Source: a virus. Taken from it: a stretch of DNA of 53,867 nucleotides. Shown here piece after piece: positions 1-53,867 of this stretch (its first letter is position 1; every line of letters begins with the position of its first letter). The position numbers and the translations under genes are program-made. The notes beneath the pieces are model-generated. The model was not told the origin of the DNA, made no database searches, and saw nothing but the letters and a program-made list of their open reading frames with translations. The stretch spans positions 1-53,867 of the IMG/VR virus record IMGVR_UViG_3300016457_000057; one strand, written 5' to 3'.

Positions 1-65
1 AAGTTCAAGTTTCGGTTCGTTTAGGAGTTGTTCAAGTTAGCTTACCTCAGAAACAGCAGTACTAG

Positions 66-117
66 GGGCACTCCTAACAGGAACTATAACTCAAGCCGCG
101 CCCCGCGCCTTGGTTCA
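66..117. repeat. Direct repeat, left copy, flanking the rep/iteron module
   Basis: The first 36 bases are identical to 1511-1546. The two copies then diverge in a GC-rich centre and both end in TTGGTTCA. Each copy can fold a hairpin of CAAG...CTTG type; the loop bases differ while the stem is kept. The pair brackets about 1.45 kb holding the Rep-like gene, its remnant and the iterons, so it may mark the borders of an acquired module. It could also be a regulatory hairpin used twice. Confidence 0.75.
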
Positions 118-214
118 TAATAAGGTAGTTGTTGATCTTAGCATGAATTGTTGTTAAGTAGAATAAACTCGCTGGGTTTGAACTAAGGATTATGTATGTG
201 CTATAGGAGATGTT

Positions 215-1072
215 ATGATGTCGTCTGACATGATTGTAAAGGTTCCTAAAGATTTTTTAGATGCATTTCCAGTCACAACTTCTCGGAAAGTGATCAAAGA
301 AGGACTCTCTGAATTCGCAGGTTGGAGTGACCTTGAGAAAGTAGAGATTATGAACTCCCGCATGTTCAGTGCGTTTGACTTACAAACGTTCCTGAGCATT
401 CTTTTTGTGTTCACACAAGAAGAGGTGCTTGATCGAGAGTGGGCGACTCAAGAGGGTCACTTCATTCCTACAAAGGTAACAGTTTGTCAATGGAGTACTT
501 TTGTGAAGCGGTATCGAAAGAGAGAGTTCTATAGCGGGCCTGAGATCTTCGAGAGTATCAAGAACGTCGCAAGTATAATGTACGTTTTGTCTTGGAAGAG
601 TAGAGTAAAAGAAATTCGAAGACTTCTCTGGCATGCTGCTTTGTATTACTATGATGGTGGTAAATATAATGAGGTTGATCTCTTACGAGGTAGAGGGCGG
701 CATACTAAAAGACTTTCGGTTGGATTCGCTGTTGATGGAGATTTTTGGGAAGCTTGTCAGAAAGGGTTTCACATCAACATCGCTCCTATTCTTGATTTAT
801 CAAATCCGATGGCTATTTTGTTAGGAGTTTGGATCCAAGGACAAAAATACACTGCTATTAGAGAAGATCGTCTTATGCGGTATGTATTTCGAGATTTACC
901 TATACGAGCCTCCCGTAAACGTGAGAGTATTTTTAGGGCATTTGATTTGTTAAAGCGAACGGGCCTTATTACTAATTGGCATCATGATGACGAATTTGGT
1001 TACCATAAGTACTCCTGGCAGAAACCTGAGAGGTTCACATATAACCCGGCCTGGCGGTACCCACCTACGTAG
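215..1072 (+). CDS. Plasmid-type replication initiator (Rep-like) protein
   Basis: This 285-residue protein resembles winged-helix plasmid initiators. It has a segment of the type FDLQTFLSILFVF, a central stretch ending in HINIAPILDLSNPMA, and a basic C-terminal helix-turn region (RAFDLLKRTGLI) typical of the second winged helix of Rep proteins. Four 21-bp iterons lie about 200 bases downstream, which is the expected binding site and supports an initiator role. The start is the ATG after TAGGAGAT. A decayed second copy of the C-terminus follows immediately. No sequence search was possible, so the family assignment rests on pattern and context. Confidence 0.55.
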   Translation: MMSSDMIVKVPKDFLDAFPVTTSRKVIKEGLSEFAGWSDLEKVEIMNSRMFSAFDLQTFLSILFVFTQEEVLDREWATQEGHFIPTKVTVCQWSTFVKRYRKREFYSGPEIFESIKNVASIMYVLSWKSRVKEIRRLLWHAALYYYDGGKYNEVDLLRGRGRHTKRLSVGFAVDGDFWEACQKGFHINIAPILDLSNPMAILLGVWIQGQKYTAIREDRLMRYVFRDLPIRASRKRESIFRAFDLLKRTGLITNWHHDDEFGYHKYSWQKPERFTYNPAWRYPPT

Positions 1073-1090
1073 TTGACATCTCTTATCGTT

Positions 1091-1231
1091 TAGAAAGCTT
1101 TCGATGACCTCATAGCTATGGGGTTGCTTGAACACTGGTGGGTTGAAAAAGACTTGTTGAATAGGTACCGTTACCACTGGAGGAAAGTTGAAAGGTTCAA
1201 ATTTAATGAGGGGTGGTGGCACGTGAGTTAG
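1091..1231 (+). pseudogene. Decayed C-terminal fragment of a second rep-like gene
   Basis: Read from 1094, this stretch encodes KAFDDLIAMGLLEHWW, then YHWRKVERFKFNEGWW and a stop. It parallels the last 45 residues of the upstream Rep-like protein (RAFDLLKRTGLITNWHH, then YSWQKPERFTYNPAWR). An in-frame stop (TAG at 1091) and an apparent one-base frameshift just upstream (1081-1092 encodes SYRLE in another frame) leave it without a start. It looks like the tail of a duplicated or replaced rep gene that was mostly deleted. Confidence 0.7.
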
Positions 1232-1278
1232 CAAAAATGTGGGGTGTAGTGGGGAACCGGGGACCAAAATCTTAATCT

Positions 1279-1362
1279 ACGTAAAACTGGCATGCCTTTA
1301 CACAAAACCGGCAGGCTTCTACGTAAAACCGGCAGGCTTCTACGTAAAACTGGCGATTTTTG
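1279..1362 (+). repeat. Four tandem 21-bp iterons (putative replication origin)
   Basis: Four direct repeats of 21 bp follow head to tail at 1279, 1300, 1321 and 1342. The core is ACGTAAAACCGGCAGGCTTCT. Copies 2 and 3 differ at only two positions, and the outer copies are more degenerate (copy 4 diverges after TGGC). There are no spacers. Together with the upstream Rep-like gene and the adjacent AT-rich tract this is the classic layout of an iteron-regulated plasmid origin. Confidence 0.8.
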
Positions 1363-1402
1363 CGCAGCTAACTCGTTGAACTTTTTGGTGATTTTGAGCG
1401 TA

Positions 1403-1430
1403 TATAATATAACAAGATTTAACAATCTTG
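1403..1430. other. AT-rich tract with inverted repeat next to iterons
   Basis: TATAATATAA is followed by a 7-bp inverted repeat (CAAGATT / AATCTTG, 4-base centre, 1413-1430). An AT-rich unwinding element beside iterons is usual in plasmid origins. The TATAAT could also be a -10 box, but no -35 stands at a good distance. No clear DnaA box was found nearby. Confidence 0.45.
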
Positions 1431-1434
1431 TACA

Positions 1435-1470
1435 AAGGACGCGGCGCGTCTGCTGCGCCGCCGCGTCCTT
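1435..1470. terminator. GC-rich hairpin (possible terminator)
   Basis: A 12-bp perfect stem (AAGGACGCGGCG / CGCCGCGTCCTT, 12-base loop) is followed by CTTTTG. The stem is much more GC-rich than its surroundings. It could end a transcript from the rep module or cap the origin; the short T-tract makes terminator activity uncertain. Confidence 0.5.
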
Positions 1471-1510
1471 CTTTTGAGAAGAAAATGAACCTGCCAACCC
1501 AGAAGGGGAT

Positions 1511-1563
1511 GGGCACTCCTAACAGGAACTATAACTCAAGCCGCGCGCGCCCGGCTTGGTTCA
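1511..1563. repeat. Direct repeat, right copy
   Basis: This is the second copy of the repeat at 66-117. Here the hairpin is perfect: CAAGCCG / CGGCTTG around a GC-only loop. The remaining sequence up to 1828 holds no convincing gene. Confidence 0.75.
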
Positions 1564-1637
1564 AATTGTTGAAAAAGAGGCTAGTGTGTGTTAGTTGTTG
1601 GAGAAGTCTCTATAGTTGGGAAACCTGCGTACTTCCA

Positions 1638-1654
1638 TCGCGAAATTTTCGCGA
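1638..1654. promoter_or_regulatory. 17-bp palindrome, possible operator
   Basis: TCGCGAAA-T-TTTCGCGA is a near-perfect palindrome in the 265-base gap before the DpdA gene. Downstream, at about 1743-1760, GCGTAAAAT occurs twice, and an imperfect GGTACC.../...GTACC inverted repeat spans roughly 1697-1739. The gap therefore looks regulatory. I could not place a convincing promoter in it. Confidence 0.4.
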
Positions 1655-1828
1655 ATTTGTGCAGAATCGCGCGTACCTTCAGCACTTAAATCGTGGGTAC
1701 CTATCTAGGCTATATCAAACTATTGCTTAGGTATGTACCTGCGTAAAATTCGCGTAAAATAAGCGCATCTGAGCGTCTATTTTGTGAGGTCTCAGCTTTA
1801 GTAAGTACAGAAAAAAGGAGGTCCATTT

Positions 1829-2527
1829 ATGACTTGTAAGTTTTCCTTCGAAGTTCCTTTGAAAAGCCTTGAGCTTCAAGTTGAGTTTAGTGATTATATC
1901 TTCGCTATAGCTCCTTGGTTTGAAAATGAGACTTACCGTAACTTCGTACACGAACACCGTTCTCAACTCCCTCTCTATCTGGACAACGGTGCTTATGAAC
2001 AAGGAGCTTCTATTGACATTAAGAAGTACATAGAGCTCATCCAAACGTTACGCCCAGACGTAGTGGTTGCACCAGATGTGTATAGTGATAGTAAGGGTAC
2101 CATTAAACTCACTCGTCAGTTTTTCAAACACTCACTTCCTGCGGATACTAAAGTTATGATTGTACCTCAAGGACACAGCATCATCGAGTGGACACGGTGT
2201 TTACGTATCCTTTATTCTGAGTTTGAGAACCGTTTTCATTTGGTTGGTATACCTCGAGTGATGTATCCTAACAGATTATTTCTGTCAGTTTATTCATTTA
2301 AGTTGACTTCTAAACCAGTTCACATTTTAGGGTGTCCTGACCCTAGTGAGCTACCCGAAATTTTTGATTCGGGAGTACCTATTGAGTCATTGGATACTTC
2401 TTATCCAACACGTAAAGCGTTAGGAAAGGTAGGTCTGGATGATCGGATCGATTTTTTTAATGATAGAGTTTCTTTTAAATCGATGCAGAAGGCAGTAGAA
2501 GAATTTTTTCAATTGATTCAAACTTGA
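1829..2527 (+). CDS. dpdA: DpdA-like DNA guanine transglycosylase (TGT family)
   Basis: This 232-residue protein is related to tRNA-guanine transglycosylase. It keeps all three key aspartates: Asp52 in LYLDNGAYEQ (base binding), Asp83 in VVVAPDVYSD (base binding) and Asp189 in SLDTSYPTRKA (the TGT nucleophile motif). VPQG and LVGIP match the TGT substrate loops. It lacks the C-terminal zinc domain of tRNA enzymes, as expected for the short phage DpdA proteins that swap guanine for preQ0-type bases in DNA. queC follows 29 bases later, and queE and folE2 are elsewhere in the window. The start follows AAAGGAGG. A degenerate paralogue lies at 8898. Confidence 0.82.
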   Translation: MTCKFSFEVPLKSLELQVEFSDYIFAIAPWFENETYRNFVHEHRSQLPLYLDNGAYEQGASIDIKKYIELIQTLRPDVVVAPDVYSDSKGTIKLTRQFFKHSLPADTKVMIVPQGHSIIEWTRCLRILYSEFENRFHLVGIPRVMYPNRLFLSVYSFKLTSKPVHILGCPDPSELPEIFDSGVPIESLDTSYPTRKALGKVGLDDRIDFFNDRVSFKSMQKAVEEFFQLIQT

Positions 2528-2556
2528 GCTCGTTTCCTTAGAAAGGAGGTTGTTAG

Positions 2557-3321
2557 ATGGAATGGACGATTTGTGAACGGCCTGCGGAAGTTTATGATAT
2601 TGAACCAACGCAAAGAAGTGCTGTTGTGTTATCTTCTGGCGGCCTTGATTCTTCGAGTTTAATCTCGATGTTACTCAACCTAGGTTGGGACCTTACTTTG
2701 ATTCACTTTGATTATGGTTCTACTCATCATGAAGCTGAATATCACGCCTTCCTCCGGTTGGTTGAGCATTTTGGAATTGAGAAAGAGAGGGTTTATGTAG
2801 TTGATCTTTCGTCTCTGAAGCGATTGGTTTCTAAAGGAGTTGCGTTATTAGACGATCAAGTAGATGTACCAGAAGGGTACTATACCGAAGAAAGTATGCG
2901 TCAGACTGTAGTTCCTGGAAGGAATACGGTAATGATCTCCTACGGACTCGCCCTTGCGGAGTCCTTAGGGAAGAAGTTCGTTGCTATCGCAGCTCATGAA
3001 GGTGACCATTTTATTTATCCTGATTGCAGAATTGACTACCTGAGGTATATGTCACAAACAATTTTTCTTGCTTCTGATAGGAAGGTAAAGTTATTAGCTC
3101 CTTTTGCCCATCTTGCGAAATGGGAAGTTGTTTCTGTCGGGAATAGATTTAATTGTCCGTTTGAGTTAACGTGGTCCTGTTATAAAGGGGAGCCACCAAA
3201 ACATTGTGGCACCTGCGGTACTTGTGTTGAACGTGCTGAAGCTTTTCAGAAAGCAGGAGTTGAGGATCCTACTATCTACGATAAAGATCCTTGCTCTTTT
3301 CTTCGGAACAAGGAGGATTGA
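2557..3321 (+). CDS. queC: 7-cyano-7-deazaguanine (preQ0) synthase QueC
   Basis: This is the ATP-dependent enzyme that converts 7-carboxy-7-deazaguanine to preQ0. The PP-loop reads SSGGLDSS near residue 27, followed by LIHFDYGS. The C-terminal zinc site is the expected four cysteines in TWSCYKG...HCGTCGTC. At 254 residues the length is slightly above the usual 220-240. It sits directly after dpdA, with a strong AAAGGAGG site. In this setting preQ0 is most likely made for DNA rather than for tRNA queuosine. Confidence 0.93.
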   Translation: MEWTICERPAEVYDIEPTQRSAVVLSSGGLDSSSLISMLLNLGWDLTLIHFDYGSTHHEAEYHAFLRLVEHFGIEKERVYVVDLSSLKRLVSKGVALLDDQVDVPEGYYTEESMRQTVVPGRNTVMISYGLALAESLGKKFVAIAAHEGDHFIYPDCRIDYLRYMSQTIFLASDRKVKLLAPFAHLAKWEVVSVGNRFNCPFELTWSCYKGEPPKHCGTCGTCVERAEAFQKAGVEDPTIYDKDPCSFLRNKED

Positions 3322-3323
3322 GG

Positions 3324-3485
3324 ATGATTGAGGTTCTTAAACTAAAGCGTAAGGACAAACCTTGTGAGGTACCCGGTATGTTCGATTCTGTGTTAACGTT
3401 AGTTGTTAAGGGAAGTCGTTTTGAGGTATTGTGTTTAGAGAGAGCGATTTTTAAAGCACTACAAAAGTTAACCAAGAAGGTTTAA
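3324..3485 (+). CDS. Small hypothetical protein
   Basis: A 53-residue, lysine-rich protein (pI clearly basic by eye) that starts two bases after the queC stop, at an ATG preceded by AAGGAGGATTG. It contains GMFDSVLTLVVKGSRFEVLC. No family was recognised. The good ribosome site and tight spacing on both sides support translation. Confidence 0.6.
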   Translation: MIEVLKLKRKDKPCEVPGMFDSVLTLVVKGSRFEVLCLERAIFKALQKLTKKV

Positions 3486-3504
3486 TTTTACCTAGGAGGC
3501 TCCC

Positions 3505-3771
3505 ATGCAAATTACAGTTTGTGATGTTTGCGGTACGCAAAAGGACGTGCAACGAGTTAGTTTTTCATATGACCGCCGTGCCGATGCTGCTGGATCCGTG
3601 GAGGATGTATATGAAACTTTTGATTTGTGTTGTAAATGTTACCTGAAAGCTTTGAAAGCCGCCGTTAAGGAGGAGATCAGAAGGAAGCACCTTAACGAGT
3701 ACTTGTTCAATAAGAATTTGATTGAGATCATTAGGATTCGACAGGAAACTTCAGCTAAGAAATGGGAATAG
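3505..3771 (+). CDS. Small zinc-ribbon-like protein
   Basis: 88 residues. CDVCG near the N-terminus and LCCKCY near residue 50 form a likely four-cysteine zinc site, followed by a charged helix. The start follows TAGGAGGC. Such proteins are common in phage early operons and often bind nucleic acid or other proteins; no specific role can be assigned. Confidence 0.6.
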   Translation: MQITVCDVCGTQKDVQRVSFSYDRRADAAGSVEDVYETFDLCCKCYLKALKAAVKEEIRRKHLNEYLFNKNLIEIIRIRQETSAKKWE

Positions 3772-3780
3772 GAGGTACAC

Positions 3781-4002
3781 ATGGCATTATTGGAGAATGT
3801 TCGTCATCCTAAACACTACACTCGTGGTAAGATTGAGGTAATTGATTTTATTGAAGATCAAGGATTTGATTTCCTTGAGGGGAATGTAGTAAAATATCTT
3901 GCTAGGTATAAATGGAAAGGTGCTCCTTTAGAGGACCTAAAAAAGGCAGAGTTCTACCTTGAGCGCTTGATTAAGCGGGAAGAAGCGCGTCGTAGAGGTT
4001 GA
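3781..4002 (+). CDS. DUF3310-family phage protein
   Basis: 73 residues. HPKHYTRGKIEVIDFIED and GNVVKYLARYKWKGAPLEDL, then KKAEFYLERLI, are the hallmarks of DUF3310, a small family found in many phages and sometimes labelled nucleotide kinase without firm evidence. The start follows TAGGAGGT. A terminator-like hairpin follows, so this gene probably ends the first transcription unit. Confidence 0.8.
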   Translation: MALLENVRHPKHYTRGKIEVIDFIEDQGFDFLEGNVVKYLARYKWKGAPLEDLKKAEFYLERLIKREEARRRG

Positions 4003-4022
4003 TCCTCCTCCTTTCCCCGGCC

Positions 4023-4077
4023 GCCGCCCACGGGTAAAGTAGCGCCTTAATTAGAGGTTGCGAAGGGCGGCTTTTTT
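4023..4077 (+). terminator. Possible rho-independent terminator
   Basis: GCCGCCC (4023-4029) pairs with GGGCGGC (4065-4071), followed directly by six T. The loop of 35 bases is long but holds partial secondary pairing. It stands between the DUF3310 gene and the next small zinc-ribbon gene. Confidence 0.5.
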
Positions 4078-4085
4078 CTCGTGCT

Positions 4086-4334
4086 ATGCCAGCAACTAGA
4101 GATGTAGTTTTTTGTCCTAGGTGTGGTTATATAGTTGAGAAGTTTCCTACTTACCGATTAATCGGGTGGTATCGATTAACATATAGTATTTGCCCTTTCT
4201 GTCACTATTTTGGTAAGTTGAGAATTGGTAAAACGTGCTTTGACTTGTCTCACTTGTTTGAGTTTGTTTTCCTTCCACCGTCGTCCATTTTACGAAGAGT
4301 CCATCGTCGACTTTGTGGTACCGGAACCCTTTGA
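4086..4334 (+). CDS. Small zinc-ribbon protein, perhaps frameshifted at its end
   Basis: 82 residues in this frame. FCPRCGY (residues 8-14) and ICPFCHYFG form a clear CxxC-CxxC zinc ribbon. After about residue 62 the sequence turns basic and less protein-like, while the +1 frame (4225-4422) becomes more convincing and runs exactly to the next gene. Either the real product is a fusion through a frameshift near 4270, or two genes overlap. No good ribosome site was seen before this ATG. Confidence 0.5.
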   Translation: MPATRDVVFCPRCGYIVEKFPTYRLIGWYRLTYSICPFCHYFGKLRIGKTCFDLSHLFEFVFLPPSSILRRVHRRLCGTGTL

Positions 4335-4422
4335 AACCTTTAGGAAAAATTTAGTTTTGCTCTTGCCCTTCTTTGCAGTTACTATGATAATGACTTCGTT
4401 AGCCTTGCGCAGGAGTGCTTAA
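4225..4422 (+). CDS. Overlapping ORF with a membrane segment, or the 3' part of a frameshifted gene
   Basis: 65 residues from a TTG. The second half reads FYEESIVDFVVPEPFETFRKN and then a hydrophobic stretch (LVLLLPFFAVTMIMTSLAL) that would span a membrane. The stop directly abuts the ATG of the next gene, the coupling usual in this genome, which argues that this frame is translated. The start is unclear and lacks a ribosome site, so a +1 frameshift from the zinc-ribbon gene is possible. Confidence 0.35.
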   Translation: MVKRALTCLTCLSLFSFHRRPFYEESIVDFVVPEPFETFRKNLVLLLPFFAVTMIMTSLALRRSA

Positions 4423-5037
4423 ATGAATTTTAAACGCATAGCTCGTGTTAACGAAGAACTCGTTCAAGGCTTAGAGAATTTTTCCCTAGAGCGGCTGTTC
4501 TTCTCAGTTGGGTATAGTAACATTGTTGGTCTTTACACAGATGGGAAGGAAGCAGCTTTTGGGCCTCTTGTTACTTGTGGCGTAGTAATTGATGTGCACC
4601 ATACTCCCACAGCTTCTAAAGCGCCTTCCACCTTACGACAAATGGTGACCCCTATAGTTGATACTGTAGCTGGAGATGAGATCAATCGTATTGGTAATGT
4701 AGATGAAGCTATTCGTAGATCAAAGTTAAGAGTAGTCGAGCAGTTGGTACAAGAGTATCCTTCCTTGATCGTTGTTTCGGATCCTCTAATTCCTGAATTA
4801 CCCGCTGATTGCTTCCCCATACTTCGCGGTAGTATGTATGTTTACGTTCTTCGACTGGCTATGATATTGGCAAAGGAATTGCGTAAAGAAGCATTACTCT
4901 CATTGTTAAACGAGAACCCTGGGTGGCAAGTTTACGATTTAACGTCAAATTTGGGGTTTCTCTCGAAGAAACATCGAGAAGCACTTCTTGAGTACGGAAG
5001 AACCCCCCAACATAGGTACTACGTAAAGGTTAGATAG
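4423..5037 (+). CDS. Divergent RNase HII-like protein
   Basis: 204 residues. The N-terminal GKEAAFGPLVTCGVVID parallels the DEAGRGPLAGPVV motif of RNase HII, and the C-terminal GFLSKKHREALLEYGRTPQHR matches the conserved end GY.TKEH..AL...GP.P.HR. The first catalytic Asp is displaced (TDGKEA instead of DEAG), and the third catalytic Asp before ILAK is not obvious. It may be a non-canonical ribonuclease H that removes RNA primers, or a protein that has lost catalysis. The ATG directly follows the previous stop. Confidence 0.5.
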   Translation: MNFKRIARVNEELVQGLENFSLERLFFSVGYSNIVGLYTDGKEAAFGPLVTCGVVIDVHHTPTASKAPSTLRQMVTPIVDTVAGDEINRIGNVDEAIRRSKLRVVEQLVQEYPSLIVVSDPLIPELPADCFPILRGSMYVYVLRLAMILAKELRKEALLSLLNENPGWQVYDLTSNLGFLSKKHREALLEYGRTPQHRYYVKVR

Positions 5038-5038
5038 T

Positions 5039-5512
5039 ATGCGCGATAGAGTTGAGAATGCATTAGTTCAGCTACGTGAAAAAGTTTACTCTTTACTCAG
5101 TGTTGTTAGTAGCCCTCCGTCTGAGAACATAGTTGCTAAGCAGAATATGGACTTACAACTGTCTCCTGGACTACGTAAGGGGGGCGTTAATATCTTCCAA
5201 TTTCAAAACGCTGTAATTGACAATAAGGTTGTAAACGTAGTTGTGGAGATTTTGCGGGATATTGATAGACTACGTGATATAGTACCTATAGAGTCGAGTA
5301 TCGATTCGTACTTTGATAGTTTGATTGAAGAAGGTGTTACTTGGCGTGAGTTTGTTAAGAGAATGCAACGAGAGTTCATTCAAGCTTATCTACGAAAGGG
5401 GTTAACCATTACAGAGATAGCTAGAAGGTTAGGTATTCAGAGGACTTACCTCTCCCGAGTATTGACTGAGCTCGGTTTACGAGACGATATCCAACTAATT
5501 CGAAGGAGGTAG
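5039..5512 (+). CDS. Fis-type helix-turn-helix regulator
   Basis: 157 residues. The C-terminus (about 112-148) is a Fis/NtrC-type HTH: REFIQAYLRKGLTITEIARR, then LGIQRTYLSRVLTELGL. The rest is helical with no known domain, and no sigma54 ATPase is attached. It starts one base after the previous stop and ends three bases before the ribonucleotide reductase start, so it is cotranscribed and may control the nucleotide-metabolism genes. Confidence 0.6.
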   Translation: MRDRVENALVQLREKVYSLLSVVSSPPSENIVAKQNMDLQLSPGLRKGGVNIFQFQNAVIDNKVVNVVVEILRDIDRLRDIVPIESSIDSYFDSLIEEGVTWREFVKRMQREFIQAYLRKGLTITEIARRLGIQRTYLSRVLTELGLRDDIQLIRRR

Positions 5513-5515
5513 TGA

Positions 5516-7549
5516 ATGACGGACGTAATTACTGACTGGGATGACTTCGAGCGTGCTCTAATTTATCAAAGATATTCTATTCGTCATCCAAAGACTTCCG
5601 AACGTTTGGAGAAGACTTATGAAGATATAATTGATAGAATTACTAATTTCATCCTCTCGCGTAAGTACCCTGTCTCGAACGACCTATTATCAGAAGCGTT
5701 ACAAATGGCACGTAATAGGAAGTTCACGTTTGCAACCCCCGTTTTAATGAATCTAGGTAACCCTTATACAAGAAGAGGCGGATTTTATTCTTGTTTCCCG
5801 TTAGGACCTATTCCCGATTCAACTAAGGACATCCTGCGTTATATTGAAGCTTGCGCTAGCATCTTTCAGTATGCTGGTGGTGTTGGGTTAGACTTCTCTT
5901 CTCTGCGCCCAGAAGGAAGTGCTGTTGATCAAGCACAGGGAGTGAGTTCAGGCCCTGTTGGTTTCGTTCCTATGTTTGAAGCTACTTCAAAGAGTATTGC
6001 CGCAGGCGGTAAAAGACGAGGGGCAATGCTAGGTCAGCTTGATTACAACCACCCAGACATTTTTAAGTATGTTCGGCTTAAGAGAGATCGGCGTGATTTA
6101 TGGTCAATCAATATTTCTGTGAATGCCTTTGGCGATTTTTGGGAGCAGCGTGATCTGATTAAGGAGATCGCGTTAGGGATGTGGACTTCTGGTGACCCCG
6201 GGTTACTCTTCCCCGACGTACTTGCCGAGCATTCACCTTATCCTCCTAAGCTCAAACCTCTTGTACGTTACGTGAATCCTTGTGCCGAGTATGCTTCACC
6301 TCCCTTCAGTGTTTGCCATCTTTTAACAGGTAACGCCCTTTCTGCAGAGTCAGTCTCGGATTTTGAGGCGTTGGGTTATTACATGACTCATATTGGGAAC
6401 GCAATTTTGTATTTAACCTTGAAGCACAATATGGGCTTACCTAAGGAGCCAAAGTGGCTTTATCATAAGCTCCGAGAGCGAGTTGACCAGATTCACCCTG
6501 TTGGTATTGGTCTAACAGGAGTTGCAGAGTACCTCTTTAAGAAAGGATACAAGTACACTGATGTCGACAGAATTTCCGAGATGTACACCGCTCTTGCCCG
6601 CGGTTCACTTATTGCGTCGAATGAGTGGGCCCTCTCGACTAAAGTTGAGAAGGAGTGGGACCCGACGTACAAAGATGAACATCTTTCACTTGTTGGTTAC
6701 ACTAAGAGGAGCAGGAAATTTTGGAACACGACTACTCTATCTCAAGCGCCTACTGGTTCAGTATCTCAGTTCCTACGCTGTGTGTCTACGGGATTAGAGC
6801 CTCTTGAATCTTTTCAGGTTAAAAGGCAATTTCTTAATAGTGAAAATGAATTTCAGACCGTTATTCTTAAGTCTTCAGTGACTCCCTCCAATCCTACTAC
6901 GCTACCTTTTATACCCCCTGAAGAGCAGATAAAGGTTGTTTCTACCGTTCAACAAATAAGTCATACATCAGCGAGTAAGACCATCAACGTCCCGAAGGAA
7001 ACTACTGTTGAAGAGATAGAAGAGATTATCTACACAGCGCGAAAATATCGTCTTAAGGGGTTAACTGTGTACCGTAGAGGTTGTGCTTTGGAATCGATTG
7101 TTGAAGCAGACGAACCTGAAAGGGACGTGCTGATCGGACAAACTTACAAGTTTAAAGGCCTGAATAATATCTACATCACGGTTAATAGATCAACATCTGG
7201 GAAGCCCATTGAGGTATTTGTGTCTACCGGTAAGAGTGGGAATGTTGTTAATGGACTAGCTATGGGTTTAGGGAGACTTGTTTCTCTTGCTCTTAGGTCA
7301 GGAACCCGCCCTGAAGTGATTATGAAGTCTTTATCGGGTATTGAAACAGGAGACTTCTATGTGAACAGTCGTGTTGGCCGTGTTACCTCGATCTGTGACG
7401 CCGTCGCTAAGGCTCTTAGTGATACTTTACAATCAAGTGGGAAGGTAGAAGAACTATTTGACTTATGTCCTAAGTGTCAGAATTACACTCTGACACGTAA
7501 CGGACAAGGTTGTAAGAGTTGTTCTAGATGCGGTTATTCAACTTGTTGA
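5516..7549 (+). CDS. nrdJ: Class II (B12-dependent) ribonucleoside-diphosphate reductase
   Basis: 677 residues. It makes deoxynucleotides using adenosylcobalamin. TPVLMNLGNP and GGFYSCFPLG (first redox cysteine), VNPCAEY (NPCxE active-site loop with the radical cysteine), the SICDAVAKAL region of the TSCPD domain and a C-terminal zinc-ribbon-like cluster (CPKCQN, then CKSCSRCGYSTC) are all in order. No NrdB partner is nearby and none is needed. NPCA replaces the commoner NPCG. The start follows GAAGGAGG. Confidence 0.92.
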   Translation: MTDVITDWDDFERALIYQRYSIRHPKTSERLEKTYEDIIDRITNFILSRKYPVSNDLLSEALQMARNRKFTFATPVLMNLGNPYTRRGGFYSCFPLGPIPDSTKDILRYIEACASIFQYAGGVGLDFSSLRPEGSAVDQAQGVSSGPVGFVPMFEATSKSIAAGGKRRGAMLGQLDYNHPDIFKYVRLKRDRRDLWSINISVNAFGDFWEQRDLIKEIALGMWTSGDPGLLFPDVLAEHSPYPPKLKPLVRYVNPCAEYASPPFSVCHLLTGNALSAESVSDFEALGYYMTHIGNAILYLTLKHNMGLPKEPKWLYHKLRERVDQIHPVGIGLTGVAEYLFKKGYKYTDVDRISEMYTALARGSLIASNEWALSTKVEKEWDPTYKDEHLSLVGYTKRSRKFWNTTTLSQAPTGSVSQFLRCVSTGLEPLESFQVKRQFLNSENEFQTVILKSSVTPSNPTTLPFIPPEEQIKVVSTVQQISHTSASKTINVPKETTVEEIEEIIYTARKYRLKGLTVYRRGCALESIVEADEPERDVLIGQTYKFKGLNNIYITVNRSTSGKPIEVFVSTGKSGNVVNGLAMGLGRLVSLALRSGTRPEVIMKSLSGIETGDFYVNSRVGRVTSICDAVAKALSDTLQSSGKVEELFDLCPKCQNYTLTRNGQGCKSCSRCGYSTC

Positions 7550-7568
7550 CTATGTAAGGAGGTTGTTT

Positions 7569-8159
7569 ATGATTCGTCTGTTGAGTAAGGAGGATGTTAA
7601 GGAAGAGTTTAGGGACCACGTTTCTCGGTTAGTTCGGTGTCCCGTTTTGAAACGAAACCACACTGCTTTGATGTGTTTCGCGTGCTCACGTAGGGCAACT
7701 TGTGAGGTTGCTAAAGAGGTTGGGATCGCCGATTTGGATGTTGATGATGTAGTGTACGATAGCGCTTTTTTCAAGAAAGCAACACTTTCTCGTAAACTCG
7801 AACTTGACACGTTAATCCCTGATAAGAGGAAAAAAGAGAAGAAGGAAGGGCAGAAGACCAGGAAAAAAGCTGATAAAAGCTCTCAACCTACTTCTGCGGA
7901 GAAAAAAGTTGACATTTCTAAAGATAAAGTTGAACATAACAGTAACTCTTTGTCGGATGAAAAAGGTAAGGTTAAAGGAGGTAATGCTATGAGAGGTAAT
8001 AAGAAGAAAGAGATTTTGGAGTATTTGAAGGCACATCCTAACGCGAAAGCAGGAGAGATACGAAAGGCCTGCGGCGTTTCCCATGTGTATGCGACCAAAG
8101 TATTGCAACAAGTACGTCAGAATCAACCACAAGACACTGAAAACCCTCCTCAAGGTTGA
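7569..8159 (+). CDS. Cys-cluster protein with Lys-rich linker and C-terminal winged helix
   Basis: 196 residues in three parts. The N-terminal part has a cysteine cluster (CPVLKRNHTALMC, then FACSRRATC). A strongly charged Lys/Ser linker covers about 85-135. The C-terminal winged-helix/HTH (KKEILEYLKAHPNAKAGEIR, then KACGVSHVYATKVLQQV) suggests DNA binding. The ATG at 7569 follows AAGGAGG at 6-base spacing. A second strong ribosome site lies in frame inside the gene (see 7989). No family was recognised. Confidence 0.6.
   Translation: MIRLLSKEDVKEEFRDHVSRLVRCPVLKRNHTALMCFACSRRATCEVAKEVGIADLDVDDVVYDSAFFKKATLSRKLELDTLIPDKRKKEKKEGQKTRKKADKSSQPTSAEKKVDISKDKVEHNSNSLSDEKGKVKGGNAMRGNKKKEILEYLKAHPNAKAGEIRKACGVSHVYATKVLQQVRQNQPQDTENPPQG
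7989..8159 (+). CDS. Nested internal start: stand-alone winged-helix protein
   Basis: AAAGGAGG (7974-7981) precedes an in-frame ATG at 7989 by 7 bases, inside the 7569-8159 gene. Translation from it would give a 56-residue protein that is just the HTH domain. Full-length and short forms could form homo- or hetero-oligomers. This is inferred from the ribosome site alone. Confidence 0.45.
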   Translation: MRGNKKKEILEYLKAHPNAKAGEIRKACGVSHVYATKVLQQVRQNQPQDTENPPQG

Positions 8160-8262
8160 TCGAGCAGTTTTTAAAGACGTTGACTTCGAAGAAACGGAGT
8201 AGGGGGTACTCTTTTGAAGTGGTCTTTGAAGAAGGAAGTATTGTAGTGAGGAGGAGAAGACG

Positions 8263-8880
8263 GTGACAGAGCTTGATTTCCCTGATCTCAGTAAGGACCC
8301 GCCGTGCTTCTCCTCAGCCCAGCCTTGTACTAAGACTAATTGCTATTACTGGGAGCGTACTACTCCTGAGTACGGTAATTGTACAATCCGCGTCGCTAAT
8401 CAAGGTCCACACAAGCTAGAGGAACTGGCCGAAATTCTCAATCTCTCACGCGAACGAGTTCGACAGATCGAAGCTGTTGCTCTCCGTCACCTGGCGTGGG
8501 TTGCAACCAAACGTGGCTTAACTGAGAGGGTTATAAATATCACTACGTCCACGTTAGGCAACGTTTGTTCATGGCCTCTACGCCCGTTTGATGTGATGGA
8601 ATATCGTCGTAAAAGAGATCCTTCTGAGTTAGAGTTGATCGACAAAGCTTTTTATTTAGGCGTTTTTTCTCACTTTCTTAAGAAGTCAGTGGTTCTACCT
8701 GTTGCTGAGTGCTGGGTTCTTGATAAAGTGGTAAGCGGGTTTGTTTGCTTATTGTGCCCAGAAAGACCTTATTGCCCCAGTACTTCCTTAGGCTCTTCTT
8801 CTCCTGAAGAGTATTTAACTGTTACTTCGTTTTCTGAGATGATGAAGGAGATTAAGAAGGAGTTAGGGATAATTGCTTAG
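8263..8880 (+). CDS. Sigma70 region-4-like HTH protein with Cys clusters
   Basis: 205 residues from GTG after GAGGAGGAG. Residues about 50-85 (HKLEELAEILNLSRERVRQI, then EAVALRHL) are a sigma region 4 / NUMOD-like HTH of the kind that recognises -35 boxes. Cysteines before it (PCFSSAQPCTKTNC...GNC) and late in the protein (CLLCPERPYC) could hold zinc or an Fe-S cluster. No sigma region 2 is seen, so it is more likely a regulator or anti-/co-sigma factor than a full sigma. The 103-base gap before it holds a weak GAGTA/TACTC hairpin (8197-8211) followed by four T. Confidence 0.6.
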   Translation: MTELDFPDLSKDPPCFSSAQPCTKTNCYYWERTTPEYGNCTIRVANQGPHKLEELAEILNLSRERVRQIEAVALRHLAWVATKRGLTERVINITTSTLGNVCSWPLRPFDVMEYRRKRDPSELELIDKAFYLGVFSHFLKKSVVLPVAECWVLDKVVSGFVCLLCPERPYCPSTSLGSSSPEEYLTVTSFSEMMKEIKKELGIIA

Positions 8881-8897
8881 TCAGAAGGAGGTCAGTG

Positions 8898-9668
8898 ATG
8901 TGGTTAATGTTGGACACACCTATACCTCACCTAGAGCTACTTACGCAGTTTGGGATTTCCCACCATTTAGTACTCTTCGACGTAATTACGCAAAGTAAGA
9001 AGTGTAAACGTTTTTATAAGAAAGTAGCTAAGAAAGGACACTGGCTTACACTAGCTGGTGTGAGTGACTTCGATGATGTTTTACCTACCCTAAGGGAGTT
9101 AAAAGTTTCCGAGGTAGTTCTACCCTACGTTCCTAATGATAGGGAAGGGACTTTAAACGTCGTTTCTCAGTTTGTGAAAGAGGTTAGAAGTAACTCTCTG
9201 TTTGGGAATTTATCCCTTATGGGTGTACCTCAGGGAAAGAATGCTACTGATTTTTTCCAGTGTTTAGTTTCTATGGCAGAGAATCCTTATATTAGTGTAC
9301 TCGGTCTTAGTAAGACATCGGTAGTAACGGGTGTACTACCCACTTATTCAGCGAGTTTGCGAGAGTTATTCGGGCGTTTTGCTGTTCTTGCGTTCCTTTG
9401 TGAGGAGTTTACCAACAGTAAGCCGGTACACATATTGGAGCTAGTTACTCCTGATGTAGAGATACCGTTTTATTTACGGCTCCCTTTTGTAAGAAGTTTT
9501 GACACTTCTTTCCCTTTTCGTCACTTCTCACCACCTGAACCTCAACAAGTGACTTCTAACGGTATTGTAGAGTGGTTAGATTACACTATCGAGCTAGAGA
9601 GTAAAGCACTTCGTCAGTGTTTAGTTTGGGTTGAGAAGTACCTTTCACTTGAAGGGATTGAGGCGTAG
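8898..9668 (+). CDS. Second DpdA-like (TGT-fold) protein, degenerate active site
   Basis: 256 residues from the ATG after AAGGAGGTCAGTG; a GTG at 8895 is an alternative. It aligns with the DpdA at 1829: EVVLPYVPNDREGT against DVVVAPDVYSDSKGT, MGVPQG against MIVPQG, and KPVHIL with SFDTSFPFRH against KPVHIL with SLDTSYPTRK. The nucleophile Asp202 is kept, but the two base-binding aspartates are replaced (Ala53 and Tyr77). It is probably a partner subunit or an enzyme for another base. The arrangement recalls the eukaryotic TGT heterodimer. Confidence 0.68.
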   Translation: MWLMLDTPIPHLELLTQFGISHHLVLFDVITQSKKCKRFYKKVAKKGHWLTLAGVSDFDDVLPTLRELKVSEVVLPYVPNDREGTLNVVSQFVKEVRSNSLFGNLSLMGVPQGKNATDFFQCLVSMAENPYISVLGLSKTSVVTGVLPTYSASLRELFGRFAVLAFLCEEFTNSKPVHILELVTPDVEIPFYLRLPFVRSFDTSFPFRHFSPPEPQQVTSNGIVEWLDYTIELESKALRQCLVWVEKYLSLEGIEA

Positions 9669-9677
9669 GAGGGCCTC

Positions 9678-9893
9678 GTGAAGATAGTTGATGCTACGTG
9701 GACACCTTCCGCGAACTTGTTGTTGATTCGCTGCGGTTGCGGCAACGAATTTTGGCATCGGGCAGATCGCTGGCGTGTTAAGTGTCCCGCTTGTGGTTTT
9801 GTCTATCATTTAGCACCATTACGTTTAAGATGGAGAAGAGAGCATACTTTGCTCTCGAAGGAGGTTTCAGATGCGTATCGTTCATATGGCTGA
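9678..9893 (+). CDS. Small zinc-ribbon protein
   Basis: 71 residues from GTG after GGAGGGCC. RCGCGNEF and KCPACGF make a zinc ribbon, followed by a basic tail. It overlaps the start of the SbcD-like gene by 23 bases, so it is translationally linked to it. No specific function can be assigned. Confidence 0.6.
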   Translation: MKIVDATWTPSANLLLIRCGCGNEFWHRADRWRVKCPACGFVYHLAPLRLRWRREHTLLSKEVSDAYRSYG

Positions 9894-10848
9894 TGCACAC
9901 TTGGGGTTTAGTTCTTACGGTAAGTTTGATGGAAACAAGAACATACGTGAGTACGACTTTTATCGAGCGTTTGTTACTGCTTGTGAGAAAGCCAGAGAGT
10001 TAAACCCTGATGTTGTAGTAATTGCTGGTGATTTGTTTCACGTGAGAAGACCACCCGCGCAGGCTATAGCGGTAGCACAATCCGCTCTAGCTCTATTTGA
10101 GTGCCCTATAATTGTAGTAGCAGGAAATCACGACAACTCTATTCATCGAGTCAGTTCACCCCTTGTTACGTTATCACTGTTACGAAACGTCGTGTTGTTT
10201 GAACAACCTTCACTTTATGAGGTTCGGGGATCTTACTTTTACTGTGTTCCATATACGGAGTCTCCACCCAACTTCCTCGAGGCGGATTATCTTGTTGGGC
10301 ATCTTCGAGACCGGCGTGTTCCTAAGTTCAAAGACTCTGCTATCGAGGTCCCTGATAAATACAAAATCGCTATGTTAGGTGATCTTCACATGCCATTTGA
10401 AGTGTCCCAGAACACGTTTTATGCAGGAGCTTTGGAAAGGGTATCTTTTAATCAATTAGGAGTTCCCTGCGGGTTTACTTTTTATAGTGACGGAACTGCA
10501 AGGTCACGCACGTTTGTTGAGATTGAAACTCGTCCTTTCGTTGAACTAACGAAGCCCCCAGAAGATCTCGAGATGGTAAGAAATGCAGTTGTTAGATGCG
10601 TGATTCCTTCCTCTGCTTCTCTGGATTGGGTCAATCAGGTTAGAAAGGTCGCACTGCATGTTACAGTGCGAATCACTGATGAAGTTGATGTGAAGGATGA
10701 CTTGGAACGTGATCTACCCATAGTAGGCTCTATTTTGGATTCGTTCCGTGAGTTTTGTCAGGCAAATAAAACTAAGTATTCACCAGCTGCTATTAAGTTA
10801 GCAATAGAGACTTTAGAGGAAAAATCATTAGGAGGGAAGTCGTCTTGA
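9871..10848 (+). CDS. sbcD: SbcD/Mre11-like nuclease subunit
   Basis: 325 residues. The calcineurin-like phosphoesterase motifs are in order: MADAHLG (DxH), VVVIAGDLFH (GD), VVAGNHDNS (GNHD), then GHL and GDLHMP. With the next gene it forms an SbcCD/Mre11-Rad50 (T4 gp46/47-like) complex that processes DNA ends and feeds recombination. The start follows GAAGGAGG. Stop and next start overlap (TTGA). Confidence 0.93.
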   Translation: MRIVHMADAHLGFSSYGKFDGNKNIREYDFYRAFVTACEKARELNPDVVVIAGDLFHVRRPPAQAIAVAQSALALFECPIIVVAGNHDNSIHRVSSPLVTLSLLRNVVLFEQPSLYEVRGSYFYCVPYTESPPNFLEADYLVGHLRDRRVPKFKDSAIEVPDKYKIAMLGDLHMPFEVSQNTFYAGALERVSFNQLGVPCGFTFYSDGTARSRTFVEIETRPFVELTKPPEDLEMVRNAVVRCVIPSSASLDWVNQVRKVALHVTVRITDEVDVKDDLERDLPIVGSILDSFREFCQANKTKYSPAAIKLAIETLEEKSLGGKSS

Positions 10849-12245
10849 AGATATCAAATGTACGATTAGTGAATTTTAACTGTTATGAGGACTCTGAATT
10901 TACGTTCACTTCTGGCTTAAACGTTGTGGTGCTTCCTAATGGCGGTGGTAAGTCTTCATTGATTGAAGGGATTAGTTTTGCTATCTACGGGTCCAGAGTC
11001 CTTGACGAAAGTACAGAGTCTTATATTAGAGAGGGCTCAGTTGGAGCTTCTCTTGTTAAGTTAGAAGGAGAATTTCGAGGTGTTCCTTTCTCCTTGACAC
11101 GTCACTTGAAACCTTCCCGTGTCAATTTTAAGTACGGCGATGTTCAGATCAAGAAGTTAAACGAGCTTTCTGGTTTTTGGAGGGATAAGCTTGTTCCCGC
11201 GGCGCTTTTTAAGGCGACGATTTGTTGCAATCAGCGTGAGGCAGCACTACTTGCTCAAGCTAAACCTCCATTGCGAAGGAAGATGATTTCCGAGCTACTT
11301 CGCCTCGATGTAGTAACGGAGGCGATTAATTCGTTAACTTCTCCCGGAGTTCGTAGCGTATCTACTGTTTCTGAGGAACAGATTACTTCTCTTCAGAAGG
11401 AGTTAGATGAACTAGCGGCTGTTGACGTTTCCCGCGAGAATTTTCATCGCGAACAATTGTACCTCTTAGAGCAAGAAGCTCGGGAGAAGCCGGATGTTGT
11501 AAGTGAACGGCAGAAGCTCACTCAGAGAATGACTACTTTGTCTTATTTGGTCGAGTTACTTACTAAAGTTAGTAACGTGCAGAGTACTAGTTGCCCCGTG
11601 TGTGGCTCTACTCAATTTGATCGTAGCGTGGTTCAGGGTAGACTTACTCAGGTCCAGGAGGAATTAGCCAACGTTCGTAGTCAACTCGCACAGTTACCTA
11701 TGGCAGTAACGTTAACAGAGGAACAGCGTCGCCGAATTGATCGAAGCCTTACTGTAGAAGATCACAAGACTATGTTAGCTTTAATCGAGCGGAAGAAGGC
11801 TTGCGAGACTTCTCTTGCTAGTCTACTCGAACTCCGTGAACAGTTGTTAAGAAGTCAAACAGTGTTGCAAGCTCGCGCTGCTCTTCGAGACTTTTTGGAC
11901 AGTGTGTCTGTTCCTTTATTAAACTCGGTTTCTACACTAGCGTCGAAGTTACTGACTGGCTCACCATTTAGAGAAGTTACTCTTACACCATCTTTCGATT
12001 TAGTGGTAGATGGACGCCCTTTTGGCAAGTTATCGGTGGGTCAACGTGATTTTGTTGCTACTGTATTCCGTGTTGCTGTTTCCTATATCACTTCCGCGCT
12101 TCATGGCGTAGAACAGTTCCCTTTACTCCTCGACTCCATTGGGGATTCTTTGGATGAGACCTTCTTTAGTCTGTTGATGTCTTTGTTGTCTTCTGAAGTG
12201 GTTAAACTGTTCCCTCAGGTAATTCTAACAACACATCATGCGTGA
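10845..12245 (+). CDS. sbcC: SbcC/Rad50-like ATPase
   Basis: 466 residues, short for the family. Walker A is LPNGGGKSS (near residue 35). The Rad50 zinc hook is CPVCGS at residues 250-255, between two short coiled-coil arms. The ABC signature is LSVGQRDF and Walker B is FPLLLDSIGDSLDE. The coiled coils are unusually short, as in phage gp46-like proteins. The start is TTG after AGGAGGG, overlapping the sbcD stop. Confidence 0.93.
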   Translation: MKISNVRLVNFNCYEDSEFTFTSGLNVVVLPNGGGKSSLIEGISFAIYGSRVLDESTESYIREGSVGASLVKLEGEFRGVPFSLTRHLKPSRVNFKYGDVQIKKLNELSGFWRDKLVPAALFKATICCNQREAALLAQAKPPLRRKMISELLRLDVVTEAINSLTSPGVRSVSTVSEEQITSLQKELDELAAVDVSRENFHREQLYLLEQEAREKPDVVSERQKLTQRMTTLSYLVELLTKVSNVQSTSCPVCGSTQFDRSVVQGRLTQVQEELANVRSQLAQLPMAVTLTEEQRRRIDRSLTVEDHKTMLALIERKKACETSLASLLELREQLLRSQTVLQARAALRDFLDSVSVPLLNSVSTLASKLLTGSPFREVTLTPSFDLVVDGRPFGKLSVGQRDFVATVFRVAVSYITSALHGVEQFPLLLDSIGDSLDETFFSLLMSLLSSEVVKLFPQVILTTHHA

Positions 12246-13237
12246 TGTTACAGCGAGGTGAATTTTATTTGCTAAATTACGGAGCTAGGAGAGCTTATCA
12301 GATTGAGAACCCCTCTATGTGTAGGGGGTTTTTCAGTTTTGTCGACTCGCGCTGTCTTAGTTGTCCTTTCCACGTTGAGTGCGAGTCAATCGCACTGACG
12401 GAATTTGGTTACGCTGGGCGTCCTGAAACTCTTTTAAAGGAGTACTTTTATGCTATGCCCTTCTTTTATAAGGTTTTGTTACCTGAGAAAGTCTCGTACT
12501 TTTACCCTTATCTAGTTCCGAAACATCTTCCTTTTAAAATGCAACGTATAATAAGGCGACAGTTACGCGTTGTTTATAAGATGTACTTGTATCAAGATGT
12601 CCTGCGTTATTGGCGCGTCTTTGCTCTTAAAGAGGAAAATATGATTAACTATTATTCTAAGTTACCCCAAGTCGTTCCTTACTTTGAATGGTTTTCGGAC
12701 GATCAGGTTAAACGTATTTCGCTCACGTTGCGCTCTCTGATCTCTCGAACGGGTAAGAATACCCCTTTCTGTGTCATTACTATTGAATCGTCTGGCTGGT
12801 TGTGTTACAACATTAAGGCTTTGATGGCGTTTAAGTATGCGCCAGATGCTTTTTATTGGATCGACCTTGCGGACCCCGAGAGCGAAGAGATCCGACAAGC
12901 TATGTCTTCTGTAGTTTCGGATGACTTAAGTAGGAACCAGATCGAGTTCCCTTTATTGAAGATCTCGTGCGCTGTTGTTTGGTTAGTTTCACGACATTCA
13001 TTTCTTCGTGTGCTGGCTTGGATTAAGCGGAATGAGAACTTTGTGAAGTACGTAGTTGTTTTGTTCAACGATTTTCGTTATTTTAAACTATTACAGTGTG
13101 TTATGTTCCCATTGATGTTTTCAGCTAGTACTAGTCAGAGTCACTATTCTTACATGGCCCTTTTCAAGGTGGTTAGGAAAGGAAAGTCGTTAGAGATACG
13201 AGGAGATGCACTAAAGGAGGTTTTTAATGAAAGTTAG
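12242..13237 (+). CDS. Hypothetical protein with N-terminal Cys cluster
   Basis: 331 residues starting at GTG-ATG across the sbcC stop. The N-terminus has four cysteines (MCRGFFSFVDSRCLSCPFHVEC) that could bind zinc or an Fe-S cluster. The rest is rich in aromatic and basic residues and matched no family I know. It sits between the SbcCD pair and a UvsW-like helicase, which suggests a role in recombination or repair. A terminator-like hairpin lies inside its first 100 bases (12308-12333). Confidence 0.55.
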   Translation: MMLQRGEFYLLNYGARRAYQIENPSMCRGFFSFVDSRCLSCPFHVECESIALTEFGYAGRPETLLKEYFYAMPFFYKVLLPEKVSYFYPYLVPKHLPFKMQRIIRRQLRVVYKMYLYQDVLRYWRVFALKEENMINYYSKLPQVVPYFEWFSDDQVKRISLTLRSLISRTGKNTPFCVITIESSGWLCYNIKALMAFKYAPDAFYWIDLADPESEEIRQAMSSVVSDDLSRNQIEFPLLKISCAVVWLVSRHSFLRVLAWIKRNENFVKYVVVLFNDFRYFKLLQCVMFPLMFSASTSQSHYSYMALFKVVRKGKSLEIRGDALKEVFNES

Positions 13238-14567
13238 AGTTAAGGGCCCGCTTGCTGAGGTAATAGAAGCTTCTGAAGTTGAGAAGGACTTAGTTAAGAG
13301 CGCACTTTCATTTCCTGTTTCTTCAATGAGGATTAAGTATGAACCTCATAAGGGACGGCACGTTTCGTGGTCCTCCGATAAGAAGGAGTATTTCTTTGAG
13401 AATCGTTATTTCCCGTCTCCCTTTCTGAGTTTGTTCCCTTCTTCCATCAAGTTGGAAGTTGAAGATGATACTACTGAATGTACTCCTCTCTCTTTAGATG
13501 ACCTTCCTTACGAGCTTAAACCATTTCAGCGAACTGCGCTAGATAACATTCTTTCCAAGCGATCAGCTCTTGTAGTGGGCCCTACATCGATTGGTAAGAC
13601 TTACTTGATCGGAGCCCTTGTTTATGCTTTCCGCAATTCTAAAGTCTTGATCCTTGTCCATAACAAGGGCCTCGCTAAACAGAATTATGAACGACTACGG
13701 GACTGGATGCCTCAACTAGAGTTCGGGCGCGTTTTTGGAGGACGAAAAGAGTTCGATAGTCAGATAGTAGTTGCTACATTTCAGAGCTTACGTTCTCTTC
13801 CTTTTAAGGCTGATGTGGTACTAGTAGATGAGTGTGTCCATGCGCTAGCACCTAGTTATATTCAGACTCTGATGCATACAGAAGCGCCTCGTTGGTATGG
13901 ATTTACAGCGACTCCTTCTGGTCGGAGCGATCGACTTGATGAGAAATTGAGAGTTCTCTTTGGGGACCGGGTTGATGTGGCAGATCTTTCTGTGGGTTTG
14001 AAGGAGAAGTTGTTGTGCCCTGTTGATTTTTACGTTCTAAAGTATTCAAACAAGCGTTATCCCGTACCTGGTTGGCGCTTACAAGACAGTAATTGGATCT
14101 ATCAGCAGTTCGTAGCTTTAGATCAGGATCGTAACGCTTTGATTAAATTACTGTGTGATTTAGAGCTCCAACGTACACAGAAAGTAGTTTTGGTCTTAGT
14201 TCATCGAATGAACCATTTAGAGCAGTTAAAGAGTTTGATACCTGGGAGTTTGACTGTGAGTTATAAGTCCAGGTTGGAAGAAAGGGAGGCAGCTAGGAAG
14301 TTAGAAAGAGGTGTTTTGGTTGCCACTCGTGTTATTGAGGAAGGCGTTGATAATCACTCGATTTATTCGATAATAAATGCGGCATGTGTGAGATCTCAGA
14401 TTGCTATAATTCAACGAATTGGACGTGGTCTTCGATTTGAAGAGGGTAAACGACTAGCTTTTTTTGATATATGGGACCAGTTCCCTCCTGTTCTCCGATC
14501 ACAAGGTAATTTCAGAATTGCTTTGTATAAAAGGTTTGGAGATGTTCACGTACTTGACCCAGCTTGA
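13227..14567 (+). CDS. UvsW-like superfamily 2 helicase
   Basis: 446 residues. Helicase motifs: the Q-like ELKPFQRTAL, Walker A VGPTSIGKTY, motif Ia ILVHNKGLAKQ, DEAH-type box VLVDECVH, motif III FTATPSGR, and in the second RecA domain VATRVIEEGVD and QRIGRGLRFE. An N-terminal domain of about 90 residues precedes the helicase core, as in T4 UvsW. It probably unwinds branched DNA or R-loops during recombination-dependent replication. The start follows AAAGGAGG. Confidence 0.88.
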   Translation: MKVRVKGPLAEVIEASEVEKDLVKSALSFPVSSMRIKYEPHKGRHVSWSSDKKEYFFENRYFPSPFLSLFPSSIKLEVEDDTTECTPLSLDDLPYELKPFQRTALDNILSKRSALVVGPTSIGKTYLIGALVYAFRNSKVLILVHNKGLAKQNYERLRDWMPQLEFGRVFGGRKEFDSQIVVATFQSLRSLPFKADVVLVDECVHALAPSYIQTLMHTEAPRWYGFTATPSGRSDRLDEKLRVLFGDRVDVADLSVGLKEKLLCPVDFYVLKYSNKRYPVPGWRLQDSNWIYQQFVALDQDRNALIKLLCDLELQRTQKVVLVLVHRMNHLEQLKSLIPGSLTVSYKSRLEEREAARKLERGVLVATRVIEEGVDNHSIYSIINAACVRSQIAIIQRIGRGLRFEEGKRLAFFDIWDQFPPVLRSQGNFRIALYKRFGDVHVLDPA

Positions 14568-14838
14568 GCTCCAGGACCTAGCTGCAGACCTAGTTTTTGT
14601 ATTGAGAAGAGTTTATCCCCGCTTTGGTATAGAGTTATTTGACAACCTTAAGTCTGTTAAGCAGTTAATGCGGTTGAATAATTATTTGAAAGAGTATGGT
14701 ATACGACAGTTGGCCCCTCGTTATTTCGAGGAGATAATTCGAGAGACTTCCTTCAGTGACTGGAGGTTGATTTTGCAGTACGCTTCTCGTAAAAGTTCCG
14801 TTGTTGGGTTCTTCCGACGTGTTATGGAGGTAGTATGA
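14542..14838 (+). CDS. Small hypothetical protein between the two helicases
   Basis: 98 residues, mostly helical and basic. It starts at an ATG inside the end of the UvsW-like gene and overlaps the next start by ATGA. No family was recognised. The place between helicases, just before the DnaB-like gene, is where a helicase loader often sits, but this protein lacks an AAA domain, so that is only a guess. Confidence 0.5.
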   Translation: MFTYLTQLELQDLAADLVFVLRRVYPRFGIELFDNLKSVKQLMRLNNYLKEYGIRQLAPRYFEEIIRETSFSDWRLILQYASRKSSVVGFFRRVMEVV

Positions 14839-16217
14839 AGGAAGTTTGGGTCCTTGTTTATTTCGTTACGGTACGAGATGTTGAGCTGCTCCTGATGGTT
14901 GAGGAACAAGATTTTGTTCAGCCGGTTTACCAATTCCTTTTCCGAGCGATCCGAGATTTGATTCTTCAGTATAAGACCCTACCACACCCTGAAGTGGTCT
15001 TGAACGCCTTTAAGGAGATATCTCAGCAGAAGTTAACCCCAGAAGAGTTGCAGCTGGCTTCTGAGTTTTTTACTGAGTGGTCTGAGTGTACTTGGCAAGA
15101 AGGAGATAGGAAGTACATTGCTGAAGAAATTCTTAAGTGGGTTAAATTCAGACGTGCTCAAAGGTATCTGCAAAAAGCTTCCCAGTTACTCACAAAGGGT
15201 AAAGTTGATCAACTTCCCTCTCTATTTAAGAATCTGGCAATCTTAGAGAAGTCTACTGGCGTGCTTGATTTGAGTGACGACATTTCAAAGAGGATCGAGC
15301 ACTGGCAATCACTTCGTCAACGTTTGGGAGTTCCTACTCCTTTTGAACTTGGGACTTTTCGGTTTGTCTTGCCTGGAGAGGTTGCTCTTATCATTGCGCC
15401 ACCTAAAGTGGGAAAGTCTTATTTATTGAACTGGATCGGAGCGCATGCACTTGTGGTAGGGAAGGTTAAGGTTATTCATTTTACTTTAGAAATGCCCGCT
15501 ATTGAGGTCGCTATGCGGTACGACCTTACCTTAGTGAATCAGTTTGGGCAGTCCCCGCTCCGGATTTCCGAGGAGAATTACGCGAAGAATGCTACTTTAA
15601 TAGAACGCTATCTAAAGTATTTTTTACGACCTCCAGCAGCTCTTAAGTTAGTAGATATTCCTTCTAAGAGAGCCTCGTTCTCAGCGATTGAGGCGAAGTA
15701 TGATCAGTTGTGTGATGTAATTGGTGACTCTTTTGATTTAGTTCTGATTGATTATGCGAATTTGATTAAATCTGAGAACATCTCAGATCGTTCAAGGTTG
15801 TATGCAGTAGGGACGGATGTATTTGAATGGTTACACGATTTTGCTAAAGAGAAAAATGTTGCTTTGTGGACAATTGCGCGAACTACTAGAGAAGCTATGA
15901 AGATGCAGGAAGCAAATCGGTTAAAGAGCGGACTTAAAGAGAGAATTAAGGGTTCACAGATTGGACATAGTTATGCGATTATTTATGATTGTGATCACGT
16001 TATTACTATGTCTGACCTAACTCAGTTTACCGAGTCGGCAGTTCTTGCCAGTCGGATTTTTGATATCTCTCTTGACTATTCAAGAAGGTGCTCATCCTAT
16101 TACGGATGCCAGGTCGAGCTTCATTATCCTACGGCTACTTTTTACTGTCCCCCTATTACTAAAATTGATAAGGCTAAGATACCCCGGTCCTTTCCGGAGA
16201 GTAGAAATGACTACTGA
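14835..16217 (+). CDS. dnaB: DnaB-like replicative helicase
   Basis: 460 residues. The N-terminal helical domain (about 1-105) resembles DnaB-N. The RecA-like core has Walker A IIAPPKVGKSY, the DnaB-type HFTLEMPAIEVAMRY motif, Walker B LVLIDYANLI, and a conserved LWTIARTTRE stretch. It moves along the lagging strand and works with the primase that follows, whose start it overlaps. Confidence 0.9.
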   Translation: MKEVWVLVYFVTVRDVELLLMVEEQDFVQPVYQFLFRAIRDLILQYKTLPHPEVVLNAFKEISQQKLTPEELQLASEFFTEWSECTWQEGDRKYIAEEILKWVKFRRAQRYLQKASQLLTKGKVDQLPSLFKNLAILEKSTGVLDLSDDISKRIEHWQSLRQRLGVPTPFELGTFRFVLPGEVALIIAPPKVGKSYLLNWIGAHALVVGKVKVIHFTLEMPAIEVAMRYDLTLVNQFGQSPLRISEENYAKNATLIERYLKYFLRPPAALKLVDIPSKRASFSAIEAKYDQLCDVIGDSFDLVLIDYANLIKSENISDRSRLYAVGTDVFEWLHDFAKEKNVALWTIARTTREAMKMQEANRLKSGLKERIKGSQIGHSYAIIYDCDHVITMSDLTQFTESAVLASRIFDISLDYSRRCSSYYGCQVELHYPTATFYCPPITKIDKAKIPRSFPESRNDY

Positions 16218-17028
16218 ATGGGAACGATACTATTGCCCTTTTTGCCATTATAGAGGAAAGTCTCCTGATGTAAAAGGGAAGTTGTATGTAAATTGGGCAG
16301 CTAAACGCTATCTTTGTTTTCGATGTGGTAGTAAAGGTCGTTCATCTGAGTTGGACCGAAAGTCTTTAGTTCCTTACCGAGGATTTCTGAGTTCGGGACA
16401 CACTGACTCTTCTTCAACTTGGGATCCTCGTAGGTTTGTTGAGTATAGTTTGACAGAGGTTCGAGATCAATTCCCCGAAGTTTATCGTCTTCTTGAGAGG
16501 AAACACGCACTCGATCGTTTTCAGAAGGTGAACTTAGTTTTCTTTACTCAAGGTTATGGTTTAGTAATTCCTATAGATCAGGATAATTTTCAGATTCGCC
16601 TGTTTTCTAGTGCACCTGACGCACCGAAGTATTTGACTAAGAAGGGATTCCGTAAGAACGGGGTTTTGCTAGGTGCTGATAAGCTAGTTGGAGACTTTGC
16701 GATTTTTGTTGAAGGTATTTTTGATTATTATCGTTTGGAAGGTTTGGCCGTTTGTGTTTTTGGACACTTTATTTCTTCGTCTGTAACTAACCAACTCTTA
16801 GCAAAGGGGGTTAGGAAGTTCCTTGTATTTTGGGATGATGATTCGTGGGAAGAATCAGTGAGAGCAGCTGTAGAACTCTATCAGACCTACTTAGTGAAGA
16901 CTTACGCCGTTTTCTGTTTAGACGGATCTCCTTCAGATACTTCTCAACTGTGGGACTCCCCGTGTTTGGAGGTGACCTCGGGTTCTTTTATGAGTTTAAG
17001 AGAATTTGTGTATAAGGAGGTAGCATGA
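16207..17028 (+). CDS. dnaG: DnaG-type DNA primase
   Basis: 273 residues from the ATG after GGAGAGTAG. It has an N-terminal zinc finger (YCPFCHYRG, then LCFRCGS) and a Toprim domain with IFVEGIFDYYRL and FLVFWDDDS. It is shorter than host DnaG (about 600) and lacks the C-terminal helicase-binding domain, as in many phage primases. It lies directly after the helicase and overlaps it. Confidence 0.85.
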   Translation: MTTEWERYYCPFCHYRGKSPDVKGKLYVNWAAKRYLCFRCGSKGRSSELDRKSLVPYRGFLSSGHTDSSSTWDPRRFVEYSLTEVRDQFPEVYRLLERKHALDRFQKVNLVFFTQGYGLVIPIDQDNFQIRLFSSAPDAPKYLTKKGFRKNGVLLGADKLVGDFAIFVEGIFDYYRLEGLAVCVFGHFISSSVTNQLLAKGVRKFLVFWDDDSWEESVRAAVELYQTYLVKTYAVFCLDGSPSDTSQLWDSPCLEVTSGSFMSLREFVYKEVA

Positions 17029-17849
17029 GCGTTCCTGATGTACAATCACGAAGTGAAGGATTTCCTAAAGTTTACTTACCTTGGGTAGGAGTCGAGGGTA
17101 TCCGGTACCCTGTTTACGTTTACTACCCTCTTACTGAAATATTTATGCAAACACTTGGAAGTTTTAATGTGTATTGTTCTTTAAACCCGGAAGTGAAAGG
17201 CGTTCATATGTCGCGTTTTTACGAGGTAATTCAGGACGTCTTTTCTGAGAAGAAGTTGTTAACCCAAAACGTTTCCGACACGTTAGGTGCAGTTACAGGT
17301 CGATTAGAGAACGAGAATGCACGAGTAGAGGTATCTTTTACTTATTTAGTTTCTACTACTGCTCCTGTGAGTGAGATCGATCAGTTTCTACCCGTTGAAG
17401 TTAAAGTTACAGGTATTAGGATGAAAGGGTACCCTGATTATATACTGATAAGTGTTGACGTTCCTTACACGTCATTATGTCCTTGTAGTAAGGAAATTTC
17501 TCAGTTTGGAGCGCATAATCAGCGATCAGTTGCCTCTGTCACAGTTACCACTCCCCCCAACAACGAGGTCCTGTTTGAAGATTTAGTGGGTGTGGTCGAA
17601 AATGGCGCTAGCGCGCCAATCAGGGAATGCTTGAAGCGGGTTGATGAGAAATACGTAACAGAGCGTGCTTATTTGAACCCTGTTTTTGTAGAGGATATGG
17701 TTCGGTTGATTGGTCTTGAACTCGAAAAGCGTGCGCTCCCTTACCTGATTAAAGTTACTCATTTCGAGAGTATTCATGCACACAACGCTGTCGCGTTTGC
17801 TTGGTCATCGGATTTTAATTTTGCGCTGTTTAACTATTTAGGTAACTGA
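17025..17849 (+). CDS. folE2: GTP cyclohydrolase FolE2 (type IB)
   Basis: 274 residues. It hydrolyses GTP to dihydroneopterin triphosphate, the first step toward both folate and 7-deazaguanines. The signature is LCPCSKEISQFGAHNQRS, with the metal-binding cysteine; HFESIHAHNA near the C-terminus is the second conserved stretch. With queE and queC in the same window, its role here is most likely preQ0 supply. FolE2 works without strict zinc dependence, useful where zinc is scarce. The start follows AAGGAGG. Confidence 0.92.
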   Translation: MSVPDVQSRSEGFPKVYLPWVGVEGIRYPVYVYYPLTEIFMQTLGSFNVYCSLNPEVKGVHMSRFYEVIQDVFSEKKLLTQNVSDTLGAVTGRLENENARVEVSFTYLVSTTAPVSEIDQFLPVEVKVTGIRMKGYPDYILISVDVPYTSLCPCSKEISQFGAHNQRSVASVTVTTPPNNEVLFEDLVGVVENGASAPIRECLKRVDEKYVTERAYLNPVFVEDMVRLIGLELEKRALPYLIKVTHFESIHAHNAVAFAWSSDFNFALFNYLGN

Positions 17850-17863
17850 AAGGAGGTTAGGTA

Positions 17864-18322
17864 ATGTTGTTTCCAGAGGATATTTTGATTGAGGCCCTTG
17901 ATAAGATTTACGTCCCTCGTAGAGGTGAGCAGTTCTCCGCCGGCTACGATTTGGTTACTCACACGGTATCCCCTTCGCTTGGTGATTCCCCCGGAGATTA
18001 CTTAATCCCTAGTCAAGCAACAGTTAAGTTGCACTGCGGCTTTCGCATGGCTTTACCAAGAAACTACTTTGCCTTAATTGTACCAAGGTCTTCCTGGCGA
18101 CGACAGGGTTTACTGTGTTTATCTGTTTACGATCCTGGTTACCTCGACTTTGTTGAGCCTTTTGTGACTAACCTTTCTGACAGTGCTTTAGTAGTACACA
18201 CTGGTGAGCGAGTCCTCCAAATGCTGATCCTACCACTAGAGCGTTTGGAGTTAGTGACAGTCGATGCGTTGCCCGCTTCTTTACACAATCGGGGCGGTGG
18301 CGCTGGTTCTACTGGCAAATAA
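17864..18322 (+). CDS. dut: dUTP diphosphatase
   Basis: 152 residues. The five trimeric-dUTPase motifs are readable: AGYDL, VPRSSW, VYDPGYLDFVEPFVTN, GERVLQMLILP and RGGGAGSTGK. In motif III the usual IDSDYRG is replaced by VYDPGYLD, so it could have mixed dCTP deaminase/dUTPase ancestry. It lowers dUTP, which fits the uracil-DNA glycosylase domain fused to the next gene product. The start follows AAAGGAGG. Confidence 0.88.
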   Translation: MLFPEDILIEALDKIYVPRRGEQFSAGYDLVTHTVSPSLGDSPGDYLIPSQATVKLHCGFRMALPRNYFALIVPRSSWRRQGLLCLSVYDPGYLDFVEPFVTNLSDSALVVHTGERVLQMLILPLERLELVTVDALPASLHNRGGGAGSTGK

Positions 18323-18349
18323 TTAACCGTAACTGAGGAGGTTATTGAG

Positions 18350-21300
18350 ATGGAGTTGCATACACACATTCTTGAGTATTGCCGTGCCTGTCCTCTATAT
18401 CGGAATTCCCTTAGGTTTGTTCCTCCGGAAGGGAGTGTTCACGCACCTATTTGTATAGTTGGGCAGAGCCCGGGTATTAATGAGTTCTTTGAAGGAAGGC
18501 CGTTTGTTGGAAAGTCAGGAGAAGAGATAGCCAAGTTTCTCATTCCTATCCTTGGTACTAGACCTCCAACCTTTGATAAGTTTTTAGAAACCCGTGGAGA
18601 ACATTTATACATTACTAATGCTTGTGTTTGTGAGGTCTTAACTCCTGTTCCTAAAGTGAAGAGGACTTTCTGTTATGACAGACTTCATACGGAACTTCGA
18701 CGCATTTCCCCAAGATTGATCGTTACATTTGGTGGACAAGCTCTTGAGTATGTAACTAGAGGTGAGCTTACTTCTATTCTGTCCGCTAGGGGGTTCCTAC
18801 TCCGTACTGAAGTAGGACCTGTGTTACCCACAATTCATCCGGCGGGTGTAATGAGACAGCCCGAGCTTCGATGGCTGTTCGAGGCTGATATGAGAAAGTT
18901 GGCCAGAATTGTTGAAGGGGCTTACTCAGAACCTTCTCCGTTGATTTTCCAGATCAATACCCTTGGAGCACTTGAGGAGTTGACAAGGTTGGTAGAGTCA
19001 CTCCCAGAAGACACACTGATGTCATTCGATTTGGAGACGACCGATACGAACCCGTTTAGATCGTCGATCATTTGTCTCTCCCTCTCTTTTGAAGATTGGG
19101 TTGGGTATACTATTCCAATGGATGACCCGATTGTTGTTCCTTACATCAAGCGTATTCTTGCGTCTCGATGCCGTAAAGTGGCCCAGAATTGCAAGTTTGA
19201 CCTCCGGTTCCTGAAGAGGAACGGGTTCTGTGTAACTAACATGTACTTCGATACCATGATTGCTCAGCACGTGTTGAACGAGAACCTCCCTGCTGACTTG
19301 AATACGCTTATTACACTGTATTTGGATTACCCAAAGTACGACCGAGAGTTAGAGAAGTTCAAGAAGGAGCATAAGATTAAGTCATATGCAGAAATTCCGC
19401 AAGAAATATTGTTCAAGTACGCAACTCATGACGCCATTGTGACAAGGATGATTGCCCTAAAGCAAATTGAGGAAATACGAGAGAAAGGGTACGAGGAGCT
19501 GTACTGGAAAGTTGAGTTCCCGGTACAACTCGCTTTGGTCGATGTTGAATTAACAGGGATCCTTGTTGATAAGAAACGAGTAGACGAATTAACGAAGCGT
19601 GTGGTGTCCGAGATTCAACAGAACGAACAACAGCTTTTTCAAGCAGTGGGTTATGAGTTCAATTACAAATCTTTTAAACAGTTGACTAAGGCGTTGTATA
19701 CTGATTTGAAGTTTCCTATAGTGAAGAGGTCCCCGACAGGAAACGCATCGGCTGATGAGGGAACCTTACAGAAGCTGAAGTCTAAAGTAGGCTCTGATCC
19801 CAAGAAGTCCGCTGTAATTACTTCGTTGCTCAAACTCAGAGCCCGTCAAAAGTTACTCTCTACTTACCTTTCTGGAGGTAAAGGAGGGATTTGGAAGTTT
19901 GTTGAAAATGATGGGAGAGTACACCCAGATTTTAAAGTTACCGGTACTGTGACCGGTAGATTAAGTGCTGCAGACCCTCCTATTCAGACAATTCCTAAAT
20001 CCGCAGTTAGATCTATTTTCACTGTACCTAAGGGGTACAAGTTCATAGAGGCAGATTTGAACAGTGCTGAATTGTATGCTCTCGCGTGGTATGCAAGGTG
20101 TAAGACCATGCTCGACCAGTTAAACTCGGGTGAAGATTTTCATATTCAAACGGCAGAGCGGATATTTAAGAAAAAGGTTAAGAAAGGAGATATTGAACGG
20201 AAACTGGCAAAGTTTGCCGTTTATGGTATCAGCTACGGCCGCGGGGCGCGTAGCATGGCTGATCAGTTCAAGCTTTCACTAGAAGAGGCACAAAGAATCG
20301 TTGACTCGTTGTTTGAAGCCTATCCTGAGATTCCAACGTTTTTGGACTACGCCGTACAAACCGCTCGGGAGCAGCGAGAACTTCGAAATGTTTTTGGAAG
20401 GACGCGCATCTTTCCTCGAGATTGTGCGTTTATGCCTGTGTGGGAAAGACAAGCCCTGAATTTTCTTCCGCAATGCGTGTGTAAGGGTTCTCTTGTTCTA
20501 ACAGAGTATGGTTACATACCGGTTGAAGAGTGTGACGGAGTTAGAGTTTTTGACAGCAAGGAGTTCACTCCTGCCGTTCTACAAGGACCTCGTTGGAAGG
20601 AAGAAGTAGAGATTACTACTTCTTTTGGACCACCACTATACGCAAGCGGCGATCATCGCGTGTTAGTACTAACAAAGGACGGGATTCAAGAACGGTTTGT
20701 CCGAGATTTGCAAAAAGGGGAGCTGTTAGTAGTTCCTGAGGTGAATACCCTGAATAATAAATTGAAGGAGCTAGAAGATTCATTTTTGCCTAAAGTTAAT
20801 ACTGTGAAAGGGAATGTTTCTTTTTATAAACCTGTTCTAGTAAAGAGAGACGCGCTTCCTAAGATCAGAAAGAGAGGTTTGAAAGGAGGGTCTCCGCTTC
20901 CTGAAACGGCTTACTTGTACCTTTCTAAGGTTTTCCGACATCTACCTTCTCGAGGCCTTTCTGAGACAGAACAAGTTCAACTTCGTAGACTGATACAGGA
21001 GAAGAGTTTATCATATGACCATGCTCGAGAGTTGTATACAAGGTTTAGGTCTCTGTTTAGTCCCGAGGAACGAAACGAACTCGATCTTTTCTTCAAGTCC
21101 ACCTTTTTCGAAGTTACTCAAGTTAGGAGTACAGGCCGGGTTGTAGAGATGTACGATTTAACCGTACAAGGCCCGCGACCCTACTACGTGTGCCAAGGTT
21201 ATTTGGTTCATAATAGTACTGTCGCAGATCATACTAATCAGACGCTTTGGATGCTCCAAATGATTTTTAACGAACGCGGGCTAGATGCGAGAGTGATAAT

Positions 21301-21472
21301 CCAACTTCATGATGCTATAATGGTGGAAGTTCATGAGAGTGTTTTGGATGAAGTTGTTGGTTTAATTCAGGAGTTGTACACGCGCCCTGTGGCTAATACA
21401 GATTTAGTGATCCCGGTTGAAATTGAAGTTGGGGATTGTTGGAAAGGAGGTGATCATTTGTTTGAAGAGTAG
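18350..21472 (+). CDS. polA: UDG - 3'-5' exonuclease - family A DNA polymerase fusion with intein
   Basis: 1040 residues before splicing, 793 after. Residues 1-195 are a family 4/5-type uracil-DNA glycosylase: Fe-S cysteines CRACPLY (11, 14), ACVCEV and TFCYDR, the GQSPG loop, EGRPFVGKSG, and TIHPAGVMR. Residues about 205-400 are a 3'-5' exonuclease (FDLETT at 226-231, AQNCKFDLRF, YATHDAIV). The polymerase has motif A IEADLNSAELYAL, motif B KLAKFAVYGISYG and motif C QLHDAIMVE (His987-Asp988). An intein (709-955) separates B from C. It is probably the replicative polymerase, able to excise uracil or sense it during synthesis. Confidence 0.93.
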   Translation: MELHTHILEYCRACPLYRNSLRFVPPEGSVHAPICIVGQSPGINEFFEGRPFVGKSGEEIAKFLIPILGTRPPTFDKFLETRGEHLYITNACVCEVLTPVPKVKRTFCYDRLHTELRRISPRLIVTFGGQALEYVTRGELTSILSARGFLLRTEVGPVLPTIHPAGVMRQPELRWLFEADMRKLARIVEGAYSEPSPLIFQINTLGALEELTRLVESLPEDTLMSFDLETTDTNPFRSSIICLSLSFEDWVGYTIPMDDPIVVPYIKRILASRCRKVAQNCKFDLRFLKRNGFCVTNMYFDTMIAQHVLNENLPADLNTLITLYLDYPKYDRELEKFKKEHKIKSYAEIPQEILFKYATHDAIVTRMIALKQIEEIREKGYEELYWKVEFPVQLALVDVELTGILVDKKRVDELTKRVVSEIQQNEQQLFQAVGYEFNYKSFKQLTKALYTDLKFPIVKRSPTGNASADEGTLQKLKSKVGSDPKKSAVITSLLKLRARQKLLSTYLSGGKGGIWKFVENDGRVHPDFKVTGTVTGRLSAADPPIQTIPKSAVRSIFTVPKGYKFIEADLNSAELYALAWYARCKTMLDQLNSGEDFHIQTAERIFKKKVKKGDIERKLAKFAVYGISYGRGARSMADQFKLSLEEAQRIVDSLFEAYPEIPTFLDYAVQTAREQRELRNVFGRTRIFPRDCAFMPVWERQALNFLPQCVCKGSLVLTEYGYIPVEECDGVRVFDSKEFTPAVLQGPRWKEEVEITTSFGPPLYASGDHRVLVLTKDGIQERFVRDLQKGELLVVPEVNTLNNKLKELEDSFLPKVNTVKGNVSFYKPVLVKRDALPKIRKRGLKGGSPLPETAYLYLSKVFRHLPSRGLSETEQVQLRRLIQEKSLSYDHARELYTRFRSLFSPEERNELDLFFKSTFFEVTQVRSTGRVVEMYDLTVQGPRPYYVCQGYLVHNSTVADHTNQTLWMLQMIFNERGLDARVIIQLHDAIMVEVHESVLDEVVGLIQELYTRPVANTDLVIPVEIEVGDCWKGGDHLFEE
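20474..21214 (+). mobile_element. Intein in PolA (247 residues)
   Basis: Block A is CVCKGSLVLTEYGYIPVEE with Cys1 after NFLPQ. Block B is YASGDHRVLVL, block F is VVEMYDLTVQGPRPYYV, and block G is CQGYLVHN followed by Ser+1 (STVADH). The insertion point is the conserved polymerase motif that normally reads PQGTAAD. The central 100-120 residues are helical, with no LAGLIDADG or HNH motif that I can see, so the endonuclease is either lost or of an unfamiliar type. His-Asn and Ser+1 should allow self-splicing. Confidence 0.9.
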
Positions 21473-21541
21473 TTTAGGCTTTTTCCTAGAAGAAGTACAA
21501 TAGATGGTCGATGTTAATTTTTTTACAAAAGGAGGTTTGTT

Positions 21542-22405
21542 ATGCCAGTTGATCTCGCTAAAATTAAGAATGATCTTGCTAAGTTTAGCTCTGGGAATTT
21601 TTGGAAACCTAAAACAGGGAAGAATTATATTAGGATTTTACCGCCCTACCGTGAGGACATTCCAGTGTACTACTACGCCGTTCGATTACATTGGGTGAGT
21701 AGTAGATATGTCCTTTGTACAGGAGATGGTTGTATTGTATGTTCAATGTTGCAAGACTCGGCCTTTGCGATGGTACTGAAGGATAAGGTTCAAACAATGA
21801 ACAAGTTCCTCGTGAACATGATTGACTTAGAGAACCCTTCAGCAGGTGTTCAAGTGTGGAGTATGCCTGTTACAGTATGGCGTTCGCTGAATCAGTACTT
21901 TCTAGATCCTAAGTGGGGTGACCTAACTGATGTGAATCAGGGAAGAAATATCACCATAGTTCGTGAAGGCACTGGGGCTAAGGATACTAAATACCAAGTG
22001 TATCCGGATCCTGAACCAACTCCGGTTGACCCGACCTTCTTGTCTGGCCTTAAGGACCTGAGCACGATCTTTGAGGAGATACCGTTTGAGGAGATAGCTG
22101 AGTTACTTCAAAACGAGAATGTGAGACTGACTCCGGCTTCTGTTGGTCAAAGTCTCCCTACGCCTGGTTCTACTCCTCCGTGGGAAGGAACCCCGGGTAG
22201 TCAACAGCCGGTTACACCTTCTACTCAGTCATCTACTCCTAATCCGCAGCCAGCGCCTAGCGCTCCCCCTCAATCACCTCCGCCTGATCAACCAGCTCAG
22301 GCTAGCCCTGCAGTAGAGACACCATCTTCTGATAAGAGTTCTTCGGGCCAGCAATTTGATCCTCAGAAAATGCAAGCTTTGCTCAATAAGTTGATGAATA
22401 AATAG
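21542..22405 (+). CDS. ssb: Single-stranded DNA-binding protein, gp32-like
   Basis: 287 residues. The N-terminus (FWKPKTGKNYIRILPPY) followed by a cysteine cluster (VLCTGDGCIVCSM) matches the gp32-like phage SSB family with a zinc-binding OB fold. The last 90 residues are low-complexity Pro/Ser/Gln/Thr and end with a short helix (QKMQALLNKLMNK) that could be the partner-docking tip. It sits between polymerase and RecA, its expected partners. The start follows AAAGGAGG. Confidence 0.8.
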   Translation: MPVDLAKIKNDLAKFSSGNFWKPKTGKNYIRILPPYREDIPVYYYAVRLHWVSSRYVLCTGDGCIVCSMLQDSAFAMVLKDKVQTMNKFLVNMIDLENPSAGVQVWSMPVTVWRSLNQYFLDPKWGDLTDVNQGRNITIVREGTGAKDTKYQVYPDPEPTPVDPTFLSGLKDLSTIFEEIPFEEIAELLQNENVRLTPASVGQSLPTPGSTPPWEGTPGSQQPVTPSTQSSTPNPQPAPSAPPQSPPPDQPAQASPAVETPSSDKSSSGQQFDPQKMQALLNKLMNK

Positions 22406-22411
22406 AGTCAC

Positions 22412-22442
22412 TGGTAGGGGAGTAGAATATACTCTCCTACCA
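22412..22442 (+). terminator. Hairpin between ssb and recA
   Basis: TGGTAGGGGAGT pairs with ACTCTCCTACCA (one G-T pair) around a 7-base AT loop. It is followed by TTCTGTTAAT, not a real T-run, so it may be an attenuator, a processing site or an RNA-stability element rather than a full terminator. It could give the SSB message a higher level than recA. Confidence 0.55.
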
Positions 22443-22464
22443 TTCTGTTAATGGGAGGTAGGAG

Positions 22465-23592
22465 ATGGAATGGTTAGAAGCTGCTAGAAAGTCACTCAAG
22501 TGTGCGACTTCTACTCTAGATACAATTTCTCAAGACGAACGAGGTTATCTTCCTTCAGGGGTGTTACCCCTTGATTATGTAACAGGAGCTCCTGGATTCC
22601 CTTTAGGTAGAGTTGTAGAGATTTTTGGTCTTGAGTCAGTAGGGAAATCTGCTATTGTAGCAGCACTTCTTGGCTCTGCCCATGTACTAGAAGGGACCGC
22701 TGTCCTCGCTGATACAGAGCACGCTTACACTAATGATTGGGCGAGGCTCTTCTGCGTCTCTCCAGAGAAACTGCTCGTTGTGAACCCTGAACACGTCCAA
22801 GAAGCCGTTGAGACATTTAAGACTCTTTGTACTCTTTTCAAAAAGCACCCCGCACCCCCACCACGTATATTTGCGTGGGATTCTATCGCAGCCACTCCTG
22901 TCCTTGAGGAAATAGACGATGATCTTTCAGATAAGGCCGCAGGCCTTCACGCACGGCTCCTTTCGAAAGGACTTCGTCAACTAACGACCGCTTTGGAAGA
23001 TTTGAATATTTTGTTTGTTGCAACCAATCAGCAAAAGGAAAAGATCAGTATTTGGGGTGCTAGTGGAGTTTCGAAGATTGGTGGTCACGCGTTTGATTTT
23101 CACAGTTGCCTTCAACTACAATTGAAGCGAGTAAGTTTAATTCCTCATCCTGAGAGGAAAAATGAGGTAGTAGGAATGAAACTGTCTGTGACGGCGGTTA
23201 AGAATAAGATTTACCGTCCCTACTTGACCGCTCCGGTCACCTATTATTTTGACTCTGGTTTTGACGATACCGAGTTTGTTACTTGGTTCGCGAAGGAGAC
23301 GGGTATTCTCAAGGATTTGGGTGGAGGTGGTTGGAAAGAGTTCAAAGGTGAAAAATTTCAAGGTACACCTCCGGTTGAGATTTTTTCAGAGATTGAGAAG
23401 TTGGTGGTAGAGACCTACTACGGGCCTCTTGCTAACACGGTTCTTCAACTTCGTAATCTTCGAACCAATCAAGTTCTGCTTTCACCTAAGTGGAGGAAGG
23501 GCGATGTTTCCCACGAAGACGGAGTCCAGACAGCTTTACCTGGAGAAGAGAGTTCTTCAGATACTTCATCCGACGCTAGTTCGGAGTACTGA
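22465..23592 (+). CDS. recA: RecA/UvsX-family recombinase
   Basis: 375 residues. Walker A is FGLESVGKSA, Walker B is RIFAWDSIAA, and L2-like residues ILFVATNQQKEKI lead to SGVSKIGGHAF. The catalytic Glu in LADTEHA is present. The acidic Ser/Asp-rich end (SSSDTSSDASS) is as in other RecA proteins. It catalyses strand exchange for recombination-dependent replication. Its last 89 bases overlap the next gene in another frame. Confidence 0.9.
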   Translation: MEWLEAARKSLKCATSTLDTISQDERGYLPSGVLPLDYVTGAPGFPLGRVVEIFGLESVGKSAIVAALLGSAHVLEGTAVLADTEHAYTNDWARLFCVSPEKLLVVNPEHVQEAVETFKTLCTLFKKHPAPPPRIFAWDSIAATPVLEEIDDDLSDKAAGLHARLLSKGLRQLTTALEDLNILFVATNQQKEKISIWGASGVSKIGGHAFDFHSCLQLQLKRVSLIPHPERKNEVVGMKLSVTAVKNKIYRPYLTAPVTYYFDSGFDDTEFVTWFAKETGILKDLGGGGWKEFKGEKFQGTPPVEIFSEIEKLVVETYYGPLANTVLQLRNLRTNQVLLSPKWRKGDVSHEDGVQTALPGEESSSDTSSDASSEY

Positions 23593-23947
23593 TTATTACT
23601 CGTTGAAAGGGTATTTACTTGGGGATGAGAGGTATTTTGACGTTCCTTTAGTTCGCCCGGGGCTGCTGTTTTGTCGTTACCTCAAGCTCTCTCTGAACCA
23701 ATTACTCAAGAGGGGGTTTACCCCAGAGCTGCGCGAATTCATTCAAGAGTGTCATCAGCTCTCTGGTGGTGATGCTTTTTACATACTGACCCGTAAAGAG
23801 GGGAGTAACATTTTCTTAATCACTCCGATAGATAACTTGCAAACACGCGTTCAACCATATTTGTTCATCAACGGATATTTCTTGTGTGAGTTTACTAACT
23901 TTGCCTCTCATGTGGTTTTAGGAGGTGCTTATGCTGCGAGTAAGTGA
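23504..23947 (+). CDS. Hypothetical protein overlapping recA
   Basis: 147 residues from an ATG after GGAGGAAGG inside the recA 3' end. No family was recognised. It has a mix of aromatic and charged residues and no membrane segment. It ends 17 bases into queE. Overlaps on both sides and a good ribosome site support it as a real gene. Confidence 0.6.
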   Translation: MFPTKTESRQLYLEKRVLQILHPTLVRSTDYYSLKGYLLGDERYFDVPLVRPGLLFCRYLKLSLNQLLKRGFTPELREFIQECHQLSGGDAFYILTRKEGSNIFLITPIDNLQTRVQPYLFINGYFLCEFTNFASHVVLGGAYAASK

Positions 23948-24611
23948 GGTTTTTGAGAGCATCCAGGGTGAAGGTCCTTATGTTGGAGTCCCTGCCCATT
24001 TTGTGCGCCTACAAGGCTGCAATCTTGTTAATCTGCCGTGTGGCCCTTGTCGGATGTGTGATACGAGTTATGCTATTCCCATAAAAACTTCGCCTTCACT
24101 GTGTGCAGAAGGAGATTTTCTGCGATTATTGAAGAGTAAGAGACTGCCACTTCTTGTGATTACGGGTGGAGAGCCGTTACTTCAACAACGGGAATTGGTG
24201 CAATACCTGTCCAGAGTTCCTTCAGAGTTATTGCCAAAGTTAAACGTTGAGACTAACGGGACCATTCCTCCTAGTAGGGAATGGGCGAAGTTTGATACTC
24301 TTTTTTCAGTTAGTCCGAAGTTACACACTTCATCCTATCTTAACTTAACGTCTTTTCGAGGGTTTAAAAAGATACTTAAGGTTGTGTATAATAAGAAGGT
24401 TGATGATTACACTTTTGCGCAGTTTGTGTTCAAGTGCGCTTCCCAGCTCGGAATTGCTTCGGAAGAAGATATTTACGTAATGCCTGAGTCTCGAACTAGG
24501 GATTCTTACGTAGAACAAGGTCTCGCGTGTTTTGAGTTTTGCATGAAGTACGGGTTTAGGTTTGGTACCCGTGAACACTTAGTTCTTTTTAATGGAGTTG
24601 CGGGAAAGTGA
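23931..24611 (+). CDS. queE: 7-carboxy-7-deazaguanine synthase QueE
   Basis: 226 residues. A radical-SAM enzyme that turns 6-carboxytetrahydropterin into 7-carboxy-7-deazaguanine. EVFESIQGEGPYVGVPAHFVR and LQGCNL are characteristic, followed by a non-standard cluster (CNLVNLPCGPCRMCDT) with an insertion between the first and later cysteines, a known QueE variation. VITGGEPLLQ and VETNGTIPP are the radical-SAM and substrate motifs. The start is the ATG after AGGAGG. Confidence 0.93.
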   Translation: MLRVSEVFESIQGEGPYVGVPAHFVRLQGCNLVNLPCGPCRMCDTSYAIPIKTSPSLCAEGDFLRLLKSKRLPLLVITGGEPLLQQRELVQYLSRVPSELLPKLNVETNGTIPPSREWAKFDTLFSVSPKLHTSSYLNLTSFRGFKKILKVVYNKKVDDYTFAQFVFKCASQLGIASEEDIYVMPESRTRDSYVEQGLACFEFCMKYGFRFGTREHLVLFNGVAGK

Positions 24612-24622
24612 GGTCGAAGTTC

Positions 24623-24991
24623 ATGTTTAAGGGTATGTTTACCTTAATGAGCGGCGTGTTGTTGTCTCCTTATTGCGCCAGTCAAATGGTGATTTTGGTT
24701 TGTCTGGTGATTGTGGAACTAGTCCTAAGTGTGTACTTGTCTTTGAAGTATCGGCGGTTTGATAGTCACATACTTCTTAGGACGTGTTGTAAATTCTTAC
24801 TCTACTTCGGAGTCATTTTGACTGCAGTTGGAATCGACTCCTACTTCGGGTTTCGGAGGATTTTAGTACAGGGGTTTCTACTCCCTTTCTTGTCCGTGAC
24901 AGAAGCCCTTGAAGTGTTCAGGCAAGCAACTGAATTAAAGTGGTTTGAGAGGAGATTTCCGCGTTTCTCTTATTGGGTTAGACATGGATGA
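24623..24991 (+). CDS. Holin-like membrane protein
   Basis: 122 residues from ATG after GTGAGGTC (a GTG at 24608 is an alternative). There are three or four hydrophobic segments. The pattern LLRTCCKFLLYFGVILTAVG, then FLSVTEALEVFRQATEL, resembles the Phage_holin_4 (TcdE/BhlA-like) family, where a conserved E-A-L-S/E helix follows the last membrane segment. If right, it would form lysis pores. No endolysin is nearby in this window. Confidence 0.5.
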   Translation: MFKGMFTLMSGVLLSPYCASQMVILVCLVIVELVLSVYLSLKYRRFDSHILLRTCCKFLLYFGVILTAVGIDSYFGFRRILVQGFLLPFLSVTEALEVFRQATELKWFERRFPRFSYWVRHG

Positions 24992-25304
24992 GGAGTATAG
25001 TGGTGAGAATTTATATGGCTTGTTGGACGCAGTGATGTCCCGCTTACATCGGGATTTAAATGGCCCCCGCGACAGCGGAAAAGATGGTTGGGATCTTTGT
25101 TGTAAGGCCCTACTGTGGTTTATGTTTAGCGAGGGAGTTTTATCTTTTCCGCGACGTAATAAAGCGGATGAGTTCTTTAGGTACCTGTTTAAGAAGGTAG
25201 TGAACACGTCACGGAAGTTTGCTCTTAATGAGGACTTGATTTGTTTGGGCCTTTTTGCGCTGAAGAAGCAGTTTGAACAGAAAGGAGAATCGAATGAAGT
25301 TTAG
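24984..25304 (+). CDS. Hypothetical protein
   Basis: 106 residues, mostly helical, starting 8 bases before the stop of the holin-like gene and ending 11 bases inside the DHH gene start. It contains NLYGLLDAVMSRLHRDL and GWDLCCKALLWFMF. It looks like a nucleotide-hydrolase-like helical bundle but lacks ExxE motifs. No family was recognised. Confidence 0.55.
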   Translation: MDEEYSGENLYGLLDAVMSRLHRDLNGPRDSGKDGWDLCCKALLWFMFSEGVLSFPRRNKADEFFRYLFKKVVNTSRKFALNEDLICLGLFALKKQFEQKGESNEV

Positions 25305-26277
25305 TATTTACACGCACGGAGATTTTGACGGTTTGGTGTCAGGTGCAATTGGATATAATTTTTGTAAGGAAGTTGGTTTAAGTTTGGATAAGATTACTTT
25401 TGTTGAGTATTCGACTTATCCTCCTGAAGTTTGGGATTCCTATCGGTTTGACCCTATTGTTAATGTGGTAACTGACTTTCCATATAGTCGTGCTCTTCCT
25501 TCTTCTGACTTCTTTATTTGGGCTGATCATCACCAGGAAAGGTTTGTTCCAGACTCTTCCGAAATAACTCGGGGAGTTTGCTTTTATGACTCCGACGCCC
25601 CTTCCTGTGCTAGAGTTCTTGAACCTTTAGCTAAGTTGAACCCTCTGTTGGAGTCTCTAGTACCTTGGGCTGATATGGTTGATAGTGCTCGCTACGAATC
25701 TGCTGAACAAGCCGTCTTAATGAAGGACCCGCCGTTAAGAGTTGCTGTTGCTATGTCTCAAACGTTCAACGATGATGTTTTCAGAGCCGAGTTGCTGAAA
25801 ATGATATGTCAAGTTCCTCCCGACCAGATACTCTCCCATCCGAAAGTAGACGATGCTTATCGACGGTATACTTGGAAGCAAGAGAGGTCTATAGATTTCT
25901 TACAAAAGAATTTGGTCCTTTATGAAGACAAAGACGTCTTAGTAGGGATATGTTCCTTTGTTGGTTATAAGTTTTCCTCTCGGTATGCCGCTTTCTTGGT
26001 TCAACCGAATTTAGACTTTTTAATACACATTCGTAGTATTCCTCCTTGGGATTCACCTGCAGTCAGCCTGTCGGTCTCTTATAACCCGTGGAAGGAGTTT
26101 GATTGTGTAATACCTTTACACGAGATTCTTCGTGATGTTTACGACGGTGATTCGGGAGGTCATGTTCGTGTTGCCGCTGCGGTTTTACCCAATGCTCAAG
26201 CTGCTATGGAGCTAGCGCGGAAGTTGGCTCAGGTTGTATGTACACGTCTTACTACTGCGCGTGAAAAAGTCACTTGA
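25294..26277 (+). CDS. DHH-family phosphoesterase
   Basis: 327 residues from ATG after AAAGGAGAAT. The DHH motifs are clear: THGDFDGLVSGA, VTDFPYS, WADHHQE, then a DHHA1-like end with SGGHVRVAAAV. Members include RecJ exonucleases, NrnA nanoRNases and cyclic-dinucleotide phosphodiesterases. The size suggests an NrnA-like enzyme that degrades short oligonucleotides or pApA; the exact substrate cannot be told from sequence. Confidence 0.82.
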   Translation: MKFSIYTHGDFDGLVSGAIGYNFCKEVGLSLDKITFVEYSTYPPEVWDSYRFDPIVNVVTDFPYSRALPSSDFFIWADHHQERFVPDSSEITRGVCFYDSDAPSCARVLEPLAKLNPLLESLVPWADMVDSARYESAEQAVLMKDPPLRVAVAMSQTFNDDVFRAELLKMICQVPPDQILSHPKVDDAYRRYTWKQERSIDFLQKNLVLYEDKDVLVGICSFVGYKFSSRYAAFLVQPNLDFLIHIRSIPPWDSPAVSLSVSYNPWKEFDCVIPLHEILRDVYDGDSGGHVRVAAAVLPNAQAAMELARKLAQVVCTRLTTAREKVT

Positions 26278-26302
26278 CTTTGGCCATTTGTGAGGGTAAA
26301 TT
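26274..26302 (+). promoter_or_regulatory. Sigma70-type promoter before the KH gene
   Basis: TTGACT (26274-26279), 17-base spacer, TAAATT (26297-26302), with a ribosome site and ATG about 40 bases after the predicted start. It overlaps the end of the DHH gene. It would give the KH protein its own transcript and, by read-through, antisense RNA against the convergent ligase gene. Confidence 0.55.
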
Positions 26303-26349
26303 TTCTCTTGTTGAATGTTCAGTTCAGTTTAGTTTTAAGGAGGTAGGTT

Positions 26350-26616
26350 ATGAGTAATACTGATAAAGTGAAAGAGTTAACCGAACTTGTCACTCAACTG
26401 GTTAAGGCTTTGGTGGACGACCCGGATACTGTAACCGTTGAGACTTACAAAGGGGATTCAATTGTGTTGTTTACGGTTAAAGCTGACTCTCCTAAGACGC
26501 TCTCGTTTCTAATTGGGAAGAAAGGAAGCACGGTGTCTGCGATGAGACATCTTGTTCGGTGCTTAGGAGCTCGGTTGGATCTTAAGACTGTCTTTGAGGT
26601 GTCTAGTCTTAAGTAA
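26350..26616 (+). CDS. KhpA-like KH-domain RNA-binding protein
   Basis: 88 residues. A single KH domain with the GXXG loop in FLIGKKGSTVSAMRHLVR. The order LVKALVDDPDTVTVE, then the KH core and a C-terminal strand, matches the KhpA (YlqC) family of bacterial RNA chaperones. A phage copy could reroute host KhpA/KhpB RNA binding or stabilise phage RNAs. It has its own promoter and converges on the ligase gene with an 8-base overlap of the two ends. Confidence 0.8.
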   Translation: MSNTDKVKELTELVTQLVKALVDDPDTVTVETYKGDSIVLFTVKADSPKTLSFLIGKKGSTVSAMRHLVRCLGARLDLKTVFEVSSLK

Positions 26617-27607
26617 TTTTATGTACCTCGAGCATGTTGTAGCTTTTTGCTGTTTGTAGGATAGTTCTGATGGTGTTAACTGGAGCTGTGGTTTTGTTTT
26701 GTATTGTTGAGCTGTAAAGACGTACTCTTACCCTCTTTCCCTCGTTGTCTATGTAAACACTTACGTTGTAACAAGCTACTGCTACTACGTCGCCCTTGTT
26801 CAAGTAAAGTTCGGAGTTGTGACTTCTTCCTACTAGTTCGAGATCTCCTTTCTCGTTTGCAGCTCCTAGGTCGTAGTTATAGACACCTTTTGTCTTTGTG
26901 GGGATCCTGTTAATAACTTTGAGCGCGAATTCTATATACCGTTTAAACTTGATGAATGTTAAATTATGTGCATCTTGTTTAGTTGGTTTGAGTATTGCTC
27001 CTTCAAAGTGTCTGATTTTACAGAACTTGCGGACGTTCTTGTCGACCTCTGAGAGAGACCTTGCTCGCTCGTAAGGGACCCTGTTTAGGGGTGTATCTAT
27101 AGGAGTTAGTTCTGAGGGGATGGGAAGTGCCTTGAGTTCTTCTAGGCGCTCCAGTGTTGTTTGATGAGAGATATCTTTATTGTCTATGTAGAGACAATCG
27201 AAAAGAGTCAATACCGCGTGAACGTTGTTGCGAGTTTTCCTTCTCCTATGGATTAAACCAATGGTAATTCCTCGTGGTTGGTGCTTTTTGTTTACGTAAG
27301 TTTCCAGTTCGCCCTCTGCGACAAGGTTGTTACAGGGGAGGTTCTTTAGGGCTTCTATGATTGGATTTGGTAGTTGTAATGGATTGCCTTGGTCACTGTA
27401 CGCTTTAATGGAGTTACCTTCTTTACTAATTTGGATGTAGAGACCATCGTACTTGGGTTCAACAATGAAATCGAGCCGTGCTCCGTATTTTTTACGTATG
27501 AATGATAACAGTTCGCGCGTGTTAATTTTCTTCACGTTGAAGATGAAAGCTACATAGTCGTGTTGACGCCCGTTGAACTTTCCTGGTGTTATTTTTTTCG
27601 CTAACAT
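26609..27607 (-). CDS. lig: ATP-dependent DNA ligase
   Basis: 332 residues. Motif I is FIVEPKYDGLYIQI with the adenylated lysine; motif III-like residues are LFDCLYID, motif IV is FEGAILKP, and motif V is FIKFKRYIEFALKV. The OB domain (GAANEKGDLELVGR onward) follows. It seals nicks in replication and recombination. It is one of only two leftward genes here. On the complementary strand the start follows AAGGAGG. Confidence 0.9.
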   Translation of the reverse strand: MLAKKITPGKFNGRQHDYVAFIFNVKKINTRELLSFIRKKYGARLDFIVEPKYDGLYIQISKEGNSIKAYSDQGNPLQLPNPIIEALKNLPCNNLVAEGELETYVNKKHQPRGITIGLIHRRRKTRNNVHAVLTLFDCLYIDNKDISHQTTLERLEELKALPIPSELTPIDTPLNRVPYERARSLSEVDKNVRKFCKIRHFEGAILKPTKQDAHNLTFIKFKRYIEFALKVINRIPTKTKGVYNYDLGAANEKGDLELVGRSHNSELYLNKGDVVAVACYNVSVYIDNEGKRVRVRLYSSTIQNKTTAPVNTIRTILQTAKSYNMLEVHKIT

Positions 27608-27616
27608 TGAGCCTCC

Positions 27617-27645
27617 TTGATTAGTGTTCTTAGTTGAGGTTAACT
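27617..27645 (+). promoter_or_regulatory. Possible promoter for the glycosyltransferase block
   Basis: TTGATT (27617-27622), 17-base spacer, TTAACT (27640-27645) in the divergent gap between ligase and the first glycosyltransferase. The -10 lacks the conserved A at position 2, so this is only a candidate. A rightward promoter is expected here because transcription must restart after the leftward gene. No convincing leftward promoter was found in the same gap. Confidence 0.35.
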
Positions 27646-27677
27646 CCTTTTTTTGTTAGAGGCAAGTGAGGTTTGTG

Positions 27678-28457
27678 ATGGATAGGACAATCTCTATAGT
27701 AATTGGTTATGAACATCATGAGCGACGTCTTCCTTTACTTCTTAAGTGTCTTTCCTCTCTCCAAGACATCGAGCAAATTTGCATCGTTGAGTCTGGTCCT
27801 TTTAAAGCACTAACTCGTAATGTGTTATCTCCTGTTTTAGCTGAGGATACTGAGTTGAAGTACTTGAAGATTTACACATCGACCCCGTACAACAGGGCCT
27901 GGAACTTCAACATTGGAGTTCGTCATCTTTCGACTTGTGATATAGTTGTTCTAATTGATGCTGATTTGGTCTTTCCTCCCGACTTCTCACGTATTGTACG
28001 TGAGCAGGTTACTTCCAAGGACTATGTCGGTCCTGCCTGGAACTGTATTGTGTACTTGAGTGAAAAGGATACTCTTCGGTCACTCTCGCTCCCAAGGTAT
28101 GAAGTAGAAATTACGTCTCCGTCTCGGGCTTGTCGCCCTTCTAAGGCAGGTGCTGCCGGAGGAGCCTTTGTGTGCTATCGTGATACTTACTTCGATTTTC
28201 AGGGTATGGACGAGAGGTTCTTTGGAAGGACGAGTGAAGACAACGCTCACTGGGCTAAGTTAGAGGTCCTAGGTTACAAGGTGAGGCCTCTCCCTGTAAC
28301 TCTCTATCACTTGTATCATCCTATCAACCCTGTAATTGCATCAAATCGTAGTGAAGTCTTTGACATGTTAAATTGGTCTAAAGAGAGGTGGTTGGAAGAG
28401 ATAAACTCTAAAGGTAACTGGGGGTCGATTGATGGATTCATTGTTAAACCTATCTAA
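27678..28457 (+). CDS. Family 2-type glycosyltransferase
   Basis: 259 residues from the ATG after GTGAGG. GT-A fold: ISIVIGYEHHERRLPLLLKC, then the DxD-type metal site in VVLIDADLVFP, GAAGGAFVCYRD and a late ERFFGRTSEDN acceptor motif (the ED..W class). It resembles enzymes that move a sugar from a nucleotide donor to glycan or protein. It is part of a cluster with a second glycosyltransferase and methyltransferases. Confidence 0.75.
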   Translation: MDRTISIVIGYEHHERRLPLLLKCLSSLQDIEQICIVESGPFKALTRNVLSPVLAEDTELKYLKIYTSTPYNRAWNFNIGVRHLSTCDIVVLIDADLVFPPDFSRIVREQVTSKDYVGPAWNCIVYLSEKDTLRSLSLPRYEVEITSPSRACRPSKAGAAGGAFVCYRDTYFDFQGMDERFFGRTSEDNAHWAKLEVLGYKVRPLPVTLYHLYHPINPVIASNRSEVFDMLNWSKERWLEEINSKGNWGSIDGFIVKPI

Positions 28458-29247
28458 GACTTGTTATCTATTTTGGTTGGTAAGAGGTGATGTACCTTTA
28501 TATGTTACTGTAAGTGTGTCTTCTTTATGTGCAGTGGCTGGATTTGATGAAGTAATTATGTGTTTGGATGTTTCTGAGGTAGACATGCCGTTTGAGTTCG
28601 TTCGAGAAACTTATTTCCCGGAGGTAACCCAAGTTGTAACTCCTCAAGAGTTCTTTGAGAAAGAGGCATTTTCTATTTATTCGAGTTTGCACGGTCGTTA
28701 TGAGGTAGTTAATAAAGCCGATTTTTTTCGAATTTACGCATTGTACCGGTTTGGGGGTTTTTATTGCGATACAGATACGCTGGCTCTTCGTCCATTTCAA
28801 CCCCTTGTAACTGGTTCTTCCTATATTTCTTCTGAAGACGGCTCTCATTTAAGCAACGGTATTCTTTTTACGGAGAAAGGGCACAAGGCTTTGGAGTTTA
28901 TGTATAAGAATTTTACTAACCGGTGGCAGCCCAATACTTTTAATTTAGTAGGGTCTCAATGGTTTACTGAACTAGAAGAGTACTTCCTAGTTGATTGGAA
29001 TAGGAATCATCATTACTACATTAGTTGGCAGGAATGGAAGAAACTGTTTTCTCCTTTCTCTGGAGAGGTTGAGGATTTGTTTACGCGAGAGGTATTCTCT
29101 GTGCATTTATGGGGTACCACGCTTCGTCGAAACAACTTTTATCTCTCGCCGGATTATGTACGTGAGCGCCCTTCAACCCTTTTTTCGAAGATCGTGCAGT
29201 TTCTTTCACAGAAGGATTCCGTAATTTGCAAGGAGTTGTGCCAATGA
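28432..29247 (+). CDS. DXD-type glycosyltransferase (GT32-like)
   Basis: 271 residues. KADFFRIYALYRFGGFYCDTDTLALRP is, in structure, the DXD sugar-binding region of GT32 (Och1-like) enzymes; SNGILFTEKGHKALEFM and VFSVHLWGTT follow as in the family. It overlaps the previous gene by 26 bases and the next by 4. It likely adds a sugar to a phage surface glycan or to modified DNA; the substrate is unknown. Confidence 0.75.
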   Translation: MDSLLNLSKTCYLFWLVRGDVPLYVTVSVSSLCAVAGFDEVIMCLDVSEVDMPFEFVRETYFPEVTQVVTPQEFFEKEAFSIYSSLHGRYEVVNKADFFRIYALYRFGGFYCDTDTLALRPFQPLVTGSSYISSEDGSHLSNGILFTEKGHKALEFMYKNFTNRWQPNTFNLVGSQWFTELEEYFLVDWNRNHHYYISWQEWKKLFSPFSGEVEDLFTREVFSVHLWGTTLRRNNFYLSPDYVRERPSTLFSKIVQFLSQKDSVICKELCQ

Positions 29248-29774
29248 GCGTTCTTGAACGATTGTCCCCGGATAATCGCCTCTTTGGTATTCCGATTCAA
29301 CACTCATTTGCGTCACTCTATATCTTGGATCTAGTTTTTGACCAGTTTGATTTTGCTCAGGTTGTTGAGTTGGGTACTTATAGAGGTGCTCTTTCAACTT
29401 TTCTGTGGCTAGAGTGTCAAGTTCGAGGTCACCGTTTCTTGTCGGTTGATCGCGCTGATAAGAGAGTCACGGATTTATTTCCTTTCTTAAGAGGTGATAT
29501 TTTTGAATGTCAACGGACTAAGTTGAGAATTTTTGAGTTTTTAGGGCAGGCGCCCTCTTTCTTGTACTGTGACGATGGGAATAAACCACGTGAGATTCAG
29601 GTTTACGCACCTGTCCTTCCCCCGAGAAGTGTACTCGGTGTACATGATTGGGGCACAGAAATCTCTGAGAAAGATGTTTCGTTTTTGGCTGACTTGAGTT
29701 TTCATCCGATTGATGACATAAATTGTTTAAGCACGGAACTCCACACGTTGCAACAGTTTTGGGTTCGAAGATAA
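29244..29774 (+). CDS. Class I SAM methyltransferase-like (Methyltransf_24 / CmcI type)
   Basis: 176 residues from ATG after AAGGAG. VVELGTYRGALSTFLW is the SAM-binding glycine loop, FLSVDRAD is motif II, LYCDDGNKP and VLGVHDWGT are motifs as in cephalosporin hydroxylase-like and rhamnosyl O-methyltransferase proteins. It probably methylates a sugar in the glycan built by the neighbouring glycosyltransferases. Confidence 0.65.
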   Translation: MSVLERLSPDNRLFGIPIQHSFASLYILDLVFDQFDFAQVVELGTYRGALSTFLWLECQVRGHRFLSVDRADKRVTDLFPFLRGDIFECQRTKLRIFEFLGQAPSFLYCDDGNKPREIQVYAPVLPPRSVLGVHDWGTEISEKDVSFLADLSFHPIDDINCLSTELHTLQQFWVRR

Positions 29775-30034
29775 TGTCTCCTGAGTTTGTTCACGATTTT
29801 CGGAACGGGATTAGTTGTATTGCTGGGATTATCCTTAGAATTAACCGAAAACAGGAAAGTATCCTTGCTGCACAGGAAGAGTTGTCTCAGTTATTTTGCG
29901 AGCTTCGGCTCCAGTTACTTCGTGTTCTTTCAGCTTTGGAACGTTCCGTTGATAGCTTTGAAGAAGTGCATGGAGGTCAAAATGCCCTCAAGCAATCCGT
30001 TCGCGATCACGAAAATCTTGACAGAAGTTCTTGA
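29774..30034 (+). CDS. Small helical hypothetical protein
   Basis: 86 residues beginning at the ATG that overlaps the preceding stop (TAATG). The middle is a likely coiled coil (NRKQESILAAQEELSQLFCE). It overlaps the next methyltransferase start by 53 bases. No family was recognised. Confidence 0.4.
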   Translation: MSPEFVHDFRNGISCIAGIILRINRKQESILAAQEELSQLFCELRLQLLRVLSALERSVDSFEEVHGGQNALKQSVRDHENLDRSS

Positions 30035-30551
30035 TTTGAAACCTCAAAGTATTTTGGATATTGGTCCGGGTTTCGGTAAGTGGGGTGTACTCTTTAGGGA
30101 GTACTTGGATGTTTGGAATTGGAGGGTGTTTCCTCCTGAGTGGAAAGTTCGAATTGATTGTATCGAAGCTTATTCCAAGTACATCTCTCCTTTACACGAG
30201 TACATTTACAACAAAGTAATAGTTCAGGACGTTCGATCCATTTCTTGGGAGTCTTTCCCTACTTATGATCTCATATGTTTGTTCGATGTTATTGAGCATA
30301 TGAGCAAACTCGAGGGCTACGATCTGTTACACACCTTGCTCCGGAAGGTTACTAAAGCAGTGTTTGTTTCAACACCATTGCCAGAGGATTTCTCTTCCTT
30401 TCCTCACGGAAGATGGGAAGATGATTATGAAGGACATAAGGAAGCTTGGTCTCCGGTAGAGTTTGTTGAAAATTTTGGCGCCGAAATAGTGATGTGTGAC
30501 GGTGGTAAAAGAGGGTTCCGGACTTTTCTCGCGAAGATTATGATACGATAG
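29982..30551 (+). CDS. Class I SAM methyltransferase
   Basis: 189 residues from ATG after GGAGGTCAA. ILDIGPGFGKWGVLF is motif I, VRIDCIEAYSK motif II, YDLICLFDVIEHM motif IV, and KAVFVSTPLP follows, as in Methyltransf_11/23-type enzymes that often act on glycans. It belongs with the two glycosyltransferases and the other methyltransferase as one surface-modification set. Confidence 0.75.
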   Translation: MPSSNPFAITKILTEVLDLKPQSILDIGPGFGKWGVLFREYLDVWNWRVFPPEWKVRIDCIEAYSKYISPLHEYIYNKVIVQDVRSISWESFPTYDLICLFDVIEHMSKLEGYDLLHTLLRKVTKAVFVSTPLPEDFSSFPHGRWEDDYEGHKEAWSPVEFVENFGAEIVMCDGGKRGFRTFLAKIMIR

Positions 30552-30562
30552 GAGGCTTTTTT

Positions 30563-31702
30563 ATGGAACTCGTAGAGTTTAAGGGTCGTAAAGGAATTTG
30601 GATTACTTACAAGGGCCGCAAGATCTTTATCCCTGAGGAAAGAATTCATCAACGAGAGTTGGGGTCACGTTCCCGTCTTGATCCAAAGATGAAAGTCCTC
30701 GGAGGTATCACTTTAGCAACTTTAGCCGCTTACTTTTTAAAACCCGGTACGCCCATTTCTGAACTTTTTCGCAATAAAAGGTTTGTCGTGATCGCTAAAC
30801 ACCCAAATCCCACTCCCTCAATGAGAGAGAAGTTTTATGACATGATCACGTCGGCAATAATGGGGATGCGTGTAGTTCGTCCCAAAGCGGGCGCTAAACT
30901 TCCCAAAACTGCAGGCGTTGTTCATACCTGGTCGAAAGAAGCCTTTAAGATGAAACTTCCTAAGATTCAAGACTATGACTTGATGTCTGCTATTGACGAT
31001 AAAGCGGTATTTCCAAAGCTGTTCAAGGACGACCCTAAAATTGTTCCTCAAACCTTCTTACTTCGTGAGTTTCACAGTCTTGAATCCGCACGCTATGCGT
31101 TCCAACGTGCTGGGAAGGGATTTGTGATTAAACCGCGCATTGGCTCACTTTCGAAGGAACTCCCTACTCATGAGTGGAGTGACAAACGTTTGATGAAATA
31201 TATTGAACAGCACGGTGGTCCTAATAATGTGATCATACAAGAAATGTTACCTTTTAGAAATGAGTTTCGTGTTCACTATGTGAATGGGAAGGTTTACTCT
31301 ATTACACATCGTCGTTTTCCTGATCCTTTCCGTAAAATTTACAATAAAATCTTTTATCGATTCGGAATGGAGGGTGGTTCTTCTATTCCAGTGCTCAACC
31401 CTGTGAAACGTAAACGACTTAAGGAGTTTGTGACTCAAGCTATGAAACTATATGAGAAGAACGCCCATGTAGGGTTTGACATCGTCGAATTACCTGACGG
31501 TTCCTTCCGATTTATTGAAGGAAACCCTGTTCCAGGTAGTTTAATGAACCCTGTTATTGCCAGGAAGTTACACAAGACTGTCACTGGAGTATGGACTAAT
31601 GACTTACGCGCCGTTGCTCTAGCTGGAGGCGCGGCGGGTTTATGGTGGGCAGGAGAAGGAGTTTCCGAAGTACGGAAGAAGGAGAAGCAGCTGTGGGTGT
31701 AG
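30563..31702 (+). CDS. ATP-grasp protein with N-terminal WITxxGR motif
   Basis: 379 residues. The C-terminal 200 residues are ATP-grasp: FVIKPRIGS (ATP lysine), IIQEMLPF, GFDIVELPDGSFRFIEGNP (metal-binding Asp/Glu/Asn). The family joins carboxylates to amines via acyl phosphate. The N-terminus carries KGIWITYKGRKIFIPEE, closely like the start of the zincin at 33812, and then a hydrophobic segment (LGGITLATLAAYFLKP). It lies just before two SpeD-like genes, so a polyamine or amine substrate is conceivable. The true acceptor is unknown. Confidence 0.65.
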   Translation: MELVEFKGRKGIWITYKGRKIFIPEERIHQRELGSRSRLDPKMKVLGGITLATLAAYFLKPGTPISELFRNKRFVVIAKHPNPTPSMREKFYDMITSAIMGMRVVRPKAGAKLPKTAGVVHTWSKEAFKMKLPKIQDYDLMSAIDDKAVFPKLFKDDPKIVPQTFLLREFHSLESARYAFQRAGKGFVIKPRIGSLSKELPTHEWSDKRLMKYIEQHGGPNNVIIQEMLPFRNEFRVHYVNGKVYSITHRRFPDPFRKIYNKIFYRFGMEGGSSIPVLNPVKRKRLKEFVTQAMKLYEKNAHVGFDIVELPDGSFRFIEGNPVPGSLMNPVIARKLHKTVTGVWTNDLRAVALAGGAAGLWWAGEGVSEVRKKEKQLWV

Positions 31703-32076
31703 GAAAACACGTGTTGATTGACGTGTTTGAGGTGCCTTTTGAAGTTTTAGATAATGAGAAGTTGGTTCTTCAGTGTTTGATTCGGGCCGCTAGTAAGGCC
31801 GGCGCAACCATACTTCATTCATTCGTTCATCATTTTGAACCTCACGGGGTAAGTTGTGTGGTTGTGATCTCTGAGTCTCACTTTTCTATCCATACTTGGC
31901 CTGAACGACTTTACGCGGCCGTTGATTTGTTCACTTGCGGCGATTCCGTTGATTTAGATGTAGCGGTTCAGGAGATTCTTCAGTTTCTTAAAGGTAATCC
32001 TAAAGTTTTAGTCTTGGAGAGGGGGGATGTACATGATCGCCGATTGGGGACTTCACCTGATTTTAGATTTGTATGA
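31693..32076 (+). CDS. speD: S-adenosylmethionine decarboxylase proenzyme
   Basis: 127 residues from GTG after AAGGAGAAG. This small bacterial form cleaves itself to make a pyruvoyl group and yields decarboxylated AdoMet for spermidine synthesis. ISESHFSIHTWPE contains the processing Glu61-Ser62; His67 and Cys82 (VDLFTCGD) complete the known catalytic set. No spermidine synthase gene is seen in the window. It overlaps the ATP-grasp gene by 10 bases and the next SpeD-like gene by 44. Confidence 0.9.
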   Translation: MGVGKHVLIDVFEVPFEVLDNEKLVLQCLIRAASKAGATILHSFVHHFEPHGVSCVVVISESHFSIHTWPERLYAAVDLFTCGDSVDLDVAVQEILQFLKGNPKVLVLERGDVHDRRLGTSPDFRFV

Positions 32077-32404
32077 TTGTGATGAGTTCCTTATTTCTAG
32101 TAAGGGCAAACTTAGGGAATTCGTATTCGAACTTTGTGATATTCTTGATGTGAAAAGGTACGGTGACCCTATAATTGAGTGGTTTGGTAACGGCCCTTCT
32201 GAAGGATACACTCTTGTTCAGTTAATAGAGACGTCTCTGGTATCAGGACATTTTGCTCCTTCTAGCCGGACTGCTTACATTGATGTGTTTAGTTGTAAAT
32301 TTTTTGACCCGATTAAGGTTCAGGAGTACATTGGAGGTTTCTTTAAAGCTAAGAAGGTTGATTCTACCCTTCTTGAAAGGGGGTCGAAGTTACGTGAAGT
32401 ATAA
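32033..32404 (+). CDS. Divergent SpeD-like pyruvoyl decarboxylase
   Basis: 123 residues; ATG at 32027 is an alternative. Residues Ser68, His73 and Cys88 fall at exactly the spacing of Ser62, His67 and Cys82 in the SpeD just upstream (IETSLVSGHF / YIDVFSC against SESHFSIHTW / AVDLFTC). Glu before the processing Ser is Thr, and HTWPE is lost, so the substrate has probably changed. Some SpeD homologues decarboxylate ornithine or arginine instead of AdoMet; that would complete a polyamine route here, but it is inference. Confidence 0.7.
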   Translation: MIADWGLHLILDLYDCDEFLISSKGKLREFVFELCDILDVKRYGDPIIEWFGNGPSEGYTLVQLIETSLVSGHFAPSSRTAYIDVFSCKFFDPIKVQEYIGGFFKAKKVDSTLLERGSKLREV

Positions 32405-33593
32405 GATAACATTTCTGGGTTCTAAGGGTATGATTGAGGAAAGTTCCCCTCATCACAAACTGAGAACAGGTATTGTAGTCGAGACTCGCAGAGCGCGTTT
32501 CCAAATTGACTGTGGTGAAGAGGAGTTCTTTGATAACCTTAAGGACGTGGATTTTTTGTATGTAAGTCATTGTTATGATGAGAAGACTGAAGTTTTTACT
32601 AATCGTGGCTGGAAGAGGTTTACTGAGTTAAGTAGTTCGGATTACGTCGCGACATTGGATGAGGACGATCGATTAGTGTTTGAGAAGCCTATAGATTATA
32701 TTGAGCAAGATTACACTGGGTTAATGTATTACTTGAGTACGGATTTTTTGAATATGATGGTGACTCCTAATCACAATTTGTATATTTCGGAGAACTTTGA
32801 TGACCCTTCCTTTTCTCTTATCCCTGCCGCGAGGTGTTTTGGGCGCCCTAAGATGTTTACGTGCTCTTTTAAATGTGAACAACACGATACTTCTCTGGCA
32901 CAAGCAGTTTTTTCTGACAGTCGTTCCTCTACCGCTAAGTCAGTAACCTCCGGTAGTCAAGAGTCCTGGGTTCCTTACGACGGGAAAGTTTACTGTGTTA
33001 CTTTACCCGAGTACACTAGGCATATACTGTTGACTCGCCGTGAGGGTAAAGTGTGCTTTTCCGGGAACTCACACCCAGATCATGTAAGTGGCTTAAAACA
33101 CAAGGAAATTCCGACGACGTTGGTGTCTACGTCGCTCGTTCGACGTCAATTAGTCCGTAATTGGAAGGTCACTCCTACTCTTTTTTCTTCACTTCCTTTT
33201 GAGTACGAAGATGTGTCGTTAAAAGCTGTTTCTTGTTTTCACTCTATTCGATGTCCTATGTGGGGTGTTGTAATAAATAACGAATTGGGTATCTTTACGG
33301 ATGTTATACGACCACGTGCTGGCTGGGGGATTCTCAAGGGACTCCGAGTTTACATTGGTGATGGCTCCGCGATTAACCATCCCATAATCCGCGTTAAGGA
33401 AAAGGGAGGAGAACCGTTCGGGCACACTTGTATGAAATCTCAACTCCGATATGCTTCTCAATTGAATTGGCAAACAGTTGTTTTTACTCATCTTGGCCGC
33501 CAGCCTGTTTTGAAAGGTGATGAGAGAGTGAGAGAAATTCTCGGTGTGGAGGATTTAATTATTGCGAAGGATGGACTTACAATCGAAGTTTGA
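32394..33593 (+). CDS. MBL-fold metallohydrolase interrupted by an intein
   Basis: 399 residues before splicing, 233 after, from GTG after GAAAGGGGG. The metallo-beta-lactamase motif HxHxDH is split: His59 is the last residue before the intein, and SHPDHVSG follows it. Downstream ligands lie in SCFHSIRC, FTDV and VFTHLGRQ. Unspliced protein cannot bind metals normally. Substrates of the fold range from RNA ends to small esters, and no subtype can be fixed. Confidence 0.85.
   Translation: MKYKITFLGSKGMIEESSPHHKLRTGIVVETRRARFQIDCGEEEFFDNLKDVDFLYVSHCYDEKTEVFTNRGWKRFTELSSSDYVATLDEDDRLVFEKPIDYIEQDYTGLMYYLSTDFLNMMVTPNHNLYISENFDDPSFSLIPAARCFGRPKMFTCSFKCEQHDTSLAQAVFSDSRSSTAKSVTSGSQESWVPYDGKVYCVTLPEYTRHILLTRREGKVCFSGNSHPDHVSGLKHKEIPTTLVSTSLVRRQLVRNWKVTPTLFSSLPFEYEDVSLKAVSCFHSIRCPMWGVVINNELGIFTDVIRPRAGWGILKGLRVYIGDGSAINHPIIRVKEKGGEPFGHTCMKSQLRYASQLNWQTVVFTHLGRQPVLKGDERVREILGVEDLIIAKDGLTIEV
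32571..33068 (+). mobile_element. Mini-intein in the MBL-fold gene (166 residues)
   Basis: Block A is CYDEKTEVFTNRGWK (Cys60 of the precursor). Block B is VTPNHNLYI, block F is YDGKVYCVTLPEYTRHILL, and block G is VCFSGN followed by Ser+1. The penultimate residue is Gly instead of the usual His, a known variation in mini-inteins. There is no room for a homing endonuclease. It is clearly related to the intein in the portal fusion gene. Confidence 0.9.
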
Positions 33594-33801
33594 GTCAGAG
33601 GTGCCGAAGTACAGACATCGAACACGAAAACGTAGAATTCCTGTTTACTATCGACTTAGAAGGGAGTACCGAAGTAGGGTACCGTGGTTTCGTGAGTGGG
33701 CCGTTCTAAAACGTTATGTCACCGTGGATGATGCTGAAAAAGCTGTTAAGGTCTTGAACGCTAAGGATAAGTGGTTTGAATATAGTTTAGATCCTTATTA
33801 A
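33571..33801 (+). CDS. Small basic hypothetical protein
   Basis: 76 residues, very rich in Arg/Lys and Tyr (KYRHRTRKRRIPVYYRLRRE). It starts inside the end of the MBL gene and is followed 10 bases later by the zincin gene. It could bind nucleic acid or be a virion protein. No family was recognised. Confidence 0.55.
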   Translation: MDLQSKFESEVPKYRHRTRKRRIPVYYRLRREYRSRVPWFREWAVLKRYVTVDDAEKAVKVLNAKDKWFEYSLDPY

Positions 33802-33811
33802 GGAGATTGGC

Positions 33812-34810
33812 GTGAAATTTAGAGTCCCTCCTGAGTGGATTGAGAAATGGATTACCAAGGGCGGACGTAGAGTTCCGATTATTAAAAAGGAGTTCCGCCA
33901 AGCTTTCTTGTGGACTTTCGCCTTTGCCAGGAAGTCTCCTCTTCGAGTTGTTGACTCCCGGTCTATTAATGAAACGCTAGAAGGGGCGGGCTTCGAGACT
34001 TTTAGGTTTCTCGAGAACGTTGCAGCGCCTCATCCCGAAGTCCGCAGGAAAGTCCTTCCTCAGGCTGATGCATTTTTGAATTTTTTTATTGGGAGTGCTG
34101 AGAGTGAAAGAGCATTTCGTAATGTAAGTTTATCCTTTCATCGTTATACGTCGTCTGCTCCAATAGGGTGTTATGTTGATGCCTATATTCTTAGGTCGAC
34201 GGGGAAAATTGAAAGAGAGCTCACACAACAGTGCCTTGAACAATTTTCCGCAAATGATCGTGTCCATCTCAGACACGTTCTGGGAATTACTCTTCCTAAG
34301 GTTCAAAGGGTTCCTTCTGAGGTTAAGGATCTTGCTGAGTACGCGTTTCCGCAAGGATCGGGGGCTATTAGTATGCTAGTGTACTCCCCTAGGCGGCGTG
34401 ATGTTCCTTATGATCTTACTTTTCTCCATGAATGCGGTCATTTTGTTCAGAGTCAGCTTGCTACTCGGGCTCCTGATTATTATGTAGAATTTGGTCGAAG
34501 TGTTTATGCTCCTTACCTTCAGAGAGTTTTGCCTGAAGCTGTACAGCTCTTTCAGCAAGCTACTAAGCATTATGGTTCGGTACGCCCTTCAGTTAGGCGT
34601 AATTTTGTGAGGTTGCAGTTTTATCGGGCTTTAATGGACGACCCTTTTAACACGTCCGTGATATCAATTCCCAGCCTTCAAAGTCCAGAAGAGGGCTTTT
34701 CTGAGGCTTTTTCGCTTTTTGCACATTCAAATCTTCAGCATCGTAGGTTTCTTAGACTTAAGTGGCCTGAGGCACGTGACTATTTTGCTACTTTGGAAGG
34801 AGTACTGTGA
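33812..34810 (+). CDS. Zincin-type metalloprotease-like protein with WITxxGR motif
   Basis: 332 residues from GTG after AAGGAGATT. FLHECGHFVQ is an HExxH zinc motif, and the third ligand is likely the Glu in EGFSEAFSLF further on (a gluzincin-like layout). The N-terminus reads EKWITKGGRRVPIIKKE, matching the ATP-grasp protein. The zincin half resembles the C-terminal part of the portal fusion (both have HExGH, then YxxVLP and ES/GF-S/A-E-A/LF). It may be packaged in the virion and act on a host protein at entry. Confidence 0.65.
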   Translation: MKFRVPPEWIEKWITKGGRRVPIIKKEFRQAFLWTFAFARKSPLRVVDSRSINETLEGAGFETFRFLENVAAPHPEVRRKVLPQADAFLNFFIGSAESERAFRNVSLSFHRYTSSAPIGCYVDAYILRSTGKIERELTQQCLEQFSANDRVHLRHVLGITLPKVQRVPSEVKDLAEYAFPQGSGAISMLVYSPRRRDVPYDLTFLHECGHFVQSQLATRAPDYYVEFGRSVYAPYLQRVLPEAVQLFQQATKHYGSVRPSVRRNFVRLQFYRALMDDPFNTSVISIPSLQSPEEGFSEAFSLFAHSNLQHRRFLRLKWPEARDYFATLEGVL

Positions 34811-35049
34811 TGACTGAATTCGACCCAATTCGGTGGCTGTCCAAGTATCGAGCAAAACATCTCGGAGAAGATCACTTCTCCCTGTGCTCTTTTTGTAAAC
34901 ATTTCCGTGAGGATTGTACTTGTGTAGCGTTTCCCAAAGGAATTCCAGGAAAGTACTTGTTCTTTGATGTCTATCACCTTGAGAAAGATCCTTCTCAGAA
35001 AGGGGATGCTGTATTTGAATTGTCTTCTCGTTTTGTGAAGGAGAAGTAA
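34810..35049 (+). CDS. Small Cys-rich hypothetical protein
   Basis: 79 residues from the ATG of GTGATGA, overlapping the preceding stop. CSFCKHFREDCTC could bind zinc. No family was recognised. The next gene starts two bases after its stop. Confidence 0.55.
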   Translation: MTEFDPIRWLSKYRAKHLGEDHFSLCSFCKHFREDCTCVAFPKGIPGKYLFFDVYHLEKDPSQKGDAVFELSSRFVKEK

Positions 35050-35051
35050 CT

Positions 35052-36020
35052 ATGCTGAAGATTTTATATATTTGTAAAGACTTTACTAACTGGATTGGAC
35101 ATGGACATCTAGCCTTTAAGAAAGCTCTTGCTAAAGTTGCTGATGTTACTTTTCATCACAAGCCCTGTCACGTACCTACGCTATTGAAGGAGCTCGCTGA
35201 CAAAGGGAAAACTTTTGATCTACTCATGTTGGGTGAAGCTCCTCCAGTAACTCCTCCTTTGACAGGGCTAGCTGAGATTAAGCTTCCTAAGGTAGTTCAC
35301 TATTGGGATGTTCATGCTTATCAGAGAGATCGGCTCCTGTTTATCAAGGAGAATAAAATCGACTTTGTGGTAGTAAAGTTTAAAGAAGGGACGCTCAAGT
35401 TGTTTCCTCGACTCCTTGATGTAGTTCCTTGTGAGTGGTTACCTATTGGAGTTGACACTCACGTGTTTAAGAAATGGTCTCAAACGAAGACCATAGACAT
35501 CTTACTAACCGGAGCTATTCTCCCTGATGTTTATCCTATGAGAACATCTTATTTACGTACGTTTAAGGGGTACCCTGGTTTTGTACACGTCCCTCATCCT
35601 GGTTATGGTCACTTTGATTCACGAACTGCGATTGTTCATGATACCTACGCGAAGCTTTTGAACTCAGCTAAAGTTTGCCCTACTTGTGGTAGTATCTACA
35701 ATTACTCCATTCAGAAGTTCTTCGAGATTCCCGCGTCTTTTTCTCTTTTGGCAGCTCCACCTATTAACGACATTGTAGAACTTGGGTACGTTCCAGATAA
35801 ACACTTTTTGCCCGTCTCACCAACTTCCTTTGAGGATAAAATTCTCTCAGTGTTAAGGGACGAAGACCGCTTAGTTGAGATTACGACACGAGGGTATAGA
35901 TTAGTTCGTAAGTTCCACAGTGTCGATGTGAGAGCAAAGCAGTTTGTTAACTTGATGTGTAGAGCTGTATTGGGCGTTAAGCAGCCATTTGATGGGTTAA
36001 GGGAGTTTTCTCTGAGGTGA
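35052..36020 (+). CDS. GT-B (CgeB-like) glycosyltransferase
   Basis: 322 residues. The layout fits GT4/CgeB-like enzymes: an N-terminal half with YICKDFTNWIGHGHLAFKKAL and KVVHYWDVHA, then LPIGVDTHVFKKW, and a C-terminal donor-binding half (IQKFFEIPASFSLLAAP). It overlaps the following SDR-like gene by four bases. It is part of the accessory sugar-modifying block and probably transfers a sugar to a phage glycan, DNA base or host surface. Confidence 0.65.
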   Translation: MLKILYICKDFTNWIGHGHLAFKKALAKVADVTFHHKPCHVPTLLKELADKGKTFDLLMLGEAPPVTPPLTGLAEIKLPKVVHYWDVHAYQRDRLLFIKENKIDFVVVKFKEGTLKLFPRLLDVVPCEWLPIGVDTHVFKKWSQTKTIDILLTGAILPDVYPMRTSYLRTFKGYPGFVHVPHPGYGHFDSRTAIVHDTYAKLLNSAKVCPTCGSIYNYSIQKFFEIPASFSLLAAPPINDIVELGYVPDKHFLPVSPTSFEDKILSVLRDEDRLVEITTRGYRLVRKFHSVDVRAKQFVNLMCRAVLGVKQPFDGLREFSLR

Positions 36021-37093
36021 GAATCGCAATTCTAGGGGCAGACGGCTACTTAGGTTTTGCACTTTCACATCATTTGCTTAGAGAAGGGCACTCTGTACTA
36101 GGCGTTGACAATTTAAAGCGGGAGTCTTTAGTAGAGGCGACCTCCTCTTATTCGATTATTCGTCACTCTTTTGAGTCCTTAAAAGATTTACAGACTGTTG
36201 AGTTAGATGTTACAGATTCCGCTGCCTTACGTGACCGATTGGAGAAGTTTGAGCCTGATTTGATTGTCGACTTATCCCGGTTATACAGCCCAGCCCTTTT
36301 TCAGCAGCGAGACCAATTGCTTTGTGTTACTAACCTTTACAACACCATTTCGGTTGTAAATACACTAGCTTCGTCCGCTTTACGTAACGTTCCTTTATTT
36401 GTGGTAACCGATCTAAACTCCTATTATCCCTCACAACTACCGGTTCCAGAAGGTCCGTTATTGATTCACCACAATGAGCTTGAGGATTTTTTACCTTTTC
36501 CATTGAAAGGGGACTCTCTTAATCAGTGTACTGAAGCCTTTGTTCAAATTTTCTTAACATATGCTCGTAACCACTTAAAACTCAAGTTAGTCGATCTCCG
36601 TGTAGGTTCTGTGTATGGTGTGTATCCAAGTGAGGAACCACTTCATCGATTGCACGTTGACAAGTTTCATAGTACCGTCATTAACTACTATTGCGCCCGA
36701 GGCGTCCGTCAAGGGATCGTAAATGTGCCTCAGGAGGGTTACTATACTATTATCTCGTTGAATCAATTTGTTGAGAGTTTTACTTACTTGTTGACTAAGA
36801 AGGTGGACAAACCCATTGTTCATTTGTTCGATCGGCTGGTCAGCTTTCAGGATTTGATTTATAAGATAAAACATGTTTTTGCGGAGGATTTTGGGTATAG
36901 ACTACGAATTGGGTTCTTTCGTACTAAAACATTTGAGTTTACTTGGCCACAGTTTGTCCACATTGAAAGGGAACTCTTGAGTGATTGTTTCTTAAGTGAT
37001 ACAATTGAGCTTGAGGATGATTTGAGAACGTTGATCGATGTGTGCTTCAGGAATAAGAAGAAAATCACTTCGTTACCTCGTTCTTTGTGGTAG
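36017..37093 (+). CDS. SDR-type nucleotide-sugar epimerase/dehydratase-like protein
   Basis: 358 residues from GTG overlapping the previous stop. GADGYLGFALSHHLL is the NAD-binding glycine motif (GxxGxxG), with VDN and LDVTD following as in extended SDRs, and LRVGSVYGVYP late. The expected catalytic YxxxK is not seen (the corresponding area reads GDSLNQCTEAF). So it may not epimerise by the usual route, or may be a binding protein. Context suggests a sugar-nucleotide substrate. Confidence 0.6.
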   Translation: MRIAILGADGYLGFALSHHLLREGHSVLGVDNLKRESLVEATSSYSIIRHSFESLKDLQTVELDVTDSAALRDRLEKFEPDLIVDLSRLYSPALFQQRDQLLCVTNLYNTISVVNTLASSALRNVPLFVVTDLNSYYPSQLPVPEGPLLIHHNELEDFLPFPLKGDSLNQCTEAFVQIFLTYARNHLKLKLVDLRVGSVYGVYPSEEPLHRLHVDKFHSTVINYYCARGVRQGIVNVPQEGYYTIISLNQFVESFTYLLTKKVDKPIVHLFDRLVSFQDLIYKIKHVFAEDFGYRLRIGFFRTKTFEFTWPQFVHIERELLSDCFLSDTIELEDDLRTLIDVCFRNKKKITSLPRSLW

Positions 37094-37104
37094 GAGGAAA
37101 GAGT

Positions 37105-37992
37105 ATGAGAGTCCTAATCTTGGACGATGAGGCGCCAGTAAGGGACTTTTTTAAGTCTTTCCTCGAGAGTAGTTTTGACAATTGTGAGTGTTATACTTGC
37201 GGTTCAGTTCAAGAGTTTAAGAAGTTAAATACTGAAGTCAATCCCGATTTCTACATCCTTGACGTTGTCCTACTCAATGGGCAAGTGTTCTCAGCGGTGG
37301 ACCAGTTTGACCCTGCACGGGCGATACTTGTGACAGGTTACGATTCGGATAGAGTTCGTAAAATCGCCCGCGTATATGGGTTTCACGGGGTTCTTCCCAA
37401 GCCTGTAAATGGAGACGTGTTGAAAAGTATGCTGGATTCTTTGGTATTGAGGGTGAGCCCCCGCTTACGGTCTAGAGTTCAGGATTTAATGGGCGTTTTC
37501 CCGAAACTGTTTGAAGTTCTTGCAAAGAGTTTGGTTAGTGGGCAGAAAGTGCAAGAATGTGTTGAGATAGTTGGTAAAGCTCTTAACGCAACAGTGATAG
37601 TTTCCCCATTTGAACAAGGTGGTATGATTAGTTTCCCTTTGTTTGCATACTTTAAAGAGGGCGAACCTAAAATGCCCCGACGATTTAAGTTACCTAAAGG
37701 TTGGTTTGATCAGTTGTTGAACGGGAAATTTGTTACCTGTTTCGAACAGGGACTCGACGAGCTTGGCATCGATGTTAAGAGGGCTTTAGCATTTCCTATC
37801 AAGGGCGAAGGTATAGGTCAATGGGGTTTCTTCTTGACTTATGATGATAAGGATGCTCCTTATTCTCAAGAGGAAATTACGTTCGTGAAGTGTGTTACGG
37901 ATATTCTTGCTCTTGCATTACTCCGGCTACGTCATAATACTACTCTCGAGACTGTGCTTCGCAACGCCATTACGAAGGTGAGTGCTTTTTGA
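37105..37992 (+). CDS. Response regulator with receiver domain plus GAF-like domain
   Basis: 295 residues from ATG after TAGGAGGAA. The receiver domain has the acidic pair Asp7-Asp8, phosphoacceptor Asp53 (YILDVVLLNG), the Thr/Ser switch in LVTGYDSD and the Lys in LPKPVNG. Residues about 140-280 resemble a GAF-type sensor (SYSQEEITFVKCVTDILALAL end). No kinase or DNA-binding domain was seen. A phage-borne receiver could tap a host two-component pathway. The next gene overlaps it and codes for a membrane protein. Confidence 0.75.
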   Translation: MRVLILDDEAPVRDFFKSFLESSFDNCECYTCGSVQEFKKLNTEVNPDFYILDVVLLNGQVFSAVDQFDPARAILVTGYDSDRVRKIARVYGFHGVLPKPVNGDVLKSMLDSLVLRVSPRLRSRVQDLMGVFPKLFEVLAKSLVSGQKVQECVEIVGKALNATVIVSPFEQGGMISFPLFAYFKEGEPKMPRRFKLPKGWFDQLLNGKFVTCFEQGLDELGIDVKRALAFPIKGEGIGQWGFFLTYDDKDAPYSQEEITFVKCVTDILALALLRLRHNTTLETVLRNAITKVSAF

Positions 37993-38281
37993 AGTAACGG
38001 TGGACTTAAGGAATCTCTCTACAGTCGAAGAATTGTTGGTTGAACTAGTACGAGGGAATACGTCTGCCACGGAGAAGTTAGTTGAGCGGGTGACTGTGAT
38101 TGAACGTAAGGCAGAAAGTCTGTGTGAAAATCAAACTTCTGTTGTGTCGAGTGTGACTGAAGTTAAACTCCGAGTAGATGATATTTGGCGTATTTTACGG
38201 AGTTTGTTCATTAAAGTTATCCTAGTTTGTGGCTCCGTTTGTGCGATTAGTTTCGTGTTAGGATATCTTTTAAAAGGATAG
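37982..38281 (+). CDS. XhlA-like small membrane protein
   Basis: 99 residues from GTG after AAGGTGAG. A helical N-terminus with heptad-like residues (TEKLVERVTVIERKAESLCE), then one C-terminal membrane segment (LFIKVILVCGSVCAISFVLG). The shape matches haemolysin XhlA-type and other phage holin-associated proteins. It ends two bases before the end of the leftward nucleotidyltransferase. Confidence 0.5.
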   Translation: MLFEVTVDLRNLSTVEELLVELVRGNTSATEKLVERVTVIERKAESLCENQTSVVSSVTEVKLRVDDIWRILRSLFIKVILVCGSVCAISFVLGYLLKG

Positions 38282-38283
38282 GA

Positions 38284-39075
38284 TTACATCTCCGTGATCT
38301 TGAAAGAGACCTTCCGCAGTGTTAGATCGTACACCGGAATACAGTTTTGGTGTACTCCCCCCTTTAGCGCTTTAATCTCTGGCCTCTCTTCTACCGGGAA
38401 CATTCTCTGTAGTCTAATATAAAGAGGAACGAAGTAGTAAATAGGTATTTTGGGTATTAAGAAGAGATGATATGCAGGTGCGTAGTGTATAAAGTTTTTG
38501 ATAAGTGTCTGTTTTTCGGGTAAGTCGTTGACTATTTTGTGAAGATCAATGGAAATTGGGTTGGTATAGTTTTTAGGGTACATAGGCGCGTACTTCCTAC
38601 TCAAGACCGGCGGTGTGAGCTCTAAATTGTAGATGGGAGCGAACGTTGAGAAAGGTGTTCCGTAGTATGCGTTTGACCAGTGAACATAAGTTGGTAGAAA
38701 TTTTTCGAGGACTTGTTTGGTCACTCTGGCGATTGGGTCTTCTTCAATCTTGAGAGGAGTGAAGACCATAAAATCGAGATCGTGCGGTGTTCCGTAGAAG
38801 ACTGATCCTGTTACGATCACGTAGGGGTTTTTGATCTGGAAAGGTAACATCCTGTTCAAACTTCTTTTTACTTTATGAGCGTTTACCCCTCTCTTACGCA
38901 GTTCTCTGACTATTAAGCTGTCGAGTTTCATAAGCTGCGATAGAGTCAAACCCCCGACTTTCCCTCCTTTTTTTCGGGCCTTTTTAATCAGGGCTACTAC
39001 AATTGAGTGCTTAAAAAGCAGGTCTTTAGTAGGGATTTTTGATAAATCGGCCCCTAAAAGCTGAGTTACTTTCAT
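38284..39075 (-). CDS. Nucleotidyltransferase-fold protein
   Basis: 263 residues from ATG after AAGGAG on the complementary strand. VTGSVFYGTPHDLDFMVFTP matches the GS-x(8)-DxD motif of the DNA pol-beta superfamily. There is an N-terminal helical region rich in Lys/Arg. Relatives include antitoxin MNT, CCA-like and aminoglycoside-type transferases. It is a lone leftward gene under its own strong promoter, as expected for a regulator, anti-host or superinfection-related gene. Confidence 0.65.
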   Translation of the reverse strand: MKVTQLLGADLSKIPTKDLLFKHSIVVALIKKARKKGGKVGGLTLSQLMKLDSLIVRELRKRGVNAHKVKRSLNRMLPFQIKNPYVIVTGSVFYGTPHDLDFMVFTPLKIEEDPIARVTKQVLEKFLPTYVHWSNAYYGTPFSTFAPIYNLELTPPVLSRKYAPMYPKNYTNPISIDLHKIVNDLPEKQTLIKNFIHYAPAYHLFLIPKIPIYYFVPLYIRLQRMFPVEERPEIKALKGGVHQNCIPVYDLTLRKVSFKITEM

Positions 39076-39084
39076 ACTTACTCC

Positions 39085-39113
39085 TTGCACTAGTTGGTTG
39101 GTTCTAGTATAAA
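39085..39113 (+). promoter_or_regulatory. Promoter for the rightward late (virion) operon
   Basis: TTGCAC (39085-39090), 17-base spacer, TATAAA (39108-39113). The predicted start is near 39120, 30-35 bases before the portal GTG at 39154 with GAGGAGG. It overlaps the leftward promoter below in its -10 region. Confidence 0.65.
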
Positions 39114-39134
39114 GGTAAGGAGACGCCGAGTCAA
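39106..39134 (-). promoter_or_regulatory. Promoter for the leftward nucleotidyltransferase
   Basis: Read on the complementary strand: TTGACT (39134-39129), 17-base spacer, TATACT (39111-39106), close to consensus. The gene starts at 39075. Its -10 shares four bases (39108-39111) with the rightward -10, so RNA polymerase can occupy only one of the two at a time. Confidence 0.7.
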
Positions 39135-39153
39135 CCCGTAGAGGAGGAAGACT

Positions 39154-42100
39154 GTGGAGAGACAACTTGAGAAGAAGGAGAAGGAACAACAGGTTAAGGA
39201 GCGATTAGTTGGAGAGACTTCGATCACTGCAGGAACTTTCGCAAGTTTGGTTACTTCTCTTTCCGCCTCGCAACTCCGTCAAATCTATAAAGAGACTAAT
39301 GTTGTGAGGCGGTGTGTTGACCATATTGCGAGTTCTGTTGCGGACCTTCCGCGAGAGTATGATGTAAAGTTTGGTTTGAAGAAAAGTGAAGTAATCGATC
39401 TTATTTTTGTGCGCGAGACTATAACTGGAGAGACTTTTCGAGATGTGTTAATCGCTTTGACAGTGGATTTGTTGGTGTTGAACAAAGGTGTGTTAGTACC
39501 TTTGAAGACATTTGGCGGAAGGTTAACCGGATTTACGGCACGCGATGCAGCCACTTTTTCTCCAGTGTATGAGAAAGACGGCAGGCTTCGTGGGTTCATT
39601 CAACAAGTCGGCTTGGGTAAGGTGTATAAGTTTCGCCCAGATGAGTTAGTGTACATTCAACTTATTCCTAAAACTTACACTGCTACTGGAGGGTCTATCT
39701 TAGAGTCTCTTACTTATGAAGTTACGAGCTTGTTAAAGAACTTAGTGAAAAGCGATCCTGAATCTAGGAAGCCTATCGGGACATTTATTTTTCCGGAGAG
39801 TTTGGACGAGGCAGTTGTTAATAGGTTTCAAGAGGACTTAACCTCGTTAGTATCTGGAGGTAAAGTGAAAATCCCCGTGGTATGGGGCGCTGGTAAAGGG
39901 GAGTGGATCGAGTTGGTTAAACAATTTGACATTCAGATGGTTGCTACGTTCTTGGATCGCTTAGATTGGCTAGTTCGGAGCGCTTTTGGATTTGTGCCTC
40001 CTGGAAGTAGTTTACTTCAGTCACGACCTAACGAAGATTTGATGTATTCTACCTTAGTCCCTGTGGTTGCTCGGGCGATCCAGAATCGACTGAATCGGTT
40101 TCTTAAACCTTATGGAGTTACTTTTAGTTTTAAGATTCCTCCTGCACACTCGTTGCAACGTATTATTGAAGGGACTAAGTCAGGGTTGATCTCACCTAAT
40201 GAGGCCCGTCAGTTTATGTACTTACCACCGGTTAAAGGCGGCGATCAGTTGTCAGTTATGCAGCCTCAAGGTTTAACTCCTGTAGGGAAGAGTGGGCAAC
40301 AATCTCCTGTGGTACCTCTCTCGGACGCTAAACAAGATACAGATATTACTCGCTCGCTTTCTATAGAAGAAGTGAAACAGCTTAGGAATCTCTCTCTTTT
40401 GTCCGATGAGAAGGTAGCACGGTTTGTTCTTAGGAGAATTAAGTTGCTGAAATCGATGCAAGAGGAGTTAAGAGAGGCAGTTCTGGATTATCGTTCTTCT
40501 TTTGAAGAGAAGGTGATGTTGCGTCAGGATACCCCTGCTTTACCTTCTTATGTGCCTTTCTTACTACGAGTAGAAGGGATCATTGATAATTATGAGGCCC
40601 AGTCGATTGCGCTGGGTTATGAACGCGTGCTCCAGTTTTGGAACAGACGCGAGTTCGATAAGGATCTGATTGACGCTGAGATTGCTGAACACGATCGACG
40701 ACTTCGTCGAGAGTCTATTCGGAGTTGGAAAGAGCGTTTAGATTCTATTCACAATGAAGCAAAAAGAGGTGAGTGGGATCAAGTTAAAAAAGATCTTGAC
40801 AATTTTATACGCGCGATTATTGCCGCCGCAGGGTTTGTCACTTTGTTTGCGAATCTCCCTCTTGTACTTGTGTCTAAGTTTTTTGAGGAGACACAAGGAG
40901 TGCTCTTACGCTGGGTGGGCATATCTGATGATGTTACATGTTATGATGAAGCAACTAAAGTGTTGACGGATCGGGGGTGGAAGTTCTTTAAGGATTTGGA
41001 TGGTACGGAGAGGTTGTTGAGTATTAACCCTGATGATTTGACTCAGGTTGAGTGGCTTAAACCTGTTGCCTATCAGACGTTTGAGTACGATGGTGAGATG
41101 ATTCATTTCGAGGGCTATCAAACGGATCTACTCGTGACACCTGATCATCAGTGTTTTGTGTATGATAATGGAAGACTTCGGAAAGTTCGCGCAGGAGAGC
41201 TGACTCAATTTGCGAAGGTTTCTTTCTACCATGGTGTTCCCGTCGATGTTGCTGACGTGTCTAGTATTTCCTGTAGTGAAGCAGAAGTTCGCCTTTCTTA
41301 CTACAAGGGGAAGGTCTACGACGTGACTCTTCCTAAATGGCACACTCTTTACATCATGCGCAATGGGAAGTGTATGTGGAGTGGTAATTGCGAAGACTGT
41401 GCAGCTCTTCAAGGGCGCGTTTTTAAACCATCCACGCTTGAACTGCTTCAAACTTGGCCCGGTTATGGTGTGCGTTGTGGCCATAACTGTAGGTGTGCCC
41501 TTGAACCTGTTTCTAATATTACGCAAGCAAGTGTTAACGAGTGGATCGGTAAAGTTATCAAGTTTAGGAATTTGCACGTCCCTCTAAAGGAAGCAGCGCT
41601 TGTTTATTCTGACGTAATCGAACATATCGATAAGAAGATCGCAGAAGCTCTCAAAAAGAACCCTCACTTACGGGAGCCTTCGTACGTTGCTTTATTTAAG
41701 GAAATCCGATTGCGCGAGACTTTAACCCAACCTAAATACGATGCTATACGAAATATACTCGAAATCCCCGCCTCTTTTACTGAGGAGCAGATTCGTTCAG
41801 CTTTTGTCGATGCAGTCGCCCTGAACGTCCTGTTACGTCAGAACTTTCAGTATCCTAGCTCACCTTTCGTCTCTGAGATAATGTCTATAATGGAGCGGGC
41901 CAGGAAAGTGCTTTGGAACGAGCAATTAAGTAAGCTTTTACCTTCAGAGTTGAAAGAGTCTTGGTTGGAAGGTGATTTCGCTCCTTTTGAGAAATTGTCA
42001 CTTAAGCTGTTTGATATTCCAGTTAAGGCTTACTTTGATCCCAGAGAGTTTTTTACTTACATGTTCCGGGCGTCCATTTTTAGCCCTCATCGAGAGGATA

Positions 42101-43422
42101 TAGTAGGGATGCCCGCTTTTCGAGAACTCCTGGCAACCCATGTGTGGTCCCCAACTACTTATGAGAATTGGCTTAACCGTGTTTATAAGGCCCGTTCCGC
42201 CCCTTGGCGGGCCACGTTAACTCCTGATAGAGTACTTACTCGACTGGAATACGTTGACTCAGAGTTCCGTGATAGATTGGTAGAAATCCTTAAGAGTTAT
42301 CCGATGTTACGAGTTCCATCTTTTTGGGATGGGTTGAAGGGAATTAAGTTGTCAGATGTATCTCGCTACGACGCGTCTTATAGTTTGGAGGGGACCTATG
42401 ATGAGTTTGTGAAGTCCTTTGTTGGTTCTATCTTGACTACGGGGGATACATTTCAGTTCCTCCACGAGCTAGGCCATCATGTGTTTGAGCGTCATTTTAC
42501 CGCGCGCTCTACACTAAGAGACGCGTTTGCTTATGTGTACCGTGAACGAGTTTTGATCCCGTTTTACGAGCAAGTTTTACCTTATTTGACTGAAAAGGAA
42601 GCTCAAAAGTTCATGGGGTACATGAACGAGATGCTTGATGCAAGTGAGAAGAGAACTCTTGGGAGCTTTTTCTTAGGGTCTCGAGACGTATTTAGAGAGG
42701 AAATTTTTAAGCCTATTTATCCTAAGTTACAAGAGGTGATGCGGAACTGGGCACTTCCGATGCGACTGTACTCATTACAGAGCATCGACGAATCCTTTGC
42801 CGAGTTGTTTGCCACTTATATACGTAACCCATCGGTGTTGTACTTCAGTGACCCCGAGTTGTACTTGTTTATGGAATCGCTCTTGCAGAACCTTGCTGTA
42901 CGTCCAGAAACTTTGATAAGTAAGCACCCTATGTGGAAACGTGTTTTTGAGGCCCTTTCACGTATAGGTTTAACACGGAGTCAGATAAAGCAACTTCTTC
43001 CGAACCTTCTGTGGGCACATATTAGAGAAGATGTTGGGTTTGAGGAGTTGATAGCGTTGTTCGAGAGCGCTGCTACTGCAGAGGGCGAAGACTTACGGAA
43101 GAAGATAAAAGATATTGTCGAGCGCTTTTTCAAAGCGCCTGAGAAGAAGAAAATGCCTAGTTCTGAGCCGAAACCCAAAGAGATTAGGAAGCCTCGTAAG
43201 GCACCTTCTCTTCCCGAAAAGACTCTAGTAACTCTAAAGGATGTGCGCGAAGTTCTTGAGAAGACTTTGAAGCTCGAAGGTAGAGACTTAGAGGTTTTTA
43301 TGGACAAGATTGTTTCGGTTGTAGCTGAAGGTAAGATGAGTATGATTGATGTGTATGAGAAATTGACTTCTTTCAAGACTAAAAAGGAGGCTTTGAAGTG
43401 GCTAGCCGGTTTGAAGAAGTAA
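39154..43422 (+). CDS. Portal - MuF-like head morphogenesis - zincin fusion with intein
   Basis: 1422 residues before splicing, 1272 after, from GTG after GAGGAGG. Residues about 1-390 resemble an HK97-type portal protein (ETNVVRRCVDHIAS, FGFVPPGSSLL, LISPNEARQFM). About 430-790 is an SPP1 gp7/Mu F-like domain with its CEDC...CGHNCRC motif, split by an intein at 596-745. About 960-1260 is a zincin (HELGH at 1104-1108, Glu1213 in ESFAELF). A Pro/Lys linker and a helical tail close the protein. It builds the portal ring and probably carries an injected protease. Confidence 0.85.
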   Translation: MERQLEKKEKEQQVKERLVGETSITAGTFASLVTSLSASQLRQIYKETNVVRRCVDHIASSVADLPREYDVKFGLKKSEVIDLIFVRETITGETFRDVLIALTVDLLVLNKGVLVPLKTFGGRLTGFTARDAATFSPVYEKDGRLRGFIQQVGLGKVYKFRPDELVYIQLIPKTYTATGGSILESLTYEVTSLLKNLVKSDPESRKPIGTFIFPESLDEAVVNRFQEDLTSLVSGGKVKIPVVWGAGKGEWIELVKQFDIQMVATFLDRLDWLVRSAFGFVPPGSSLLQSRPNEDLMYSTLVPVVARAIQNRLNRFLKPYGVTFSFKIPPAHSLQRIIEGTKSGLISPNEARQFMYLPPVKGGDQLSVMQPQGLTPVGKSGQQSPVVPLSDAKQDTDITRSLSIEEVKQLRNLSLLSDEKVARFVLRRIKLLKSMQEELREAVLDYRSSFEEKVMLRQDTPALPSYVPFLLRVEGIIDNYEAQSIALGYERVLQFWNRREFDKDLIDAEIAEHDRRLRRESIRSWKERLDSIHNEAKRGEWDQVKKDLDNFIRAIIAAAGFVTLFANLPLVLVSKFFEETQGVLLRWVGISDDVTCYDEATKVLTDRGWKFFKDLDGTERLLSINPDDLTQVEWLKPVAYQTFEYDGEMIHFEGYQTDLLVTPDHQCFVYDNGRLRKVRAGELTQFAKVSFYHGVPVDVADVSSISCSEAEVRLSYYKGKVYDVTLPKWHTLYIMRNGKCMWSGNCEDCAALQGRVFKPSTLELLQTWPGYGVRCGHNCRCALEPVSNITQASVNEWIGKVIKFRNLHVPLKEAALVYSDVIEHIDKKIAEALKKNPHLREPSYVALFKEIRLRETLTQPKYDAIRNILEIPASFTEEQIRSAFVDAVALNVLLRQNFQYPSSPFVSEIMSIMERARKVLWNEQLSKLLPSELKESWLEGDFAPFEKLSLKLFDIPVKAYFDPREFFTYMFRASIFSPHREDIVGMPAFRELLATHVWSPTTYENWLNRVYKARSAPWRATLTPDRVLTRLEYVDSEFRDRLVEILKSYPMLRVPSFWDGLKGIKLSDVSRYDASYSLEGTYDEFVKSFVGSILTTGDTFQFLHELGHHVFERHFTARSTLRDAFAYVYRERVLIPFYEQVLPYLTEKEAQKFMGYMNEMLDASEKRTLGSFFLGSRDVFREEIFKPIYPKLQEVMRNWALPMRLYSLQSIDESFAELFATYIRNPSVLYFSDPELYLFMESLLQNLAVRPETLISKHPMWKRVFEALSRIGLTRSQIKQLLPNLLWAHIREDVGFEELIALFESAATAEGEDLRKKIKDIVERFFKAPEKKKMPSSEPKPKEIRKPRKAPSLPEKTLVTLKDVREVLEKTLKLEGRDLEVFMDKIVSVVAEGKMSMIDVYEKLTSFKTKKEALKWLAGLKK
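40939..41388 (+). mobile_element. Mini-intein in the portal-MuF fusion (150 residues)
   Basis: Block A is CYDEATKVLTDRGWK, block B is VTPDHQCFVYD, block F is YKGKVYDVTLPKWHTLYIM, and block G is CMWSGN followed by Cys+1. It sits right before the CxDC motif of the MuF-like domain, so Cys+1 is the first cysteine of that motif. The shared CYDE-x-T-x-V-x-T-x-RGWK start and SGN end show it is a sister of the MBL intein. It has no endonuclease. Confidence 0.9.
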
Positions 43423-44054
43423 AAACTGAATTGGGTTATATCGTTGATAAGGAAGGTACCCTTGTAGGGACGTGGTTGTGGAAAGAAGGGAATATGACTG
43501 TGAGCACAAAGAACAAAGCTCTACAAGAGGTACTATCTCGAGGGGTACAGTTAGTAGAGCGTGTATTTGATCGAGGGGAGATTCAGCTTAGCTATTCCCC
43601 CCCAACAGTTCGAGTAGTAAAGTTTACCCCTGTTGAACTCAGTTCGATTCTTGCGCCTGATTTCTACTGTATTACAGCTGAGGAGCGAAAGAAAGGAGTA
43701 TCTTTACCTGCTAATACTGGCAGACACTCTCGCACGTTTAAACAAGTTCACCGGGGTTATGTCCTCGAACGATTAAAAGGGCGTGATATCACCATAGGAA
43801 TTTGGTTTTATTCCCCGGGAGGAATTGTATGTCAGACTAATAGCAGGACGTTTGATAGGGAGTTCCACGAGGTTAAAAAGAAGTTAACAAGGACAGTGTT
43901 TACACGGGATGGGGTAAGGGAGGTTCCTCTTCCATTTAACGAGGCTACTTATTTTGATGTTAACTTGAAACTTCCCTCACGGTATTTTCTGGTACCTAGT
44001 TGGGGAATTGAAACCTCAGAGAAGGAGAAGTTCGAGGATGTCAAAGAAACTTGA
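43398..44054 (+). CDS. Hypothetical protein of the virion operon
   Basis: 218 residues from GTG after AAAAGGAGG, overlapping the portal-fusion gene by 25 bases. The sequence is rich in beta-strand-like stretches and Thr/Arg and has no known motif. The place between portal and terminase suggests a structural or packaging role. Confidence 0.6.
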   Translation: MASRFEEVKTELGYIVDKEGTLVGTWLWKEGNMTVSTKNKALQEVLSRGVQLVERVFDRGEIQLSYSPPTVRVVKFTPVELSSILAPDFYCITAEERKKGVSLPANTGRHSRTFKQVHRGYVLERLKGRDITIGIWFYSPGGIVCQTNSRTFDREFHEVKKKLTRTVFTRDGVREVPLPFNEATYFDVNLKLPSRYFLVPSWGIETSEKEKFEDVKET

Positions 44055-44403
44055 AGATTTTCTTGATCACTCGTTAGACGATTTAGAGTCTCCTCCGGTC
44101 TTGGGGTTGGGTAAAGCTGCCTCTGAGGACTTACCTAAGCAGGAGGACATTCCATCTGAGGTTGGTTCGCCTGAACAGGAAGCGATTGATACAATTGCTG
44201 AGAGGATAATAGAAGAGTTACGCGGTAATGAAAGCATTAGGCCGAAGAATTGGAGTGACGTTCTCCGTGGTTTGGAATTAGTATTAAAGTTTAAGCATGA
44301 GTTACACGGCAAGCACAAGAAAGGAGAACAGGACCTCGCATACCAAGCTCTTCAGGAGTTTAAGGAAGTGGTAGATGCCTTCTCGAGATTTGAGTCAAAG
44401 TAA
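44038..44403 (+). CDS. Putative terminase small subunit
   Basis: 121 residues from ATG after GAAGGAG. Acidic N-terminus, then a helical part (NWSDVLRGLELVLKFKHELH), with no clear HTH. The call rests on position directly before, and overlapping, the large terminase gene by 29 bases, and on size. It could be some other packaging accessory. Confidence 0.4.
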   Translation: MSKKLEDFLDHSLDDLESPPVLGLGKAASEDLPKQEDIPSEVGSPEQEAIDTIAERIIEELRGNESIRPKNWSDVLRGLELVLKFKHELHGKHKKGEQDLAYQALQEFKEVVDAFSRFESK

Positions 44404-45820
44404 GTTCCACATTTCGTTAAAGAAGCTTCGTACTATTTGCCAAAATAGTTTCCTTCACTACTTGATCTTCGTTTTTGGGTTTCCAGTGTCGGCAATGCAT
44501 CGAGAGTGGATTGACGCTCTTATGAAGTGTTCTCGAGTTGTGATTGCTGCTCCTCGGGCCCACTCTAAAACTACCATAGTTTCTATTGCGTATTCGACGT
44601 GGTTGATTGGGCGTAACCCCAATATAAGGATTAAGATCATAACTAACTCTATTGACAAGGGTAGAGAGATTTTAGCCGCAGTTTCGAGTACTCTTCTTTT
44701 TAATAAAAGGTACCAGTTTGTTTTTCCTGAGATTAGACCCGCAAAGACACGTTATTGGACGAAGGATAGATTGTATGTGGAGCGTTCTTTGGTTCTTCGT
44801 GATCCTACGATCGAAGCAAGAAGTGTTCTATCTACAGGGGCCGGAGGTAGGTCAGATGTGATAATTGGAGATGACATGGTTGATAATTTGAACTGCGTTA
44901 CTGAAGGTTTGCGGAGAAAAGTAAAGGAAGCTTTCTATGATACTTGGATGAATACTCTCGAACCACAAGGGAACCAAGCGGTAGTTGTTGGTACTATTTG
45001 GCATGAAGACGATCTGCTCTCTGAATTGCTCAGGAATAAAGACTGGGAGTTTCGTAAAGTTTGGGCGATAAATGATAACTTTGACCCTCTATGGCCCCAA
45101 GTGTGGTCGCGAGAGAAGCTTTATAAGAAGTGGAAGGAAAACCCTTTGGCTTTCGATAAAGGCTTTCGCCATCGTCCAACACGTGTAGATACTGCTCTTT
45201 TCCCGCCATCTTCATTTAAACAACGGTCTGATTGGCCTCTTTCTCCAGGGTCTAATCCTCCTGAGTATAACGATGTGGATCCTTCTCTTATCAAGTGTTA
45301 CTTTGGGGTGGATATTTCAGCTGGACATGGAGATGATTTTTCGGTGATTTTTGTGGTGCGGGTGAATGCTGAAACTCTAATTCGGTGGCCTGTTGAAATA
45401 GCTCGGTTGAAGCAACCAGCTCCTGATGTGACCCGCAAGCTCATTCGGATGTACAAGCAGTACCAACCCGAAGTGATTATGATTGAGTCAAACGCTACTC
45501 AGTCTATGATGCAAGATTGGATTTCTGAAGTAAGTAAATTACCTCTAAAACCGTATTACACAGGCGTTCAAAAGCACTTGATTTCGGTAGGGATCCCTTC
45601 TCTTAGAGTGGAACTTGATAATAATATGTGGATGATCCCTTCTTGGGATCACCCTCTTGAGTGTAGTTGTTCTTGGTGCCAATGGAAAAGAGAGGTACTG
45701 TCGTATCCTTATAGTAAGAAAGACGACACTGTTTTTGCTTGGTGGTTTAGTCGTGAAGCAATTAGGCTTTTCCTAGAAGGAAAGCGAGTAGGCCGCGGAT
45801 ATGCTGTCGTAGAACTCTGA
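44375..45820 (+). CDS. terL: Terminase large subunit
   Basis: 481 residues. The ATPase has Walker A IAAPRAHSKTT and Walker B DVIIGDDMVD; the nuclease has GVDISAG, VIMIESN and DDTVFAWWFS, so all three acidic clusters are present. It pumps DNA into the prohead and cuts it. The order portal before terminase is the reverse of the commonest layout. Confidence 0.93.
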   Translation: MPSRDLSQSKFHISLKKLRTICQNSFLHYLIFVFGFPVSAMHREWIDALMKCSRVVIAAPRAHSKTTIVSIAYSTWLIGRNPNIRIKIITNSIDKGREILAAVSSTLLFNKRYQFVFPEIRPAKTRYWTKDRLYVERSLVLRDPTIEARSVLSTGAGGRSDVIIGDDMVDNLNCVTEGLRRKVKEAFYDTWMNTLEPQGNQAVVVGTIWHEDDLLSELLRNKDWEFRKVWAINDNFDPLWPQVWSREKLYKKWKENPLAFDKGFRHRPTRVDTALFPPSSFKQRSDWPLSPGSNPPEYNDVDPSLIKCYFGVDISAGHGDDFSVIFVVRVNAETLIRWPVEIARLKQPAPDVTRKLIRMYKQYQPEVIMIESNATQSMMQDWISEVSKLPLKPYYTGVQKHLISVGIPSLRVELDNNMWMIPSWDHPLECSCSWCQWKREVLSYPYSKKDDTVFAWWFSREAIRLFLEGKRVGRGYAVVEL

Positions 45821-45882
45821 CGTCTTGCACTTTTCTGTGTTATCCTAGTAAGCTTTTCTTAAGATGTTAGGGGGATTAAGGT

Positions 45883-46773
45883 GTGGGAGAGAATATCTCG
45901 GTAACTTCCTATACTTTTAAGAAGTACCTCAGCCCTTTTTTAGTTTGGTGTGAAGGTAAATTCGACTACATTCTTCACGTTCATTGGGCTAGCGTCCTCC
46001 ACGGAGACTTGCGAATGGGTTACTGTGGCGACCCCAATAACGTGATTGGAGTTACCTTGTTCATTTACAAGCAAGGTGCTGTCAAACGCCGCCCCAATGG
46101 ACCGAAGGGTTGGACAGAGTTCTTGAAAGTTGTTCGAGACCCTAAGAACTTCAAACTAAACTTCAAAACAGGAGAAATTCAGGGCCAGCGCAGCTTAGCG
46201 GCAACTGTTAAGTTACCGGAAGCTAAGGCATGGATGAGAGTGAAAAAGTACATCTCTCCTCCAGGCACTATTGGCGCTCGAGTTTTGCGCAAATGGTGGT
46301 CCTATATGACGATTGTTGATAAAGGTAAAGTGGAACATTTAACTCGGAAACTGGACGAGTTTGAGTTTTACTTTACTGAGGGTAAGGCTTTTAGAGGACG
46401 GTACATTCTTCGACCTTTTGGTAAGAACTTTACCTTCTTTACTGCCAGTGCCCGACCCGTACTTGTTGGGACGACCCAGAAGCTGGAAGAGGGTAAGGAA
46501 ATTAGTGGTTTTCTTTGGATTAAAGCAAAGAACCAGACCCCGTATGTTCTTTCTACACGAGCTGTAAAGAAACGATTTATTTCCCCTGTGCATTTTAGTG
46601 GGCTGCCCCAGGCACTGAAGGAGAGAATTCCAAGAGCTTTTCAGTATTGGACTATAGAGTCAAAAGCGAAACGTTTAAAGGTGCGGGATAGTTTGGTGTT
46701 AGCTCTGAAGAGCCAGAGACAGTATCAGTACTTGGAAGAGGGGGCTTGGCATAAGGTCAGTTTGAAAGTGTGA
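45883..46773 (+). CDS. LigD-PE-like protein of the head operon
   Basis: 296 residues from GTG after AGGGGGATTAAG. VHWASVLHGDLRMGY followed by VIGVTLFIYKQG resembles the H-x(4-6)-H-x-DLR core of the LigD 3'-phosphoesterase domain, where the same residues bind metal. No other LigD domain is present. It lies between terminase and prohead protease and overlaps the protease reading frame start. Its role in a head operon is unclear; it could also be a structural protein that reused the fold. Confidence 0.4.
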   Translation: MGENISVTSYTFKKYLSPFLVWCEGKFDYILHVHWASVLHGDLRMGYCGDPNNVIGVTLFIYKQGAVKRRPNGPKGWTEFLKVVRDPKNFKLNFKTGEIQGQRSLAATVKLPEAKAWMRVKKYISPPGTIGARVLRKWWSYMTIVDKGKVEHLTRKLDEFEFYFTEGKAFRGRYILRPFGKNFTFFTASARPVLVGTTQKLEEGKEISGFLWIKAKNQTPYVLSTRAVKKRFISPVHFSGLPQALKERIPRAFQYWTIESKAKRLKVRDSLVLALKSQRQYQYLEEGAWHKVSLKV

Positions 46774-46850
46774 CCGTGGACCCCTTGCCCAAATTTAGGT
46801 TCCCTGTGACTTTATTATGGAAAAAATTTGGAACAGGAAGGAGGTGCAAG

Positions 46851-47996
46851 ATGAGGTTTGAGAACGGCTTGTTTCAGTTAAATCCAGAATTCATTCGCGC
46901 TCCAGCTGAGGTTTCCGAGAAGATTGCTAATCCGGGGGAGTTGGTGATCGCAGGTTATGCTACAACTTATGATAAAGGTTTGGATAATGCTGTCATATCT
47001 AGGAAGGCATTGTCTAACGCTGCTGAGGACCTGAAGAAGAGAAGCACAGTGTTGTTCAATCATGATCAAAATCGCCCTATTGGCCGCATTCATGAGGTGA
47101 AGTTGGATAATAAGGGGTTGTTTACAATTGCTGTAATTGATAAGACAGAGCAAGAGATTCAGGAGAAGATCAAATCAGGAACGTTGAACAAGTTCTCGAT
47201 CCGCGGACGGATTTTAGCTTCTCATGAAGAGTGGGATGAGAATACTGGAAGGTCCACGTCAGTTGTTGATAACTTGAAGTTGCTTGAGGTATCTGTTGTT
47301 TCCGTACCTGCTGTTGATGAAGCAGAGATTCAATCGTGGTATGTACAAAGGAGTGCGAGCGATAATGACTTCGTCCCCTTACAAAGGGATGTTAATTCAG
47401 AACAAGGAGGTGACAAAATGAGTGATAAGGAAATGAAAGAGCTAGAGGAGCAGGAGCTTGAGGAGAAGGAAGAGGAAGCTCTTGAAGAAGAGGAAGGAAC
47501 TGAGGAGTTGATTGAGGCAGTGGAATCCAGTCAGCTTGAACTGTTACTAGACCTTGATGAGCGTGTTTCTGCGTTGGTTGAGCGGGCGGACGAACTTCTT
47601 AAGGCCGCGAATTTAGATGCTGTTATGAAGAAGTTGGATGAGGCGATGGAGATGCTTAAGAAGATTTTGGACAAGTTGGAAAAATATCCTTACCCCTATC
47701 CTTATCCCTACCCTGCAAAAAAGTCTGCAGAGATTGAAGAGAGTGTAGAGGAGCTCGATCTTGAAGAGAATGCGGAGGAGCCGATGCAAGAAGTGCTCGA
47801 AAGTGTTCGGGCTCTTACTGATGAAGTTAAGGAGTTGAAGGAAACTGTAGTTGTTCGTGGCGAGAGGTCTGAAGAGGCTCCCGAGGATGCAATCCGGCAG
47901 TTTCTCGAGTCGGAAGAGTACAAAAACGCAGATCCTTCTGAGAAGATGAGGATGCTGTGGGATTTCACAGAAAAGTATAAAGGAGGTGAAAAGTAA
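46851..47996 (+). CDS. Prohead protease with C-terminal scaffold
   Basis: 381 residues from ATG after AAGGAGG. The first 190 are an HK97-type (U35) prohead protease: VIAGYATTYDK, VLFNHDQNRPIGRI (His), KFSIRGRI (Ser) and LLEVSVVSVPAV. The second half is acidic coiled coil, typical of scaffolding domains, with a (YP)5 hinge near residues 280-290. An internal ribosome site at 47404 starts the scaffold on its own (see next). The next gene overlaps by one base. Confidence 0.9.
   Translation: MRFENGLFQLNPEFIRAPAEVSEKIANPGELVIAGYATTYDKGLDNAVISRKALSNAAEDLKKRSTVLFNHDQNRPIGRIHEVKLDNKGLFTIAVIDKTEQEIQEKIKSGTLNKFSIRGRILASHEEWDENTGRSTSVVDNLKLLEVSVVSVPAVDEAEIQSWYVQRSASDNDFVPLQRDVNSEQGGDKMSDKEMKELEEQELEEKEEEALEEEEGTEELIEAVESSQLELLLDLDERVSALVERADELLKAANLDAVMKKLDEAMEMLKKILDKLEKYPYPYPYPYPAKKSAEIEESVEELDLEENAEEPMQEVLESVRALTDEVKELKETVVVRGERSEEAPEDAIRQFLESEEYKNADPSEKMRMLWDFTEKYKGGEK
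47418..47996 (+). CDS. Nested scaffolding protein from an internal start
   Basis: AAGGAGG (47404-47410) stands 7 bases before an in-frame ATG at 47418. It would give a 192-residue, very acidic coiled-coil protein identical to the end of the protease. This is the layout of lambda C/Nu3, where the scaffold is made in excess from within the protease gene. Inferred from the ribosome site. Confidence 0.6.
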   Translation: MSDKEMKELEEQELEEKEEEALEEEEGTEELIEAVESSQLELLLDLDERVSALVERADELLKAANLDAVMKKLDEAMEMLKKILDKLEKYPYPYPYPYPAKKSAEIEESVEELDLEENAEEPMQEVLESVRALTDEVKELKETVVVRGERSEEAPEDAIRQFLESEEYKNADPSEKMRMLWDFTEKYKGGEK

Positions 47997-48946
47997 TGTT
48001 GAATCCTATATCTGAACTTCGAAGGGCATTAGCAGAGAATACTGGTGGCGGTTATGAAGGTATCGCTGATATCCTGCCGAAGGAAGTTGATAAGATCATC
48101 ACCCAGATGGTCGAGCACCTTAACCCGCTGAGACAGAATATACCTAGGAAACCCGGTTCTGGTGCAGGGGTTTACATCAATCGTAGAACCCCTGGTGCTG
48201 CTAAGGCTGCGTTCTATGCTGATACTGATTCTTTTGATGAAGAAACCGGTACTTATGAACAGGTCGAGTTCCTTTATAAGACTATCGGAACACAAGGGAA
48301 GGTTACTCGTAAGGCGCGCGCTATCGGTTCTAAGTACGTTGATATTCTAACAGCTGAGATGGAGGCGAAGGCAGAGGATTTCAAAGATAAAGAGGAGTAT
48401 GCTATTTGTTGGGGAGACTCCAGCGCCAACGCTAAGGAGTTTGACGGACTGTACAAGCTGTGCGATTCCTCGAATATTATTCCTGCTGGGTCCGACAACA
48501 CAGGTGGTGATTTAACTCTGGCACTGCTGGATCAGGCTTTGGACGCCATTCGTGGTATGCCCAGTTTGATCGTATGTTCAAAGAGGACCCGTAGAAGGAT
48601 TAGGGCATTGCTCCAGGCACAGCAAAGGTTCATTAACATGGTGAAGGTGAAAGGTGGATTTGAGGTTTTGAGTTATAACGAGGTTCCTATTTTGGTTAGC
48701 AACCAGATTCCGGATACTCAGCAGGTGAGTGCTAGCGGTGCTACAATTACTTCTCTCACAGGAGGTAATTTGAGTACTCTGTTTGTAGTTGATACAAGCA
48801 AAGTATTCGTCTCTGAGTTGACCCCGCTAACCGTTCAACCGCTGGCTAAGGAAAGTAGTCAGTATGATAAGTTTGATATCTTCGCTGATGAGGTGTTGGT
48901 AGCCAGAGATCCTCAAGCAATTTCGTGCATTGTAGGTATCAGGTAA
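47996..48946 (+). CDS. Major capsid protein (HK97 fold)
   Basis: 316 residues. Features of the HK97 fold: an N-terminal helix, the glycine-rich extended stretch GSGAGVYINRRTPGAAKAAF, a spine-like helix, and the P/A-domain end QPLAKESSQYDKFDIFADEVLVARDPQAI. The adjacent protease-scaffold and portal support the call. A TAATG overlap couples it to the scaffold. A strong terminator follows, which would keep capsid messages abundant. Confidence 0.87.
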   Translation: MLNPISELRRALAENTGGGYEGIADILPKEVDKIITQMVEHLNPLRQNIPRKPGSGAGVYINRRTPGAAKAAFYADTDSFDEETGTYEQVEFLYKTIGTQGKVTRKARAIGSKYVDILTAEMEAKAEDFKDKEEYAICWGDSSANAKEFDGLYKLCDSSNIIPAGSDNTGGDLTLALLDQALDAIRGMPSLIVCSKRTRRRIRALLQAQQRFINMVKVKGGFEVLSYNEVPILVSNQIPDTQQVSASGATITSLTGGNLSTLFVVDTSKVFVSELTPLTVQPLAKESSQYDKFDIFADEVLVARDPQAISCIVGIR

Positions 48947-48969
48947 TTAGTTCAGTTAAGAAGTAGTAT

Positions 48970-49004
48970 AAAAACCCTCAACGTGTTGACGTTGGGGGTT
49001 TTTT
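48970..49004 (+). terminator. Strong rho-independent terminator after the capsid gene
   Basis: AACCCTCAACGT / ACGTTGGGGGTT stem with a GTTG loop, then six T in a row. An outer 10-bp inverted repeat (AGTTAAGAAG at 48954-48963, CTTCTTAACT at 49009-49018) surrounds it. The upstream A-run means it may also work on the other strand. Confidence 0.9.
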
Positions 49005-49027
49005 GTTGCTTCTTAACTAGTTGGTAC

Positions 49028-49056
49028 TTGCTTTTCTGTGGGAAAGTCGGTAAAAA
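49028..49056 (+). promoter_or_regulatory. Possible promoter after the capsid terminator
   Basis: TTGCTT (49028-49033), 17-base spacer, TAAAAA (49051-49056). It would restart transcription of the connector and tail genes and favours the GTG at 49095 as the start of the next gene. It is weaker than the late promoter at 39085. Confidence 0.4.
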
Positions 49057-49094
49057 CTTACTATAAGTACTTGTGGTGTAATGAGGAGGTTGTT

Positions 49095-49463
49095 GTGATA
49101 GAGTTAGAATATAAAGGGCCTTATGAGGGTGAATATTGGGAGATGCCCACGTATAGGGAGTTAGTTCGAGTTTATAAGGGGCGGTGTAAGGTGAAGTATG
49201 AAGACACCGCACAAACTTTGGAGATGCACGGGTTTGTTCGAGTTACCAAAAGTGAACCGGTTAAGAAGGTCGAAGTGTCTGTAGATACTACTCCGGCTCC
49301 TCTCCCAGAGTCGAGTCGAGAGCGCAAAGTGATTGAAATGTATAGAGACGGAAATGCTTCGGTCTCGATGATTTCTAAAACTTTGCGAATGAGTAAGAAG
49401 AAAGTTGAGGCGATTCTCGAGACTTACAAAGCTTGCTTAAACGAAGGAGACAGGAATGTTTAA
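49095..49463 (+). CDS. Hypothetical protein with C-terminal HTH
   Basis: 122 residues. GTG at 49095 is preceded by GAGGAGG at 5 bases; the longer frame from 49038 has no ribosome site. The C-terminus (SRERKVIEMYRDGNASVSMI, then SKTLRMSKKKVEAILETY) is a likely HTH. The N-terminal half (MPTYRELVRVYKGRCKVKYED) could be a small beta domain, as in head proteins. It may regulate the structural genes. Confidence 0.6.
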   Translation: MIELEYKGPYEGEYWEMPTYRELVRVYKGRCKVKYEDTAQTLEMHGFVRVTKSEPVKKVEVSVDTTPAPLPESSRERKVIEMYRDGNASVSMISKTLRMSKKKVEAILETYKACLNEGDRNV

Positions 49464-50271
49464 ACAAGTTTACACCGGGAGTGAGATAAGGCTGCAGTTT
49501 GATTTCGTTGTAGGAGGTCAAACTGTCCTTGTTTCACAACCTCAGGCAGATGTTTTCGATCCTTTTGGAAATAAAGTGGATGTAGTTGATCTTGTTTTTT
49601 CTGGCGGACATTATTTGACTTATTGGACTACTCCTTCTGCTACGTTAGGGTCCTACGTTGCAATCGGCCGAGGAAAGTATGGTTATGAAGACCTTCTAGC
49701 CAATTCTCAAGTCAGGTTCGATGTCGTTTCGTCGTTGACTACTGAGCTTGTTACATTAGATGAAGTAAAAGAGTATTTGCACGTAGATGATTTTTCTGAA
49801 GATCCCTTTCTCAGAGCCCTCCTTTTGGCTGCCTCGTCCGCGATTTTGGCGTATACACAGTTGAAATTAGGTTCTGTTAGTGAAACAGAGCGCTGTTTCT
49901 TGTCGGGAGCTACTCAGTATGGACTGAGATACTTTCCCATTTCTGAAATCACTGAGATTAAGCTCGACAGTGTGGATTTGGTTGAGGATACTGATTATTT
50001 TGTAGAACTGTCCACAGGTCTTATTAAGTTTTTCGTACCACAAACTGGTTTCTTTGAATGTACTTACACTTTTGGACTTTCCCAAATCCCTTCTCCGGTT
50101 AAACTCGCCTGTTTGAAGCTCGTTGCCGCTCTTTATAACCTGCGGGAATCTGAAGGTTTTTCCAGTCGCCGTTTATTGAGTAACGTTGAGAACTACTTGA
50201 GAGACGCGAAGATGGATGTAATGACTGAAGTTAGGAGTTTACTCGCTCCGTATAAACGTAAATTAGTTTAG
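49456..50271 (+). CDS. Head-tail connector (gp6-like) protein
   Basis: 271 residues. The helical region LVTLDEVKEYLHVDDFSEDP, then FLRALLLAASSAILAYT, is the hallmark of HK97 gp6-like connectors that sit under the portal. An N-terminal beta-rich domain of about 95 residues (QADVFDPFGNKVDV...) is extra. It starts with ATG after GAAGGAG and overlaps the previous gene by 8 bases. Confidence 0.75.
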   Translation: MFKQVYTGSEIRLQFDFVVGGQTVLVSQPQADVFDPFGNKVDVVDLVFSGGHYLTYWTTPSATLGSYVAIGRGKYGYEDLLANSQVRFDVVSSLTTELVTLDEVKEYLHVDDFSEDPFLRALLLAASSAILAYTQLKLGSVSETERCFLSGATQYGLRYFPISEITEIKLDSVDLVEDTDYFVELSTGLIKFFVPQTGFFECTYTFGLSQIPSPVKLACLKLVAALYNLRESEGFSSRRLLSNVENYLRDAKMDVMTEVRSLLAPYKRKLV

Positions 50272-50290
50272 TTACAGGAAGGAGGTTGTT

Positions 50291-52183
50291 ATGATTACCG
50301 CTGTAACGTTTACGTCGGAAGATGTAGTCGCGTTTTTGAACACTACACTACCTTTTCACATTGAGGGCATTCCTTTAGTTGTAGTTGGACAGGATCAACG
50401 AGATCTTACCAAAGTCTTGAACTGTCGTACTTATGAAGGGGGAAAGACTTTTGGTAGGAAGTTACTTGCTGGATTAGAGAAGGTCGAAACGGAGTATTTT
50501 GTTTTTGTACACCCAAAGGCGGCTCTCTCTAATTTAGACTTCCTTGGTGAGGCTTTGAAAGTTCTTTCTTCCCCTGAAGTTGGTTTTGTAGTTCCTGGAC
50601 TTCCTAAGGGTGTGGGACCACAGAGCTATAAGAGGAAAGACAGAGGAGCATTAGCTCGGATTGCCCCTTGGTGTTTCGCGTTCAGAACAGAGGAGGCTAT
50701 TACTCTGTTTGAGAAAGCTCTGAAGGTGTTTCAAGACGAGCGAATTGTTCAGCTTGTATGTTATGAGCTGATGAAGCAAGGTCGTTTTAGCTATGTACTC
50801 CCAATGTACACTTTGGATATGGAAGAGGATTTTAGTGATCTGAAACTTGACGCGAGGTTCAGAACTCAACCGTTGGAGCCAGTATTAATCTATCAATATC
50901 GCCGGTTGAAGGACATCCCCTCTACTGCGAAATCTTTGTTCAAGGATGTCATTGTTTGCACTCCTTTAGACGTTCCTGAAATTGATCAGGGAAAGTTGAT
51001 TTTTGTTCTGAGAGAGGGTGAGGATTTTGCCGATATTTTTACCCTTGAGCAATTGCAAAGGATGTGTGACAATCCTGATCCGTTTGTTTTCGCGTACCAA
51101 TTTCCTGTACTACGGACTTGGTCGGATAATCGATATTTGAAAGATCAAGTTACTTGGGAAATTAGGGCTTTTGCTTCCTTTGAAAAGATTGCCCCGCGTA
51201 TTTTGATTAATCCTTACTACGGGCAACAGCTTCCTTATGAAGGCCTACGCCCAGTTAATGTGCCCATTATCAAGAAGGTTAATGACTTACCCGACAATTG
51301 TTCTATTGCGAGACTTCGTACTCCTACCTTGACTATTGCAACGATTATGAAGGACGAAATGAAAAACCTCCCCACGTATTTGGGCACTGCTCTTCCTTTT
51401 GCTCAACAGGTGATTTTGGTAGACACCGGTTCTCAAGATGAATCTCTGTCTTTTGCAAAGCGCTTTGGAGCTGAGGTGTTAGAGACTAAATTAGATAAAG
51501 ACTTCTCTAAAGCGCGGAATTTGTACTTACAGAGGGCGAACGGCACTTGGCTCCTTCAACAGGACCTGGACGAAATTGTTGACTATAAGCAGATTTACGC
51601 AGTGATGTTGGAAACACCTGAGAATACAGACGCGGTCCAGCTTCAGGTGCACAATTTAACTCCGCAAGAGGGGACGGTCATCTATCAAGATGCCATTCGT
51701 TTGGTTAAGAACCCACGAACTTGGTACTACTCAAATCGGGTTCACGAGACGTTTGAACGCTGCGCTACTGAGGAGAACCGTGTTGTATCACGAGTTAATG
51801 ATGTAGTGATTTACCACCTAGGATTTCTGTCCCCACGCATGAAAGAGAAACTCTCTTTTTATCGAGAGTTGATCAACATGCAGTTAGAGGAGGAACCGGA
51901 AAACCCCTTACCGTATTTTAATCTCGCGCTCGATCTGTTGAACGAGTATGAAGAGCATCCTGAAAATTTGGACGTAGCGCTCAAACTCCTCCTTCAAGCA
52001 ACTTCTCTCCATCCGAGTTTTGCCCTTGCACAGTACGAAGTTTCGAGAGTATATTGTCAAAAAGCACTCGAGGCAATTGAGAGGACCCTCGAAGTTGTGC
52101 CACCTCAACATCCTATGGTGAATGCTATTAAGAAGGTTTACGGACCTTTGAAAGAGTACACCAAAAGGTATATTGTGAGATGA
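50291..52183 (+). CDS. Two-domain glycosyltransferase with C-terminal TPR-like region
   Basis: 630 residues. The middle (about 350-520) is a GT2-type domain: LTIATIMKDEMKNLPTYL, QVILVDTGSQDESLSFAKRF, SKARNLYLQRANGTWLLQQD-LDE and VHETFERC. The first 200 residues (FVFVHPKAALSNLDF...) look like a second, weaker GT-A domain. The end, EEPENPLPYFNLALDLLNE onward, resembles TPR repeats. It is placed among connector and tail genes, which suggests that it sugar-coats virion proteins or forms part of the particle. Confidence 0.75.
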   Translation: MITAVTFTSEDVVAFLNTTLPFHIEGIPLVVVGQDQRDLTKVLNCRTYEGGKTFGRKLLAGLEKVETEYFVFVHPKAALSNLDFLGEALKVLSSPEVGFVVPGLPKGVGPQSYKRKDRGALARIAPWCFAFRTEEAITLFEKALKVFQDERIVQLVCYELMKQGRFSYVLPMYTLDMEEDFSDLKLDARFRTQPLEPVLIYQYRRLKDIPSTAKSLFKDVIVCTPLDVPEIDQGKLIFVLREGEDFADIFTLEQLQRMCDNPDPFVFAYQFPVLRTWSDNRYLKDQVTWEIRAFASFEKIAPRILINPYYGQQLPYEGLRPVNVPIIKKVNDLPDNCSIARLRTPTLTIATIMKDEMKNLPTYLGTALPFAQQVILVDTGSQDESLSFAKRFGAEVLETKLDKDFSKARNLYLQRANGTWLLQQDLDEIVDYKQIYAVMLETPENTDAVQLQVHNLTPQEGTVIYQDAIRLVKNPRTWYYSNRVHETFERCATEENRVVSRVNDVVIYHLGFLSPRMKEKLSFYRELINMQLEEEPENPLPYFNLALDLLNEYEEHPENLDVALKLLLQATSLHPSFALAQYEVSRVYCQKALEAIERTLEVVPPQHPMVNAIKKVYGPLKEYTKRYIVR

Positions 52184-52761
52184 CCAATCTCGTTGGCTTT
52201 CATTACAGACAGCGTGTTTACACGGTTCGTCGGTATACCACTTGTGTTACAGTGGAGTTATCTTGCAAAAGAGGAGTTCCTACTGCTTTGAACATTTCGC
52301 AAATACATCCTGAAGCTACGTTGCGATTGACCTGGTTAGGAGATACACCGAGCGTGTTGTGCACGTTAGTCGGGGCCTCTGTAACTGAAACTCTTACTTT
52401 AACTAAGTTTAGCGCGTCTCTTACGTCAAATAAGTTTCCTGGGCTGGAGTACGTTACGTGTACTCAGGATGGTTCCCTTTCGATTTATACCACCGAAGAA
52501 GTTGGTCTTGACATAGGACAAGTCACCGGCGCGGTTTATACTACTAGAAGGGCTATAGGAACGGATGAGTTTGGTCGTGTTACGTTAGTCTCTTCGAGTG
52601 TAATGGTGTGTTTACCCGGAGTTGAAATTCGCTCTGACGATGTACTGATTGACCAAGAAACGAACGAGACTTTTTCTGTAGTAGAGGCACAGCAAGCTTT
52701 TGATCGAAGAGGTAGATTGCATCATTGGGAACTTGATGTTGTACGGATAAGAGAACGATGA
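52180..52761 (+). CDS. Virion protein, possible head-closure (stopper)
   Basis: 193 residues overlapping the previous stop by four bases. Beta-rich. The end, MVCLPGVEIRSDDVLIDQET and FDRRGRLHHWELDVVRI, resembles the gp16-like head-closure/adaptor family in which a conserved strand-rich motif binds the connector. Position between connector and gp10-like protein agrees with this. Confidence 0.55.
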   Translation: MTNLVGFHYRQRVYTVRRYTTCVTVELSCKRGVPTALNISQIHPEATLRLTWLGDTPSVLCTLVGASVTETLTLTKFSASLTSNKFPGLEYVTCTQDGSLSIYTTEEVGLDIGQVTGAVYTTRRAIGTDEFGRVTLVSSSVMVCLPGVEIRSDDVLIDQETNETFSVVEAQQAFDRRGRLHHWELDVVRIRER

Positions 52762-53135
52762 GACTGTTAATTCGATTACCTTCTGTTTCGAAGATTTACG
52801 ATGACCTTGAGAGAAGGAAGCAAAAGTCCATCGATGTGATATTTGAGGAGGTTATTCGACTCGTTAGTGGTGAACCTCTTTCTAACGAGGAGTTACGCAG
52901 ACGAGGACATCCTTACTCAAGGCGACGTCCTACTAACTTGTCCCCTTTGGTTCATATTCGTACTGGACGTTTAAAGGCTTCGATTCGTAAGAATCGCGAC
53001 GGAATTGCTTTTGACACTGGTAAAGCACCCCATCTAAAATATGTGACTAAAGGTACAAGGCGGATGATCCCTCGAGACTTTATTGCGGCTGCTCTCCAAA
53101 GGGCTTCAGATCGATTGAGGGAGATTTGGGAGTAG
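52758..53135 (+). CDS. HK97 gp10-like tail-completion protein
   Basis: 125 residues. VHIRTGRLKASIRKN, then APHLKYVTKGTRRMIPRDFI, matches the gp10-like minor tail/neck family, in which a TG-x-L-x-x-SI strand precedes a glycine/proline hinge and conserved PRxF. It overlaps the previous gene by four bases. Confidence 0.7.
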   Translation: MRLLIRLPSVSKIYDDLERRKQKSIDVIFEEVIRLVSGEPLSNEELRRRGHPYSRRRPTNLSPLVHIRTGRLKASIRKNRDGIAFDTGKAPHLKYVTKGTRRMIPRDFIAAALQRASDRLREIWE

Positions 53136-53141
53136 GATAGT

Positions 53142-53570
53142 ATGATTTATTTGCACGAAGTTCAGTCGGATTTGAGTAGTAAGATTGAGTCCGTTTTGAC
53201 GGATTTGGATCAAACGTATAATTTGGGGTTGATTAGAGCTCCGGTGATAGTTTCCTCCTTACCAGAGGATCGCGTTACTCCTTCTACTTACTTGAAAATG
53301 GAAGAGGTTTCAAGTCAAGAGAAGGTTTTCTTTCGGTGTACTGGAACGTTACTCGTTGAGTTATCTTTTGAGATAGGTGAAGATGTGGCTTCGAGCCTGA
53401 TCCGGAAGTTAGGTAATAAGTTGCAAGATCAATTGGAGCGAAGAAATAATACTACCCATACCTACTATTCAGGTAGTGTTAAAAGAGTCACGTGGTCTCT
53501 TCCTAAGGAAGAGATGGTTAGAACAATTAAAGTTGAGTTCGAGGTACAAGGCATTGAGCAACCAATCTAG
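53142..53570 (+). CDS. Putative tail-terminator protein
   Basis: 142 residues. Size, place after a gp10-like gene and an alpha-beta pattern (LVELSFEIGEDVASSLIRKL) suit a tail-terminator of the gpU / HK97 gp11 kind. No strong motif was seen, so this is mainly by position. Confidence 0.5.
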   Translation: MIYLHEVQSDLSSKIESVLTDLDQTYNLGLIRAPVIVSSLPEDRVTPSTYLKMEEVSSQEKVFFRCTGTLLVELSFEIGEDVASSLIRKLGNKLQDQLERRNNTTHTYYSGSVKRVTWSLPKEEMVRTIKVEFEVQGIEQPI

Positions 53571-53790
53571 TGCTTGGAAGTGCTCAAGTTGTGGGGCCGT
53601 CCTAGGTTACCTGGATGGTACAGACATCTTGCGTATCAAGTATAAGGACTTATACTTTTACGTAAATGTTATAAGAGGAGCTTCGTTGATAAAGTGTTTG
53701 TGTCGTAAGTGTGGTAAAGTTAATGAAGTTATGGCGAAAGCGATGAAGATGAGTGAACCTGCTGTGATCGAACTGGAGAAGTACTTGTAG
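53554..53790 (+). CDS. Zinc-ribbon, Com-like small protein
   Basis: 79 residues from TTG overlapping the previous stop. KCSSCGAVLG and CLCRKCGKVN make a two-CxxC ribbon like that of the Mu Com translational activator. The start codon is uncertain. It could control a downstream message or be a small virion part. Confidence 0.5.
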   Translation: MSNQSSAWKCSSCGAVLGYLDGTDILRIKYKDLYFYVNVIRGASLIKCLCRKCGKVNEVMAKAMKMSEPAVIELEKYL

Positions 53791-53841
53791 TGAGTTAGGT
53801 TGTTGAGGTACACACTTAATTTGAGGAGGTGAGAATTGTAA

Positions 53842-53867
53842 ATGAACACACCAACTTATAACACCAA
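53842..53867 (+). CDS. Start of a further tail gene (cut by window end)
   Basis: ATG at 53842 after GAGGAGG at a long (12-base) spacing; only the first residues (MNTPTYNT) are inside. By order the product would be the major tail protein. The partial length prevents a better call. Confidence 0.35.

Follow-up and report, generated by a model that had tools for sequence, protein, structure and literature searches.

A putative maintained pseudo-transglycosylase in a phage that encodes a DpdA3-like guanine transglycosylase

Introduction

Why would a phage carry two homologues of a guanine transglycosylase, one of which has lost aspartates of its active site? The question is raised by a viral DNA stretch of 53,867 nucleotides (IMG/VR record IMGVR_UViG_3300016457_000057; the window), in which two such genes, here called P1 and P2, were noticed in a first-pass annotation made from the sequence and were likened to the active and inactive subunits of the eukaryotic tRNA-guanine transglycosylase (TGT).

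P1 is a predicted DpdA3-like transglycosylase

1829..2527, + strand: P1, 232 aa, a predicted active guanine transglycosylase of DpdA3-like type
1982..1984, + strand: P1 Asp52 codon; Asp in 91 of 92 collected family members
2075..2077, + strand: P1 Asp83 codon; Asp in 91 of 92 collected family members
2393..2395, + strand: P1 Asp189 codon; Asp in 92 of 92 collected family members

P1 contains the nucleophile Asp and the two further active-site Asp residues of the superfamily; all three, as read in the first-pass annotation, align with the invariant Asp positions of the family. By motif, we take Asp52 to be equivalent to Asp102 of the Zymomonas TGT, Asp83 to the base-reading Asp156, and Asp189 to the nucleophile Asp280. 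The 92 members were collected in part by a family scan of which the best 80 of 365 matches were used, 3 of these being the window's own copies. Some of the members are near-copies, and the set is biased towards Asp52 carriers because one of the two scan patterns contains Leu-Asp-Asn.

The AF2 model of P1 (pLDDT 95.2) has the TIM-barrel fold of TGT. Its top 4 Foldseek matches in the PDB are TGTs, and VIA, where a family missing from the lists proves nothing, aligns it with the archaeosine TGT 1iq8 (Z 16.1, rmsd 3.1, 213 aligned) and with the bacterial DpdA 7ui4 (Z 15.4, rmsd 3.0, 216 aligned). Since TGT and DpdA match P1 equally well, the fold does not decide its substrate. P1 and P2 share the fold of 7ui4 and a weak profile match (E 0.013); they differ from its 436-residue chain in being 232-256 aa long, with 12-16% identity over the aligned part, and are too short to hold the zinc domain of TGTs. 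P1 scores 33 bits against Pfam DUF6610 (cut-off 27) and 16.3 bits against Pfam TGT, under the cut-off of 26.3.

The closest kinship that we observe is with phage proteins that we take to be the DpdA3 subfamily (members in Campylobacter CP220, Flavobacterium immuto, and the Cellulophaga phiST type). P1 matches these proteins by tblastn and shares a tree with them, and they have the same three Asp and a preQ0-type gene context. Among the records seen, the immuto protein alone bears the annotation DNA guanine transglycosylase. Among the matches listed, and setting the window copies aside, no relative of P1 exceeded 40% identity.

The phage carries genes for preQ0 synthesis

2557..3321, + strand: QueC, preQ0 synthase (PF06508 E 9e-54; TIGR00364 156 bits, cut-off 150)
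17025..17849, + strand: FolE2, type IB GTP cyclohydrolase, first preQ0 step (PF02649 E 9e-70)
23925..24611, + strand: QueE-like radical SAM enzyme (PF13353 above cut-off; phmmer E 5e-10)

As in the genomes of phage DpdA3 proteins, 7-deazaguanine synthesis genes are present, and queC starts 29 bases downstream of P1. PF13353 is a 4Fe-4S cluster domain that is not specific to QueE; the phmmer match was obtained with five phage QueE proteins as queries, 5e-10 being the best E. QueD was found on one of three overlapping assemblies, and QueF (PF14489) in none of five records. With QueC, FolE2, and a QueE-like protein encoded in the phage, and QueD on one overlapping assembly, P1 probably inserts preQ0. 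Across 96 related loci, at least one preQ0-type gene is present in 71 and at least two in 57.

P2 retains the fold and lacks two of the three aspartates

8898..9668, + strand: P2, putative pseudo-transglycosylase, distant P1 homologue, 256 aa from ATG
9054..9056, + strand: P2 Ala53, adjoining a deletion where the family has Asp-Asn
9126..9128, + strand: P2 Tyr77, where the base-reading Asp would be
9501..9503, + strand: P2 Asp202, at the nucleophile position; kept in P2, Asn in the L125 orthologue

The P2 open reading frame extends from a GTG (8895-9668, + strand, 257 aa); we favour the ATG at 8898 as its start because a GGAGG stretch ends six bases before it, and the residue numbers Ala53, Tyr77, and Asp202 count from there. 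P1 and P2 are distant homologues with the TGT/DpdA fold: BLASTP aligns them at E 6e-9 with 30% identity, phmmer from P1 recovers P2 at E 2e-6, and both match phrog_20335. The homology had been described as extending over most of their length; it stands, over a shorter stretch of 158 aa, about two thirds of P1. The AF2 model of P2 (pLDDT 90.5) finds TGTs as its top 20 Foldseek matches in the PDB, and VIA aligns it with the ArcTGT 1j2b (Z 14.9, rmsd 3.3, 218 aligned) and with DpdA 7ui4 (Z 14.8, rmsd 3.7, 221 aligned). Pfam returned no match for P2, to DUF6610 or otherwise.

The reported residues Ala53, Tyr77, and Asp202 are indeed those of P2, with the refinement that the Asp52 position falls within a deletion and is not a plain Asp-to-Ala change. 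The deletion also removes the aromatic residue four positions past Asp52 that is found in 53 of 59 catalytic members, and the family-invariant Gly168 is Glu in P2. The pocket Gln and His are retained. Within the 92 collected members, whose scan part comprises the best 80 of 365 matches, P2 alone is without both Asp52 and Asp83. A frameshift hiding the Asp-Asn of P2 was considered and rejected, as both alternative frames are interrupted by stops and lack the motif. Three longer IMG/VR contigs from one sample and one MAG contig have exactly the same P2 DNA, which makes a lone assembly error unlikely, although the samples may not be independent. P2 adjoins a gene carrying a sigma-70 region 4 motif and genes that, by their translations, are probably Mre11/Rad50-like.

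P1 and P2 lie 6.4 kb apart in the genome and in different parts of the family tree. P1 clusters with L040/L041 (support 100/97), and P2 and its orthologue are placed beside the phiST/MA9V-3 group of Bacteroidota-phage enzymes, with support (98/79) just below the tool's star; long branches and an unsettled bootstrap drew warnings from the tool. We rejected P2 as a recent duplicate of P1 on this tree, in which the two are not sister genes.

An orthologue has lost other catalytic residues

In L125, a syntenic relative of the window phage, we found an orthologue of P2 with 55% identity and an intact open frame. The family profiles include P1 and P2, so that recovering these two proves nothing and recovering the L125 protein does. 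In it Asp52 is kept, Asp83 is replaced by Thr, and the nucleophile Asp by Asn; thus neither orthologue has the three Asp of an active enzyme, and each lacks a different two. Scans with patterns lacking Leu-Asp-Asn yielded L125 as the only further orthologue, one scan of genome contigs yielded nothing beyond the window phage's MAG copy, and plasmids yielded none.

We compared the two P2 orthologues with 121 catalytic pairs, drawn from 36 members and therefore not independent. The Asp52 segment is 30% identical between the orthologues (catalytic pairs: median 90%, minimum 67%), as is the Asp83 segment (median 80%, minimum 40%), and the nucleophile segment is 82% identical, the Asp-to-Asn change aside (median 73%). 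Pooled, the three segments reach 48%, where no catalytic pair falls below 68% and the median is 84%; outside the segments the orthologues are 55% identical. Residues 106-135 and 151-210, counted from 8895, are 67-80% identical, and 59 residues common to both orthologues each occur in at most 10% of the 59 catalytic members.

The NG86 method gave dN 0.33 and dS 2.49 for P2, the only gene for which a dS value was obtained. Judged from these values of P2 alone, P2 is under purifying selection; its dN is the second highest of nine genes. The differing losses in L125, the diverged Asp52 and Asp83 segments, and the excess of dS over dN suggest that P2 is a pseudo-transglycosylase that has been maintained, and not an enzyme that acts on a different base. 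The earlier suggestion of another base is disfavoured in particular because the orthologues differ both in the nucleophile and in the residue that replaces the base-reading Asp. The likeness to an active and inactive pair gains from two observations, the other catalytic losses in L125 and the selection on P2, within a comparison of two orthologues only.

Most related phages carry a single copy

The same pair had been proposed as something to look for in related phages. Of 96 records from more distant relatives, 95 hold a single family gene, all 7 named phage genomes among them; two records in which the gene lies in two pieces (G067 and G094) were read as having one gene each, by position and frame length. 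By the test set out in the first-pass annotation this speaks against a general heterodimer, and it indicates that family members ordinarily act with no partner of this kind. The named DpdA3 phages thus have one copy each, whereas in the window phage there is a second one, whose site is defunct. The L125 contig ends short of the place where P1 would be expected, so the co-occurrence of P1 and P2 rests on one phage.

P2 as a possible partner subunit of P1

We favour, at a probability of roughly 45%, a reading in which P1 is a DNA-guanine transglycosylase and P2 its non-catalytic partner subunit, with phage-made preQ0 serving to shield DNA. The phage would make preQ0 itself through FolE2, QueD, QueE, and QueC; P1 would exchange guanine in phage DNA for preQ0, and preQ0 in the DNA would shield the genome from nucleases. 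P2, having lost base exchange and kept its barrel, would pair with P1 and help to hold or position the DNA, a role like the one proposed for QTRT2 beside QTRT1 on tRNA. The computation shows homology, fold, active-site loss, a different loss in the second orthologue, selection on P2, and synthesis genes (with some doubt for QueD). We infer which base is inserted, that the substrate is DNA, and, most conditionally, that P1 and P2 are in contact, for which our best guess is a QTRT1/QTRT2-like heterodimer.

In the QTRT study (PMC6165067), mouse QTRT2 has Glu for the nucleophile Asp and Cys for the second Asp, the same kind of catalytic loss as the comparison with P2 had supposed; there too an intact catalytic protein accompanies a homologue with replaced Asp and an altered segment after the first Asp. 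The phage proteins differ in that P1 and P2 are not sister genes, DNA rather than tRNA is the expected substrate, and their dimer is putative. That the dead P2 is an obligatory DNA-positioning subunit of a heteromeric DNA-guanine transglycosylase, a QTRT1/QTRT2-type pairing invented independently in a virus, is a bolder version that we hold only tentatively.

We counted several observations against these readings. The different clades, the 6.4 kb between the genes, the single-copy records, and the P1 not visible in L125 weigh against pairing; the kept nucleophile Asp, in a segment as conserved as in catalytic pairs, weighs against a dead P2; and P2 changes faster than 7 of its 8 neighbouring genes. 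P2 may instead be a pseudoenzyme that serves a separate function by itself, binding DNA or a modified base; it could, for example, read the modified genome or act as an adaptor for proteins of replication or transcription. Its retention despite the lost residues, its place away from P1 beside the sigma-70 region 4 gene and the probable Mre11/Rad50-like neighbours, and its different clade all suit such a role. We consider it rather unlikely, as nothing positive indicates a specific partner or ligand, and a TGT-type dimer would most simply be formed with the active homologue that the phage carries.

Decay is improbable: the remains of a second transglycosylase, taken up from some other phage, would fit the loss of different residues in two lineages, as by drift after loss of function, the high dN, and the rarity of the pair, but would not be expected to show a frame that stays open in the two phages despite only 55% identity, dN far below dS, the 67-80% identical stretches, or the 59 orthologue-specific residues. 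The odds are also small for an active transglycosylase or glycosylase that acts on a new base through Asp202; the kept Asp202, Gln, and His and the conserved nucleophile segment would allow it, and the Asn at the nucleophile in L125, its Thr in place of Tyr at the base-reading position, the 30% identical Asp52 and Asp83 segments, and the deletion of the Asp52 position with its aromatic speak against it. Least probable of all, in our view, is that P1 acts on deoxynucleotides or tRNA and P2 serves that reaction. A thymidylate-kinase-like gene, from a broad P-loop kinase group, lies nearby in 45 of the 96 loci and would suit the synthesis of modified dNTPs, but the related DpdA3 group has reportedly been assigned to base exchange in DNA.

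A search of the open-licence literature found no description of a dead DpdA homologue that has been maintained, which is weak evidence of absence. If P2 does pair with P1, the phage would have its own version of the eukaryotic active/inactive TGT, and the role of a dead subunit would become testable in a small two-gene system. Among the related records, G014 holds a further family domain, far from the first, in a frame of 1652 aa; by eye, each of its three motif positions is Asp.

Homology and predicted fold of P1 and P2

The window encodes two related proteins:
1829-2527, + strand: P1, DpdA3-like guanine transglycosylase, predicted active
8898-9668, + strand: P2, distant homologue of P1

Judged by sequence, P1 and P2 are homologues: they align with E 6e-9 (30% over 158 aa), phmmer recovers P2 with P1 (E 2e-6), and both match phrog_20335. 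AlphaFold2 models computed from alignments of 61 sequences were confident (pLDDT 95.2 for P1, 90.5 for P2). In Foldseek searches of the PDB, tRNA-guanine transglycosylases (TGTs) made up the top 20 matches of P2 and the top 4 of P1, followed by other barrels. By VIA-align, the P1 model matches archaeosine TGT at Z 16.1 (rmsd 3.1, 213 aligned) and DpdA 7ui4 at Z 15.4 (rmsd 3.0, 216 aligned); the corresponding values for P2 are Z 14.9 (rmsd 3.3, 218 aligned) and Z 14.8 (rmsd 3.7, 221 aligned). Because the unrelated barrel 6rg0 scores Z 15.1 with P1, the fold by itself is insufficient proof of its family; common motifs and a profile hit to 7ui4, albeit a weak one (E 0.013), supplement it. Pfam DUF6610, of unknown function, matches P1 (window 1829-2527) above cut-off and may therefore be a transglycosylase family. 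Bacillus phage relatives of P1 (MW354678, MW354669, MW354677) overlap annotations that include NAD biosynthesis, integrase and polynucleotide kinase, names that are probably wrong.

P2 has lost conserved active-site residues

The first-pass annotation described P1 as intact and P2 as a homologue without two of its aspartates, and this was confirmed. Of 92 family members gathered, P1 and P2 among them, 91 carry Asp at the P1-52 and P1-83 positions and all 92 at P1-189, in a set that is biased because 77 came from one two-pattern scan (best 80 of 365 matches) with Leu-Asp-Asn in one pattern. The sole exception at 52 and 83 is P2. The family-invariant Gly168 is Glu in P2, and the segment that carries Phe or Tyr four residues past Asp52 in 53/59 catalytic members is absent from it.

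A scan with the window phage's ribonucleotide reductase identified L125 (IMGVR_UViG_3300033156_000573; 24,313 bases), whose reductase is 81-88% identical and whose gene order is the same along the contig, save for a handful of small genes present in only one of the two phages. It encodes a P2 orthologue:
L125:6755-7519: P2 orthologue, 254 aa, 55% identical to P2 (tblastn)

The L125 reductase (L125:1339-3897) has an insert of ~170 aa past residue 257, intein-like by sight, that the window copy lacks.

The L125 orthologue retains Leu-Asp-Asn, with Asp83 replaced by Thr and the nucleophile Asp by Asn. The base-reading Asp is thus gone from both orthologues, with different replacements, and each lacks one further catalytic Asp, not the same one. 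Over 31 active-site columns the orthologues are 48% identical, vs 55% elsewhere; in 121 pairs of catalytic members (59 members compared) that are 45-65% identical outside these columns, identity inside them is at least 68% (median 84%). Identity is 30% in the Asp52 segment (catalytic pairs: minimum 67%, median 90%), 30% in the Asp83 segment (minimum 40%, median 80%) and 82% in the nucleophile segment (minimum 45%, median 73%), so it is the two segments on the base side that have relaxed. The stretch around the nucleophile is conserved, minus its key residue. By region, counting residues from 8895, identity is 67-80% at 106-135 and 151-210, 47% at 136-150 and 33% at 61-105. With dN 0.33 and dS 2.49, against a dN of 0.20-0.35 for eight neighbouring genes, P2 is second fastest of the nine yet clearly constrained. 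We read P2 as a pseudoenzyme whose scaffold, not base pocket, would be under selection. From the two orthologues, it is well supported (probability about 0.85) that P2 is a DpdA homologue that has been maintained although its base-exchange site no longer works.

Possible role of P2

Most likely, by analogy, P1 would carry out base exchange and P2 would serve as a non-catalytic subunit. Mouse QTRT2 is a precedent: according to PMC6165067 it has Glu at the nucleophile position and Cys in place of the other Asp, with the next segment protruding into the pocket, and QTRT1 by itself is cited as inactive. Counting against P2 as a subunit, the family is usually single-gene: one family gene was found in 95 of 96 records scanned whole (50 + 46), most of them fragments, including 7/7 named phage genomes. 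The one record with two (G014) has all Asp in both copies. Phage 9g DpdA did not require host TGT, according to PMC6884629. P2 may instead be a reader or adaptor. The active/inactive pair proposed in the first-pass annotation is partly supported: P2 has very probably been maintained without a working exchange site, and that it pairs with P1 is a reasonable guess.

P1 is not visible in L125 because the contig ends short of its expected place: P1 lies ~3 kb before the reductase in the window, and L125 stops 1,338 bases before it. In our tree P2 falls beside Cellulophaga/Chryseobacterium phage proteins and P1 beside family members L040/L041, so the two probably come from different branches. A viral contig outside the window encodes, within a 1652-aa open frame, a DpdA-like domain (L117:14628-15113, - strand) whose three motif positions all hold Asp when inspected by eye.

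Gene context and assemblies

QueC starts 29 bases past P1, and the window encodes FolE2 and a QueE-like gene, both retained in the relative phage (75% and 66%). QueD is probably a phage gene, since it lies on 1 of the 3 longer assemblies and also on a different contig of the AUK014 MAG, with some doubt because the assemblies branch after ~79 kb. QueF was found in none of 5 records searched. Using reference proteins from seven of the loci plus the window, and without a control set, we found at least one preQ0-type gene (QueC, QueE, FolE/FolE2, QueD) in the fetched flanks of 71/96 related loci and at least two in 57/96. A thymidylate-kinase-like gene flanks DpdA3-like genes in 45/96 loci (e.g. 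L009, L012, L013, L014, L015). At 18350-21472 the window encodes a family A DNA polymerase that contains an intein (PF14890) and begins with a domain of the uracil-DNA-glycosylase superfamily (N-terminal; PF03167, E 4e-19); the polymerase's residues ~805-915 are unmatched in the relative phage (L132).

The 53,867-base record is a piece of a larger phage. Nearly all of it is present in three IMG/VR contigs from one sample (78, 107 and 137 kb; 99.8-100% identity), and a 96,904-base MAG contig (bacterium isolate AUK014) matches at 99.9% over the 18 kb read. The 137-kb and 107-kb assemblies part after ~79 kb, beside a 1.2-kb repeat of ~90% identity; either the assembly branches there or the phage exists in two forms.
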